Under the pieces are notes generated by a model. The model did no database searches. It had not been told where the DNA came from and saw only the letters and a program-made list of their open reading frames with translations. From a virus, in IMG/VR virus record IMGVR_UViG_3300042549_008195, positions 1-35,171 of that record: DNA of 35,171 nucleotides, one strand, 5' to 3'. How positions within the stretch are numbered: the stretch's first letter is position 1; each line of letters begins with the position of its first letter. Positions 1 through 35,171 of this stretch are shown piece by piece. Both the position numbers and the translations under genes were made by a program.

Positions 1-716
1 GTGTAGTGGCTTAACTTTTCTATCTCCTCAGCACAGGAGGCCGAAGACAAAGGGATTATGTGGTCTAGATGCCAGCCGAACATGCCTCGGTTCTGCCAGG
101 TCATGCCAGGTAGAAATTTCGATTCAATATATTTCACGAGTTCCTGGAAGCTACAGCCGAGAATGGTTTCGGTTTTAGAACTTTTCTTATACCCACCTTT
201 AGCCATCGCAAAAAGTAATCGGCGACGACAAATCATCCTTACGGCAAAAAGATGATCCTCTTTATACTTTCTGGATATGTATTTGCCTTGATACGCAATA
301 ACTTTTTCTTTATTGGCCCTATAGTACTCAAGCTGTTTAGTGTTTAGCTCTTGCCTATTTTTCTCACGGTAGGCAGCACTTCTGGCTTTTACACGGTCTT
401 CGTTTTCTTCTCTCCAACGTTTAGCCCTGGCAGCGGACGCTTCTGGGTCAGTAGCGTATCTCTCCGCGTGTTTCGCTTTGTAGTGCTCTGGCTTTTTCGC
501 GTAAGCGGCTTTCTTCGCAGCGGAAACCTTTTCCGGATTTTCGGCGCGGTAGGCGGCCATGGTAGCAAGCGCTTTTTCTCTATTCTTCTGGTAAGACTCG
601 GCTTTCTTTATTTTCAGGCAAGGCTTGCACCAAAAATGCAAACCATCTTTCTGGTCTTTGCGCTTGGCGAATTCGGTAAAGGATTTTTCAGTACCGCAGA
701 GTGTGCAGCTTTTCAT
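1..716 (-). CDS. HNH endonuclease, 3' end outside the window
   Basis: A long open frame begins at ATG 716 and runs off the left edge (238 codons seen, no stop). The N-terminus has a zinc-finger-like CTLC...CKPC cysteine set. A long lysine/alanine/glutamate-rich helical stretch follows, with repeated AAYREKN-like segments. Near the window edge is the motif WHLDHIIPLSSA, typical of the first half of an HNH nuclease site. HNH proteins of this build in phages are usually free-standing homing endonucleases that cut DNA and spread into neighbouring loci. It follows the methyltransferase gene by about 95 bases. The start is supported only by a weak GAG-containing leader. The second half of the HNH motif lies outside the window, so activity cannot be judged. 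Confidence 0.82.
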   Translation of the reverse strand, partial: MKSCTLCGTEKSFTEFAKRKDQKDGLHFWCKPCLKIKKAESYQKNREKALATMAAYRAENPEKVSAAKKAAYAKKPEHYKAKHAERYATDPEASAARAKRWREENEDRVKARSAAYREKNRQELNTKQLEYYRANKEKVIAYQGKYISRKYKEDHLFAVRMICRRRLLFAMAKGGYKKSSKTETILGCSFQELVKYIESKFLPGMTWQNRGMFGWHLDHIIPLSSASCAEEIEKLSHY

Positions 717-811
717 TCTGGAAGCTCTCGGTCAGGAGGCAGTCGGAGGGTATTGCGGAAAACAGTGACTAGCTGTCTTGTCAGGTGCCCCCTATCCGCA
801 ATAGAACTTTA

Positions 812-1435
812 TCAGCCGACCCGCTTGAACGCAAACGACGTAATGCCCTCGCGGCCCAACTCGGATTCAGCGTGGTTCATTTCCTGCAGTTCAAACCCCT
901 GCTCCTCGCACCAGGTCACGAAACCGCTCAACGTCCAGTAGTGCAAATGCTCCCCGGGCTTGAAGTGTTTCGACTGCAACACGTCGGCCATGTCTTCATA
1001 GATCGGCATCGACACAAACAGCCACTCGCGTACCTTCTCCAGCAACTTCTCAGGCTCCGGGATGTGCTCTAGGCTGTCCCAGCACGTGACGGCGGAAATC
1101 ATCCGACGGCAGCCGTACGGATCAGTCCAGCGGCCGGCGTCGATGAGCCACTGGCGGGCCTCGCTGCTCACGTCGTAACCCTGGCCCCCGGACTCGCAGA
1201 CGTAGCGTCCGCCGCCTATGCCTATGTCCAAGGTGGTATTGGGCGCCACGTACTTGCCGACCAGTTCAATCCGGGCGCGAGTCAGCGCGGTGCCCATCGG
1301 TGTGTTGTCGAGTTTCTGGTAGTGCGCGAAATACTCACCGCTATATTCCATCGGCGGCTGACTGTGCCACCCGTAACCCAGGTCCTGGTTCCACCACAGG
1401 CCATGTTTCAAACCAGGCGGCAAGCTTCGTTTCAT
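812..1435 (-). CDS. class I SAM-dependent methyltransferase
   Basis: A 207-residue protein. LDIGIGGGRYV matches the glycine-rich SAM-binding motif I of Rossmann-fold methyltransferases. CWDSLEHIPEPEKLL resembles the motif IV-V region (D-x-LEHI) of the UbiE/COQ5-like type. The substrate cannot be told from sequence. The neighbour upstream looks like a glycosyltransferase, so a sugar or glycan substrate is possible (inference). The start at 1435 has GAGGA nine bases upstream. It makes the gene overlap the upstream gene by 95 bases in another frame. A later ATG at 1351 would shorten the overlap to 11 bases but would remove a tryptophan-rich segment (WWNQDLGYGW) that reads like real protein. Confidence 0.8.
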   Translation of the reverse strand: MKRSLPPGLKHGLWWNQDLGYGWHSQPPMEYSGEYFAHYQKLDNTPMGTALTRARIELVGKYVAPNTTLDIGIGGGRYVCESGGQGYDVSSEARQWLIDAGRWTDPYGCRRMISAVTCWDSLEHIPEPEKLLEKVREWLFVSMPIYEDMADVLQSKHFKPGEHLHYWTLSGFVTWCEEQGFELQEMNHAESELGREGITSFAFKRVG

Positions 1436-2213
1436 AATCGGAAATCCTCTTGTCACAGTTGTGCTGCTTCAACTTGCAGCGACAGAAATTGTCAGGTATG
1501 GCAAACGTGATTGTACTACCTGGTGGGCAAATCTGATGCGGGGAGTTGAATCCACCCTGCCCGCCGCAGATGATCCACGCCGGGACGCGCGCGGCGAGTG
1601 CTGCGGGTACGAGCCAGCCGATGCCGCCGATCACCGCTGAAGCGTTGGCCACGAGGGACAGCAGCTGTTCAACGGGCAGTTCGCCTTTGTGGTAGCTGAC
1701 GTCGGCAGGGGGCATATCACCGTCTAGCCACTCAGCGCCTTCTTGAAGGTCTGCCACGCTTACTACCCAGTAGCCGCGGACACGGGCTTCGAAGGCCGCC
1801 CGGTATATGTATTCGGAGTAAGGATTCCGGGTATCCGCGCGCCATTCGCTGCGCACCGTCGCCGGCCGCACCACCACGTAACGCCCGGACTCAGGTGATG
1901 GGGGCAGCGGGGGGAGGTCGAACGCACCGGGGGCAATACCGAAGCTGGCGGTCATTCCGGGGATGATGCCCTCGGCGCCATAGCGGATGTGGCGCGCCGG
2001 CTGTTTCCCGGGCGGCATTACCCAGTTGTTGTGGCGGGCGATGTTTTTCGACTGGGTGCGCAGCGGCGTTACGGGGCGGATGAAGTGGACGTCGGGGACC
2101 CCGGCGTAGATTTCGGGCCAAGGTGTGTCGAGATACACGGGTTTGGGGAGTTGCTTCACGAAGGCACGTTGGTACAGGTTATCGCCAAGGCCGCGCATTC
2201 CGTGAATAATCAT
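1341..2213 (-). CDS. glycosyltransferase-like protein (GT9/heptosyltransferase-like fold)
   Basis: A 290-residue protein. It begins MIIHGMRGLGDNLYQRAF, which resembles the N-terminal glycine-rich GxGD loop of GT-B enzymes of the ADP-heptose transferase type. The C-terminal half has SLVANASAVIGGIGWLVPAALAARVPAWIICGG, like the nucleotide-sugar-binding domain in which a conserved G(G/P) turn precedes the helix. The far C-terminus carries a CRCKLKQHNCDKR cysteine cluster. The call rests on these motifs and on a methyltransferase next to it. Donor and acceptor are unknown. It could modify virion or host surface glycans. The start ATG overlaps the stop of the preceding small gene in an ATGA arrangement, so the two are translationally coupled. 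Confidence 0.6.
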   Translation of the reverse strand: MIIHGMRGLGDNLYQRAFVKQLPKPVYLDTPWPEIYAGVPDVHFIRPVTPLRTQSKNIARHNNWVMPPGKQPARHIRYGAEGIIPGMTASFGIAPGAFDLPPLPPSPESGRYVVVRPATVRSEWRADTRNPYSEYIYRAAFEARVRGYWVVSVADLQEGAEWLDGDMPPADVSYHKGELPVEQLLSLVANASAVIGGIGWLVPAALAARVPAWIICGGQGGFNSPHQICPPGSTITFAIPDNFCRCKLKQHNCDKRISDYETKLAAWFETWPVVEPGPGLRVAQSAADGI

Positions 2214-2368
2214 GAGTGGAGTTCTTCTGAAATGCGCTCCAGCTCGGCCACTTCCTCGTCGGTAAACTTCACGTCGCAGTGCGGGCTGTTGAGCCAGTTT
2301 ATGAAAGTAGAACCCTCATACTCGCCCACATGCTGCACGTATTTTTTCAGTAACGCTTCGTAGTCCAT
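2210..2368 (-). CDS. small hypothetical protein, 52 aa
   Basis: A short acidic, helical protein beginning MDYEALLKKYVQHVGEYEG and ending in a charged helix (TDEEVAELERISEELHS). I recognise no family. The start at 2368 is set by CGGAGAACCGCG just upstream; longer reading to 2413 would run through the terminator hairpin and has no SD. Its stop overlaps the ATG of the glycosyltransferase-like gene (ATGA), which supports it as a real gene leading that mini-operon. Confidence 0.65.
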   Translation of the reverse strand: MDYEALLKKYVQHVGEYEGSTFINWLNSPHCDVKFTDEEVAELERISEELHS

Positions 2369-2381
2369 CGCGGTTCTCCGC

Positions 2382-2410
2382 TCAAAAAGAAGCCCGCAGT
2401 GTGAGCGGGC
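2382..2410 (-). terminator. rho-independent terminator after the HNH-like gene
   Basis: On the minus strand GCCCGC and GCGGGC form a 6-bp GC stem with a 7-base loop, followed directly by TTCTTTTTG. It lies 20 bases past the stop of the 2431-2985 gene and just before the next gene. It should end transcripts from the tRNA/HNH segment, with read-through needed for the genes on the left. Confidence 0.85.
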
Positions 2411-2430
2411 CAAGGGTAACGCACGGGAAA

Positions 2431-2985
2431 TTAAGTCGAGTATGCCAGCTGCTCAATAGCCTTTGCTACTCTCGGGTCAAAGTTTTCCAGGTTCTTGTAT
2501 TTCTCCACTCGCTTTAAAATTTCAAAACACCGGATTAGCTGATAGGCGGCATGCGCGTCTTCGGGAGATTCGTAAGGACCGGCCGAAATTCCTGCGAATC
2601 TCCCGAAAAATTTATTTTTCACTTTAGCGACACCTAGAGGTAACGCTCTTTTCGTTTCATTTTTCACATTAGAGAATAGCGTATTTACCCATACCGGTAT
2701 AAAGACGCAGGTCTCTGGCCCGTAATGCTTATTACCCGGTAGCAGCACGTCTTTGTCAAGCACGTAGCCTTCCACGTAATTTTTAGAGAGCCATTCGTAA
2801 AAATTTGAAAACTTTAGCCACTCTTCGCAAACTGAGGCGTCCCTGTACGTCGGCTTCTCCTCGTGAGTTTTTCGGCGAAGGCTTCGAGTTAAAACACTGT
2901 GCCAAAGCTGGTACTCTTTACTCCCTTTTCTGGGGATATGAGGCATATCGTTCTCTCCTACCCCATAGCATTTTCTTTTAGGCAT
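2431..2985 (-). CDS. HNH-type homing endonuclease-like protein
   Basis: A 184-residue basic protein. The features YQLWHSVLTR, the W-x-x-F-x-x-F-x-x-W spacing, and LDKDVLLPGNKHYGPETCVFIP match a phage family with a modified HNH core, in which the LDKD and GNK..YGPETC segments take the place of the classical H and N positions. These behave as mobile, free-standing nucleases in many phages. The ATG at 2985 has AGGAGG four bases upstream. A second ATG at 2946 (MPHIPRKGSKEY) also has a good GGAG and gives a more typical N-terminus. It lies between the tRNA cluster and a terminator, a common landing place for such genes. Confidence 0.75.
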   Translation of the reverse strand: MPKRKCYGVGENDMPHIPRKGSKEYQLWHSVLTRSLRRKTHEEKPTYRDASVCEEWLKFSNFYEWLSKNYVEGYVLDKDVLLPGNKHYGPETCVFIPVWVNTLFSNVKNETKRALPLGVAKVKNKFFGRFAGISAGPYESPEDAHAAYQLIRCFEILKRVEKYKNLENFDPRVAKAIEQLAYST

Positions 2986-2996
2986 TTGGCCTCCTA

Positions 2997-3072
2997 AGAA
3001 AATGGGCAGCAAGCTTAATCCGGGTAAGAGAGGGGCACAGCGGCCTCCGGAAAAACTTGCTGCCCATTTTCT
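2997..3072. repeat. 17-bp perfect inverted repeat with a 42-base loop
   Basis: The arm at 2997-3013 is exactly complementary to the arm at 3056-3072 (AGAAAATGGGCAGCAAG and its reverse complement). One end touches the AGGAGG of the HNH-like gene. In RNA this would make a long hairpin between the tRNA array and the mRNA. It has no U-tract, so it is not a typical intrinsic terminator. It could be an RNA-processing site or a translation control element (inference). Confidence 0.85.
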
Positions 3073-3242
3073 GCTGTGATTTTCCGGCTCTTACCCCGGT
3101 ACTGAAACGCCGCGTCTGCGGCGCACTGGTCTTTGGCGCTGGTTGTTCGACCCGGTTACCTTTATCCGGGGCCAAGCTTTTCAGCCTAGCGGTACGTTCC
3201 GATCTGATCCGCAGCGGTGTGCTGTTTCACTGTCGGTGTAGG

Positions 3243-3318
3243 TGGCGGCGAGGTCAGGACTCGAACCTGAAACGCACGGCTTTGGAGGCCGGCATGTTGC
3301 CAATTACACTACCTGGCC
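3243..3318 (-). tRNA. tRNA-Trp (CCA anticodon)
   Basis: The cloverleaf can be folded by hand. The acceptor is GGCCAGG with CCTCGCC (one C-C mismatch), the T arm is TCAGG-TTCGAGT-CCTGA, and the anticodon loop is CTCCAAA, giving CCA. The CCA tail is encoded. It is the last gene of a tandem array and is separated by five bases from tRNA-Ser. Confidence 0.9.
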
Positions 3319-3323
3319 ATGTG

Positions 3324-3410
3324 TGGCGGAAAGCACTGGAGTCGAACCAGAAACTGTTACATTCGATCCGTTTAGCAAACGGTCAAGCGTCCTCACGCTT
3401 ATTACTTTCC
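3324..3410 (-). tRNA. tRNA-Ser (GCT anticodon)
   Basis: An 87-base gene with acceptor GGAAAGT/GCTTTCC, anticodon loop TTGCTAA (GCT) and extra length matching the long variable arm of serine tRNAs. The CCA end is encoded. It sits three bases from the other serine tRNA. Confidence 0.9.
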
Positions 3411-3413
3411 AAT

Positions 3414-3499
3414 TGGCAGCGGGTGAAGGAATCGAACCCTTACCGTTTCCAGCAGCACGGTTTTCAAGACCGCTTGACGTCCATACGTCGCCACCCGCT
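3414..3499 (-). tRNA. tRNA-Ser (TGA anticodon)
   Basis: An 86-base gene. The acceptor AGCGGGT/ACCCGCT pairs perfectly. The anticodon loop CTTGAAA gives TGA, reading UCN serine codons. The long variable arm lies between the anticodon and T stems, and CCA is encoded. Together with the GCT isoacceptor the phage can supply tRNAs for both serine codon boxes. Confidence 0.9.
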
Positions 3500-3504
3500 A
3501 TTTG

Positions 3505-3582
3505 TGGCACAGGGTCTAGGATTCGAACCTAGGAAATACCGGGATCAAAACCCGGGGCGTTAGACCACTTCGCCAACCCTGC
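3505..3582 (-). tRNA. tRNA-Gln (TTG anticodon)
   Basis: The acceptor is GCAGGGT/ACCCTGT with one wobble pair. The anticodon stem CCGGG/CCCGG encloses the loop TTTTGAT, giving TTG. The T arm is CTAGG-TTCGAAT-CCTAG and the CCA is encoded. It is the first gene of the close-packed Gln-Ser-Ser-Trp array. Confidence 0.9.
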
Positions 3583-3823
3583 AAAACTGTACCTCACCGG
3601 TTCCGCTGCACCTGATTACCCTGCGCGTCAGGTCGATCGTGTGCAGCGTAGGCGTGTAGCGACGCCTCGTTTTAGTTCTGCCTTTCGGCCTTCCGATGAG
3701 CACCCCGTGAAGGGTAGCGACCCCTCTTTCGCCTAAGCTAGTTGATCATGTCGCGGGCAATTACTCCGCTAAACGAACTGTTCGTCATAGACGCCGATCC
3801 AACCGGCCCACAGAGTATAAATT
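3583..3823. other. non-coding spacer between tRNA-Asp and tRNA-Gln
   Basis: About 240 bases with no credible open frame and no foldable tRNA. It has a few short hairpins (for example around AGGCGTGTAGCGACGCCT) and TATACT right after tRNA-Asp on the minus strand. It could hold an unrecognised structured RNA or merely tRNA precursor spacer. I see nothing that decides this. Confidence 0.4.
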
Positions 3824-3900
3824 TGGCGGAACTGAAGGGTTTCGAACCCTCGGCCTCATGCGTGACAGGCATGCGCTCTAACCATCTGAGCTACAGCTCC
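3824..3900 (-). tRNA. tRNA-Asp (GTC anticodon)
   Basis: A 77-base cloverleaf. The acceptor is GGAGCTG/CAGTTCC with one G-T pair, the D arm is of the TAGCTCAGATGGTTAGAGC type, the anticodon loop is CTGTCAC (GTC), the T arm is GAGGG-TTCGAAA-CCCTT, and CCA is encoded. It stands apart from the other four tRNA genes. Confidence 0.93.
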
Positions 3901-4029
3901 ATAGTCCCGGCTTTTGGTGAGTGCTGGCACATTCATCTCGACTTTGAAGGTCGGTTACGGTTCCGACATCTGGCCCCCTCCGATCGTACGCCATTTTCAA
4001 CGGGGTCTTCTTCGCTGCTGTGGTGAACT

Positions 4030-4584
4030 CTAGCCACCGTTGCCGGACGTGTCAACTACATTTTTCAATTCGTTTTCCAGTCGGCCCAACCGGTACGCCT
4101 GCAACTCGGTCTCCCGGCTGCAATTGATCACCTGCGCCCTCTGCAATAGACGCCCGTGCTGCCCCTGCCACTTTCGGCACAGGGCCTCGTCCGGGTTCTT
4201 CGTGCCAATGTGGTCACCGTGCCAGTGCGTACCGCTGGTGACGGTGCAGTCGTACCCGAGCAGCAGCACACGTTCGGCGCCCAGTTTAAATGCCAGCTCG
4301 ATTGCGCGCAGGCCGCTGTTATACGGTCCGTAGCTCTCGTGCCAGTTCAGCCCATGCTTCGCCACTGCCTGTCGCGTGCAGCTCCAGCGCTGGCACGTCG
4401 TCGGCGCATCCGCCCCGTAGGTGTCCCACCACGCAAGGTCGCCGGCGTAGAGATGGTCGCACCACGGCGCCAGCTGCCACGAGTTGTTGACGGCTATCGT
4501 CGGCAGGCCCGACTGGCGCACGAGGTCGCAGTCGGCAGCAGTGAGGCTGGGGCCGGAAGCGATGCAGACGTAAGTAGTTGACAT
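4030..4584 (-). CDS. MptE/DUF115-like protein (6-hydroxymethylpterin diphosphokinase-like fold)
   Basis: A 184-residue protein. CIASGPSLTAADCDLVR, then PTIAVNNSWQLAPW, HLYAGDLAWWDTY and AERVLLLGYDC match the phage members of the DUF115/MptE-like superfamily, which have a Rossmann-like core with a GPSL phosphate loop and a D-x-W motif. The superfamily includes archaeal pterin diphosphokinase and bacterial flagellin-glycosylation (Maf) proteins. The role in phages is unknown. The ATG at 4584 has AAGGTG six bases upstream. That start codon lies inside the -35/palindrome element of the rightward promoter on the other strand, so the two divergent units share DNA. A later gene on this strand is glycosyltransferase-like, so a glycan role is possible (inference). 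Confidence 0.7.
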   Translation of the reverse strand: MSTTYVCIASGPSLTAADCDLVRQSGLPTIAVNNSWQLAPWCDHLYAGDLAWWDTYGADAPTTCQRWSCTRQAVAKHGLNWHESYGPYNSGLRAIELAFKLGAERVLLLGYDCTVTSGTHWHGDHIGTKNPDEALCRKWQGQHGRLLQRAQVINCSRETELQAYRLGRLENELKNVVDTSGNGG

Positions 4585-4606
4585 GCGTGTCACCTTGCGG
4601 AATACT
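4578..4606 (+). promoter_or_regulatory. palindromic-class promoter for the 4634 gene
   Basis: TTGACA at 4578-4583, a 17-base spacer, then AATACT at 4601-4606. The -35 lies in TGACATGCGTGTCA, one mismatch pair from a perfect palindrome. The start codon of the rightward gene is 27 bases past the -10. It is a member of the seven-site family described in the findings. Confidence 0.75.
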
Positions 4607-4633
4607 GGGCTCACTTTCAACGGAGGATACACC

Positions 4634-5149
4634 ATGGGTCTTGATATTTCGGCACACAGTAAAATGGTAGAAGCACCTGACGCAGCGCGTGAGGAAGACG
4701 GCGAACTGGTCGACTACGACGCATTCGTCGAATTTTACGATAATCCTGATTTCCCGGGACGCTTCGAGGGGCTGAAAACTTCAATGGCCTACACCGTGGG
4801 GGGCGACTCTGCCGGACTATCTACCGGCTATGGTCGGTATAGCGCTTGGCGCGAAGAACTGGCAAAGCTTGCTGGGTATCCCGCAGGTAAATACGAACAG
4901 TACGGCCAAGTTAAAGAAAGTCATTGCGTAGCGTGCTGGGGCGGCGCTACCGGCCCTTTCTCAGAACAAATCAACTTTAGCGATTGCGAAGGTACGATTG
5001 GGCCGGTTGTGTGTGCGAAATTGGCTAAAGATTACGCAGAATTTTCTGAAAAAGCCGAAGCTGTTGGCGGGTACTTCTGGGAAAAATACCAAGAGTGGAA
5101 AGTTTGTTTCGACCTCGGCGCTGATAATGGCGCAGTCCGGTTCCACTAA
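4634..5149 (+). CDS. rightward moron-like hypothetical protein
   Basis: A 171-residue acidic soluble protein beginning MGLDISAHSKMVEA. It has aromatic-rich segments (YDNPDFPGRF, STGYGRYSAWREELAKLAGY) and a conserved-looking HCVACWGGATGPFSEQINFSDCEGTIG region. I recognise a phage hypothetical family but no function. The ATG is placed by GGAGG seven bases upstream; a longer frame from 4583 has no SD. It is the only rightward gene between 0 and 34 kb. It has its own promoter, and its stop overlaps the stop of the convergent head-tail gene, with no terminator between them. This is the usual picture of an inserted moron that can be expressed apart from the late genes. Confidence 0.8.
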   Translation: MGLDISAHSKMVEAPDAAREEDGELVDYDAFVEFYDNPDFPGRFEGLKTSMAYTVGGDSAGLSTGYGRYSAWREELAKLAGYPAGKYEQYGQVKESHCVACWGGATGPFSEQINFSDCEGTIGPVVCAKLAKDYAEFSEKAEAVGGYFWEKYQEWKVCFDLGADNGAVRFH

Positions 5150-5502
5150 CCCTCATTGACCCCTGTCGACACGGGCGCGGAAACATAGTCGCGCCCGCTC
5201 TCCGGATCCGGCAACCACGCGTGCACGTTGTAGGTCGCCAGCAGTTCCCCGCCGAGTCCCTTGTGCAGTACCCGCTGCTTCGCCTTCAAACCTGGACGAG
5301 CACGGATCACGATGCGCGCCACAATCTCCGACTGGATCGCTGCTGCGGCAAGGAATTCGCGACCGCTGGCCGGGACGATGCGGGCAGGGACGTTTGCGAA
5401 CGTGGTTACCCACTGCTCTTCAAAGCCACCCGTTTCCTCGTCGCGCACCTCTAGCCAATCCTGAATGTCCACCCGGTGGCGGTACTGCCCTGCGCGGCTC
5501 AT
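5146..5502 (-). CDS. head-tail joining protein (Phage_H_T_join / SPP1 gp16-like)
   Basis: A 118-residue protein. MSRAGQYRHRVDIQ followed by GGFEEQWVTTFANVPARIVPASGREFLAA is the typical start of the small stopper/adaptor family (G-x-x-x-HR-V-x-IQ ... W ... V-x-A-x-I-x-P-x-x-G-x-E). It should form the ring that closes the filled head and connects it to the tail. It starts in a TGATG overlap with the gp6-like connector gene, matching their usual adjacency. Its stop overlaps the stop of the convergent rightward gene by four bases. Confidence 0.88.
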   Translation of the reverse strand: MSRAGQYRHRVDIQDWLEVRDEETGGFEEQWVTTFANVPARIVPASGREFLAAAAIQSEIVARIVIRARPGLKAKQRVLHKGLGGELLATYNVHAWLPDPESGRDYVSAPVSTGVNEG

Positions 5503-5876
5503 CAGGCGCAGGCCGGGTCACGAAGACCGTAGAGCAAGGCTGTGACAGGTTTCGGCAAGTACCCTTGGGCGTAGGCGCTGTCGGCGTTTTCGTCGCGGTC
5601 TTTGTAGAGGAAGCCCAACTGCAACAGCGTGGCGGCTTCCACTTGGGCCATCACCACTTTATCGCCGGCGCTGTCCGTCACGTAAACAGGATCACCTGAG
5701 CTGTCCAGTATGGGGTCGTCGTTGCTGTCGCGTTCGACCTCGTACGGTGAAGCCGACTTCAAATACGTTTTCACCGCACCGGAGGCGGCGCGGATATACG
5801 CCTCAATCAGGACGTCATCGGAGTCGTGATCCATGTTCAGATGTTGTTTGGCCCGTGCCAGGGTGACGTACATCAT
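5502..5876 (-). CDS. gp6-like head-tail connector protein
   Basis: A 124-residue protein. VTLARAKQHLNMDHDSDDVLIEAYIRAASGAV is the signature of the HK97 gp6/phage QLRG family (T-L-x-x-x-K-x-x-L ... D-x-x-I-x-x-x-I-x-x-A). The C-terminal part ends in a helix with LPKPVTALLYGLRDP. The family forms the adaptor ring below the portal. An acidic insert (RDSNDDPILDSSGDPVYV) lengthens the loop. The start at 5876 overlaps the upstream stop as ATGA; a second ATG follows immediately at 5873. Confidence 0.88.
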   Translation of the reverse strand: MMYVTLARAKQHLNMDHDSDDVLIEAYIRAASGAVKTYLKSASPYEVERDSNDDPILDSSGDPVYVTDSAGDKVVMAQVEAATLLQLGFLYKDRDENADSAYAQGYLPKPVTALLYGLRDPACA

Positions 5877-7057
5877 AGTTTCACGACCTCCGGCGGATCC
5901 CGTTTAATCTGCACTGCGTCATTGCCGTCTCGACCGCGCTTGGTGGCCAGGGTCCAGTCAGACGACTCGCCCGGTTTGGACTCGGTGGCCTTGTCGCAAT
6001 GCCACATGCTGCCACCGAAGGTGAATGTGTCGCCTGGCTCAGCGGCACATGGCCGCCAGACGCCCTTGTAAATCATAGCCGGCAGAGAAGCTTTCAATAC
6101 CGATTCGGCGCCGCTCGACTTGCTAAGTGTGACCGAAAATTCTCGCACTGAATCTTGTGTGACGGTCACACCGTCAACACCGTCCACTATGCACTCCCAG
6201 CCCCGCATTCCGTGGGTGCGCTCGAACGACTTCCACAGTCCGCCGCGGTGAGCCGCGTAGGTTCCGCGGGGGTACTGCTTTGACTCGTCAATACTCGGCA
6301 GAATCTCAAGGTCGATCGCGTCGCGGCCGTCTTCTGGTACCGGAACAACCGGCGCAGGAACGAGCGCGGCAGCAGATCGGGCCAACTCGTCCAGGTCGAC
6401 TTCTTTCGGCGCAATTGGCTCAGGCACTACGACGAGTGCCGCGGCTTCAGCGGCCAGTAGGGCGAGGTCGACTTTCGGCAGTTCCACGAATTCTGCTGCG
6501 GCCTTGGCCAGTGCTTCCAGATCGACAGTGGCTGGCTCAGGCACAACGACGAGGGCTGCGGCAGCTTGAGCCAAGGAGTCAAGGTCGACAGGGTCGGCAT
6601 TCTTGCCTGGGATCGGTTCCGGGACCACGACGAGTTCGGCTGCGGCCTTGGCCAGTGCTTCCAGATCCACTTCGTCGGCATTCTTGCCTGGGATCGGTTC
6701 CGGGACCACGACGAGTTCGGCTGCGGCCTTGGCCAGTGCTTCCAGATCCACTTTCGGAGTGGCGGGTACGGTGATCAACTCCGAAGCGGCCTTGGCCAGT
6801 GCTTCCAGATCCACTTCGTCGGCATTCTTGCCTGGGATCGGTTCCGGGACCACGACGAGTTCGGCTGCGGCCTTGGCCAGTGCTTCCAGATCAGGTTCAA
6901 TCGGTGCAGGCAGCTCGTCCAAGCGTTTCGCCAATGCAGCGAGTTGATCGTCTTTAGCCTGAAGTAGCTTCTGCATCGGCTCGAGCGCTCGGGCAACAGC
7001 AGACGCGATCACCGGTGCCAGAAACTTCGCTTGTGCCTCAAGTTCACGCATGTTCAA
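5873..7057 (-). CDS. repeat-containing virion protein with a C-terminal carbohydrate-binding-like region
   Basis: A 394-residue protein. Residues 1-55 form an amphipathic helix (MRELEAQAKFLAPVIASAV). Residues 56-243 hold eight tandem units with the core VDLEALAKAAAELVVVPEP, 18-27 residues each, three of them almost identical. The C-terminus (from about 250) has tryptophan/glycine-rich YPRGTYAAHRGGLW, MRGWECIVDG, IYKGVWRP, GGSMWHCDKAT and TKRGRDG motifs. These occur at the ends of many phage surface proteins and resemble small carbohydrate-binding modules. It lies between portal and connector, a place where accessory head proteins are found. The start is uncertain: TTG 7057 has AGGAG at seven bases, while ATG 7051 is 13 bases from it. 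The role is unknown; a head-surface or ejected protein is possible. Confidence 0.78.
   Translation of the reverse strand: MNMRELEAQAKFLAPVIASAVARALEPMQKLLQAKDDQLAALAKRLDELPAPIEPDLEALAKAAAELVVVPEPIPGKNADEVDLEALAKAASELITVPATPKVDLEALAKAAAELVVVPEPIPGKNADEVDLEALAKAAAELVVVPEPIPGKNADPVDLDSLAQAAAALVVVPEPATVDLEALAKAAAEFVELPKVDLALLAAEAAALVVVPEPIAPKEVDLDELARSAAALVPAPVVPVPEDGRDAIDLEILPSIDESKQYPRGTYAAHRGGLWKSFERTHGMRGWECIVDGVDGVTVTQDSVREFSVTLSKSSGAESVLKASLPAMIYKGVWRPCAAEPGDTFTFGGSMWHCDKATESKPGESSDWTLATKRGRDGNDAVQIKRDPPEVVKL
6593..6898. repeat. 81-bp coding tandem repeats
   Basis: An 81-bp unit starting GTCGGCATTCTTGCCTGGGA begins at 6593 and 6674, and again at 6818 after a 63-bp diverged unit. The copies are almost identical at the DNA level, including silent positions, which points to recent duplication or gene conversion. 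The units encode the 27-residue repeats of the 5873-7057 protein. Confidence 0.92.
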
Positions 7058-8411
7058 AGGACAACTCCTTCTCTACGAACAGGGCAAGCATGCGCGCCTG
7101 ATCTTGGATTTCTTCGTCGGTCGGTTCTGGGTCGGCGGGTGTCGTAGCTGCAGGCTGCGACGTGGCGAAAGGATCCGCCTGCGCATCCCGACGGGACAGG
7201 GCCTGGATGCTGTAGTTCTGTTGCTGTAGGTAAATTGTGTCGCCGCCCTCAACGGAAGGCTGGTTCAGTCGTTTCAGAGCGTAGTTCGGGGTCATCACGC
7301 CGCCTTTAACGCCTGCCGCCAGGGTTTCAACGAGCGCGCCCATGTCCATGCGCAGCAGGCCGTCGACATCGAGTTCCACTCCGTAGCGATCAGGCAATGC
7401 CAAGCCTTCATCCATGCACGCTTCGTACTCTTCGGCAAGAATCTGGATGCAGTCGGAGTAGTATTTTTGATTTTCTTGCGCCGCGGTTGTGCCCGTGGCC
7501 GAAGCACCTACACCCACTTTCGAAGGCGGCACGTGAAACGCTGTGCAAACCATTTCTGCGGTAAGCTTGAACTGCTCGATCAGTTGCGAATCCGTGGCAG
7601 ACATTTTCATCTGCTGGAACTTCAGGTCATCACCGACGACGGCTACTTTGCCGGCGTTCTGACCTGTGTAATTCGCATCCCAATGCGCCTTCAGGCGCGC
7701 GGCGGTCTCGTCGCTAATCGCGCCAGGCGCGCTGAGGATACCGCCCGGGCGAGCGCCATTCTCGAAAAAGGTTGAGCTGTCATTCTGCATCTTGAGCGAC
7801 TGGCACGCAGCCCGAGCCGCCGCGTATAGCGGCGACACGCCAACCAACGGATGGAATAGGCAATTCATGCGGTCGTGGATAATCTCAGACGCCGGAACAG
7901 TCACGCCGTCGCCGACACGGTTCAAATTGTCGTTGCTGAGTTGGTAGTAGATCGAACCGTCATCGGCCACAAGCGGCAGCACGCGGCAAGGGTCGAGGAC
8001 GTAAATAGCGGTAACGACGCCGCGCTGATCACGTTGTTTCAGGCCGTAGCTGTTGCCGTTGATCAGCTTGGAATTCTGCCACCACTGCTTGAACTGAATG
8101 TGGTTCTGGTAGTTGTTCGGCTTTTTCAGTACGGGGCTGAACGAGGGACTGGAAGTCTCTTTCCAGATTCCGGAGGCGTCCAGTTCCATCAGCCGCTGCC
8201 GGAGCTTCCCGATGTCGTTCTGGATCAGAGTCACGCACGCGTAAACGGCGTAGTGTGCCAAGACGGTCTGGCATTCCCAAGAGTCGTTTTTCTGCCACGC
8301 TCCGGAATACGGCTCTTTGATCACCGGCCACCACCCGCCCATGCCTGTGCCGGGCGGCGACATCGGCGCACGTTTAAAAGAGAACGACAGCTCTCGACCG
8401 AAAAGGCGCAT
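7044..8411 (-). CDS. portal protein (HK97 family)
   Basis: A 455-residue protein. Features of the HK97-type portal are AVYACVTLIQNDIGKLRQRL, KWWQ-like FKQWWQNSKLINGNSYGL, IIHDRMNCLFHPLVGVSPL, a long ARPGGIL segment, and the wing/stem region LTAEMVCTAFHVPPSKVG. It forms the dodecameric ring at the packaging vertex and docks the terminase. The ATG at 8411 follows the previous stop by three bases, with GGGGGT upstream; a TTG at 8414 would add one residue. It is placed after the major capsid gene, the reverse of the HK97 order. Confidence 0.95.
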   Translation of the reverse strand: MRLFGRELSFSFKRAPMSPPGTGMGGWWPVIKEPYSGAWQKNDSWECQTVLAHYAVYACVTLIQNDIGKLRQRLMELDASGIWKETSSPSFSPVLKKPNNYQNHIQFKQWWQNSKLINGNSYGLKQRDQRGVVTAIYVLDPCRVLPLVADDGSIYYQLSNDNLNRVGDGVTVPASEIIHDRMNCLFHPLVGVSPLYAAARAACQSLKMQNDSSTFFENGARPGGILSAPGAISDETAARLKAHWDANYTGQNAGKVAVVGDDLKFQQMKMSATDSQLIEQFKLTAEMVCTAFHVPPSKVGVGASATGTTAAQENQKYYSDCIQILAEEYEACMDEGLALPDRYGVELDVDGLLRMDMGALVETLAAGVKGGVMTPNYALKRLNQPSVEGGDTIYLQQQNYSIQALSRRDAQADPFATSQPAATTPADPEPTDEEIQDQARMLALFVEKELSFEHA

Positions 8412-8414
8412 CAA

Positions 8415-8708
8415 TTACCCCCGAGCTGCAATAACGGCTTCGATATCGCTTTTGCGAACCTTGCCATCCTTACCGGTGCCCACAACGGTTTTCAAGTCCA
8501 CTTCGTTCTCTGCAGCAAAGGCTGCGAGCGCTTCAGAGACTTGCGGCTCTGGAGAAGGCGGTGGCGGTGGAGCGGCGGCGAGCATGCGGGTGTTGTAGCC
8601 GTCGTCAGCGTAGCTGCCGTGGCCCAATTTGCGCAACGCCTCGGCGGTGCGCCGAGGCATCAATACCTTTTTTCCGCCCTTGCCGTAAACGAATTCAACT
8701 TTGCTCAT
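8415..8708 (-). CDS. small protein with an E3-binding-like C-terminal domain
   Basis: A 97-residue protein in three parts: a basic N-terminus (MSKVEFVYGKGGKKVLMPRR), a proline-rich linker (AAAPPPPPSPEP), and EALAAFAAENEVDLKTVVGT followed by GKDGKVRKSDIEAVI. The last part matches the helix-loop-helix of the peripheral subunit-binding (E3-binding) fold, L-x-x-E-x-x-V-D-L-x-x-V-x-G-T-G-x-x-G-x-V. In phages such modules are found on small structural or tail-associated proteins, so it may be a docking module. The ATG at 8708 has GAGGA nine bases upstream; a TTG at 8723 is not needed. Confidence 0.7.
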   Translation of the reverse strand: MSKVEFVYGKGGKKVLMPRRTAEALRKLGHGSYADDGYNTRMLAAAPPPPPSPEPQVSEALAAFAAENEVDLKTVVGTGKDGKVRKSDIEAVIAARG

Positions 8709-8739
8709 GCGAAAAATCCTCAAATTTAGCCGGAGTATA

Positions 8740-10104
8740 TCAGAACAGCGCTTCCTGTCCCGCGCGATATGAAAACGCCGGCGTGCCTGTATTATTCACG
8801 GTTCGCAAGCGTGCGTAGTACCCGGCCGGGATGAAACCGGAAACCACTGTGGTCTGCGGCTGAACGCCTTGAAGGGCGATCGCAAGCGTATAGGTCTGGC
8901 CAACCCCGGCGACCGATAAAGTCTGCACGTTGGTAGTGAACCCGGAATTACTGGCAATCTCCAATACGACGTCGCCGTTTTGACCGCCTGAGATACTGGC
9001 GGTCACTGTGATCTGAACGCTATAGCTAACCCAACTGTCACGGGTTGCACTAACCTGGAACGCGGTGTTAAGCGCTCGGGTTGCTGCCGACTGACTGGCA
9101 TTGGTTCCGGCCGTGACACGACCTTGAGCGTCGGTTGTGACAGCAGAATAGGTGCCTGCGGTTCCGGTGTTAGGCAGGCTGATCGTTCCGGACGTGGTGA
9201 TAACGCCGCCACTCAGCCCCGTTCCTGCCGTCACGCTGGTTACCGTGCCGCTTGTGAGAGCTGGTTTATTCAGGATCTGGGCAGCGCCGGATACCGCGTT
9301 CCAGTCACTGTTCACTTGGGCGGCGGGAATAGTGGGTTTTCCGGATAAGTCGGCATACGCACCGGAAGTGGCAACGGTGGCCAACGCAGGCTTATTGATC
9401 AGCTGGGAAACTCCGGAGGTTGCGTTCCAGTCCGTGTTTATTTGAGCTGCCGGAATAGTTGGGAACGTCGCGACGGATCCGTCGCCCCTCAGATATTGGG
9501 CTGAGCTACCCGTCGGAGCTGCAAACTTTCCGTCCAATGTAGTTTGCAAACCTGTGGTTTGACTAATCGGGAAGGCCGGGAGCCGAGCCAGTGCGATCGT
9601 GCCGCTCACAATATCGCCTGCGGCATGCGTATGGGCTGTGGGAGCGAACGTCAAAGGTATGCCTGTTAAATCCCCGTAAGCCCCTGAAAACAAAGCAGGC
9701 TTATTCAGAATTGCCGCGGGAGCGAGAGTCGCGTTCCAGTCGCTTTGAACTTGAGCGGCTGGAATTGTTGGTCGCCCTGACAAGTCGGAATATGCGCCGC
9801 TTGTGGCTACAGCGGCCAGTGTAGGCTTGTTCAAGATCTGCGAGGTTCCAGACGCAGACAACCAGTTTGCCTGCTCCACCCCTGTCAAGTTTGTACCGTT
9901 GAGAACCAGGCCGCCCGCCGGTGTTACCCACTGTGGGAGCAATGTCGAGGCGTTGTACATCAGCAGCCCGTTCGCCGGGGAACTGGCCATCAAACGAGTA
10001 ACCCACCCGTTATTGGTGGCGTTACGTTGCTCCACCGCCACGTCGTAAGCCGCTCCGTGCGCGAAACTGCTGACCAACATCAGTACGAAAATAAATCGTT
10101 TCAT
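8740..10104 (-). CDS. fibre-like repeat protein with an N-terminal signal peptide
   Basis: A 454-residue protein. It starts with a clear Sec-type signal (MKRFIFVLMLVSSFAHGA, likely cut after AHGA). It then has four diverged copies of a YADLSGKPTIPAAQVNSDWN...SQILNKPAL unit, a TVTSVTAGTGLSGGVITTSG segment and TDAQGRVTAG, all common in phage fibres and collar proteins, and a beta-rich C-terminal domain. A virion fibre with an export signal is unusual. It may be a head/collar fibre, a surface-displayed protein, or a fibre that has taken over a signal-like hydrophobic anchor. ATG 10104 overlaps the previous stop (ATGA) with GAGGA upstream. Confidence 0.75.
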   Translation of the reverse strand: MKRFIFVLMLVSSFAHGAAYDVAVEQRNATNNGWVTRLMASSPANGLLMYNASTLLPQWVTPAGGLVLNGTNLTGVEQANWLSASGTSQILNKPTLAAVATSGAYSDLSGRPTIPAAQVQSDWNATLAPAAILNKPALFSGAYGDLTGIPLTFAPTAHTHAAGDIVSGTIALARLPAFPISQTTGLQTTLDGKFAAPTGSSAQYLRGDGSVATFPTIPAAQINTDWNATSGVSQLINKPALATVATSGAYADLSGKPTIPAAQVNSDWNAVSGAAQILNKPALTSGTVTSVTAGTGLSGGVITTSGTISLPNTGTAGTYSAVTTDAQGRVTAGTNASQSAATRALNTAFQVSATRDSWVSYSVQITVTASISGGQNGDVVLEIASNSGFTTNVQTLSVAGVGQTYTLAIALQGVQPQTTVVSGFIPAGYYARLRTVNNTGTPAFSYRAGQEALF

Positions 10105-10526
10105 CCTACAGTCCTCACCCATTCGTCAGTGCCGATATTCTGCAGCGCAAAAGCGTCCCCTTCGAAAAACTCAGTCGGCGGGTTATTGACGATGCTTGGC
10201 GGCTGGAAAGTTACAGACGTGACGTCGATCATTGAAACGATTCGGGTGATTTGCCCGTCCCGTTGATTTGCCCCGGTCGGTAGCTGAATGACAAGTGAAG
10301 CGATCGGCCCCGTCCCGCTGATCACCACGATTCCGTTTTGCTTATTCTGCAAAACCGTCAGGGTTGAACCGCTGACCGGAGTTTCGCGCTGCACAAAAGA
10401 GGCTGCGAATTCGCCAGCTTGGGCTGTTGTGGCTATTCGCTTTAGCACGTCGTTCGTCAGTGTTCGGCTCGGTACGCCAGCCGGTGGCACTGCTGCATCA
10501 ATTTCACCCGGAGTAGGGTTTGCCAT
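10101..10526 (-). CDS. hypothetical structural-type protein, possible head decoration or fibre base
   Basis: A 141-residue protein beginning MANPTPGEIDAAVPPAG. The N-terminal half is helical. The C-terminal half is rich in beta-type repeats (NGIVVISGTGPIASLVIQLP, VTSVTFQPPSIVNN) and resembles the small beta-sandwich domains of head-fibre or collar proteins. It is coupled by ATGA to the fibre-like gene downstream, so the two probably work together. GGAG lies eight bases before the ATG. No firm family is recognised. Confidence 0.6.
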   Translation of the reverse strand: MANPTPGEIDAAVPPAGVPSRTLTNDVLKRIATTAQAGEFAASFVQRETPVSGSTLTVLQNKQNGIVVISGTGPIASLVIQLPTGANQRDGQITRIVSMIDVTSVTFQPPSIVNNPPTEFFEGDAFALQNIGTDEWVRTVG

Positions 10527-10530
10527 CTTG

Positions 10531-10650
10531 TCAGCTCCACTCTGTAGGCCCGTCCCATGGCGTGGCCTCGTCCCAAAGAATCAACACCGAATCGTCGCAC
10601 TCGTCGTTGATGAAACAGATCCTGCGAATTGCTCCGAAGAAACTTTTCAT
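10531..10650 (-). CDS. 39-aa hypothetical protein
   Basis: A short frame starting MKSFFGAIRRICFINDE and ending in an acidic, tryptophan-rich tail (LWDEATPWDGPTEWS). It exactly fills the space between the capsid terminator and the next gene. Its stop sits inside the next gene's SD region. Its own SD is weak (TGGAAT). I recognise no family; the support is position and composition only. Confidence 0.45.
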   Translation of the reverse strand: MKSFFGAIRRICFINDECDDSVLILWDEATPWDGPTEWS

Positions 10651-10662
10651 GGCGGTATTCCA

Positions 10663-10690
10663 TTAAAAGAAAAGGCCCCGTAGGGCCTTT
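10663..10690 (-). terminator. rho-independent terminator after the capsid gene
   Basis: On the minus strand AAGGCCC-TACG-GGGCCTT forms a strong stem followed by TTCTTTT, about 20 bases past the capsid stop. It would give an abundant capsid transcript and reduce expression of the downstream fibre and portal genes. Confidence 0.9.
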
Positions 10691-10712
10691 CCGATTCACT
10701 CAGCGTAGCTTA

Positions 10713-12707
10713 TTAACCGCCCCAGTTCACGCCAGTCAGGTACGCAACACCGGAGGTGCGGCGACGAGCCCAGTTAATGAAACGTTCGGCCAGGAACGCG
10801 GTGCTGTTGGTCTGGAACATCGAAACCATGGTGGTCGGCGTACCGGTTGCCGAGTTGTTGGTTGGGTTGTCCAGCATTTGCAGCGACGCTTCACGGGACG
10901 AATCGATGGTCACTTGACCGTCGTCAGCCAGCCAGATGTCCGACGCGTTCACCAGAACGACCATGCCGCCAGCCGAAGTCACTGGCAGGTAATCGGAGAC
11001 GACTACCGGAACACCCATGAACGTACCGCCGTTCAAGGTGAGGCCCGGGAATTCCGATTGTCCCAGTGGGTTCTGCATCAGGCTCAGCGCCAGAGCAGTG
11101 GTCGAGTCCATGATGTACACGGCGTTACGCGGAGCGTTACGCGCGGCGATGAACGGAGCCCACAGTGCTTGGATATCGGCGCGGACGTCGTCAGCAGTGG
11201 AACCGCTGGATGCGATGGCGGTCGCACCGTTGGTGATCGAAGCCGGCGAAACGTTGGCAACGGCGGTTTTGTTCGGATCGATGAAGTCGATATCCGCACG
11301 CTCGATCACTGCACCGGCCAGGCCGTCACGAACCAGGCGTTCGGCGGAAGGGTTACTGAAACGGATCAGTTCGTTGGTGATCACGGCGATGGTGGCGATC
11401 TTGTTCCAGCGCAGTTCGGTTGCGGTGAAGTCGAACTGGGTCAGAGGCTTCGGCGCACCTTCACCTACCCAGTAAGCCTGGCCGCCGGAGGTCTGGCCGT
11501 TGATGCGAACGTTAAACGGGATTCGATTCAGCGACGGAACGCCACCTTGCCCGAACTGGCCGAGGATGGTACGAGGGCGCAGATACTCGACGAAGTCACC
11601 GGCGAAGTTCTGGTAGTCGACCAGTGGGGCTGCCCAGGTCGGATCCAGAGTGGTACCGGCTTCGACGGTCGCTTTCATCAGGCCCGACATTTTCTGGCCA
11701 CGCGCTTCCAGTTCCAGGGTTTTCACCATACCCGGGTGCTGCGGATAGTGGATCTTGGCCAATTCGGTAGCCATGGCCGGGTTACCCTGCGAAGCCATTT
11801 TGCACATGGCGTAACGGGCGAACAGGATGCCAGGTTCCAGCTTCTCGGTGTTTTTCGCTACGGCCGGGATGCGCTCACGCTGACCGGTAACGTCGACCAC
11901 TGGTGCCGCCTTGGCGATGTTGAGGGCTTCCATGTTTTCCAGGTCTTTGATCTCGCGGTCAATCGCTTTGATTTGATCGGAAGCGTTGTCGAACTCTTCC
12001 TGTTCAGCAGCGTCCTTGGAACGGCTTTCGTCCATGGCCTTTTGCTGGATGGCTTCCATCGCGGCGACTTGCGTAGCGCGAGTCTCTTTGAAGGATTTGA
12101 TTTGCTCTGCGTAGTTCATGTCTTGGCCCTCCTCGGGCTTCGGGGTAACGGTCAGTTTTTTCGCAACATGTGCCGAAGCGCCGGCGGGTTTGCCAATTCG
12201 TACGGAACGATTTGCGTGTTGCCCTGACGCGGGCGGCAAACCGGTGTCGAACGATTTGACGGTGTTAATTGTCGCTTGAGCATTTGCCGGGATTGTCACG
12301 GCAGACAGCTCGAAAACTTCAGTGCGGATATATCGAACACCCCAGCTTCCGCTGATCTGTTCCGATTCCAGGGATCGGAAACCAATCGATACTGCTCGAA
12401 CCAGTCCGGACTTAATGGACTGCCATGCCTCTTCGATACGGTCTCGCAGTTTTCCCTCTTCCTCGATCATCGGGAGTGTCGCGGTAAATGGAACACCTTT
12501 TGCGGTGGGCTTGCCGAACTCAACCAAGCCAATGGGCTTATCGTGTTCATGCTGCCAAAGCAACGGGAGCGGGTTCTTGAACGTTACACCCAAGCTCTCG
12601 ACAACATCGCCGACCCGATCGACCGCAGGAGTTGTGGCCATACCGGTGATCGTCCGGGTTTCCTCGGAAACGGCTTTGACCTCAAGAAAACTGTAGGCTC
12701 TGTTCAT
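10713..12707 (-). CDS. prohead protease fused to major capsid protein (HK97 fold)
   Basis: A 664-residue protein. Residues 1-150 are an HK97-type (S78) prohead protease, with His53 in LLWQHEHDKP and Ser107 in GLVRAVSIGF as the likely catalytic pair. A 45-residue linker follows, then from residue 197 a complete capsid protein. That part has a coiled-coil delta domain (AIDREIKDLENMEA) and the capsid fold (LRPRTILGQFGQGGVPSLNR, QAYWVGEGAPKP, LAERFINWARRR). Met197 (at 12119) has GAGGAGG eight bases upstream. A separate 468-residue capsid protein could therefore also be made from inside the gene, giving fused and free forms. The start at 12707 has GGAG upstream. A terminator follows. Confidence 0.93.
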   Translation of the reverse strand: MNRAYSFLEVKAVSEETRTITGMATTPAVDRVGDVVESLGVTFKNPLPLLWQHEHDKPIGLVEFGKPTAKGVPFTATLPMIEEEGKLRDRIEEAWQSIKSGLVRAVSIGFRSLESEQISGSWGVRYIRTEVFELSAVTIPANAQATINTVKSFDTGLPPASGQHANRSVRIGKPAGASAHVAKKLTVTPKPEEGQDMNYAEQIKSFKETRATQVAAMEAIQQKAMDESRSKDAAEQEEFDNASDQIKAIDREIKDLENMEALNIAKAAPVVDVTGQRERIPAVAKNTEKLEPGILFARYAMCKMASQGNPAMATELAKIHYPQHPGMVKTLELEARGQKMSGLMKATVEAGTTLDPTWAAPLVDYQNFAGDFVEYLRPRTILGQFGQGGVPSLNRIPFNVRINGQTSGGQAYWVGEGAPKPLTQFDFTATELRWNKIATIAVITNELIRFSNPSAERLVRDGLAGAVIERADIDFIDPNKTAVANVSPASITNGATAIASSGSTADDVRADIQALWAPFIAARNAPRNAVYIMDSTTALALSLMQNPLGQSEFPGLTLNGGTFMGVPVVVSDYLPVTSAGGMVVLVNASDIWLADDGQVTIDSSREASLQMLDNPTNNSATGTPTTMVSMFQTNSTAFLAERFINWARRRTSGVAYLTGVNWGG

Positions 12708-12750
12708 GTATACAGCTCCGGTAAATTACGCGCATTAAAACCCATGCGTC

Positions 12751-14424
12751 TCACAAAAACAACATCGTAAATTTCTTGTGCGCTGCCGGTGGGTTCAGCG
12801 CCATCAGCGACACAGCGTTGAACAGCGCCATCACCGGGTCGATCTTGGCGCTGCCGGATGCAGCCTTGGTGATCAGAATCGAGTTTGCCCGCGGTTCCAC
12901 ACGGCAGTTGCTAACCGACCAGTTCATCAGCGGCTGCACAGCGTGTTCCATGTCACCGGCGGCCAGTCGTCGTTCCGCAGTCTTGATTGCACCGCCGAGT
13001 TTCCAGCCTTGGCTGATGCCTACGATTCGATCCTCGGGAATTTCCCGGGCCACGAGTTCGTCGAAAATCGCACCGATGCCGACGGGGTCGACCCCGATCT
13101 TATCCAGCAGGCCCCATTCGTAAATCTGTTCGACGATGTCGCAAACTTCGGTCACGTCGTCGCCGATGCGTTTCACCAGCACCAGGTCGCCGTCGCGGCT
13201 GAAGTCTTCCATCTTGGACGCTTCCTTCAGGTTGCGCTGCAGTGCCGATGGATGCGCCCACGCCTTTGACCACGAGTACCATTTTCCGCCGCCGGTTGCG
13301 CGCCCCACGATCGACAGGCCGAGCAAGTCGTCCAGGCCGCCGCCGTCGATGCCGACGGAGATAACCTCGCACATGTCGCGCATGGCCTGAAATGTGATCA
13401 GCGGATTATTCTGCGCCAGCCAGAAATCAGCCGCGGCCCACCGATCCGTGCGCAGCGCCATGCCGATTTCGATGTTCAGATATTTCGAAAGCACGATCAG
13501 CATTTCGTGCGGCCCGGTCTCCCGCGCGCGGCGGATTTCCCGCTCGATGAATTCGATACTGGCCGACTTTCCCAGGTTCGGGTTCGTCATGTGGAAGTTG
13601 GCTGGGTCGAGATACGCTTCGCTCTCGATCATGTGTTTCGGGAATTCGTAGAGAATCGGCAGGAACTGCGGATCAACGATTTCACCGTCACGAACTTTCC
13701 GGGCGTACATGAGCTTCGACGCGAACACGCCGGCCGGGGGTTCATCGGACTGGGTCGTCAAGTACAGCACGAAACCTTCGGGACGGGAAGCCAGACCGCC
13801 GGTGGCCTCCAGCAGCATCTTGGCCGCGTTGGGGTTCTTCCCGAATAAGTGGATCTCGTCGACCAGTACCACCGCGGCCTTGATCCCACCAACGGTATTC
13901 GAATCTGCGGCCACGACTTTCAACGTCGCGCCTGTGCCGAGGTGCTTGATGGTACGGATGTGATCCTGCACCTGCATCATGCTGTCCAGCTGCGGATCCG
14001 CTTTGACCATGTCGCGCGCGGGGGCGTAGGCGTTGTCGGCCACCTCCTTGGTCGGCGCCAGGATGATGAACTCTGCAGACTGCCGCCAGTTCATCTTGAG
14101 CACCGTCAGCATGATCGAGGCGGCTTCGGTTGACTTGGCGTTTTTCTTGCTGATCAACACGAAGGCTTCGCGGATCAGCTGCTTTCCCGTGTCCGGGTCG
14201 TATGCGCCGAAAACTGCGTTGGCCACATCCTCGGCCCAGCCTGCCCCGATTTGCCCAATGGTTGCGTGACCGTCACCCACATCAACAATTTTTAGTTTGT
14301 GACGGAACTCTGCCGCTTCGCGCGCTGACTCCGGGAACAGTGGCTCGAACGGGATCAGGCTGCGCCCTTCGATGATCCGCTGTTCCCAATCTGGGCAAGC
14401 TGTTGTCCAGGCCGGTGCTCCCAT
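12751..14424 (-). CDS. terL: terminase large subunit (HK97-like, Terminase_1)
   Basis: A 557-residue motor protein. The ATPase has a variant P-loop (LISKKNAKST, residues about 90-99), as usual in this family, a Walker B VVLVDEIH (about 185-192) and LTTQSDEP as the coupling motif. The nuclease domain has SVGIDGGGLDDLLGLSIVG and KIGVDPVGIGAIFDE as metal-binding aspartate regions. It pumps DNA into the prohead through the portal and cuts the concatemer. It begins one base into the stop of the small terminase gene (TAATG). Confidence 0.95.
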   Translation of the reverse strand: MGAPAWTTACPDWEQRIIEGRSLIPFEPLFPESAREAAEFRHKLKIVDVGDGHATIGQIGAGWAEDVANAVFGAYDPDTGKQLIREAFVLISKKNAKSTEAASIMLTVLKMNWRQSAEFIILAPTKEVADNAYAPARDMVKADPQLDSMMQVQDHIRTIKHLGTGATLKVVAADSNTVGGIKAAVVLVDEIHLFGKNPNAAKMLLEATGGLASRPEGFVLYLTTQSDEPPAGVFASKLMYARKVRDGEIVDPQFLPILYEFPKHMIESEAYLDPANFHMTNPNLGKSASIEFIEREIRRARETGPHEMLIVLSKYLNIEIGMALRTDRWAAADFWLAQNNPLITFQAMRDMCEVISVGIDGGGLDDLLGLSIVGRATGGGKWYSWSKAWAHPSALQRNLKEASKMEDFSRDGDLVLVKRIGDDVTEVCDIVEQIYEWGLLDKIGVDPVGIGAIFDELVAREIPEDRIVGISQGWKLGGAIKTAERRLAAGDMEHAVQPLMNWSVSNCRVEPRANSILITKAASGSAKIDPVMALFNAVSLMALNPPAAHKKFTMLFL

Positions 14425-14900
14425 TACTTAGACACCGCTGTCAGCTTTGGCGGTTTTCGCGTGGCGTAGGCATCTGTGCCGGCGGCGGCCTGCTTTGCGC
14501 CTTCCGCCTTGGTTTCCTTCTTGCCCTTCTCGCCGATCTTTGCGTGTTGGAAAGGAAGCAGGGTTTTTGCTGCTTCCATCCGGCGACCGAGTGGAATACG
14601 CGGGTTGGCCTGCACAGCTTCAAGGAACTCAAGTGAGTCCGTGGTCTGGGGTAGGTCGTCCAGTTCTGGTTCCTGCTCAGCTTCAGGTGGCGGAGGGGCT
14701 GGTGCACGAACAGCAGGGGGTGCGCCGGGGGTTGCAAAACCCACAGTTTCGAGTGCTGCCACGACTTTTGCGTGTTTGCGCATCCGGGCACCTGCGCTGC
14801 GTGCGGTTGCCTCGCTCAGCCCTGCGGCAATGGCGGCCTCCTTGACGCTGGCGCCACGTAGGGTGGCTTCCACGAATTTACGCTGAGAATCGGTGAGCAT
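14424..14900 (-). CDS. terS: terminase small subunit
   Basis: A 158-residue protein. The N-terminal helix-turn-helix (LTDSQRKFVEATLRGASVKEAAIAAGLSEAT, written in parts: RKFVEATLRGASV and KEAAIAAGLSEATARSAG) is the typical DNA-binding part of small terminases. A proline-rich linker and a helical C-terminus with LGRRMEAAKTLLPFQHAK follow. It should recognise the packaging site and recruit TerL. ATG 14900 has GAGG eight bases upstream; a TTG 45 bases further up lies inside an inverted repeat and is less likely. Confidence 0.88.
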   Translation of the reverse strand: MLTDSQRKFVEATLRGASVKEAAIAAGLSEATARSAGARMRKHAKVVAALETVGFATPGAPPAVRAPAPPPPEAEQEPELDDLPQTTDSLEFLEAVQANPRIPLGRRMEAAKTLLPFQHAKIGEKGKKETKAEGAKQAAAGTDAYATRKPPKLTAVSK

Positions 14901-14913
14901 GTGTTGCGCCTCA

Positions 14914-15046
14914 TGTTGCGGGTGTGCCAAATGTAACACGCGCAACAGGAAGCTGTAGGGGAATTAAATCTCTAAAAGGGGTCGGCGCGATCAAGGAGCA
15001 AGTGCCGCCCCAGCTCTTGACCTACCCCCGGTGCCCCTATTTAGAG
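14914..15046. other. candidate packaging (cos/pac) or operator region with two inverted repeats
   Basis: A non-coding stretch between the HNH and small terminase genes. TGTTGCGGGTGT (14914-14925) pairs with ACACGCGCAACA (14936-14947), 11 of 12 positions. CTCTAAAAGGGG (14970-14981) pairs with CCCCTATTTAGAG (15034-15046) with one bulged base. A third TGTTGCG copy is at 14902. The location beside terS and an HNH gene is where cos sites lie in many HK97-like phages. The assignment as packaging site is inference. Confidence 0.45.
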
Positions 15047-15082
15047 CTGTCGCGCCTCAAATCCTGCTCAAATCGCGCGCAA

Positions 15083-15109
15083 CAAAAAGCCCCGAGATGA
15101 TCGAGGCTC
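15083..15109 (-). terminator. rho-independent terminator after the HNH gene
   Basis: Minus-strand AGCCTCGA and TCGGGGCT pair with one mismatch around a 5-base loop and are followed by TTTTTGTT. It ends the leftward transcript coming from the 16.1 kb genes, so the terminase genes need their own start point or read-through. Confidence 0.8.
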
Positions 15110-15128
15110 TTGCCTTGCTTGAGTTGGT

Positions 15129-15458
15129 TCAGCCTCTGCGAGCTGCGCCTACGCCACCGTCTGCTGCGGTCTTGACGCTGTGGCAGGGCTTGCACAGGGC
15201 CTGATGGTTGGCCTTGTCCCAGAACTTGCCCTGGTCTCCACGGTGGTCCTCGATGTGGTCCACCACCGTTGCAGCGGTGACCTTGCCCAGCTTCTGGCAC
15301 ATCACGCACAACGGATTGCGCTCGAGGAAGACCAGCCTGTAGCGCTGCCACCTGCCACCGTAGCCGCGCTCTGCCGTGGTCTTGCCCTCGCGCCATGCAT
15401 CAGGGTTGAGCATCTGAACAGCTTGCGTGCTCACCTCCTTGGCGCGGGTGGGCTGCAT
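15129..15458 (-). CDS. HNH endonuclease next to terminase
   Basis: A 109-residue protein. GYGGRWQRYRLVFLERNPLC, VMCQKLGKVTAATVVDHI, NHQALCKPCHSVKT give the two CxxC zinc pairs and the H-N-H triad of the classical small HNH family (McrA-like). Such enzymes beside terminase genes take part in the specific cleavage that starts or ends packaging in HK97-like cos phages. The start is uncertain. ATG 15458 has no strong SD. The frame stays open to 15578 but overlaps the previous gene there. ATG 15413 inside the frame has AAGGAGGTG but 20 bases away. Confidence 0.87.
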   Translation of the reverse strand: MQPTRAKEVSTQAVQMLNPDAWREGKTTAERGYGGRWQRYRLVFLERNPLCVMCQKLGKVTAATVVDHIEDHRGDQGKFWDKANHQALCKPCHSVKTAADGGVGAARRG

Positions 15459-15471
15459 GGTGACACGGGAT

Positions 15472-15666
15472 TTAGCCAATGGGCCGCACCTCGACCTTGC
15501 CTTGCAGGTAGCACCTGCGCAGCTTGCCGTTCCTGATGACGTAGGGGTGGCGATGGCACAGCACTCGGCCTCGGACATCGTCTGCCCACACCACGCGCTG
15601 CACCAGCTGCCCGTTCACGTACACCTCCCGAGGCCCTTTGCCCTCCTGCACAGAATGCCTAGCCAT
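15472..15666 (-). CDS. hypothetical protein, 64 aa
   Basis: A small basic protein. MARHSVQEGKGPREVYVNGQ and the VVWADDVRGRVLCHRHPYVI centre, with LRRCYLQGKVEV near the end, suggest a compact beta-rich domain, perhaps nucleic-acid-binding. I know it only as a phage-type hypothetical. Its ATG overlaps the preceding stop (TGATG), supporting coupling. Confidence 0.6.
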   Translation of the reverse strand: MARHSVQEGKGPREVYVNGQLVQRVVWADDVRGRVLCHRHPYVIRNGKLRRCYLQGKVEVRPIG

Positions 15667-16061
15667 CAGCGTGCACCCGGCGGCATCGGGTTAAGGCCAC
15701 CGATCTGCCCGGATCTATCCTCGGGCTGGTAGCCGTTACCGTTCAGCCCGTTGAACTGCGGCCGTGAGTTCAACCCGGACGGCCTGGCATTCAGCACAGG
15801 CGCTTCCACCTGCTCAGGTGTGGCCGGTGGCTCACCTTGCTGCACCAAACGCTCCACAGCGACGCACAGGCGCTCCAGCACCGAAGCGCTACCGAACTCC
15901 AGGCGTGCATCAGCGCCACCGTCCAGGACCAGGGGTTCGACACCCAGTGCATCAGCCAGAGGTGTCACTGCGTCGATCAGCCGAGCCCGTGTCTCTTCGC
16001 TCAGCATCATCGGATACCGCAGTACCAGTAACCCGTTGGCGCATTTCGTTGAATCGTTCAT
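15666..16061 (-). CDS. hypothetical protein, 131 aa
   Basis: It has a helical N-terminal half (LSEETRARLIDAVTPLADAL, FGSASVLERLCVAVERLVQQ) and a disordered C-terminal tail rich in Pro, Gly and Asn (NARPSGLNSRPQFNGLNGNG). I recognise no family. GGAG lies eight bases before ATG 16061. Its first 110 bases overlap the previous small gene in another frame, an unusually long overlap for this genome. Confidence 0.6.
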   Translation of the reverse strand: MNDSTKCANGLLVLRYPMMLSEETRARLIDAVTPLADALGVEPLVLDGGADARLEFGSASVLERLCVAVERLVQQGEPPATPEQVEAPVLNARPSGLNSRPQFNGLNGNGYQPEDRSGQIGGLNPMPPGAR

Positions 16062-16122
16062 TCGCTAACTCCAGCAATCGTTTCAGTTTTGCCCGACGTC
16101 GGGCACATCCGCTGCAGGCCAT
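15952..16122 (-). CDS. small cysteine-pair protein, 56 aa
   Basis: It begins MACSGCARRRAKLKRLLELA, a compact start with a CxxC pair followed by a basic helix, seen in small phage proteins near lysis or packaging genes. The C-terminus is polar and charged. It has one of the best SDs in the window (AGGAGG, seven bases before ATG) and follows a palindromic-class promoter by 26 bases. It overlaps the next gene by 110 bases. The function is unknown; zinc or nucleic-acid binding is possible. Confidence 0.65.
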   Translation of the reverse strand: MACSGCARRRAKLKRLLELANERFNEMRQRVTGTAVSDDAERRDTGSADRRSDTSG

Positions 16123-16148
16123 TGCAGATCCTCCTGTTTCGCTCGACC

Positions 16149-16177
16149 AGTTAGCTCCAGCACGCGGCCAGTGTCAA
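16149..16177 (-). promoter_or_regulatory. palindromic-class promoter (degenerate) for the 16122 gene
   Basis: TTGACA (16172-16177 on the minus strand) within AGTTGACAC, a 17-base spacer, and CTAACT as a weak -10; the start codon is 26 bases on. Only one half of the palindrome is kept. It directly follows an inverted repeat that could be an operator. Confidence 0.5.
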
Positions 16178-16227
16178 CTTTTCAGGCGTAGTCGGTTTTG
16201 TATGTGCCTTCGAATACGCCTGAAAAG
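16178..16227. repeat. 13-bp perfect inverted repeat upstream of a promoter
   Basis: CTTTTCAGGCGTA (16178-16190) and its exact complement (16215-16227) are separated by 24 bases. The first arm touches the -35 of the promoter at 16149-16177. It may be a regulator site or part of the origin region. Confidence 0.85.
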
Positions 16228-16252
16228 CCCGAGCTAGAGCGGCTTCTGCCAC

Positions 16253-16367
16253 ATTTGTAGTCGTTGTAGTCAATTTCGCCCTATTGTTGCTTATTTACTC
16301 TCTTTTCTTTCTCTCTTTTCTTCTTCTATATTTCTTTCAAAATAAATTGACTACATTGACTACAAAT
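16253..16367. other. origin-like element: paired iterons around an AT-rich pyrimidine tract
   Basis: A 24-base arm at 16253-16276 and its inverted copy at 16344-16367 match at 22 of 24 positions. Each arm contains two direct copies of TTGTAGTC (or GACTACAA) spaced by one turn or less. Between them are 67 bases, AT-rich, with a long run of pyrimidines on the plus strand. It lies just downstream of the primase/helicase gene, and no gene fits the 345-base region 16123-16468. Iterons next to a replication gene and an easily melted tract suggest a replication origin (inference). Confidence 0.6.
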
Positions 16368-16435
16368 AGAGGAAACACCCGCAGTCATTGCCTTTGGTTG
16401 ACCTACAAAACCGCCTACCGACCCGCTACATGTAG

Positions 16436-16463
16436 GCAAAAAGAAGCCGGCTCAGTGGCCGGC
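16436..16463 (-). terminator. rho-independent terminator after the primase/helicase gene
   Basis: Minus-strand GCCGGC-CACTGA-GCCGGC followed by TTCTTTTTGC, beginning six bases past the stop of the replication gene. It isolates the origin-like region from leftward transcription. Confidence 0.9.
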
Positions 16464-16468
16464 ATCGT

Positions 16469-18790
16469 TTAGGATCTTTTTGAGCCTATGGGTATGACGT
16501 TTTGCATCCCCAGCGACACACCCTCAAATCCTCTCAAAACTGACTCATTTACCCGAAGTGATCCTTTTCGCTTGCCTCCTCGACTGCGCAAAGCGTCCTC
16601 CAGGGCCTTCATAAAGTCGCGACGTTTCATCTGCTCCAGCCCTTCCAGGATGTACCATTTGCAGTAATCGGCCCAAAGGTCTGCTTCGGAAACACGTTGT
16701 CCCTGAGCCACCACCAGGCGGTCTGCGATGTAATGCTCGATCGGGGAACCACTTGTGATCATGTTGGCAAGCTCGTCTCGGCTCGACTGAGGCAAGGTGA
16801 ACCGACCGTTGCGGATGAGCCGCTGCAGCCCTTGAATCGCCCACAAGGCAATGCCCGGCAGCTCTTCTACCAGTCGATCCGCCAGTCCCACGTCTTCACG
16901 GTCGAGGAAAGAACGATCGAAAGCCAAAGGGATCCAGCGATTAGCCGTAGCCGCCGAGTCGTCCCACATCGTCGGAATGCTGTTGGCCGCCAACAGCAGC
17001 TTGCAGTTCAGTGAGCCCTGCCAAGGAGCCTGTGTATAAAGGAGTGTGACCGGAACAGGCTCATTCGAGCTTATGGCCTTGAATAAGCCGACGATCTGCC
17101 GGGCATTGTTGCGCGAGGGACTGGCGGTATCGCTGTCGATGCTCACGTTCTGCGAGCGCAACCCGGAAAGGACTTTGTTATCGTCAAGGGTCGGCAAGGT
17201 GAAAGCTCCTGCGCCTTTGCCCAGCAGGGCGCGCAGGATCCTGATAATCGTGCCTTTACCGCTACGAGGCGGCCCGATAAAGATCATGGACTTCTCAATG
17301 CCAAGGTGATCCCTGCAAAGCGTCCAGCCCATCATTTCCTGAAGCAATTGAGCGCGTTCAGGCTCCGTGCAAAAGATATCGGCCAGCCACGCTTTCCACC
17401 GTGGGCAATCCGCAGCTGGCTCGAAAGCCACGGAAAGGACTCGGCTATTGCGAAATTCCGGGGCGTGATCGACGACATGGTCCGCCAGAGGATCCAGTAC
17501 GCCATTCTCGAAGAAAACCCAACGCGACGCCGGATCAACCTGCCCATACCGCGGCAACTGGTCCTGCATTACCTCAAGCGTTCCCTTGATGCGGCCTGCT
17601 GACGTTTTCATCGTCACACTGGTCATGGCGATGCCGATGAGCCGGCGCAGCTCGGCGTCAGGTGCCGCTTCCCAGCAGCGACCGTTCCACCAGTGTGTTG
17701 CGCCTTCGAAAGACCCGAGATGGTTGCGGAACACGCCGACCGAGTCACGCAGTACGCCGGCGTCCATCAAGTGGTCGTTCATCGTGTGGGTCTGCTCGAC
17801 ACGCAGCCCGGACAGCGGCTCATAGTTGCCTGCGACGTGTTCAACGGGCTTTGGGGTATTGAAAGCCTCTGCTACCGGTGCAGCCTGTGCCATACCGAAA
17901 AGCTGTTGCGCCAGGTCAAAAGCCGCTTTGGCGTCGGGGCCCGGCCGGAAACCCTTCTGCTGAGCGTCGTGAAATACCGAGGCGATCGTCCGGGAGTTTT
18001 CCGCGTAACTGTTGAAGCTGTTCCACCGCTTTTCGATCTCCCAATCGTTGCCTTGGTGCTCGGCCTTCTCACTTGTAGCCGACCAGTTACAGAAAGCCTC
18101 ATATGCCTCGGCTTCGCAATCCGCGTGATCACCCCAATGCTTCACCGAAGCCATGGCGTGAATCCACGTATCGTTGTCCTCGGAGTCCATGAAGGATAAC
18201 GCCTCAACAATCGCAGGAAGTTCGGCAGGGCTCACCGCTCGGGCTATGCGGGTCGGTTTTTCGTAAACCGGTTTCTCCAGATGCGAAGGGGCGGCAGGCA
18301 GCATCCAGGACGGCAGTCCCGGCTCGCCAGCCCACGTATACCGCTGCTTCGTGTCCGGATGAATAGAGGGCGGCAGCACCACGAAACCGTTGTGTTTTCC
18401 GTCGCAACCCTTGGCGGGCCGACCCAGGTAACGGGCGTCGGGCTTTGCAGAAAAATAATCGTGAAACCCGACGCCGCGCCCGGAAACTGCACGCAAAGGA
18501 GAGTCGAGGGCGCCGTGGTCTCGAACGAGGTCTGCGTAGCCCTGTTCTCCTCCGTTGCGCGGGTCCATATCGAATACATAAAGCCCGGATAGCTTGGGGT
18601 TCATGCCGATGTTTGCTTGAGGTGTTGCGGACCACCATTGTTCGATCTGCGCGGTATCCGTAGTTGCCTCGCTGCTCCCGTGACTGTCCGCCATGGGAAC
18701 TTTTGATCCGGGCGACAGGGGGAAAACATGCCACCCGAGGGCCGCGTAGTGCAGCGCCCACGCTTTGTAGTCTGTCGTGTCTTGACTCAT
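16469..18790 (-). CDS. Prim-Pol primase fused to SF3 helicase (D5/P4-type replication protein)
   Basis: A 773-residue protein. The N-terminal 200 residues fit the bifunctional primase-polymerase family: HYAALGWHVFPLSPGSKVP, the acidic FDMDPRNGG as the catalytic DxD, and VVLPPSIHPDT. The C-terminal third is an SF3 helicase of the D5/P4 type, with Walker A GPPRSGKGT (residues 506-514), IDSDTA as Walker B, and LLLAANSIPTM as the sensor motif C. One protein would therefore prime and unwind at the origin. ATG 18790 has AAGGTG six bases upstream. The gene is followed by a terminator and then the origin-like repeats. Confidence 0.93.
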   Translation of the reverse strand: MSQDTTDYKAWALHYAALGWHVFPLSPGSKVPMADSHGSSEATTDTAQIEQWWSATPQANIGMNPKLSGLYVFDMDPRNGGEQGYADLVRDHGALDSPLRAVSGRGVGFHDYFSAKPDARYLGRPAKGCDGKHNGFVVLPPSIHPDTKQRYTWAGEPGLPSWMLPAAPSHLEKPVYEKPTRIARAVSPAELPAIVEALSFMDSEDNDTWIHAMASVKHWGDHADCEAEAYEAFCNWSATSEKAEHQGNDWEIEKRWNSFNSYAENSRTIASVFHDAQQKGFRPGPDAKAAFDLAQQLFGMAQAAPVAEAFNTPKPVEHVAGNYEPLSGLRVEQTHTMNDHLMDAGVLRDSVGVFRNHLGSFEGATHWWNGRCWEAAPDAELRRLIGIAMTSVTMKTSAGRIKGTLEVMQDQLPRYGQVDPASRWVFFENGVLDPLADHVVDHAPEFRNSRVLSVAFEPAADCPRWKAWLADIFCTEPERAQLLQEMMGWTLCRDHLGIEKSMIFIGPPRSGKGTIIRILRALLGKGAGAFTLPTLDDNKVLSGLRSQNVSIDSDTASPSRNNARQIVGLFKAISSNEPVPVTLLYTQAPWQGSLNCKLLLAANSIPTMWDDSAATANRWIPLAFDRSFLDREDVGLADRLVEELPGIALWAIQGLQRLIRNGRFTLPQSSRDELANMITSGSPIEHYIADRLVVAQGQRVSEADLWADYCKWYILEGLEQMKRRDFMKALEDALRSRGGKRKGSLRVNESVLRGFEGVSLGMQNVIPIGSKRS

Positions 18791-18834
18791 GTAAAGCACC
18801 TTGCGACAATCGCGCGTGAATTCAGTAATACTCG

Positions 18835-18861
18835 ACCCGCCTCGCCAGCGGGTTTATTTTT
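18835..18861 (+). terminator. rightward-oriented terminator-like hairpin
   Basis: ACCCGC-CTCGCCA-GCGGGT followed by TTATTTTT reads as an intrinsic terminator on the plus strand, but there is no rightward gene before it. It overlaps the stop codon of the leftward HTH gene. It may stop antisense transcription, or act as a 3' stabilising hairpin for the leftward mRNA. Confidence 0.5.
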
Positions 18862-19225
18862 GCCCACGATTCCACAGCATCATGGCGTAGTTGGCCACGT
18901 CGACCCACTCACTGATCGCCCAGGCTTCATTGCACAAGCTTTCAAGTTGCGCAGTTGAGCACCGTTCCGGATCGTCCCACCCTTCCTTCCCTTTCGCCCG
19001 GGCAGCCGCCATCTTGTCGTGCATCGCCTGCGCAAACTTATCTACTGCCTCATCATCGGGGTGTTTGTTGACAGCGGTGTGGGCCATGACGTCGGCCAGA
19101 ATGTAGCGCACGCTGGAGCCGATGCGGTGGTGGGGAAGCGTGCCATCGCGGGTCAGTCGCCGTACAGATTCCGGGTTCAGACCCAGACGTTCGGCCAGTT
19201 GTTCAGCAGTTAGAATTTCAGTCAT
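18854..19225 (-). CDS. MerR-like HTH protein fused to a C-terminal phage domain
   Basis: A 123-residue protein. Residues 1-48 (LTAEQLAERLGLNPESVRRL, RDGTLPHHRIGSSVRYI) are a clear excisionase/HTH_17 winged helix. The C-terminal part (AAARAKGKEGWDDPERCS, ISEWVDVANYAMMLWNRG) matches the domain found at the end of many Ea22/DUF550-type phage proteins. The fusion suggests a DNA-binding factor in replication or control. It lies directly upstream of the primase gene in the same direction. The SD is weak. Confidence 0.75.
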   Translation of the reverse strand: MTEILTAEQLAERLGLNPESVRRLTRDGTLPHHRIGSSVRYILADVMAHTAVNKHPDDEAVDKFAQAMHDKMAAARAKGKEGWDDPERCSTAQLESLCNEAWAISEWVDVANYAMMLWNRGQK

Positions 19226-19281
19226 TGAAGTCTACTCGGTTATCGATTGGCGCAGAGTAGCACCGTGTAGGAATGCGAGGC

Positions 19282-19308
19282 AATAAAAACCCGGCGCAGT
19301 GGCCGGGT
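19282..19308 (-). terminator. rho-independent terminator ending the NAD+ operon
   Basis: Minus-strand ACCCGGC-CACTGC-GCCGGGT followed by TTTTATTG, starting five bases past the stop of the 19314 gene. With the promoter near 24.87 kb it defines an operon of eight genes. Confidence 0.92.
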
Positions 19309-19313
19309 CAGTT

Positions 19314-20102
19314 TCAGCGGTTGATGGCGGGTCGCCACTTGACGATATCGCCGACAGACTCTGGGCCGTGCGACCAGTTGTTAGATTCAGCGTTGTGCGG
19401 AGGATTTACAAAGCCGTCTCGCAATACCGTTTCAACAAGTCCCGCCGGCCGCATCGTTTCGTCACCGTTCCAGGTGTACCAGCCGTCAGCATCGCGAGGG
19501 CCGAAGGGATCGAGACGGATCAGTTCTTTTAGCCCGGCAGGCACGGCTTCAGGGTCACTACTGGCGAACGACCAGCAAATTTTCCCAAAACGCAACCAGC
19601 GGCCTGACATGTCGCAGACTTTGTAAAGGTTTCCGCCGCCGTCCCGATGCGTGGCTGAAAGGTTGGAATTGGCGATTCGCTCAGGATCTGTTTCTACCGC
19701 AGGTGCGCACCCGAATGCCTTCTCTATCGCGCAGCCGACGATGCCTTCCGGAAAAGACACTTCGCCCTTCAGGACCTTGTCCACGTGTTTCTTTACGATC
19801 GGGTCTGGCTCTTCCGCCGGCCGTCCACGTCGTTCCAGCTCAACCAGGCGCTTCCCGTAGAACTCGACTTTCTCCGCGTCGTACAACCCGTCCGTATAGC
19901 CGCGCTTGGACTTGCCGAGGCGAGCTGCAGCACGGCGCCAGAGTGCTTTAAACGCATTCGCTTCATTGGGCGTCATCTGCAACGCGTCGATGATGTCGAT
20001 GCACTCAGCGTCGTACGGGTCGGCGGTCTCACTGATCGGGTGCGTCACGCTGCAGGTGTAATAGCTGACGCTGCCGCCGCTGTATTCTGGCTGGTCGGTC
20101 AT
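19314..20102 (-). CDS. DUF3310-like hypothetical protein
   Basis: A 262-residue protein. DPYDAECIDIIDALQMTPNE, ANAFKALWRRAAARLGK and LYDAEKVEFYGKRLVELE resemble the DUF3310 helical unit of phages (I-D-x-I-x-A ... N-A-x-K-x-x-x-R-x-x-x-K). The rest is not recognised; it holds a WYTWNGDETMRPAGLVETVL segment. The function is unknown. It starts in an ATGA overlap and is the last gene before the terminator. Confidence 0.65.
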   Translation of the reverse strand: MTDQPEYSGGSVSYYTCSVTHPISETADPYDAECIDIIDALQMTPNEANAFKALWRRAAARLGKSKRGYTDGLYDAEKVEFYGKRLVELERRGRPAEEPDPIVKKHVDKVLKGEVSFPEGIVGCAIEKAFGCAPAVETDPERIANSNLSATHRDGGGNLYKVCDMSGRWLRFGKICWSFASSDPEAVPAGLKELIRLDPFGPRDADGWYTWNGDETMRPAGLVETVLRDGFVNPPHNAESNNWSHGPESVGDIVKWRPAINR

Positions 20103-20644
20103 GGCTGCACCTGCTTGCGGTAGCCGGCGTCGTAGAGCGCATAAAGGCCGTTCATGTAAGCCACCGGCTTCGAGTTCACGACAACCTGCATTTCCTTTAC
20201 CGCCGCTTCTCGCTCTTCTGCCGCGATCTGCTCAGCCGTTCGGATGGGCCGAAAAATAGGGTAGCCGTAGTTGTTGTGCTGCCGGTCGGAGTCGTACTCC
20301 CCTTTCCGTTCGCCTCCAATAAAGCGCACCACAGCGCGATCTTCATCGTGGGCAATGATTCGAACCGGGACATACTCACCCGTGGTGCTGCTCCACAGTG
20401 TTTCGCACTCCAGGCCCACTGGCGGTAGTCCTTCGCCGGCCCAGTCTCTTAGAGAATGCTTGAAGCGAGAAAGCAGAGAATCTTTTGACTCGCCAGACCA
20501 GACAGTCCATTCGCTCATCCCGGGAAATGCGTAATAAGCTTCAGCTTCACGAAAAATTGCGAAGCATTCTGCTGTTCCTGCTTGATTCGGGAAGTGTACT
20601 TCTGCCCCTTCCGGCGCCTTGCTCCAATCGATCTGTTCGTTCAT
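20099..20644 (-). CDS. phage hypothetical protein of the WSKAPEG type
   Basis: A 181-residue protein. It begins MNEQIDWSKAPEGAEVHFPN, a start shared by many phage accessory proteins of unknown role. The centre (LWSSTTGEYVPVRIIAHDED, RAVVRFIGGERKGEYDSD) looks like a small beta domain, followed by a charged helix (AEQIAAEEREAAVKEMQVVV). GGTGGGG precedes the ATG. Start and stop overlap neighbouring genes. Confidence 0.65.
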   Translation of the reverse strand: MNEQIDWSKAPEGAEVHFPNQAGTAECFAIFREAEAYYAFPGMSEWTVWSGESKDSLLSRFKHSLRDWAGEGLPPVGLECETLWSSTTGEYVPVRIIAHDEDRAVVRFIGGERKGEYDSDRQHNNYGYPIFRPIRTAEQIAAEEREAAVKEMQVVVNSKPVAYMNGLYALYDAGYRKQVQP

Positions 20645-20847
20645 CAGAACCCCACCTTGCTATTTGTGATTTTATCGATCATGCGCGTCAGCTCGTCGCA
20701 TTTATCACGCAGTGCCCGAGCCTTTGCCTGTCGTTCTTCAGGAGTCGAGTTCAGCAACTCGTAAATGTCGTCGCTGACCAGAATTGTATTGGCCGGAAGC
20801 ATGCTGCTGCGGAATATCTGGATACCGCCAATGATGGCTTTGCTCAT
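20644..20847 (-). CDS. small helical hypothetical protein, 67 aa
   Basis: It has a short hydrophobic N-terminus (MSKAIIGGIQIFRSSMLPAN) followed by a charged coil (TPEERQAKARALRDKCDELT). There is no family call. It is linked to both neighbours by overlapping start and stop codons, so it is part of the operon. Confidence 0.6.
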   Translation of the reverse strand: MSKAIIGGIQIFRSSMLPANTILVSDDIYELLNSTPEERQAKARALRDKCDELTRMIDKITNSKVGF

Positions 20848-21407
20848 GGCGCGACACTCCCGCCAGCCGCTTCGATGGCCGCCACTGCATCAGCGCGAGA
20901 AATCAGAGGGTTTTCGCCGCCAGCTCCAGGACCATACATGCGACGTGCCAGCGAATCGCCACGAGGCAGCGTGACCACGAATGACGATTTACCGTCCCGA
21001 TACCCTTCTGATGCAGCCGTGCCCATGTCGACCGCTGTATATCCCACGGGAGCAGTGCCGAACTCGTCGACAATCAGAACGTCCGCACGCTTGCCTTGCA
21101 GCTCGCCCTTCGGCCAGCAGCAACTGACGCACTCGGAACGCCCGTGGCCCGGGCAGGAGGCCGCACTCAACGGCTCGTAACTGAGCACGCAAATTTCTTC
21201 CGGCAGGCCGTACCCTGTTTGAATGTGGCTGATCCTGCGGTGCATTTCTTGCCCCGTCGGGTTGCCGGTTTCGTCAATCAAGCGCAGCTCGACAGTGTCG
21301 CCGACCTGGAAATTCCGGTCAGAACAGTTTCGAACCTCGCCGGTTTTGGCTCCGGAAGCCAAGGCAGCAAATGGCCCGGATTTGATCTTGAGCTTATGCG
21401 TGTTCAT
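20844..21407 (-). CDS. DUF3850/ASCH-like protein
   Basis: A 187-residue protein. The N-terminal 80 residues (HKLKIKSGPFAALASGAKTG, EVRNCSDRNFQVGDTVELRL, ISHIQTGYGLPEEICVLSYE) match DUF3850, an ASCH/PUA-like fold tied to RNA or modified-nucleotide recognition. The rest is unassigned and has a cysteine cluster (CPGHGRSECVSCCWP), possibly zinc-binding. It may act on nucleic acid or on modified bases (inference). ATG 21407 has GGAG nine bases before it; the longer TTG start at 21410 is not needed. Confidence 0.7.
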   Translation of the reverse strand: MNTHKLKIKSGPFAALASGAKTGEVRNCSDRNFQVGDTVELRLIDETGNPTGQEMHRRISHIQTGYGLPEEICVLSYEPLSAASCPGHGRSECVSCCWPKGELQGKRADVLIVDEFGTAPVGYTAVDMGTAASEGYRDGKSSFVVTLPRGDSLARRMYGPGAGGENPLISRADAVAAIEAAGGSVAP

Positions 21408-21666
21408 CAATCAACACTCCCACATGGGTATCGAATTTCTCGGATTTGTACAGCGCAACAGTGAGGTACTTGCGCGCCCCACGTCGCATTGCTTCCAGTT
21501 TGTCCCCGCTGGCCCACCCGACCGGTGCGCACACTGCAACAGCTTGCGCGGCTTCCAGTTGCTCCAGCCGTGCCAGTAGCTGCGCGAGGTCAACGGTCGG
21601 CACGTCCAGGCTACGATCGCCGCGCTGTTGCGCCCGGTGCAGGTCGGCCAGCAGGAACGGGCTCAC
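21394..21666 (-). CDS. hypothetical protein, 90 aa
   Basis: A helical protein with a leucine/alanine-rich segment (LAQLLARLEQLEAAQAVAV) and a C-terminal part ending YKSEKFDTHVGVLIDEHA. It starts with GTG overlapping the stop of the NAMPT-like gene (GTGA), and ends inside the next gene by 14 bases. There is no family call. Confidence 0.55.
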   Translation of the reverse strand: MSPFLLADLHRAQQRGDRSLDVPTVDLAQLLARLEQLEAAQAVAVCAPVGWASGDKLEAMRRGARKYLTVALYKSEKFDTHVGVLIDEHA

Positions 21667-23579
21667 GCTGAGGCCAACCGTGCGCGGATCTCGGCCAGAG
21701 TGGTCGGATTCGTCAGCACGCCATCACAGAACATCTGTTTCAGTTCACCGGAACCGGTGGCCAGGTCTTCAGGGAGCAGCGGTTGTTCCTGGCGCAGCAC
21801 GAAGTTCCCGTCGACGCGATCGACTACCAGAAAACCTTTGGCCGACTTCTTGGCCGTTTCGCCTTCGGTCATCGGGTCTTTGTACAGCTCGATCAACTCA
21901 CCGTTAACCTGGCAGCAAGTGGCTTTGATGGCCATACCGAACGTGTCTCGGGTGTTGTACTGGTACGTGAAGCTCCCGATACCCAGAACCACGTTGCACG
22001 AGGCGAAACCCTTAGCTGCCAATCGGCGCATGATCTCTTGAGTCCGTTTTACTGTGATCGAGTCGCCGTAGATCAGACCGATGTGCTCGTCCAGTACGCG
22101 GAACCCCTTATCCGTCACGGTGCCGCCGAAGGTTTCCCAGAGCAGCTGCACTGCGCCTTTTTCGACTGGAGACAGCGTATGGCCCTCGATGCGGTACCCG
22201 CGATCGTAGTTACCGATTTCAACACGTTCAACGACAATGCCCCGTTCGCCCAAGTAAGCTACGCACTGTTTCATCACTTCAAAGTACGCAACTTCCTCAT
22301 GTTTAAAATGGGACGGGAAACCGGCCGAGTTAAAAAGCCGTAACGGCGCCGACAGAACTCGCCATTCGTCATCGGACCCAACCAATGCGTCCAGCTCGGT
22401 CCATGTTTTGTTGTAGCTTTTGCCCACTACTCGAGTCGCGCGGAACACCCGTTCGCCGTCTTTGTAGAACACAACGTCCTGGCGTTTCTCGAAAGCGGCA
22501 TCGCGGCCCCCAAGGGTCAGCACTTCAACACCGCAAATCACTTCAACCGGGTCACCGGAATCGGGGCGCACCACGGTTTTGCAAAGCCCAGTCTCGTCTT
22601 TGCCGCGATTCATGATTGCGGCGTAAACGGCAGGGTTAGGCAGAACGTCAGTTAGCACGCCCCAGAAGTTGAAGCTGTCGCAGACCAGTGCGACGCCGCC
22701 GGTCGAGTTTGTTTCGGTCAATACCCGCAGAATGAACTGACGCTCTGCTTCCAATCGGGCGATCTGGAAGTCATCTCCGGGCACACGCGACGACTGCAGA
22801 TTGCTGAGGATATTGGCAGTTGCCACAGAGTGCTCAGTAGCGGTCAGGCTGCAGGCGAGGAATTCATGCTCCGCGTCGGCGCCATAGTAGTCCTCTGCGT
22901 AATCCATGGCGGGCATGGTGTCACTGCCCATGAAGTTGCACAGGTGCGGAAAACCAGAGCGTGCGCCGTCTTCCAGTCCACCGACGCCGCGGTATGAGAA
23001 GTCGTGGGCTTGAACGCTAACGAAGTCCTTTGGCGATCCGGTTCGCTCGGCCCAAGCTTCAAGAGTGCGGCGGTACTCGTAGGAAATCGTGGCGTTGGTG
23101 ACCATTTTCCAGAGCATGGCCGACATGCTGGTTTCCAGGTAATTCACCAGCCAGAAGAACTCCGGAATGGTGTTGTAAATCGTGTAGAACGGCACGTTCA
23201 TGTTGACCCGCGAGCCTTCCGGCAAAGCCAGTACAGAGATCGGCAGGTACCCCAGGTCGTGCAGCGCGGCGAAACCGTCGGACGGGATTTTCCCTTCGCC
23301 CAGGTAGTGACGCATGCGACGCTCGTAGCGGGCGATCACTTGGGCTTTTGGTTTGCTGAAGAACGATTCGTCCCACAGCTCCTTGATTTCAGTCATGACG
23401 CCTTGGATACCGACCCAGACGACACGGTTGTCCCACAGGTCGCTGCAGGATGGGCTTTTGAGAAACAGACGGTCTGCACGTGCGGTCATATTCCCGTAAA
23501 GCAACTGTGTGCCTTTTGGGTACAGAGGACGGTGGCCAGGTTTGTAACCGTCGGCAACGTGTGGCGCGAATAATTTCAT
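21663..23579 (-). CDS. nadV: nicotinamide phosphoribosyltransferase-like enzyme (NAMPT/NadV, possible Namat)
   Basis: A 638-residue protein, longer than typical NAMPT (about 490), with the extra length in loops. Conserved active-site segments are visible: AHDFSYRGV (the HDFxxRG loop), NFMGSDTMPA (with the aspartate that binds nicotinamide), TATEHSVATA (the phosphohistidine-type H), and VVRPDSGDP (PRPP-binding). The N-terminus (ADGYKPGHRPLYPKGTQ) is typical too. NAMPT makes NMN from nicotinamide and PRPP. In the phage NARP1 pathway a relative joins nicotinamide to ADP-ribose-pyrophosphate to give NAD+. It follows the PRPP-synthetase-like gene by five bases. ATG 23579 is chosen; the frame before it has no SD. 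Confidence 0.9.
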   Translation of the reverse strand: MKLFAPHVADGYKPGHRPLYPKGTQLLYGNMTARADRLFLKSPSCSDLWDNRVVWVGIQGVMTEIKELWDESFFSKPKAQVIARYERRMRHYLGEGKIPSDGFAALHDLGYLPISVLALPEGSRVNMNVPFYTIYNTIPEFFWLVNYLETSMSAMLWKMVTNATISYEYRRTLEAWAERTGSPKDFVSVQAHDFSYRGVGGLEDGARSGFPHLCNFMGSDTMPAMDYAEDYYGADAEHEFLACSLTATEHSVATANILSNLQSSRVPGDDFQIARLEAERQFILRVLTETNSTGGVALVCDSFNFWGVLTDVLPNPAVYAAIMNRGKDETGLCKTVVRPDSGDPVEVICGVEVLTLGGRDAAFEKRQDVVFYKDGERVFRATRVVGKSYNKTWTELDALVGSDDEWRVLSAPLRLFNSAGFPSHFKHEEVAYFEVMKQCVAYLGERGIVVERVEIGNYDRGYRIEGHTLSPVEKGAVQLLWETFGGTVTDKGFRVLDEHIGLIYGDSITVKRTQEIMRRLAAKGFASCNVVLGIGSFTYQYNTRDTFGMAIKATCCQVNGELIELYKDPMTEGETAKKSAKGFLVVDRVDGNFVLRQEQPLLPEDLATGSGELKQMFCDGVLTNPTTLAEIRARLASA

Positions 23580-23584
23580 GGGTT

Positions 23585-24409
23585 TTAGATCTCGAAGAAA
23601 GAGAATTGCGGATCGACGATACCGTCGGGTCTGGTGTTGCCTTTTGCTGCGTGGTGAAACGAGTTCGTGGTGTCGATGCTGTCGTAAATGGCCGCAACTT
23701 CGTCGTAGCCTTTGCTGAAAATACCGTGGGTTACCCACAACCCCAGGCCAGCCGGGTTCTGCTGGCGCAGCGCGCGGCCCAACTCTATGAAGGTGCGGCC
23801 GCCGTCAAAGATGTCGTCCACAACGAGCAGGTATTTGCCGCCGAGATCGCCGGGCACTTCTACGTGGCTGATGTTGCCCGTTGCGGTATCGCGAACTTTG
23901 CTGCAGCACACGACGCCATCTGCGCCGAGGTTGCGTGCTGCCTCGTGCACCTTTTTCACAGCGCCAGCGTCCGGAGCCACCAATGTGACTTTGTTCCAGG
24001 CCAGCGCCGGAAGTGCCCGGGCTAAGACTTCGGCGACCGGAACGCTGCGGCAGTTTCGAATGAGCGCGGAGCCCACGTCGCTATGACAGTCCATAACTTC
24101 AACGCGGCGAAAGCCCAGAGAGTTGATCAGGTCGGCCATGACTGACACCGCCAAGGGTTCGCCGGGATTGCATACTCGATCCTGCCGGGCGTACGGCAGA
24201 TACGGGATAGCCAGTTCCAACTGCACCAGAGGATCACGGCGGCGCAAGGCGTCAACGATCAGCGCAAGGTTAAAGATGGTCGATGTTTCGTCCCCGTGGA
24301 CTTTTATTTCGATCACGGGGAATCGCGGCAGCCCTTCCGGGATACGGGGAGCCAGTTCCCCGCCAGGAAAGGTGAAGTATTCGACCGGTGCTCCGTTCAG
24401 GTAAATCAT
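23585..24409 (-). CDS. prs: PRPP-synthetase-like enzyme (Prs, possible Adps)
   Basis: A 274-residue protein, shorter than housekeeping Prs (about 315). Motifs: ELAIPYLPYARQDRVCNPGE (the RQDR...GEP ATP/metal region), VMDCHSDVG, VAPDAGAVKK, CSKVRDTATG (in place of the KRR flexible loop) and VVDDIFDGGRTF (the PRPP loop). Canonical Prs pyrophosphorylates ribose-5-phosphate. In the NARP1 defence-countering pathway a Prs relative (Adps) makes ADP-ribose-pyrophosphate instead. It is coupled to the membrane-protein gene by an ATGA overlap. The phosphate-loop differences from housekeeping enzymes do not by themselves tell which substrate is used. Confidence 0.9.
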   Translation of the reverse strand: MIYLNGAPVEYFTFPGGELAPRIPEGLPRFPVIEIKVHGDETSTIFNLALIVDALRRRDPLVQLELAIPYLPYARQDRVCNPGEPLAVSVMADLINSLGFRRVEVMDCHSDVGSALIRNCRSVPVAEVLARALPALAWNKVTLVAPDAGAVKKVHEAARNLGADGVVCCSKVRDTATGNISHVEVPGDLGGKYLLVVDDIFDGGRTFIELGRALRQQNPAGLGLWVTHGIFSKGYDEVAAIYDSIDTTNSFHHAAKGNTRPDGIVDPQFSFFEI

Positions 24410-24822
24410 GGCTGCACCGCCGCAGCAAACACCCATACCTGCTGGCGTTTGTCACCCAGATCAACCCACACGACGCCCGGTGCTTCAACCGTCACTTCGA
24501 AATCGTGGTACGTGTAGACGCAGCCCGGAACCGCTGGCTCGAACATGGTCTGGTTCTGCTGCTCAGCCCATGTCGCGGCATCGACGCAGGCGAGGCTACC
24601 GGCCGGCAGAGTGTCGGCGTGTGCCGATGGCTGCCACAGTAGCGCACCGAGGAACGCCAACCACCCGAGCAGCGCAAGGCGGCGATAAGCGGTGGTCCAG
24701 CGTTGGGCCGTTTTCAGCTCACGTTTCAGGAGGGCGCAGCGGTCGCGGTAGTCGTCGCGGGTCAGGTTGACCGACTCCGGAGTCCATGGTTCGAATTCGC
24801 CAGTAGTAATTGATCGTTTCAT
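24406..24822 (-). CDS. single-span membrane protein leading the NAD+ operon
   Basis: A 138-residue protein. It has a charged cytoplasmic N-terminus of about 60 residues (TRDDYRDRCALLKRELKTAQ), one membrane helix (LALLGWLAFLGALLW, ending AHA as a possible signal-peptidase site), and a periplasmic tail with two cysteines (LACVDAATWAEQ, GCVYTYHDFEVTV). No family is recognised. GGAG lies seven bases before the ATG and a palindromic-class promoter lies 37 bases upstream. As the first gene of the NAD+ operon it may have a linked role, but that is only context. Confidence 0.7.
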   Translation of the reverse strand: MKRSITTGEFEPWTPESVNLTRDDYRDRCALLKRELKTAQRWTTAYRRLALLGWLAFLGALLWQPSAHADTLPAGSLACVDAATWAEQQNQTMFEPAVPGCVYTYHDFEVTVEAPGVVWVDLGDKRQQVWVFAAAVQP

Positions 24823-24859
24823 TTCAGTTCTCCGTCCCGGGACATCCGGCGTAGGTTTG

Positions 24860-24888
24860 ACTCTAGCCTTAAGTGACACGCGTGTCAA
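24860..24888 (-). promoter_or_regulatory. palindromic-class promoter of the NAD+ operon
   Basis: TTGACA (24883-24888), a 17-base spacer, TAGAGT (24860-24865), minus strand. The -35 is part of the perfect 14-bp palindrome TGACACGCGTGTCA. The start codon is 37 bases further on. It sits at the end of the upstream HTH gene, just past its stop. Confidence 0.82.
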
Positions 24889-24889
24889 C

Positions 24890-25240
24890 TTACTTGCGAA
24901 TGACGATTTCCATCGCCGTGATCTCACGGTTCAGCACTACCAGTGCTTCCGCTTGTTCGCGGCGTTCCTTGTCCGGGTTGCGCGGATCGACCACGAACTC
25001 TGCGATAGCGCGGCGGCGTTTGCGCATTTCTTGGGTCATTGCTCGCAGCACTGGCAGATGCGGCTTCAGCGTGCGGTACATGTGCAGCTTGTTGGTGCGC
25101 TTGAGCGAAACCCCGGCTTTGCGCAGGCGGTACCCGACCATTTGTTGACTGCACCCGAGACGGTTAGCGATCTGCTGTTCGGTAAGCTGCTCATCCAGGT
25201 ACAGCGCAACAATTGTTTCTGTGGCGATAGGCAGGGTCAT
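24890..25240 (-). CDS. HTH DNA-binding protein
   Basis: A 116-residue protein. The motif YLDEQLTEQQIANRLGCSQ with QMVGYRLRKAGVSLKRTN is a typical helix-turn-helix (resolvase/sigma-type) in the first third. A basic helix and an acidic C-terminus follow. It ends exactly beside the NAD+ operon promoter, so local control is possible. The start is fixed by GAGG seven bases before ATG 25240 and by an ATGA overlap with the previous gene. Confidence 0.7.
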   Translation of the reverse strand: MTLPIATETIVALYLDEQLTEQQIANRLGCSQQMVGYRLRKAGVSLKRTNKLHMYRTLKPHLPVLRAMTQEMRKRRRAIAEFVVDPRNPDKERREQAEALVVLNREITAMEIVIRK

Positions 25241-26037
25241 TTTCGAGCCTCATTCAGCGCAGCGGTGGCGTCGAGGCAGGCGTATTCGGCGTAAACCAAA
25301 GAGCCGTCTCGTTGCAGCAGAAGGTCACGTTCGGCAATGCTGTTAACGTAGGCATATTCGCATGGTGATTCTGGGTTGCCCGGCTCATCAGGCATGCGGA
25401 TTTCCCATAGTGTCGCGGCCGGCGCAGGCGGGGCGGTGAGTGCGTCGATTCGTTGCTGCCGAGCATCAATGCTCGCTCCGATTCTTTCCAGGGTTTGAAT
25501 CCCATCTGCGAGGATTTCTACCTTCCCACTCTCCAGCTCAGCAACCCGCGCCTGTAGCTGGGCGATGGTGGATTGCAGTTCGTCAATAGTGATGCGCCGC
25601 GCCCACATCGGATTGTTTTCATCAGGCACCAAAGGGATCGTCTGATCGATCATGTGCTGGATTGTTTCGGTCAATCGCTTATTGGTGGATTGCAGGGCGG
25701 CAATCTGCTCAAGGTACGCATCCCGCCCTTTTTTATGGTCGGCAAACGTCACCATTAAAGGTTTCGGAGCCGAAGACCAAACTTCGAGCAGGCCACGCAA
25801 TGTCGATATTGCTGTTAGCTGTCGCCCATCGAGTATGTCAGAAATGGCCTTTTCAATTTGGTCGTAATCGTCATCCGGCTGGCGCTCGACGACAGGGGCA
25901 TCCAGCAGAGCGCGTAGTTCCGGTTCGATGTCGCCAATCGCTTCGATGTAAGCGTGGTCTTTCCAGAACTTGCAATGGTCGGCTATACGCTCAATGGTCT
26001 TGCGCGACACGCCGTCAATCGTTGGGTTATTGGTCAT
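25237..26037 (-). CDS. coiled-coil phage hypothetical protein (Ead/Ea22-like layout)
   Basis: A 266-residue protein. It begins MTNNPTIDGVSRKTIERIAD, followed by LRALLDAPVVERQPDDDYDQ, a pattern found in lambdoid Ead/Ea22-type accessory proteins. The middle is a coiled coil (QSTIAQLQARVAELESGKVE), and the C-terminus carries PAATLWEIRMPDEPGNPE and a YAYVNSIAERDLLL region. The role is unknown. GGAG lies eight bases before ATG 26037; the frame before it lacks an SD. Confidence 0.65.
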   Translation of the reverse strand: MTNNPTIDGVSRKTIERIADHCKFWKDHAYIEAIGDIEPELRALLDAPVVERQPDDDYDQIEKAISDILDGRQLTAISTLRGLLEVWSSAPKPLMVTFADHKKGRDAYLEQIAALQSTNKRLTETIQHMIDQTIPLVPDENNPMWARRITIDELQSTIAQLQARVAELESGKVEILADGIQTLERIGASIDARQQRIDALTAPPAPAATLWEIRMPDEPGNPESPCEYAYVNSIAERDLLLQRDGSLVYAEYACLDATAALNEARK

Positions 26038-26039
26038 GG

Positions 26040-26213
26040 TCAGTCTCCCCAGTAGCTCATGTCTTCCTGAACGGCGAGTTCGGCAGTCCATCCGCCTTCA
26101 GGATCTTCAGTGACGTATGTTTCGTAAAGCGATGATGCGTAGTCCCATCGCGACCAACCACAACGCCCGCGCATGTATAAGTAAGCGCTGAGAATCCACC
26201 ATAATCTACTCAT
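26040..26213 (-). CDS. small hypothetical protein, 57 aa
   Basis: It has a short hydrophobic start (MSRLWWILSAYLYMRGRCGW) that could be a membrane anchor, followed by a tyrosine/acid-rich tail (SSLYETYVTEDPEGGWTAEL). ATG 26213 overlaps the previous stop within GATGAGTAG. No family is recognised. Confidence 0.55.
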   Translation of the reverse strand: MSRLWWILSAYLYMRGRCGWSRWDYASSLYETYVTEDPEGGWTAELAVQEDMSYWGD

Positions 26214-26640
26214 CACTTTCTGCCTCGGGGTTGGGGTTGAGGGCGGCATTGATATCTGCGATTAGGTCGCGCTCCGTGTGACTGTTTTTGAAGCGGCACA
26301 CTGGAATGCAGCGCTTAAGTAATTTCGACATCAGAGCAATGCGCTGCTCGGCGGCGGCAAGCTTGCGCTCTGCCTCGTTTGCATCGCCGACCGCTGTGTC
26401 AGCTCGCATCCGCTCGGTATCCAATTTGCTCGATAGATCATGCGCGGTGTCGGCGTTGTACTGCATGCGGAGCTTTGTTTCTTTTAGCTCAGCCTCAGCC
26501 GTATCGGCGCGCAGGCGTTGGGCGTCTCGGTCAGCTTCCATGTCGTGGAAGTCGCCGGCTTTAACGTAGCTGCCGAGTCCGGCAACCTTCTGTACGCCAC
26601 CGCCTTCCGCTTCGTCGTAATACCAAATCACTTCACTCAT
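26206..26640 (-). CDS. coiled-coil hypothetical protein, 144 aa
   Basis: It begins MSEVIWYYDEAEGGGVQKVA. A long heptad-like coil follows, with repeated RADTAEAELKET and RADTAVGDANEAERKL segments, and it ends in an acidic tail. The repeated RADTA blocks suggest internal duplication. Function unknown. The start is placed by the ATGA overlap with the upstream 26-aa gene. Confidence 0.6.
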   Translation of the reverse strand: MSEVIWYYDEAEGGGVQKVAGLGSYVKAGDFHDMEADRDAQRLRADTAEAELKETKLRMQYNADTAHDLSSKLDTERMRADTAVGDANEAERKLAAAEQRIALMSKLLKRCIPVCRFKNSHTERDLIADINAALNPNPEAESDE

Positions 26641-26717
26641 GACATCCACCATTGAATAAGTTGCGGCAGGCCGTGACAGCCTAGGCCGATAGAGATTGCG
26701 AAGAGGTAGGTCGTCAT
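26637..26717 (-). CDS. 26-aa membrane miniprotein
   Basis: Begins MTTYLFAISIGLGCHGLPQL and is largely one hydrophobic helix. It has GAGG eight bases before ATG 26717, starts in an ATGA overlap with the previous gene and ends in an ATGA overlap with the next. This chain of overlaps, with a good SD, is the main support for a gene this small. Confidence 0.55.
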   Translation of the reverse strand: MTTYLFAISIGLGCHGLPQLIQWWMS

Positions 26718-27097
26718 TGTTCTGACCTCGACTTAGCGCAGGCAAGCCAGCCTTGCAGTTGCCGGGTCAACTCTCCGGCGTATTGAAGATCAATGTTGAA
26801 ACCTCGAATCGACCGATAGCACTCGTCACCACCGCTCCAAACGATTCCGGTTTTGCCGGCAACGTTGAAGTGCTTTTCAAACAGGCCTCGTTCTTTCTGC
26901 TCATCGAATTCAGAAACAATCTGAACCTGACAACTGCCGTCGTCATCGCACATGTCGTTGCCCTCGGCACTGGCGAACAGAACAACGCCAGGGGATTCAA
27001 GAGCGCTGATGCCGCCCTCGACAATCCACTCAAGGTGCAAACCCTCTTCATCGTCTTCGCGAGTAACCGCGACTGCCTCAATCGTTAGGATTCTCAT
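26714..27097 (-). CDS. hypothetical protein, 127 aa
   Basis: It begins MRILTIEAVAVTREDDEEGL. It is an acidic protein with VQIVSEFDEQKERGLFEKHF and GGDECYRSIRGFNIDLQYAG. The pattern suggests a small alpha/beta domain but no family is recognised. ATG 27097 has GGAG nine bases upstream and overlaps the preceding stop. Confidence 0.6.
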   Translation of the reverse strand: MRILTIEAVAVTREDDEEGLHLEWIVEGGISALESPGVVLFASAEGNDMCDDDGSCQVQIVSEFDEQKERGLFEKHFNVAGKTGIVWSGGDECYRSIRGFNIDLQYAGELTRQLQGWLACAKSRSEQ

Positions 27098-27231
27098 GCC
27101 AAAAAACTCCAGTTAACCCCGTCCGCTGCCCGCTGATCGCGAAGCTTGGCCAGGTGTGCAAGGCCAGCCAGAAAGCCGCCGAGGATGATTTGTATTGCGA
27201 TTACTGCAAGCAAGATCCAGAGCCAGGTCAC
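27094..27231 (-). CDS. 45-aa membrane protein
   Basis: It begins with GTG at 27231 after AGGAG (eight bases). One strong membrane helix (WLWILLAVIAIQIILGGFLA) is followed by a basic tail (HLAKLRDQRAADG). Start and stop overlap neighbours (GTGA, ATGA). A longer frame to 27282 has no SD. The role is unknown. Confidence 0.6.
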   Translation of the reverse strand: MTWLWILLAVIAIQIILGGFLAGLAHLAKLRDQRAADGVNWSFLA

Positions 27232-27380
27232 GTCTGCTTCTCCTGCCGTGCGCGGTAGGCTTTGTTCCAACCCTGCGCCCAACGTTTCAGCGAATGCGGT
27301 GATGCCTCAGAGTCGAACGGGTTTTCCTCGCGCTTCAGGCCGCGCAGGAATGCGTCGTAGCCTTGTTCAAATGCGGTCAT
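27228..27380 (-). CDS. ribosome modulation factor-like miniprotein
   Basis: A 50-residue protein. FEQGYDAFLRGLKREENPFD and LKRWAQGWNKAYRARQ match the Rmf pattern (GY-x-A-x-x-x-G ... NP(F/Y) ... W-x-x-G-W-x-x-A). Bacterial RMF pairs ribosomes into inactive dimers; phage relatives are common but their role is not settled. GAGGTG lies just before ATG 27380. Confidence 0.7.
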   Translation of the reverse strand: MTAFEQGYDAFLRGLKREENPFDSEASPHSLKRWAQGWNKAYRARQEKQT

Positions 27381-27519
27381 TGCGCACCTCGAATTCTACA
27401 GGGCAGTACTCACCACCGAAGTGGTCGCCAAACATCAGGAACTGCGGGCACTCGGCCAAGCGCCAGGGATGAACCATCGTGACATAGCCGCCGAACCACG
27501 CTGCAGTTTTAACGGACAT
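27367..27519 (-). CDS. 50-aa hypothetical protein
   Basis: It begins MSVKTAAWFGGYVTMVHPWR, with a middle rich in aromatic residues and cysteines (LAECPQFLMFGDHFGGEYCP). A strong GGAGG stands six bases before ATG 27519. It overlaps the lipoprotein gene by 11 bases and the RMF-like gene by 14. No family is recognised. Confidence 0.55.
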   Translation of the reverse strand: MSVKTAAWFGGYVTMVHPWRLAECPQFLMFGDHFGGEYCPVEFEVRNDRI

Positions 27520-27883
27520 TCGACACCTCCCCAGGCAGCGTCCACATGTCGCCGGTGGCAGGGTCGACCATCAAGCCCGATACGACGCTGATGCAGAACC
27601 CAACCCAGTACCAGCCGGTCGTGTGCGATTCCAGTTCCACCGTCTCACCGGTGCCATATGCCACCTGATACGTCTGCCCGTCGAAGAACCCGGCCGCTGC
27701 ATCAAGCGTCACGTGCTCCGGCGTGGTGCCGGTATGCACACGTTGTCCGTCTTCGTCTGTGACCGTGTAACTGGTGCCGGGCGTAGCCGAGGTGACGGTC
27801 ACGTCGGTGTAACGGCTGTTCATCACGGTGGAGCAGCCGGTGAGGACGGTACTGAGTGCGAGTGCTACGAGAAGGCGTTTCAT
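27509..27883 (-). CDS. predicted lipoprotein
   Basis: A 124-residue protein. MKRLLVALALSTVLTGCSTV is a signal with lipobox LTGC, lipidated at Cys17. The mature part has a PEGA-like beta repeat (VTVTSATPGTSYTVTDEDGQ, GTTPEHVTLDAAAGFFDGQT) and a membrane-like segment near the C-terminus (GWYWVGFCISVVSGLMVDP), as in YceK/YidQ-type lipoproteins. A phage lipoprotein in the envelope may act in exclusion of other phages or in envelope modification (inference). It is coupled to the next lipoprotein by ATGA. Confidence 0.78.
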   Translation of the reverse strand: MKRLLVALALSTVLTGCSTVMNSRYTDVTVTSATPGTSYTVTDEDGQRVHTGTTPEHVTLDAAAGFFDGQTYQVAYGTGETVELESHTTGWYWVGFCISVVSGLMVDPATGDMWTLPGEVSNVR

Positions 27884-28293
27884 TTCGGCACCACTGCGTC
27901 TTTGAGAGCTTCGGTGCTGCCCTTGAAGTCTACGTCCGGCAGGATAGTTTGCGGTTTGAAGATCACGCGGTAGTGGTAAACGCTCACGTCCGCGCCGACC
28001 AGTTGCTCGCTGAAGTACGTCACGTTGTCCGACAGGCCGAGGCTATGTTTCTTGTACTCGGCAGGCCCCGTCTTGCAGGTTACGTCCAGTTTGCCGGCTG
28101 TGCCTGCATCGAAGCTGCAACGGCCCTCGATCGACAACATGTAGCCGCCGGTTATGCCGTTGTAAAAGACGATGCGTCGGCTGATCTCGAAGTTATCAGC
28201 GGCTTGACTCAGGTTGCGCGATGCGACCCGGGCGTCGTTGTCACAGCCGGCCAAGGCGGCAAGGATTGCTGCAGTGATCAGAATGCGTTTCAT
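27880..28293 (-). CDS. predicted lipoprotein with an unknown domain
   Basis: A 137-residue protein. MKRILITAAILAALAGCDND has lipobox LAGC. The mature part (SRNLSQAADNFEISRRIVFY, then GYMLSIEGRCSFDAGTAGKL) resembles the beta-site-specific recombination-type phage proteins of unknown role found in Gram-negative phages. ATG 28293 has AGGAG seven bases upstream. It is paired with a second lipoprotein gene. Confidence 0.75.
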   Translation of the reverse strand: MKRILITAAILAALAGCDNDARVASRNLSQAADNFEISRRIVFYNGITGGYMLSIEGRCSFDAGTAGKLDVTCKTGPAEYKKHSLGLSDNVTYFSEQLVGADVSVYHYRVIFKPQTILPDVDFKGSTEALKDAVVPK

Positions 28294-28363
28294 GGTGGTT
28301 CTCCTGTGCGTTGGTACTGGCAAGGCCCCAGTAAAGGGGCTTGAAGTGGACGGGAATTCCCGG

Positions 28364-28627
28364 TTACGCCTTATTGATCAGCGCGGTGAGGGACCGCAGC
28401 TCAAATTCAGGCAGATAAAACAGTCCGTTTTCTGGCCCCGAATCAACAATCACTCCGTCGATTCGCAGATGCCACTGTTTGTCGCCGAGGCAGAACTTAC
28501 CGATTGCTTTACCGCGCTCAGTCAGATACCCCGAGCTGTCCACGTGATACGTCGGTGTGTCTTCGCCGACGACGGTGTAACTGAAGCTGTCGGTTTTCGT
28601 GCAGAGCGTCTGTTCAAGTCGTTTCAT
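28364..28627 (-). CDS. hypothetical protein, 87 aa
   Basis: It begins MKRLEQTLCTKTDSFSYTVV. Features include YHVDSSGYLTERGKAIGKFC and a C-terminal YLPEFELRSLTALINKA. It is soluble, probably beta-rich. No family is recognised. The start overlaps the previous stop (ATGA). The short gap after it (28294-28363) contains only a GC hairpin without a U-tract. Confidence 0.55.
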   Translation of the reverse strand: MKRLEQTLCTKTDSFSYTVVGEDTPTYHVDSSGYLTERGKAIGKFCLGDKQWHLRIDGVIVDSGPENGLFYLPEFELRSLTALINKA

Positions 28628-28857
28628 TTGGCAGGTACCTCTAGGCTAACTTGTTCAAGACCCATCGCGGCACACTGGTAGGTAACCACGGCGTAGTTGT
28701 TGTAACGGCCCAGACCCTGCGGCCGCCCTTTGCGTGCTACTTCCCCGGCGTTCTCGCAAGCGAGGCGACTGAAACCAGGCGTTACGGTTTGGGCAACTGT
28801 CGGCACATCGTTGTACTGGCCAGTCATATATGTTGTGAGGATCAAGGCGTAGAGCAT
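28624..28857 (-). CDS. hypothetical protein with a signal-like N-terminus, 77 aa
   Basis: It begins MLYALILTTYMTGQYNDVPT, weakly signal-like, then FSRLACENAGEVARKGRPQG and YNNYAVVTYQCAAMGLEQVS. The two cysteines could pair if exported. AGGAG lies eight bases before ATG 28857. It is the first gene after a palindromic-class promoter. Confidence 0.6.
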   Translation of the reverse strand: MLYALILTTYMTGQYNDVPTVAQTVTPGFSRLACENAGEVARKGRPQGLGRYNNYAVVTYQCAAMGLEQVSLEVPAK

Positions 28858-28884
28858 GTCGGTAACTCCTGTTCTGTTGTGCTG

Positions 28885-28913
28885 ATTCTGGTACAAGGTG
28901 ACACGCGTGTCAA
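28885..28913 (-). promoter_or_regulatory. palindromic-class promoter for the lipoprotein operon
   Basis: Minus strand: TTGACA (28908-28913), 17 bases, CAGAAT (28885-28890). The -35 lies in the perfect palindrome TGACACGCGTGTCA, identical to the one at 24.88 kb. ATG is 27 bases past the -10. A terminator for the upstream HTH gene lies just before it. Confidence 0.82.
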
Positions 28914-28922
28914 CTAGCAGAC

Positions 28923-28948
28923 GAAAGAAAACCCGACCGCACGTCGGG
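28923..28948 (-). terminator. rho-independent terminator after the HTH gene
   Basis: Minus-strand CCCGAC-GTGCG-GTCGGG followed by TTTTCTTTC. It separates the short HTH transcript from the lipoprotein operon that begins a few bases later. Confidence 0.9.
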
Positions 28949-28954
28949 CTCCTA

Positions 28955-29185
28955 TCAGTAGGTCAGGGTCAGACCTTCAGCCTTTGCGGCATTGATCACC
29001 AGGTTCATCATGTCGGCGCGCTTGCCGAGGGCGTTGCTCACGGTGCCGAGGCTCACTTTGCCCTCGGTAGCGATGCGCTCCCGATTCAGGCTGTTCAGGC
29101 CGCCGGCTTTGGCGTGGGCGAGCGCAATCTGGAGCAGGCGCTCCCGGTGGTCACGAAGGGTACTGCTGTTCTGGTTGTAGGCCAT
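28955..29185 (-). CDS. small HTH regulator candidate, 76 aa
   Basis: It begins MAYNQNSSTLRDHRERLLQI. LNSLNRERIATEGKVSLGTV with SNALGKRADMMNLVI is a helix-turn-helix like that of TetR-type or phage KorB-like repressors. It is a single-gene transcript, with a palindromic-class promoter (degenerate) before it and a terminator after it. That makes it a candidate for the protein that binds the TGACACNNGTGTCA sites, including its own. The sequence alone does not prove this. Confidence 0.7.
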   Translation of the reverse strand: MAYNQNSSTLRDHRERLLQIALAHAKAGGLNSLNRERIATEGKVSLGTVSNALGKRADMMNLVINAAKAEGLTLTY

Positions 29186-29188
29186 AAG

Positions 29189-29413
29189 TTACTGCTCATG
29201 TGCGGAATTTGGCGCAGTGTTGCACGCAGGTGACGGGTGTGTCAATTCTGCACACTGCTGCCGGATGCTCTGGCCCACCATGCGGTGCCAGCGGCCGAGC
29301 GACTGCCCCGCTTTGATCATTTCCCGAGTCGGCTGCGAGTGAACCACGGCGAAGCCTGCGGCTTTCAGTTCGGCCAGTAGTTCAAGACCGAGGATTTCAA
29401 CGGCTGTTCGCAT
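29189..29413 (-). CDS. hypothetical protein, 74 aa
   Basis: It begins MRTAVEILGLELLAELKAAG, followed by TREMIKAGQSLGRWHRMVGQ and a cysteine-containing tail. It is mainly helical. No family is recognised. The start at 29413 has GGAG seven bases upstream and overlaps the preceding gene by 17 bases. Its 3' end contains the promoter of the HTH gene. Confidence 0.55.
   Translation of the reverse strand: MRTAVEILGLELLAELKAAGFAVVHSQPTREMIKAGQSLGRWHRMVGQSIRQQCAELTHPSPACNTAPNSAHEQ
29217..29245 (-). promoter_or_regulatory. palindromic-class promoter (degenerate) of the HTH gene
   Basis: Minus strand: TTGACA (29240-29245), 17 bases, CAACAC or, shifted one base, AACACT as a poor -10. The palindrome is TGACACACCCGTCA (partial). 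The start codon is 31 bases past. A weak copy suits an autoregulated gene. It overlaps the end of the 29189-29413 gene. Confidence 0.55.
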
Positions 29414-29597
29414 CGGTAGGCTCCACACTCAGGACAAAATCAGTAAAGCAGCTGTCCCCGTAGGTCAGCATGCGCGGGTGCGCCATGTCAGGCTCGCCCA
29501 TAATCTCGCGCACCTCCTCCAGTGATGTGAAGCCTGAGTCGGTTGATGCGCCGGTGCAGGTGAGGGTTGTCGTGTCGAAACTGGTCAGGTAGATCAT
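29397..29597 (-). CDS. hypothetical protein, 66 aa
   Basis: It begins MIYLTSFDTTTLTCTGASTD, then GFTSLEEVREIMGEPDMAHP and YGDSCFTDFVLSVEP. It looks like a small alpha/beta protein. No family is recognised. Its ATG overlaps the previous stop (ATGA). Confidence 0.55.
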   Translation of the reverse strand: MIYLTSFDTTTLTCTGASTDSGFTSLEEVREIMGEPDMAHPRMLTYGDSCFTDFVLSVEPTDANSR

Positions 29598-29755
29598 AGC
29601 GTCATCGCTCGCAATACCGCCTCACGTGCAGCAGCCAGATCGGCCTGCACTTTGGCGTAACGAATGTGGCCGCGCGGGACGTGTGCGGCAATACGCGCCG
29701 CTCGCTCAAGGCGATCCACGAGGCCCCTCATGCGCGGTGGGTAGTTGTCGGTCAT
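29594..29755 (-). CDS. 53-aa hypothetical protein
   Basis: It begins MTDNYPPRMRGLVDRLERAA and continues as a basic amphipathic helical protein (HIRYAKVQADLAAAREAVLR). It is below the usual size cut-off. Both ends overlap neighbours with ATGA, which supports it as a gene. Confidence 0.55.
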   Translation of the reverse strand: MTDNYPPRMRGLVDRLERAARIAAHVPRGHIRYAKVQADLAAAREAVLRAMTL

Positions 29756-30240
29756 AGCAGCGGCCCCCCAGCGTGAAAGTGGAAGCGACCGCCAAGTTTT
29801 ATCACCAGCTCCCCGAAGTTCATTTGTGCACGCTCGCGCCCGGCGCCGGTGAATACCCAGCCTTGCTTCTTGTCCTCGCGACCGTAGAACTGGCCGATGG
29901 TGCGCCCGACGTCCGCCTGCGTCACGTGGTACGGCCAGATGCCCACGTAGTCCGGCGTCTTCATCACGTCGTTCACCTGCTTGCTGATGTTGCCCAGGCC
30001 GTACCGTACGTGGTTGCCGTGCTCGTCCGTGAAGCCGCCCGAGTTGTTGCGCCAGCAGTACGCACCGTGCAGCTCCCGCGCCTGGCGCACCGCATCAGCT
30101 GACACAGCTGCCTCACTGCGGCCAGGTACGGCGTCGGGTAGCTGGTGCAGCTCCGGCAACAGGCCGATGCGGCGTTGCAGATCCTGGATCGCTTCCATCG
30201 GGACGCGCCACTCGGCGGCCCATTGCATTAACTGGATCAC
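29752..30240 (-). CDS. VRR-NUC-type endonuclease
   Basis: A 162-residue protein. The C-terminal 110 residues fit the VRR-NUC fold of phage nucleases: ARELHGAYCWRNNSGGFTDE, VRYGLGN, PDYVGIWPYHV, then GREDKKQGWVFTGAGRERAQ and MNFGELVIKLGGRFHF. The E-D-K in GREDKK takes the place of the metal-site E-x-K. The family cuts structured or branched DNA. The start is probably GTG 30240, overlapping the previous stop as GTGA; there is no strong SD, so translation would be coupled. Confidence 0.72.
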   Translation of the reverse strand: MIQLMQWAAEWRVPMEAIQDLQRRIGLLPELHQLPDAVPGRSEAAVSADAVRQARELHGAYCWRNNSGGFTDEHGNHVRYGLGNISKQVNDVMKTPDYVGIWPYHVTQADVGRTIGQFYGREDKKQGWVFTGAGRERAQMNFGELVIKLGGRFHFHAGGPLL

Positions 30241-30545
30241 GGCTGACGCACCCGCAGGCCGGCAGCGCCGATCGCCATTGCACACTGAGCAAGTACGCAA
30301 TTAATCCGGTGCGAACCTGAATCGATAGGCCAACCGCCCGTGTCTACTCCGGTATCGGCGCGCTTCGGCAATTCGATAACGATCGCGGCTCGGCTTGCCT
30401 GCCAGCCCATCCACGCTGAATCTACCCAAGTGGTGTTGTACTCGCCCGTCACCGGATGCCGAGTAAGCAGATGTTTCATGTGGGCGTAATTGCGTTTTTC
30501 GGCCTCTTCGGTGGCCCACTGCTCAAACTGTTCACGGCTATTCAT
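30237..30545 (-). CDS. phage hypothetical protein, 102 aa
   Basis: It begins MNSREQFEQWATEEAEKRNY and has YNTTWVDSAWMGWQASRAAI, a pattern (W-x-x-GWQASR) common in small phage proteins of unknown function. The C-terminal half has little structure. GGAG lies nine bases before ATG 30545. It is linked on both sides by overlapping codons. Confidence 0.65.
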   Translation of the reverse strand: MNSREQFEQWATEEAEKRNYAHMKHLLTRHPVTGEYNTTWVDSAWMGWQASRAAIVIELPKRADTGVDTGGWPIDSGSHRINCVLAQCAMAIGAAGLRVRQP

Positions 30546-30703
30546 GCCCGATTACTCCCATACAGGGGCTTCTGCCCCGGGTTCAAATTCCACGCGACTG
30601 CGTGGCCGCATTTGCCATTGGTGCACAGGCGCACGTACTGCGACGTCAGGTTCGACATCGGCGCGTTGCACAGAGGGCACGGTTTGCCGGCTGCGTCAGT
30701 CAT
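30542..30703 (-). CDS. zinc-ribbon miniprotein, 53 aa
   Basis: It begins MTDAAGKPCPLCNAPMSNLT, and later has RLCTNGKCGHAV, giving a CxxC...CxxxxC pattern of a zinc ribbon. It probably binds nucleic acid or a protein partner. It overlaps the downstream gene by ATGA. Confidence 0.65.
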   Translation of the reverse strand: MTDAAGKPCPLCNAPMSNLTSQYVRLCTNGKCGHAVAWNLNPGQKPLYGSNRA

Positions 30704-30788
30704 CAGATTTGAGCGCCGATTTGATCAGGAAAAACATACAAATAGCCCCGAGCACAAAGCCTGCGGCAAATAGCAGAAAATTAATCAT
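30696..30788 (-). CDS. 30-aa membrane miniprotein
   Basis: Begins MINFLLFAAGFVLGAICMFF: one membrane helix with a short basic/acidic tail (LIKSALKSDD). It is coupled to the preceding gene by ATGA and overlaps the zinc-ribbon gene start by eight bases. GAGGA lies about nine bases before ATG. Confidence 0.55.
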   Translation of the reverse strand: MINFLLFAAGFVLGAICMFFLIKSALKSDD

Positions 30789-30871
30789 TCAGAATCGTCC
30801 TCGTAGTCCGGACCGAAAGTTTCTTCCCATTCGTAGTTCTCATCTTTTTCAGAACCGTCGGGCTCATTCAT
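30785..30871 (-). CDS. 28-aa acidic miniprotein
   Basis: Begins MNEPDGSEKDENYEWEETFG and is strongly acidic. GGAGGTG lies just upstream with good spacing to ATG 30871, and its stop overlaps the next ATG (ATGA). An alternative basic 28-residue frame begins at 30867 with an ATGA overlap. The acidic frame is better supported by its SD and by its coupling to the next gene. DNA-mimic-like composition is notable but proves nothing. Confidence 0.5.
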   Translation of the reverse strand: MNEPDGSEKDENYEWEETFGPDYEDDSE

Positions 30872-31259
30872 CGCTGTCACCTCCAATCCGTTCAATGTGC
30901 CGAGCTGCAACACCCGCCACGTTATTCCCGTACCGCACCCACGCGTCGAACGCCGCACGGTCGCCCGCTAGTAACTGGTCGAGCTTGTGGATCTGTTGCG
31001 ACAGCAGCGCCACCGGTGCATCGCCGGCAGCCTCGCACACCCGCTCCAGTGCCGCAGCGGTGCCAGCTGGCAGATTGAGTTCAACCCGGCCCACGTTGGC
31101 ACGGCTGGCACGCTTGCGGTCACGGGCTGCCACGCGGCGGATGGCCGACTCGATGCCCTCGCCAAACGTGGCTTGAATGACCACCTGTTTCTCGCCGCGG
31201 GCGCGCATCGCTAGGGCTTCGGCGACCATCTCGTCGGTGTATTTGATGTGGTTGACCAT
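30864..31259 (-). CDS. HTH-like DNA-binding protein, 131 aa
   Basis: The N-terminal part YTDEMVAEALAMRARGEKQV with VIQATFGEGIESAIRRVAAR resembles a homeodomain-like helix-turn-helix. The centre is basic (RDRKRASRANVGRVELNLP) and the rest helical (AALERVCEAAGDAPVALLSQ). The target is unknown. ATG 31259 overlaps the previous stop as TAATG. Confidence 0.55.
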   Translation of the reverse strand: MVNHIKYTDEMVAEALAMRARGEKQVVIQATFGEGIESAIRRVAARDRKRASRANVGRVELNLPAGTAAALERVCEAAGDAPVALLSQQIHKLDQLLAGDRAAFDAWVRYGNNVAGVAARHIERIGGDSDE

Positions 31260-31459
31260 TATTCGGGGTGCTCCACGAGGAACTGAGCCACTTCCGCCGA
31301 ACCGATATGCCCCGCTTCCAAGGTCACGACGTCAAGTCCCCGCCCGACATCAAGCCGTAAGTGGTCGAGGTCATGCGACAGTGACACATCGGCACCCTCA
31401 CACAAATGCAGCGCTTCACGCAGGGCGAACAGCGCACGTCGTTGGGCTTCGGTGATCAT
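31259..31459 (-). CDS. hypothetical protein, 66 aa
   Basis: It begins MITEAQRRALFALREALHLC, mainly helical with an acidic middle (GADVSLSHDLDHLRLDVGRG). No family is recognised. Overlapping start and stop codons tie it to both neighbours. Confidence 0.55.
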   Translation of the reverse strand: MITEAQRRALFALREALHLCEGADVSLSHDLDHLRLDVGRGLDVVTLEAGHIGSAEVAQFLVEHPE

Positions 31460-31722
31460 CGGGCACGCTCCTGCAACATCGCATCAGCCATCTCGTACGC
31501 CGCCATAGCAACGGCTTGCTCCGGGCTAAGGCCCCGCGCCTTTGCTGCCCGAGTAGCCGCTACCATTAAGTCACTTTGCAAGATTGCAGGGAGCGCTTTA
31601 GCCGCAAAATAGTCCCGAAGCGACATGCCCTCCTGCGAGCGATTTTGTTGCGAATCGGAAAACTCTCCGTTCTTCGAGAATGGCCGTGCAAAGGCCGGCC
31701 CGCCGTTTTCTTTACTGCTCAT
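31456..31722 (-). CDS. phage hypothetical protein of the GGPAFA/GMSLRDYFA type
   Basis: An 88-residue protein. ENGGPAFARPFSKNGE, GMSLRDYFAAKALPAILQ and EQAVAMAAYEMADAMLQER are the hallmarks of a very common phage accessory family of unknown function. GGAG lies seven bases before ATG 31722, and a palindromic-class promoter lies 40 bases upstream. Confidence 0.72.
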   Translation of the reverse strand: MSSKENGGPAFARPFSKNGEFSDSQQNRSQEGMSLRDYFAAKALPAILQSDLMVAATRAAKARGLSPEQAVAMAAYEMADAMLQERAR

Positions 31723-31743
31723 ATCCGTTCTCCTCCGGCCAGA

Positions 31744-33591
31744 TCACCCGGCCCTGGCGCGTAGTATTGCCTCAGTTGACGCAGGTGTCAACCGTTCCAC
31801 GAGGTAGTCGGTCAATTTCTCCATTGCCTCACGGTCTTGCGCCTGTGCGCTTAGCCAATCCACGCCGAATGTGAGGTAAAAGCGTTTGAACACTTCGACG
31901 TCGGAACGCCCGAGCGCCCGGTGCTCCCCGCCCCACCACGCCATGCACTCCTGCAGCTCCAGCAAAGCGCGACGGTGTGCGTCGTGTTTCTTCACGTGGC
32001 TGCCGACCCATGCCGCGGGCAGCGTGCGGATATGCGACTGCTCCCGGAACACGTCGTTGGGCATTGCGACCTTGGCGACGGCTTCACGCAGCGCGCTCAA
32101 CAGCCCTTCGTCGAGTAGCGTCATGTCGCCGTCCACCGCAGCTGGCCCAGACTTGCCGGGTGTAGGTTTCGGCACGGTGCTGCAATACGGGCAGCACGGG
32201 AGCGACCGCAGGTACATGGACATGCATTGCGGGTTGAGACAGGCACGGTTCGGGATCACGTCGCTCGGGCCACTGCTCTTGCGCTCGCTGTCGTCCAGTG
32301 ACCAATCGTTCTTGGCGTCGGGCAGCCCGAGCGCCGGGTTCAGCACGTTGCCCGCGAAATCGAGGATCCAGAATCGTGGTTTAGGACTGGCCGCGATGTG
32401 CGCCAGGCGTTCCGGTACCGAGAAATTGTCCCACTCGCGCATCAGCTGCGGCGAGATATCCAGACGGGCGCCACGACCGAACTGTTGCGCGTGCAGACTG
32501 AAACTCATGGTCTTGCGCGCCAGCATGATCACTTCGACGTTTGGGATGTCGGTGCCTTCGCCGAACAGCTCGCAGTTCACAAGCACCATGGTCTGCCGGG
32601 ACTTGAACCGTTTCATCGCGGCGTCTCGCACGTCCGGGTCAGTCTTGCCGTCGATCGCTTCCGCAGTGACCCCCCGGGCGCGGAATGCTGCGGCCATATC
32701 CTCGGCCGTCTCCACGTCGGAGGTGAAGCACAGTCCGAGCATGTTCGGTGTCCACTGCAGGTACGTCTCGACCACGTTGCCCACGATGCCGGAGGCACGT
32801 ACCGCCGCTTTACCCTTGCCACGGTCGAGGACGTAGTCGCCCTGTTTGCCGATGGTGACGCCGGCCATGTCCATGTGGGTTTCGGACACGATGATTTTAT
32901 AGTCGCAGAGATAGCCCCGGTCGATCAGTTCGCGCATCGTCGGGCCGACCACCATCGCGTGGAACAGGCCGGACGCGTGTACGCCCAGGCCTTGGCCGTC
33001 GGCGCGGATCGGCGTGGCAGTTACGCCCAAGCCTTTGGCGTTCGGGAACAGGGTCAGAACCTTGGCCCAACCGGTGTCCACGATCCCGTGGTGGCACTCG
33101 TCGATGACCCAAAGCGTGACCTGATCCAGCCAGCGCTTGTTGTGTTTGATGGTGCTCGGCGTCAGGGACTGCACCGAGGCGACACCGGCGCGCGCGTTTG
33201 CGTCATAGAAGCAGACGCCCAGTTCCAGCAGATGCTGGTTGCAGATCTGCCGGATGATTGGGTCGGGCGCCAGAATGCGGTGGCGGATACCGTTGCGGGC
33301 AAACGCCATGCTGATCTGGGCAATCAGCTCGCGCCGGTGGGCCAAAGTGCAGCTCGCGCCAGCGTGGTCGCCGATGATAGATGAGAAGAACACGGTCTTC
33401 CCGCCACCTGTCGGGAGTACGGCGAGGATGGCGGACTGCGGCCCCTCGTTCACCCACGCATCGTTGGCAGCCTGCTTCAGCTCAGACTGGTACCAGCGGA
33501 GCACGGGTGCGGAGTGCCGACGTACAGCGGACGCAACCGAAGTTGGCGCACCCGGGGACGGCGGCGGAGGTGGGGCAGGTGCTCTCAGCAT
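31744..33591 (-). CDS. superfamily 2 DECH-box helicase
   Basis: A 615-residue protein. The motifs are in order: LRWYQSELKQA as Q motif, VLPTGGGKTVFFSSI (motif I), VIDECHHGI (motif II, DECH), GLGVTATPIRADG (motif III region), FTSDVETAEDMAAAFRARGV (motif IV), NCELFGEGTDIPNVEVIMLA (motif V), and QQFGRGARLDI (motif VI). The C-terminal part carries a cysteine set (CLNPQCM...CCPYC), a likely zinc ribbon. The domain order fits the DNA repair/restriction-type helicases found in phage replication regions. ATG 33591 starts seven bases before the previous stop ends. Confidence 0.9.
   Translation of the reverse strand: MLRAPAPPPPPSPGAPTSVASAVRRHSAPVLRWYQSELKQAANDAWVNEGPQSAILAVLPTGGGKTVFFSSIIGDHAGASCTLAHRRELIAQISMAFARNGIRHRILAPDPIIRQICNQHLLELGVCFYDANARAGVASVQSLTPSTIKHNKRWLDQVTLWVIDECHHGIVDTGWAKVLTLFPNAKGLGVTATPIRADGQGLGVHASGLFHAMVVGPTMRELIDRGYLCDYKIIVSETHMDMAGVTIGKQGDYVLDRGKGKAAVRASGIVGNVVETYLQWTPNMLGLCFTSDVETAEDMAAAFRARGVTAEAIDGKTDPDVRDAAMKRFKSRQTMVLVNCELFGEGTDIPNVEVIMLARKTMSFSLHAQQFGRGARLDISPQLMREWDNFSVPERLAHIAASPKPRFWILDFAGNVLNPALGLPDAKNDWSLDDSERKSSGPSDVIPNRACLNPQCMSMYLRSLPCCPYCSTVPKPTPGKSGPAAVDGDMTLLDEGLLSALREAVAKVAMPNDVFREQSHIRTLPAAWVGSHVKKHDAHRRALLELQECMAWWGGEHRALGRSDVEVFKRFYLTFGVDWLSAQAQDREAMEKLTDYLVERLTPASTEAILRARAG
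31763..31791 (-). promoter_or_regulatory. palindromic-class promoter inside the end of the helicase gene
   Basis: Minus strand: TTGACA (31786-31791), 17 bases, AATACT (31763-31768), the same -10 as in the rightward promoter at 4.6 kb. The palindrome GTTGACGCAGGTGTCAAC is imperfect in the centre. It overlaps the last codons of the helicase gene and starts the 31722 operon. Confidence 0.78.
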
Positions 33592-33920
33592 GAGGCTGCC
33601 CACTCCGCCGATAAGGTGTATGCAGCAGTTTTAACAATAGCCCGACGGGTAGTCTCGAGCATGCAGCTATCAGACGCGTAGCAGCTGTCGCAGTTCGCCG
33701 CCTGAATGCCGTTGATCAAGATTTCAACCCAGTCCTTGTGGACGACGATTTGCATTTTTAAAGTCACCGCCAGGCGCAACGCATCGCCGTCGTTGTGTAG
33801 GGGGTTCCACTTGGGCCAAATGCGCGAACCGTCGTTGACCCAGCTACCGCCCCCTAGCGCGATTCGCACTTCATAACCCGCCGCTTTCGCCGCCAGTTCC
33901 AGCAATTCCCGGTCGTTCAT
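33585..33920 (-). CDS. phage hypothetical protein with an N-terminal RELLELAAKAAGY motif
   Basis: A 111-residue protein. MNDRELLELAAKAAGYEVRI, GSRIWPKWNPLHNDGDALRL and AVTLKMQIVVHKDW match a family seen in many phages of Gram-negative hosts, function unknown. ATG 33920 overlaps the previous stop as ATGA. Confidence 0.65.
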   Translation of the reverse strand: MNDRELLELAAKAAGYEVRIALGGGSWVNDGSRIWPKWNPLHNDGDALRLAVTLKMQIVVHKDWVEILINGIQAANCDSCYASDSCMLETTRRAIVKTAAYTLSAEWAASC

Positions 33921-34075
33921 ACGTCCACCTGCCAATCAAGCATTTCCATCAGCTTTTTCAAGGCTTCGCGCAGCTCTTGAGCTTCGGGGCACTCCGGAGT
34001 TTCGAGTTTCTTTTTGAACCGCCTTAATTGGTATCGCATGCGGGCGGCCTCAGGCCGATCAGGAATGAGGTACAT
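33917..34075 (-). CDS. 52-aa hypothetical protein at the head of the leftward chain
   Basis: It begins MYLIPDRPEAARMRYQLRRF, followed by a long charged helix (CPEAQELREALKKLMEMLDW). Its SD is weak (AGAGAT). It is the first leftward gene at the divergent region and shares the intergenic palindrome with the rightward promoter. The frame before ATG 34075 is an artefact of the antisense of the SPFH gene. Confidence 0.55.
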   Translation of the reverse strand: MYLIPDRPEAARMRYQLRRFKKKLETPECPEAQELREALKKLMEMLDWQVDV

Positions 34076-34093
34076 AAAAATATCTCTAGGTGG

Positions 34094-34122
34094 TTGACAC
34101 GTACGGCAATCATAGCCATCCT
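34094..34122 (+). promoter_or_regulatory. palindromic-class promoter (degenerate) of the SPFH gene
   Basis: TTGACA (34094-34099), 17 bases, CATCCT (34117-34122), a poor -10. The palindrome TTGACACGTACGGCAA also gives TTGCCG on the minus strand, so it could serve both divergent genes. ATG is 40 bases downstream. Confidence 0.55.
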
Positions 34123-34162
34123 TCACCAACACCGCAACACCAACCCACGGAGAAATACCCAG

Positions 34163-34981
34163 ATGAAACGAATTATCCTCATCGCAGCGCTGCTGATCAT
34201 GGCAGGCTGCTCGAAAGTCCCCGCCGGCTACACGGGCGTCATTGTGAACCTGATGGGATCTGACAAGGGTGTCGCCCCAAGTGAAGCGACCGTCGGCTAT
34301 AAGTTCCTGACGCCAAACGAGGAACTGTTTCTGTTCCCCACCTTTAACCAGAACTTCAACCTGGCGGCGGTCAAGTTCCAAGACCGTGACGGCATGACGA
34401 TCAGTGTACCGATCGGCGTCACGCTGCGTGCTAAACAGGGCGCCGCGCCGCTGCTGTTCCAGACCTACCGCAAGTCGATGGACGAGATCATCGAAGTCAA
34501 CGTGCCGCAGGTAGTTCGAAACGCCTTCAACAACGCAGGATCGAAGGTCAAAGCGTCTGACGTGTACGGCCCGGGCAAAGAAGCGTTCCTGAAAGCGATC
34601 GAGGCGCAGGTTCAAGCGCACTTTGATAGCAAAGGCATCATTGTCGAAAGCCTGTACCTGAATGGTGAGATTGCGTTGCCCGCATCGGTTATCGAAGCCC
34701 TGAATGCGTCAATTACGGCCACGCAGAAAGCCCAGCAGCGCGAGAACGAGTTGCGCCAGACCGAAGCCGAAGCGGCCAAGGTGCGAGCTGCCGCACAGGG
34801 CGAAAAAGACGCCACGATCCTCAAGGCCCAAGGTGAAGCCGAATCGCTGAACATCCGTGGTGCTGCACTGCGCAACAACCCGGGCGTCGTTGAGCTGAAC
34901 GCCATCGAAAAATGGGACGGCAAACTGCCGACTTACATGACCAGTGGCGCCAGCGTGCCATTCATCACCGTAGGCAAATAA
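34163..34981 (+). CDS. SPFH/Band-7 (prohibitin-like) lipoprotein
   Basis: A 272-residue protein. MKRIILIAALLIMAGCSKVP has lipobox MAGC. The Band-7/SPFH domain follows (AGYTGVIVNLMGSDKGVAPS, FLFPTFNQNFNLAAVKFQDR, DGMTISVPIGVTLRAKQG). A long coiled coil (RENELRQTEAEAAKVRAAAQ, GEKDATILKAQGEAESLNIR) is the typical end of prohibitin/HflK relatives. Unlike these it is anchored by lipid rather than by a membrane helix. SPFH proteins build ring-shaped membrane scaffolds and often control proteases such as FtsH. The phage role is unknown. It is the first gene of the rightward unit. Confidence 0.85.
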   Translation: MKRIILIAALLIMAGCSKVPAGYTGVIVNLMGSDKGVAPSEATVGYKFLTPNEELFLFPTFNQNFNLAAVKFQDRDGMTISVPIGVTLRAKQGAAPLLFQTYRKSMDEIIEVNVPQVVRNAFNNAGSKVKASDVYGPGKEAFLKAIEAQVQAHFDSKGIIVESLYLNGEIALPASVIEALNASITATQKAQQRENELRQTEAEAAKVRAAAQGEKDATILKAQGEAESLNIRGAALRNNPGVVELNAIEKWDGKLPTYMTSGASVPFITVGK

Positions 34982-35171
34982 TGAAAAACTTCCTGCGCGG
35001 TCTGGCGATCCTTATGTGGTTCGCCGCCACGCTGGTTGTCGTCCGAGGCATCGCGCCTACGATGATTTCCAGCCGTGACGATCTGTCCGTAGTAGCCGGG
35101 TTTGCACTGGCGGCCACCTGGCTGTTGGGTTCAGCCTGCTACGGGTACTACTTACTGAAACGAGGTAAAGG
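34981..35171 (+). CDS. two-span membrane protein, cut by the window end
   Basis: ATG 34981 overlaps the SPFH stop (TAATG). The 63 visible residues contain two membrane helices (ILMWFAATLVVVRGIA and VVAGFALAATWLLGSACYGY) and a basic end (YYLLKRGK). The tight coupling suggests it works with the SPFH lipoprotein at the membrane. Confidence 0.65.
   Translation, partial: MKNFLRGLAILMWFAATLVVVRGIAPTMISSRDDLSVVAGFALAATWLLGSACYGYYLLKRGK

Follow-up and report, generated by a model that had tools for sequence, protein, structure and literature searches.

The window analysed here, the whole 35,171-base stretch of a virus record, encodes two adjacent genes that very probably form a NARP1 module, a counter-defence pathway that would rebuild NAD+ from ADP-ribose and nicotinamide, with substrates, reaction and anti-defence role assigned by analogy with characterised homologues. 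As judged by sequence and predicted structure, the pair carries every feature of NARP1 that these approaches can address, and it is a clear further example of this known counter-defence rather than a new kind of system. The first enzyme, Adps, would convert ADP-ribose and ATP into ADPR-PP and AMP by moving a pyrophosphate to C1 of the ribose, and the second, Namat, would combine ADPR-PP with nicotinamide to yield NAD+ and PPi; NAD+ would be reached in two steps, with no need for an NMN adenylyltransferase. During infection, both products of NADase-type defences (TIR, SIR2 and SEFIR effectors) would be recycled by this route, and the cell would presumably survive for as long as phage replication requires. 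The features of the locus are listed in Table 1.

Table 1. Window and features of the putative NARP1 locus
Feature	Position	Strand	Remarks
Window	35,171 bases		virus record, probably incomplete (fragment)
5' flanking gene	24406..24927	-	homologue touches homologue of 20099-20644 in L354, L355
Adps-type gene (putative ADP-ribose 1-pyrophosphokinase; Prs fold)	23585..24409	-	274 aa; loop VVDDIFDGGRTF at aa 196-207
Namat-type gene (putative nicotinamide ADP-ribosyltransferase; NAMPT fold)	21663..23579	-	638 aa
Insertion in Namat (~130 residues, about aa 344-475)	22155..22550	-	between VRPDSGDP and KGA..LWETFGG
Selectivity-clamp helix motif GSFTYQYNTRD (adenine-binding signature)	21945..21977	-	aa 535-545 of Namat
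Small ORF (90 aa), inserted block	21394..21666	-	overlaps Namat stop (GTGA); no family match
DUF3850 domain protein, inserted block	20844..21410	-	PF12961, E 4.6e-17
Small ORF (67 aa), inserted block	20644..20847	-	absent between flanking homologues in L354/L355
3' flanking gene (phrog_3483)	20099..20644	-	family match; homologue in L354, L355

In agreement with the original prediction, which had been made from the sequence alone, a Prs-like and a NAMPT-like gene lie next to each other on the minus strand and the active-site motifs quoted for them (including AHDFSYRGV and VRPDSGDP) are present. Adps is the upstream gene and is separated from Namat by 5 bases (TAA AACCC ATG), while the Adps start overlaps the stop of the gene upstream (ATGA) and the Namat stop overlaps the start of the next reading frame (GTGA), an arrangement that indicates a single, tightly packed operon. 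The start of Adps was placed at ATG 24409 (a longer alternative begins at ATG 24436) and that of Namat at ATG 23579, the listed 691-aa frame merely adding an in-frame upstream GTG extension. The family matches of both frames are far beyond chance level, with PRK09198 at 440.7 bits (cut-off 405) and phrog_448 at E 1.5e-171 for the Namat-type protein, and TIGR01251 at 131 bits (cut-off 113) and phrog_619 at E 2.4e-80 for the Adps-type protein. One further profile of 547 positions, phrog_12872, is matched in opposite parts by the window Adps and Namat, which suggests that fused Adps–Namat proteins may exist in some phages.

Namat can be told from NAMPT by a selectivity-clamp helix, GSX(phi)X(phi)X(phi)TRD, whose two aromatic residues engage the adenine of ADPR-PP, and by a stacking residue in a loop (PMC12774641). 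The helix of the window protein, GSFTYQYNTRD, fits this published consensus exactly and is letter-identical to that of SPbetaL1 Namat, F537 and Y541 being the clamp aromatics. The motif is absent from the five phage NAMPTs compared, in which the first adenine-stacking position is occupied by G, G, G, A and G and Gly also replaces Ser391; where NAMPT-type proteins have G391, a small residue at 392 and no adenine aromatics, the window reads S536, F537 and Y541. The stacking residue of the loop, for which Arg, Lys or Tyr is expected, is R37 (aligned to SPbetaL1 Arg40) and is weak as lone evidence because phage NAMPTs also carry K or R at this position. With respect to the residues that contact NAD+ (SPbetaL1 numbering), 19 of 20 are identical to those of SPbetaL1 Namat, and the twentieth, S507 in place of Ala362, is the usual one, since 58 of the 59 other Namat-type proteins have Ser there. 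The NAMPT-like core is complete and comprises the phosphorylatable H250, the nicotinamide pocket (F194, R197 and D220) and R338 as the equivalent of R306. In a maximum-likelihood tree, the five NAMPTs stand apart from all 61 rows of Namat type, the window included, with 100/100 support, the exact root being unsure given the long branches on the NAMPT side. The AlphaFold2 model of the window Namat, which was built from a new alignment of the collected loci, reached a pLDDT of 92.8, and its ranking against PDB folds placed Namat 9w5x best (E 6e-51), followed by HdNadV (2e-41) and mammalian NAMPT (from 2e-35).

For Adps, no structure is known (PMC12774641), and the top matches of a fold search with its AF2 model (pLDDT 95) all belonged to the Prs family, for which reason Adps and Prs were compared at the level of sequence. 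The comparison set consisted of 59 sequences of the Adps type (the window protein and proteins of phages and bacteria) and 11 housekeeping Prs, all bacterial (ten from genomes that also carry Adps, together with that of E. coli), and a column was regarded as diagnostic when it was at least 80 % fixed in both groups with a differing residue. At each of the 14 such columns the window has the residue typical of Adps (G16, L66, P72, S110, V112, A115, A150, T177, G178, I200, G203, F207, L224 and G229), and the shared catalytic residues (R75-Q76-D77-R78, H109, K171, R173 and D198-D199) are intact. The loop of Prs that holds the 5'-phosphate has the form DT(G/A)(G/N)T, which was found in 11/11 housekeeping Prs, whereas the window reads DGGRT at this site, within the Adps loop DGGRTF. 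In the corresponding tree, Adps (including the window) is split from the 11 Prs at 100/100, with bootstrapping not fully settled; the window Adps has no starred closest relatives there, a point that was counted against the NARP1 reading. The TIGR01251 score of the window protein (131 bits) lies among those of chromosomal Adps (98–139 bits), the housekeeping Prs of the same genomes scoring 348–419 bits.

These residues bear on ordinary PRPP-based salvage, in which the Prs-like enzyme would make PRPP from ribose-5-phosphate, the NAMPT-like enzyme would join this with nicotinamide to give NMN and a host adenylyltransferase would finish NAD+. Both proteins do share the fold and catalytic core of Prs and NAMPT, Namat retains the ability to form NMN from PRPP in vitro (PMC12774641), and HdNadV, which also belongs to the wider family, has been crystallised in complex with NMN, so that family kinship by itself is no proof of ADPR-PP use. 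Nevertheless, salvage from PRPP is very improbable for this pair, as the aromatics F537 and Y541 have no counterpart in NAMPT or HdNadV (GAQTYQRNTRD), Prs-specific residues were found at 0/14 columns of the Prs-like protein, the HdNadV plasmid is without an Adps-like gene, and no adenylyltransferase was found in the window; it was rejected on the residues and trees, with housekeeping Prs and phage NAMPTs as controls. By analogy with its homologue, the window Namat is likely to use PRPP in a side reaction. The original prediction, which had favoured NARP1 over salvage through NMN, is therefore upheld by the clamp motif, the 14 Adps columns, the DGGRTF loop, both trees and the similarity to 9w5x, and the structure comparison it had proposed placed the Namat model nearest to a Namat and the Adps model in the Prs fold. 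It had also noted that no NMN adenylyltransferase is visible, and indeed no CTP_transf_like domain (the fold of that enzyme) was detected in the probably incomplete window by a search with positive controls in 14 genomes. However, its use of this absence in favour of NARP1 is a weak argument, given that the host possesses such an enzyme itself and that the record covers only part of the genome.

HdNadV itself is the NadV protein of the Haemophilus ducreyi plasmid pNAD1 (L363, 3828-5315). By sequence score it is nearer to Namat than to mammalian NAMPT, its clamp aromatics are missing and no Adps-like neighbour gene was found on pNAD1; NadV is possibly an intermediate between the two enzyme types.

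Directly after the ribose-binding RPDSGD loop, the window Namat contains the long insertion listed in Table 1, which extends the RPDS-to-YGDS spacing to 162 residues, compared with 41 in the SPbetaL1 Namat sequence used, 49–51 in other short Namats, 126 in the FelixO1-type homologue and 116–169 in the nearest relatives of the window protein. Its position could point to decayed cargo, with frames that are open and an enzyme that is inactive, for example through blockage of the active site by the insertion. Such decay is extremely improbable, given that all catalytic residues are intact in both proteins, that no frameshift was found, that the folds are confident and that two relatives of the same clade (L110 and L022) have a spacer of similar length (169). 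Most of the insertion is folded by AF2, its 10-residue blocks ranging from 68 to 93 in pLDDT. That the insertion confers an extra property on this Namat clade (such as regulation, channelling from Adps or altered donor choice), which would define a functional subclass of NARP1, is a tentative and rather unlikely proposal.

Between its flanking genes, the window holds a block consisting of Adps, Namat, the 90-aa frame, the DUF3850 protein and the 67-aa frame. In L354 and L355, two phages related to the window in its replication half, the flanking homologues (15075-15548 and 15545-16081 in L354; 14689-15120 and 15117-15587 in L355) overlap each other by four bases, forming a near-exact empty site, which implies that the block was either gained as cargo or cleanly lost in the relatives. 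The sequence comparison suggests that the module is a horizontally acquired accessory, clean loss in the relatives being the alternative. No match to Namat or Adps was obtained in 23 structural relatives, nor to Namat in 7 replication-module relatives, many of these records being fragments, and the same type of search does recover the window's own gene; the possibility that the module belongs to the phage core genome was rejected on these results. Conversely, ten IMG/VR contigs and two jumbo phages in which relatives of the module occur were checked for the window's terminase and gave no match, in a search without a positive control of its own.

The complete phage is probably a mosaic siphophage of 42–49 kb, which the module would have joined as accessory cargo. 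Its structural half is akin to Pseudomonas phages, among them IME307 and PAJU2, as well as to IMG/VR phages whose terminases are 82–100 % identical, several of these measuring 40–48 kb, and its replication half is akin to a different set, namely L354-L357 (contigs of 42–49 kb) and Pseudomonas phage MR14. The closest relatives switch entirely between the two halves, with the boundary near 16.1–16.5 kb of the window. Halves with different relatives are frequent among temperate-type phages, and this pattern points to a mosaic phage, a chimeric contig being less likely. A chimera at ~16 kb would leave the NARP1 finding unaffected, since both genes that flank the module are matched in the same replication-half relatives.

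The enzymology of NARP1 might also serve a different biological role, which is the only point at issue here: the pair could provide a working route from ADPR to NAD+ for nucleotide or energy metabolism of the phage, or for the repair of NAD+ that the phage has used, instead of a dedicated counter-defence. Complete Adps and Namat pairs are common in bacterial chromosomes, where they occur beside a separate Prs, and one bacterial pair is active (PMC12774641), implying that the pathway is not only anti-defence. For the window, a metabolic role is nonetheless unlikely, as the pair is missing from closely related phages and has the placement of cargo, separating genes that otherwise adjoin, which fits a conditional benefit better than core metabolism, and as phage NARP1, where tested, rescues cells from NADase defences (PMC12774641).

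Among characterised systems, NARP1 of the Bacillus phage SPbetaL1 (Namat structures 9w5x and 9w5w) resembles the window pair in its two-gene operon, fold, GSFTYQYNTRD motif and catalytic and NAD+-contacting residues. As differences, the two Namats are only 34 % identical over the fold alignment, that of the window is ~150 residues longer, chiefly through one insertion, and the host phages are unrelated. NARP1 of mycobacteriophage DyoEdafos, whose Adps and Namat convert ADPR into NAD+ in vitro, carries the comparable signatures DICDGGGTF (Adps) and GSFTYQHNTRD (Namat); it differs in having a small gene, gp78, between the pair and a RyDEP gene that acts with the pair. As for a companion gene that would supply ADPR, the window yielded no relative of gp78 and none of a phage macrodomain protein, and Pfam scans of it showed no RyR domain. 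The closest named phage homologues are the Namats of the Pseudomonas jumbo phages Phabio and Viktualia (57–58 % identical), which also have an Adps-like gene upstream and whose pair is annotated as Prs and nicotinamide phosphoribosyltransferase; these phages differ from the window in their size (309–323 kb), in giving no match to its terminase and in a Namat spacing of 86–87 residues as against 162. NARP2-type pathways, which consist of NAMPT and NMN adenylyltransferase, share the enzyme superfamily at the nicotinamide step. In true-NAMPT phages of this type, such as Caulobacter phage Ccr29 and Burkholderia phage BcepSauron, an adenylyltransferase gene lies next door, no Adps-like gene was found nearby and the Namat clamp motif is absent, and their NAMPTs fall on the other side of the 100/100 split.

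In an IMG/VR scan for Namat, 71 viral loci had the strict motif, and in 66 of these an Adps-like gene closely precedes Namat, in the same orientation and at most 2.5 kb away, a proportion that is not an unbiased frequency because the loci were picked by similarity. Named phages with the Namat motif include Phabio, Viktualia, PAK_P1, ventosus, a FelixO1-like phage, a kayvirus, ICP1 and DyoEdafos, and 0/60 phage records sampled across all Namat and NAMPT matches were under 68 kb. Namat-type genes were also observed in many bacterial genomes (L181-L260; Flavobacterium, Acinetobacter, Achromobacter, Chromobacterium and others), most of which have an Adps-like gene in the same region, and a separate housekeeping Prs was present in the ten that were checked. 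In 41 of the 162 viral loci, among which there are some duplicates, a macrodomain gene (at 6206-6670 in L002, for example) accompanies NARP1 within the sequence retrieved, about 5–8 kb to each side, and macrodomain proteins near NARP1 could release ADP-ribose that feeds Adps.

The window places NARP1 in a small mosaic siphophage, with relatives of 40–49 kb on both sides, and the near-exact empty site shows the pathway moving as cargo, or its clean loss in relatives. The 14-position signature that separates Adps from Prs, combined with the published Namat clamp, provides a simple sequence test of NARP1 against ordinary salvage, which may be applied to the many phage pairs annotated as 'ribose-phosphate pyrophosphokinase' and 'nicotinamide phosphoribosyltransferase'. 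The setting itself (a small mosaic phage, an empty site and a long insertion) is useful, though unsurprising to a specialist.

Elsewhere in the window, four tRNA genes (Trp-CCA, Ser-TGA, Gln-TTG and Asp-GTC) lie on the minus strand at 3243-3900 within the structural-gene region, between 2431-3012 and 4030-4635, and the minus-strand frame at 27880-28323 strongly matches the uncharacterised phage family VG64 (PF25682, E 1.8e-53).
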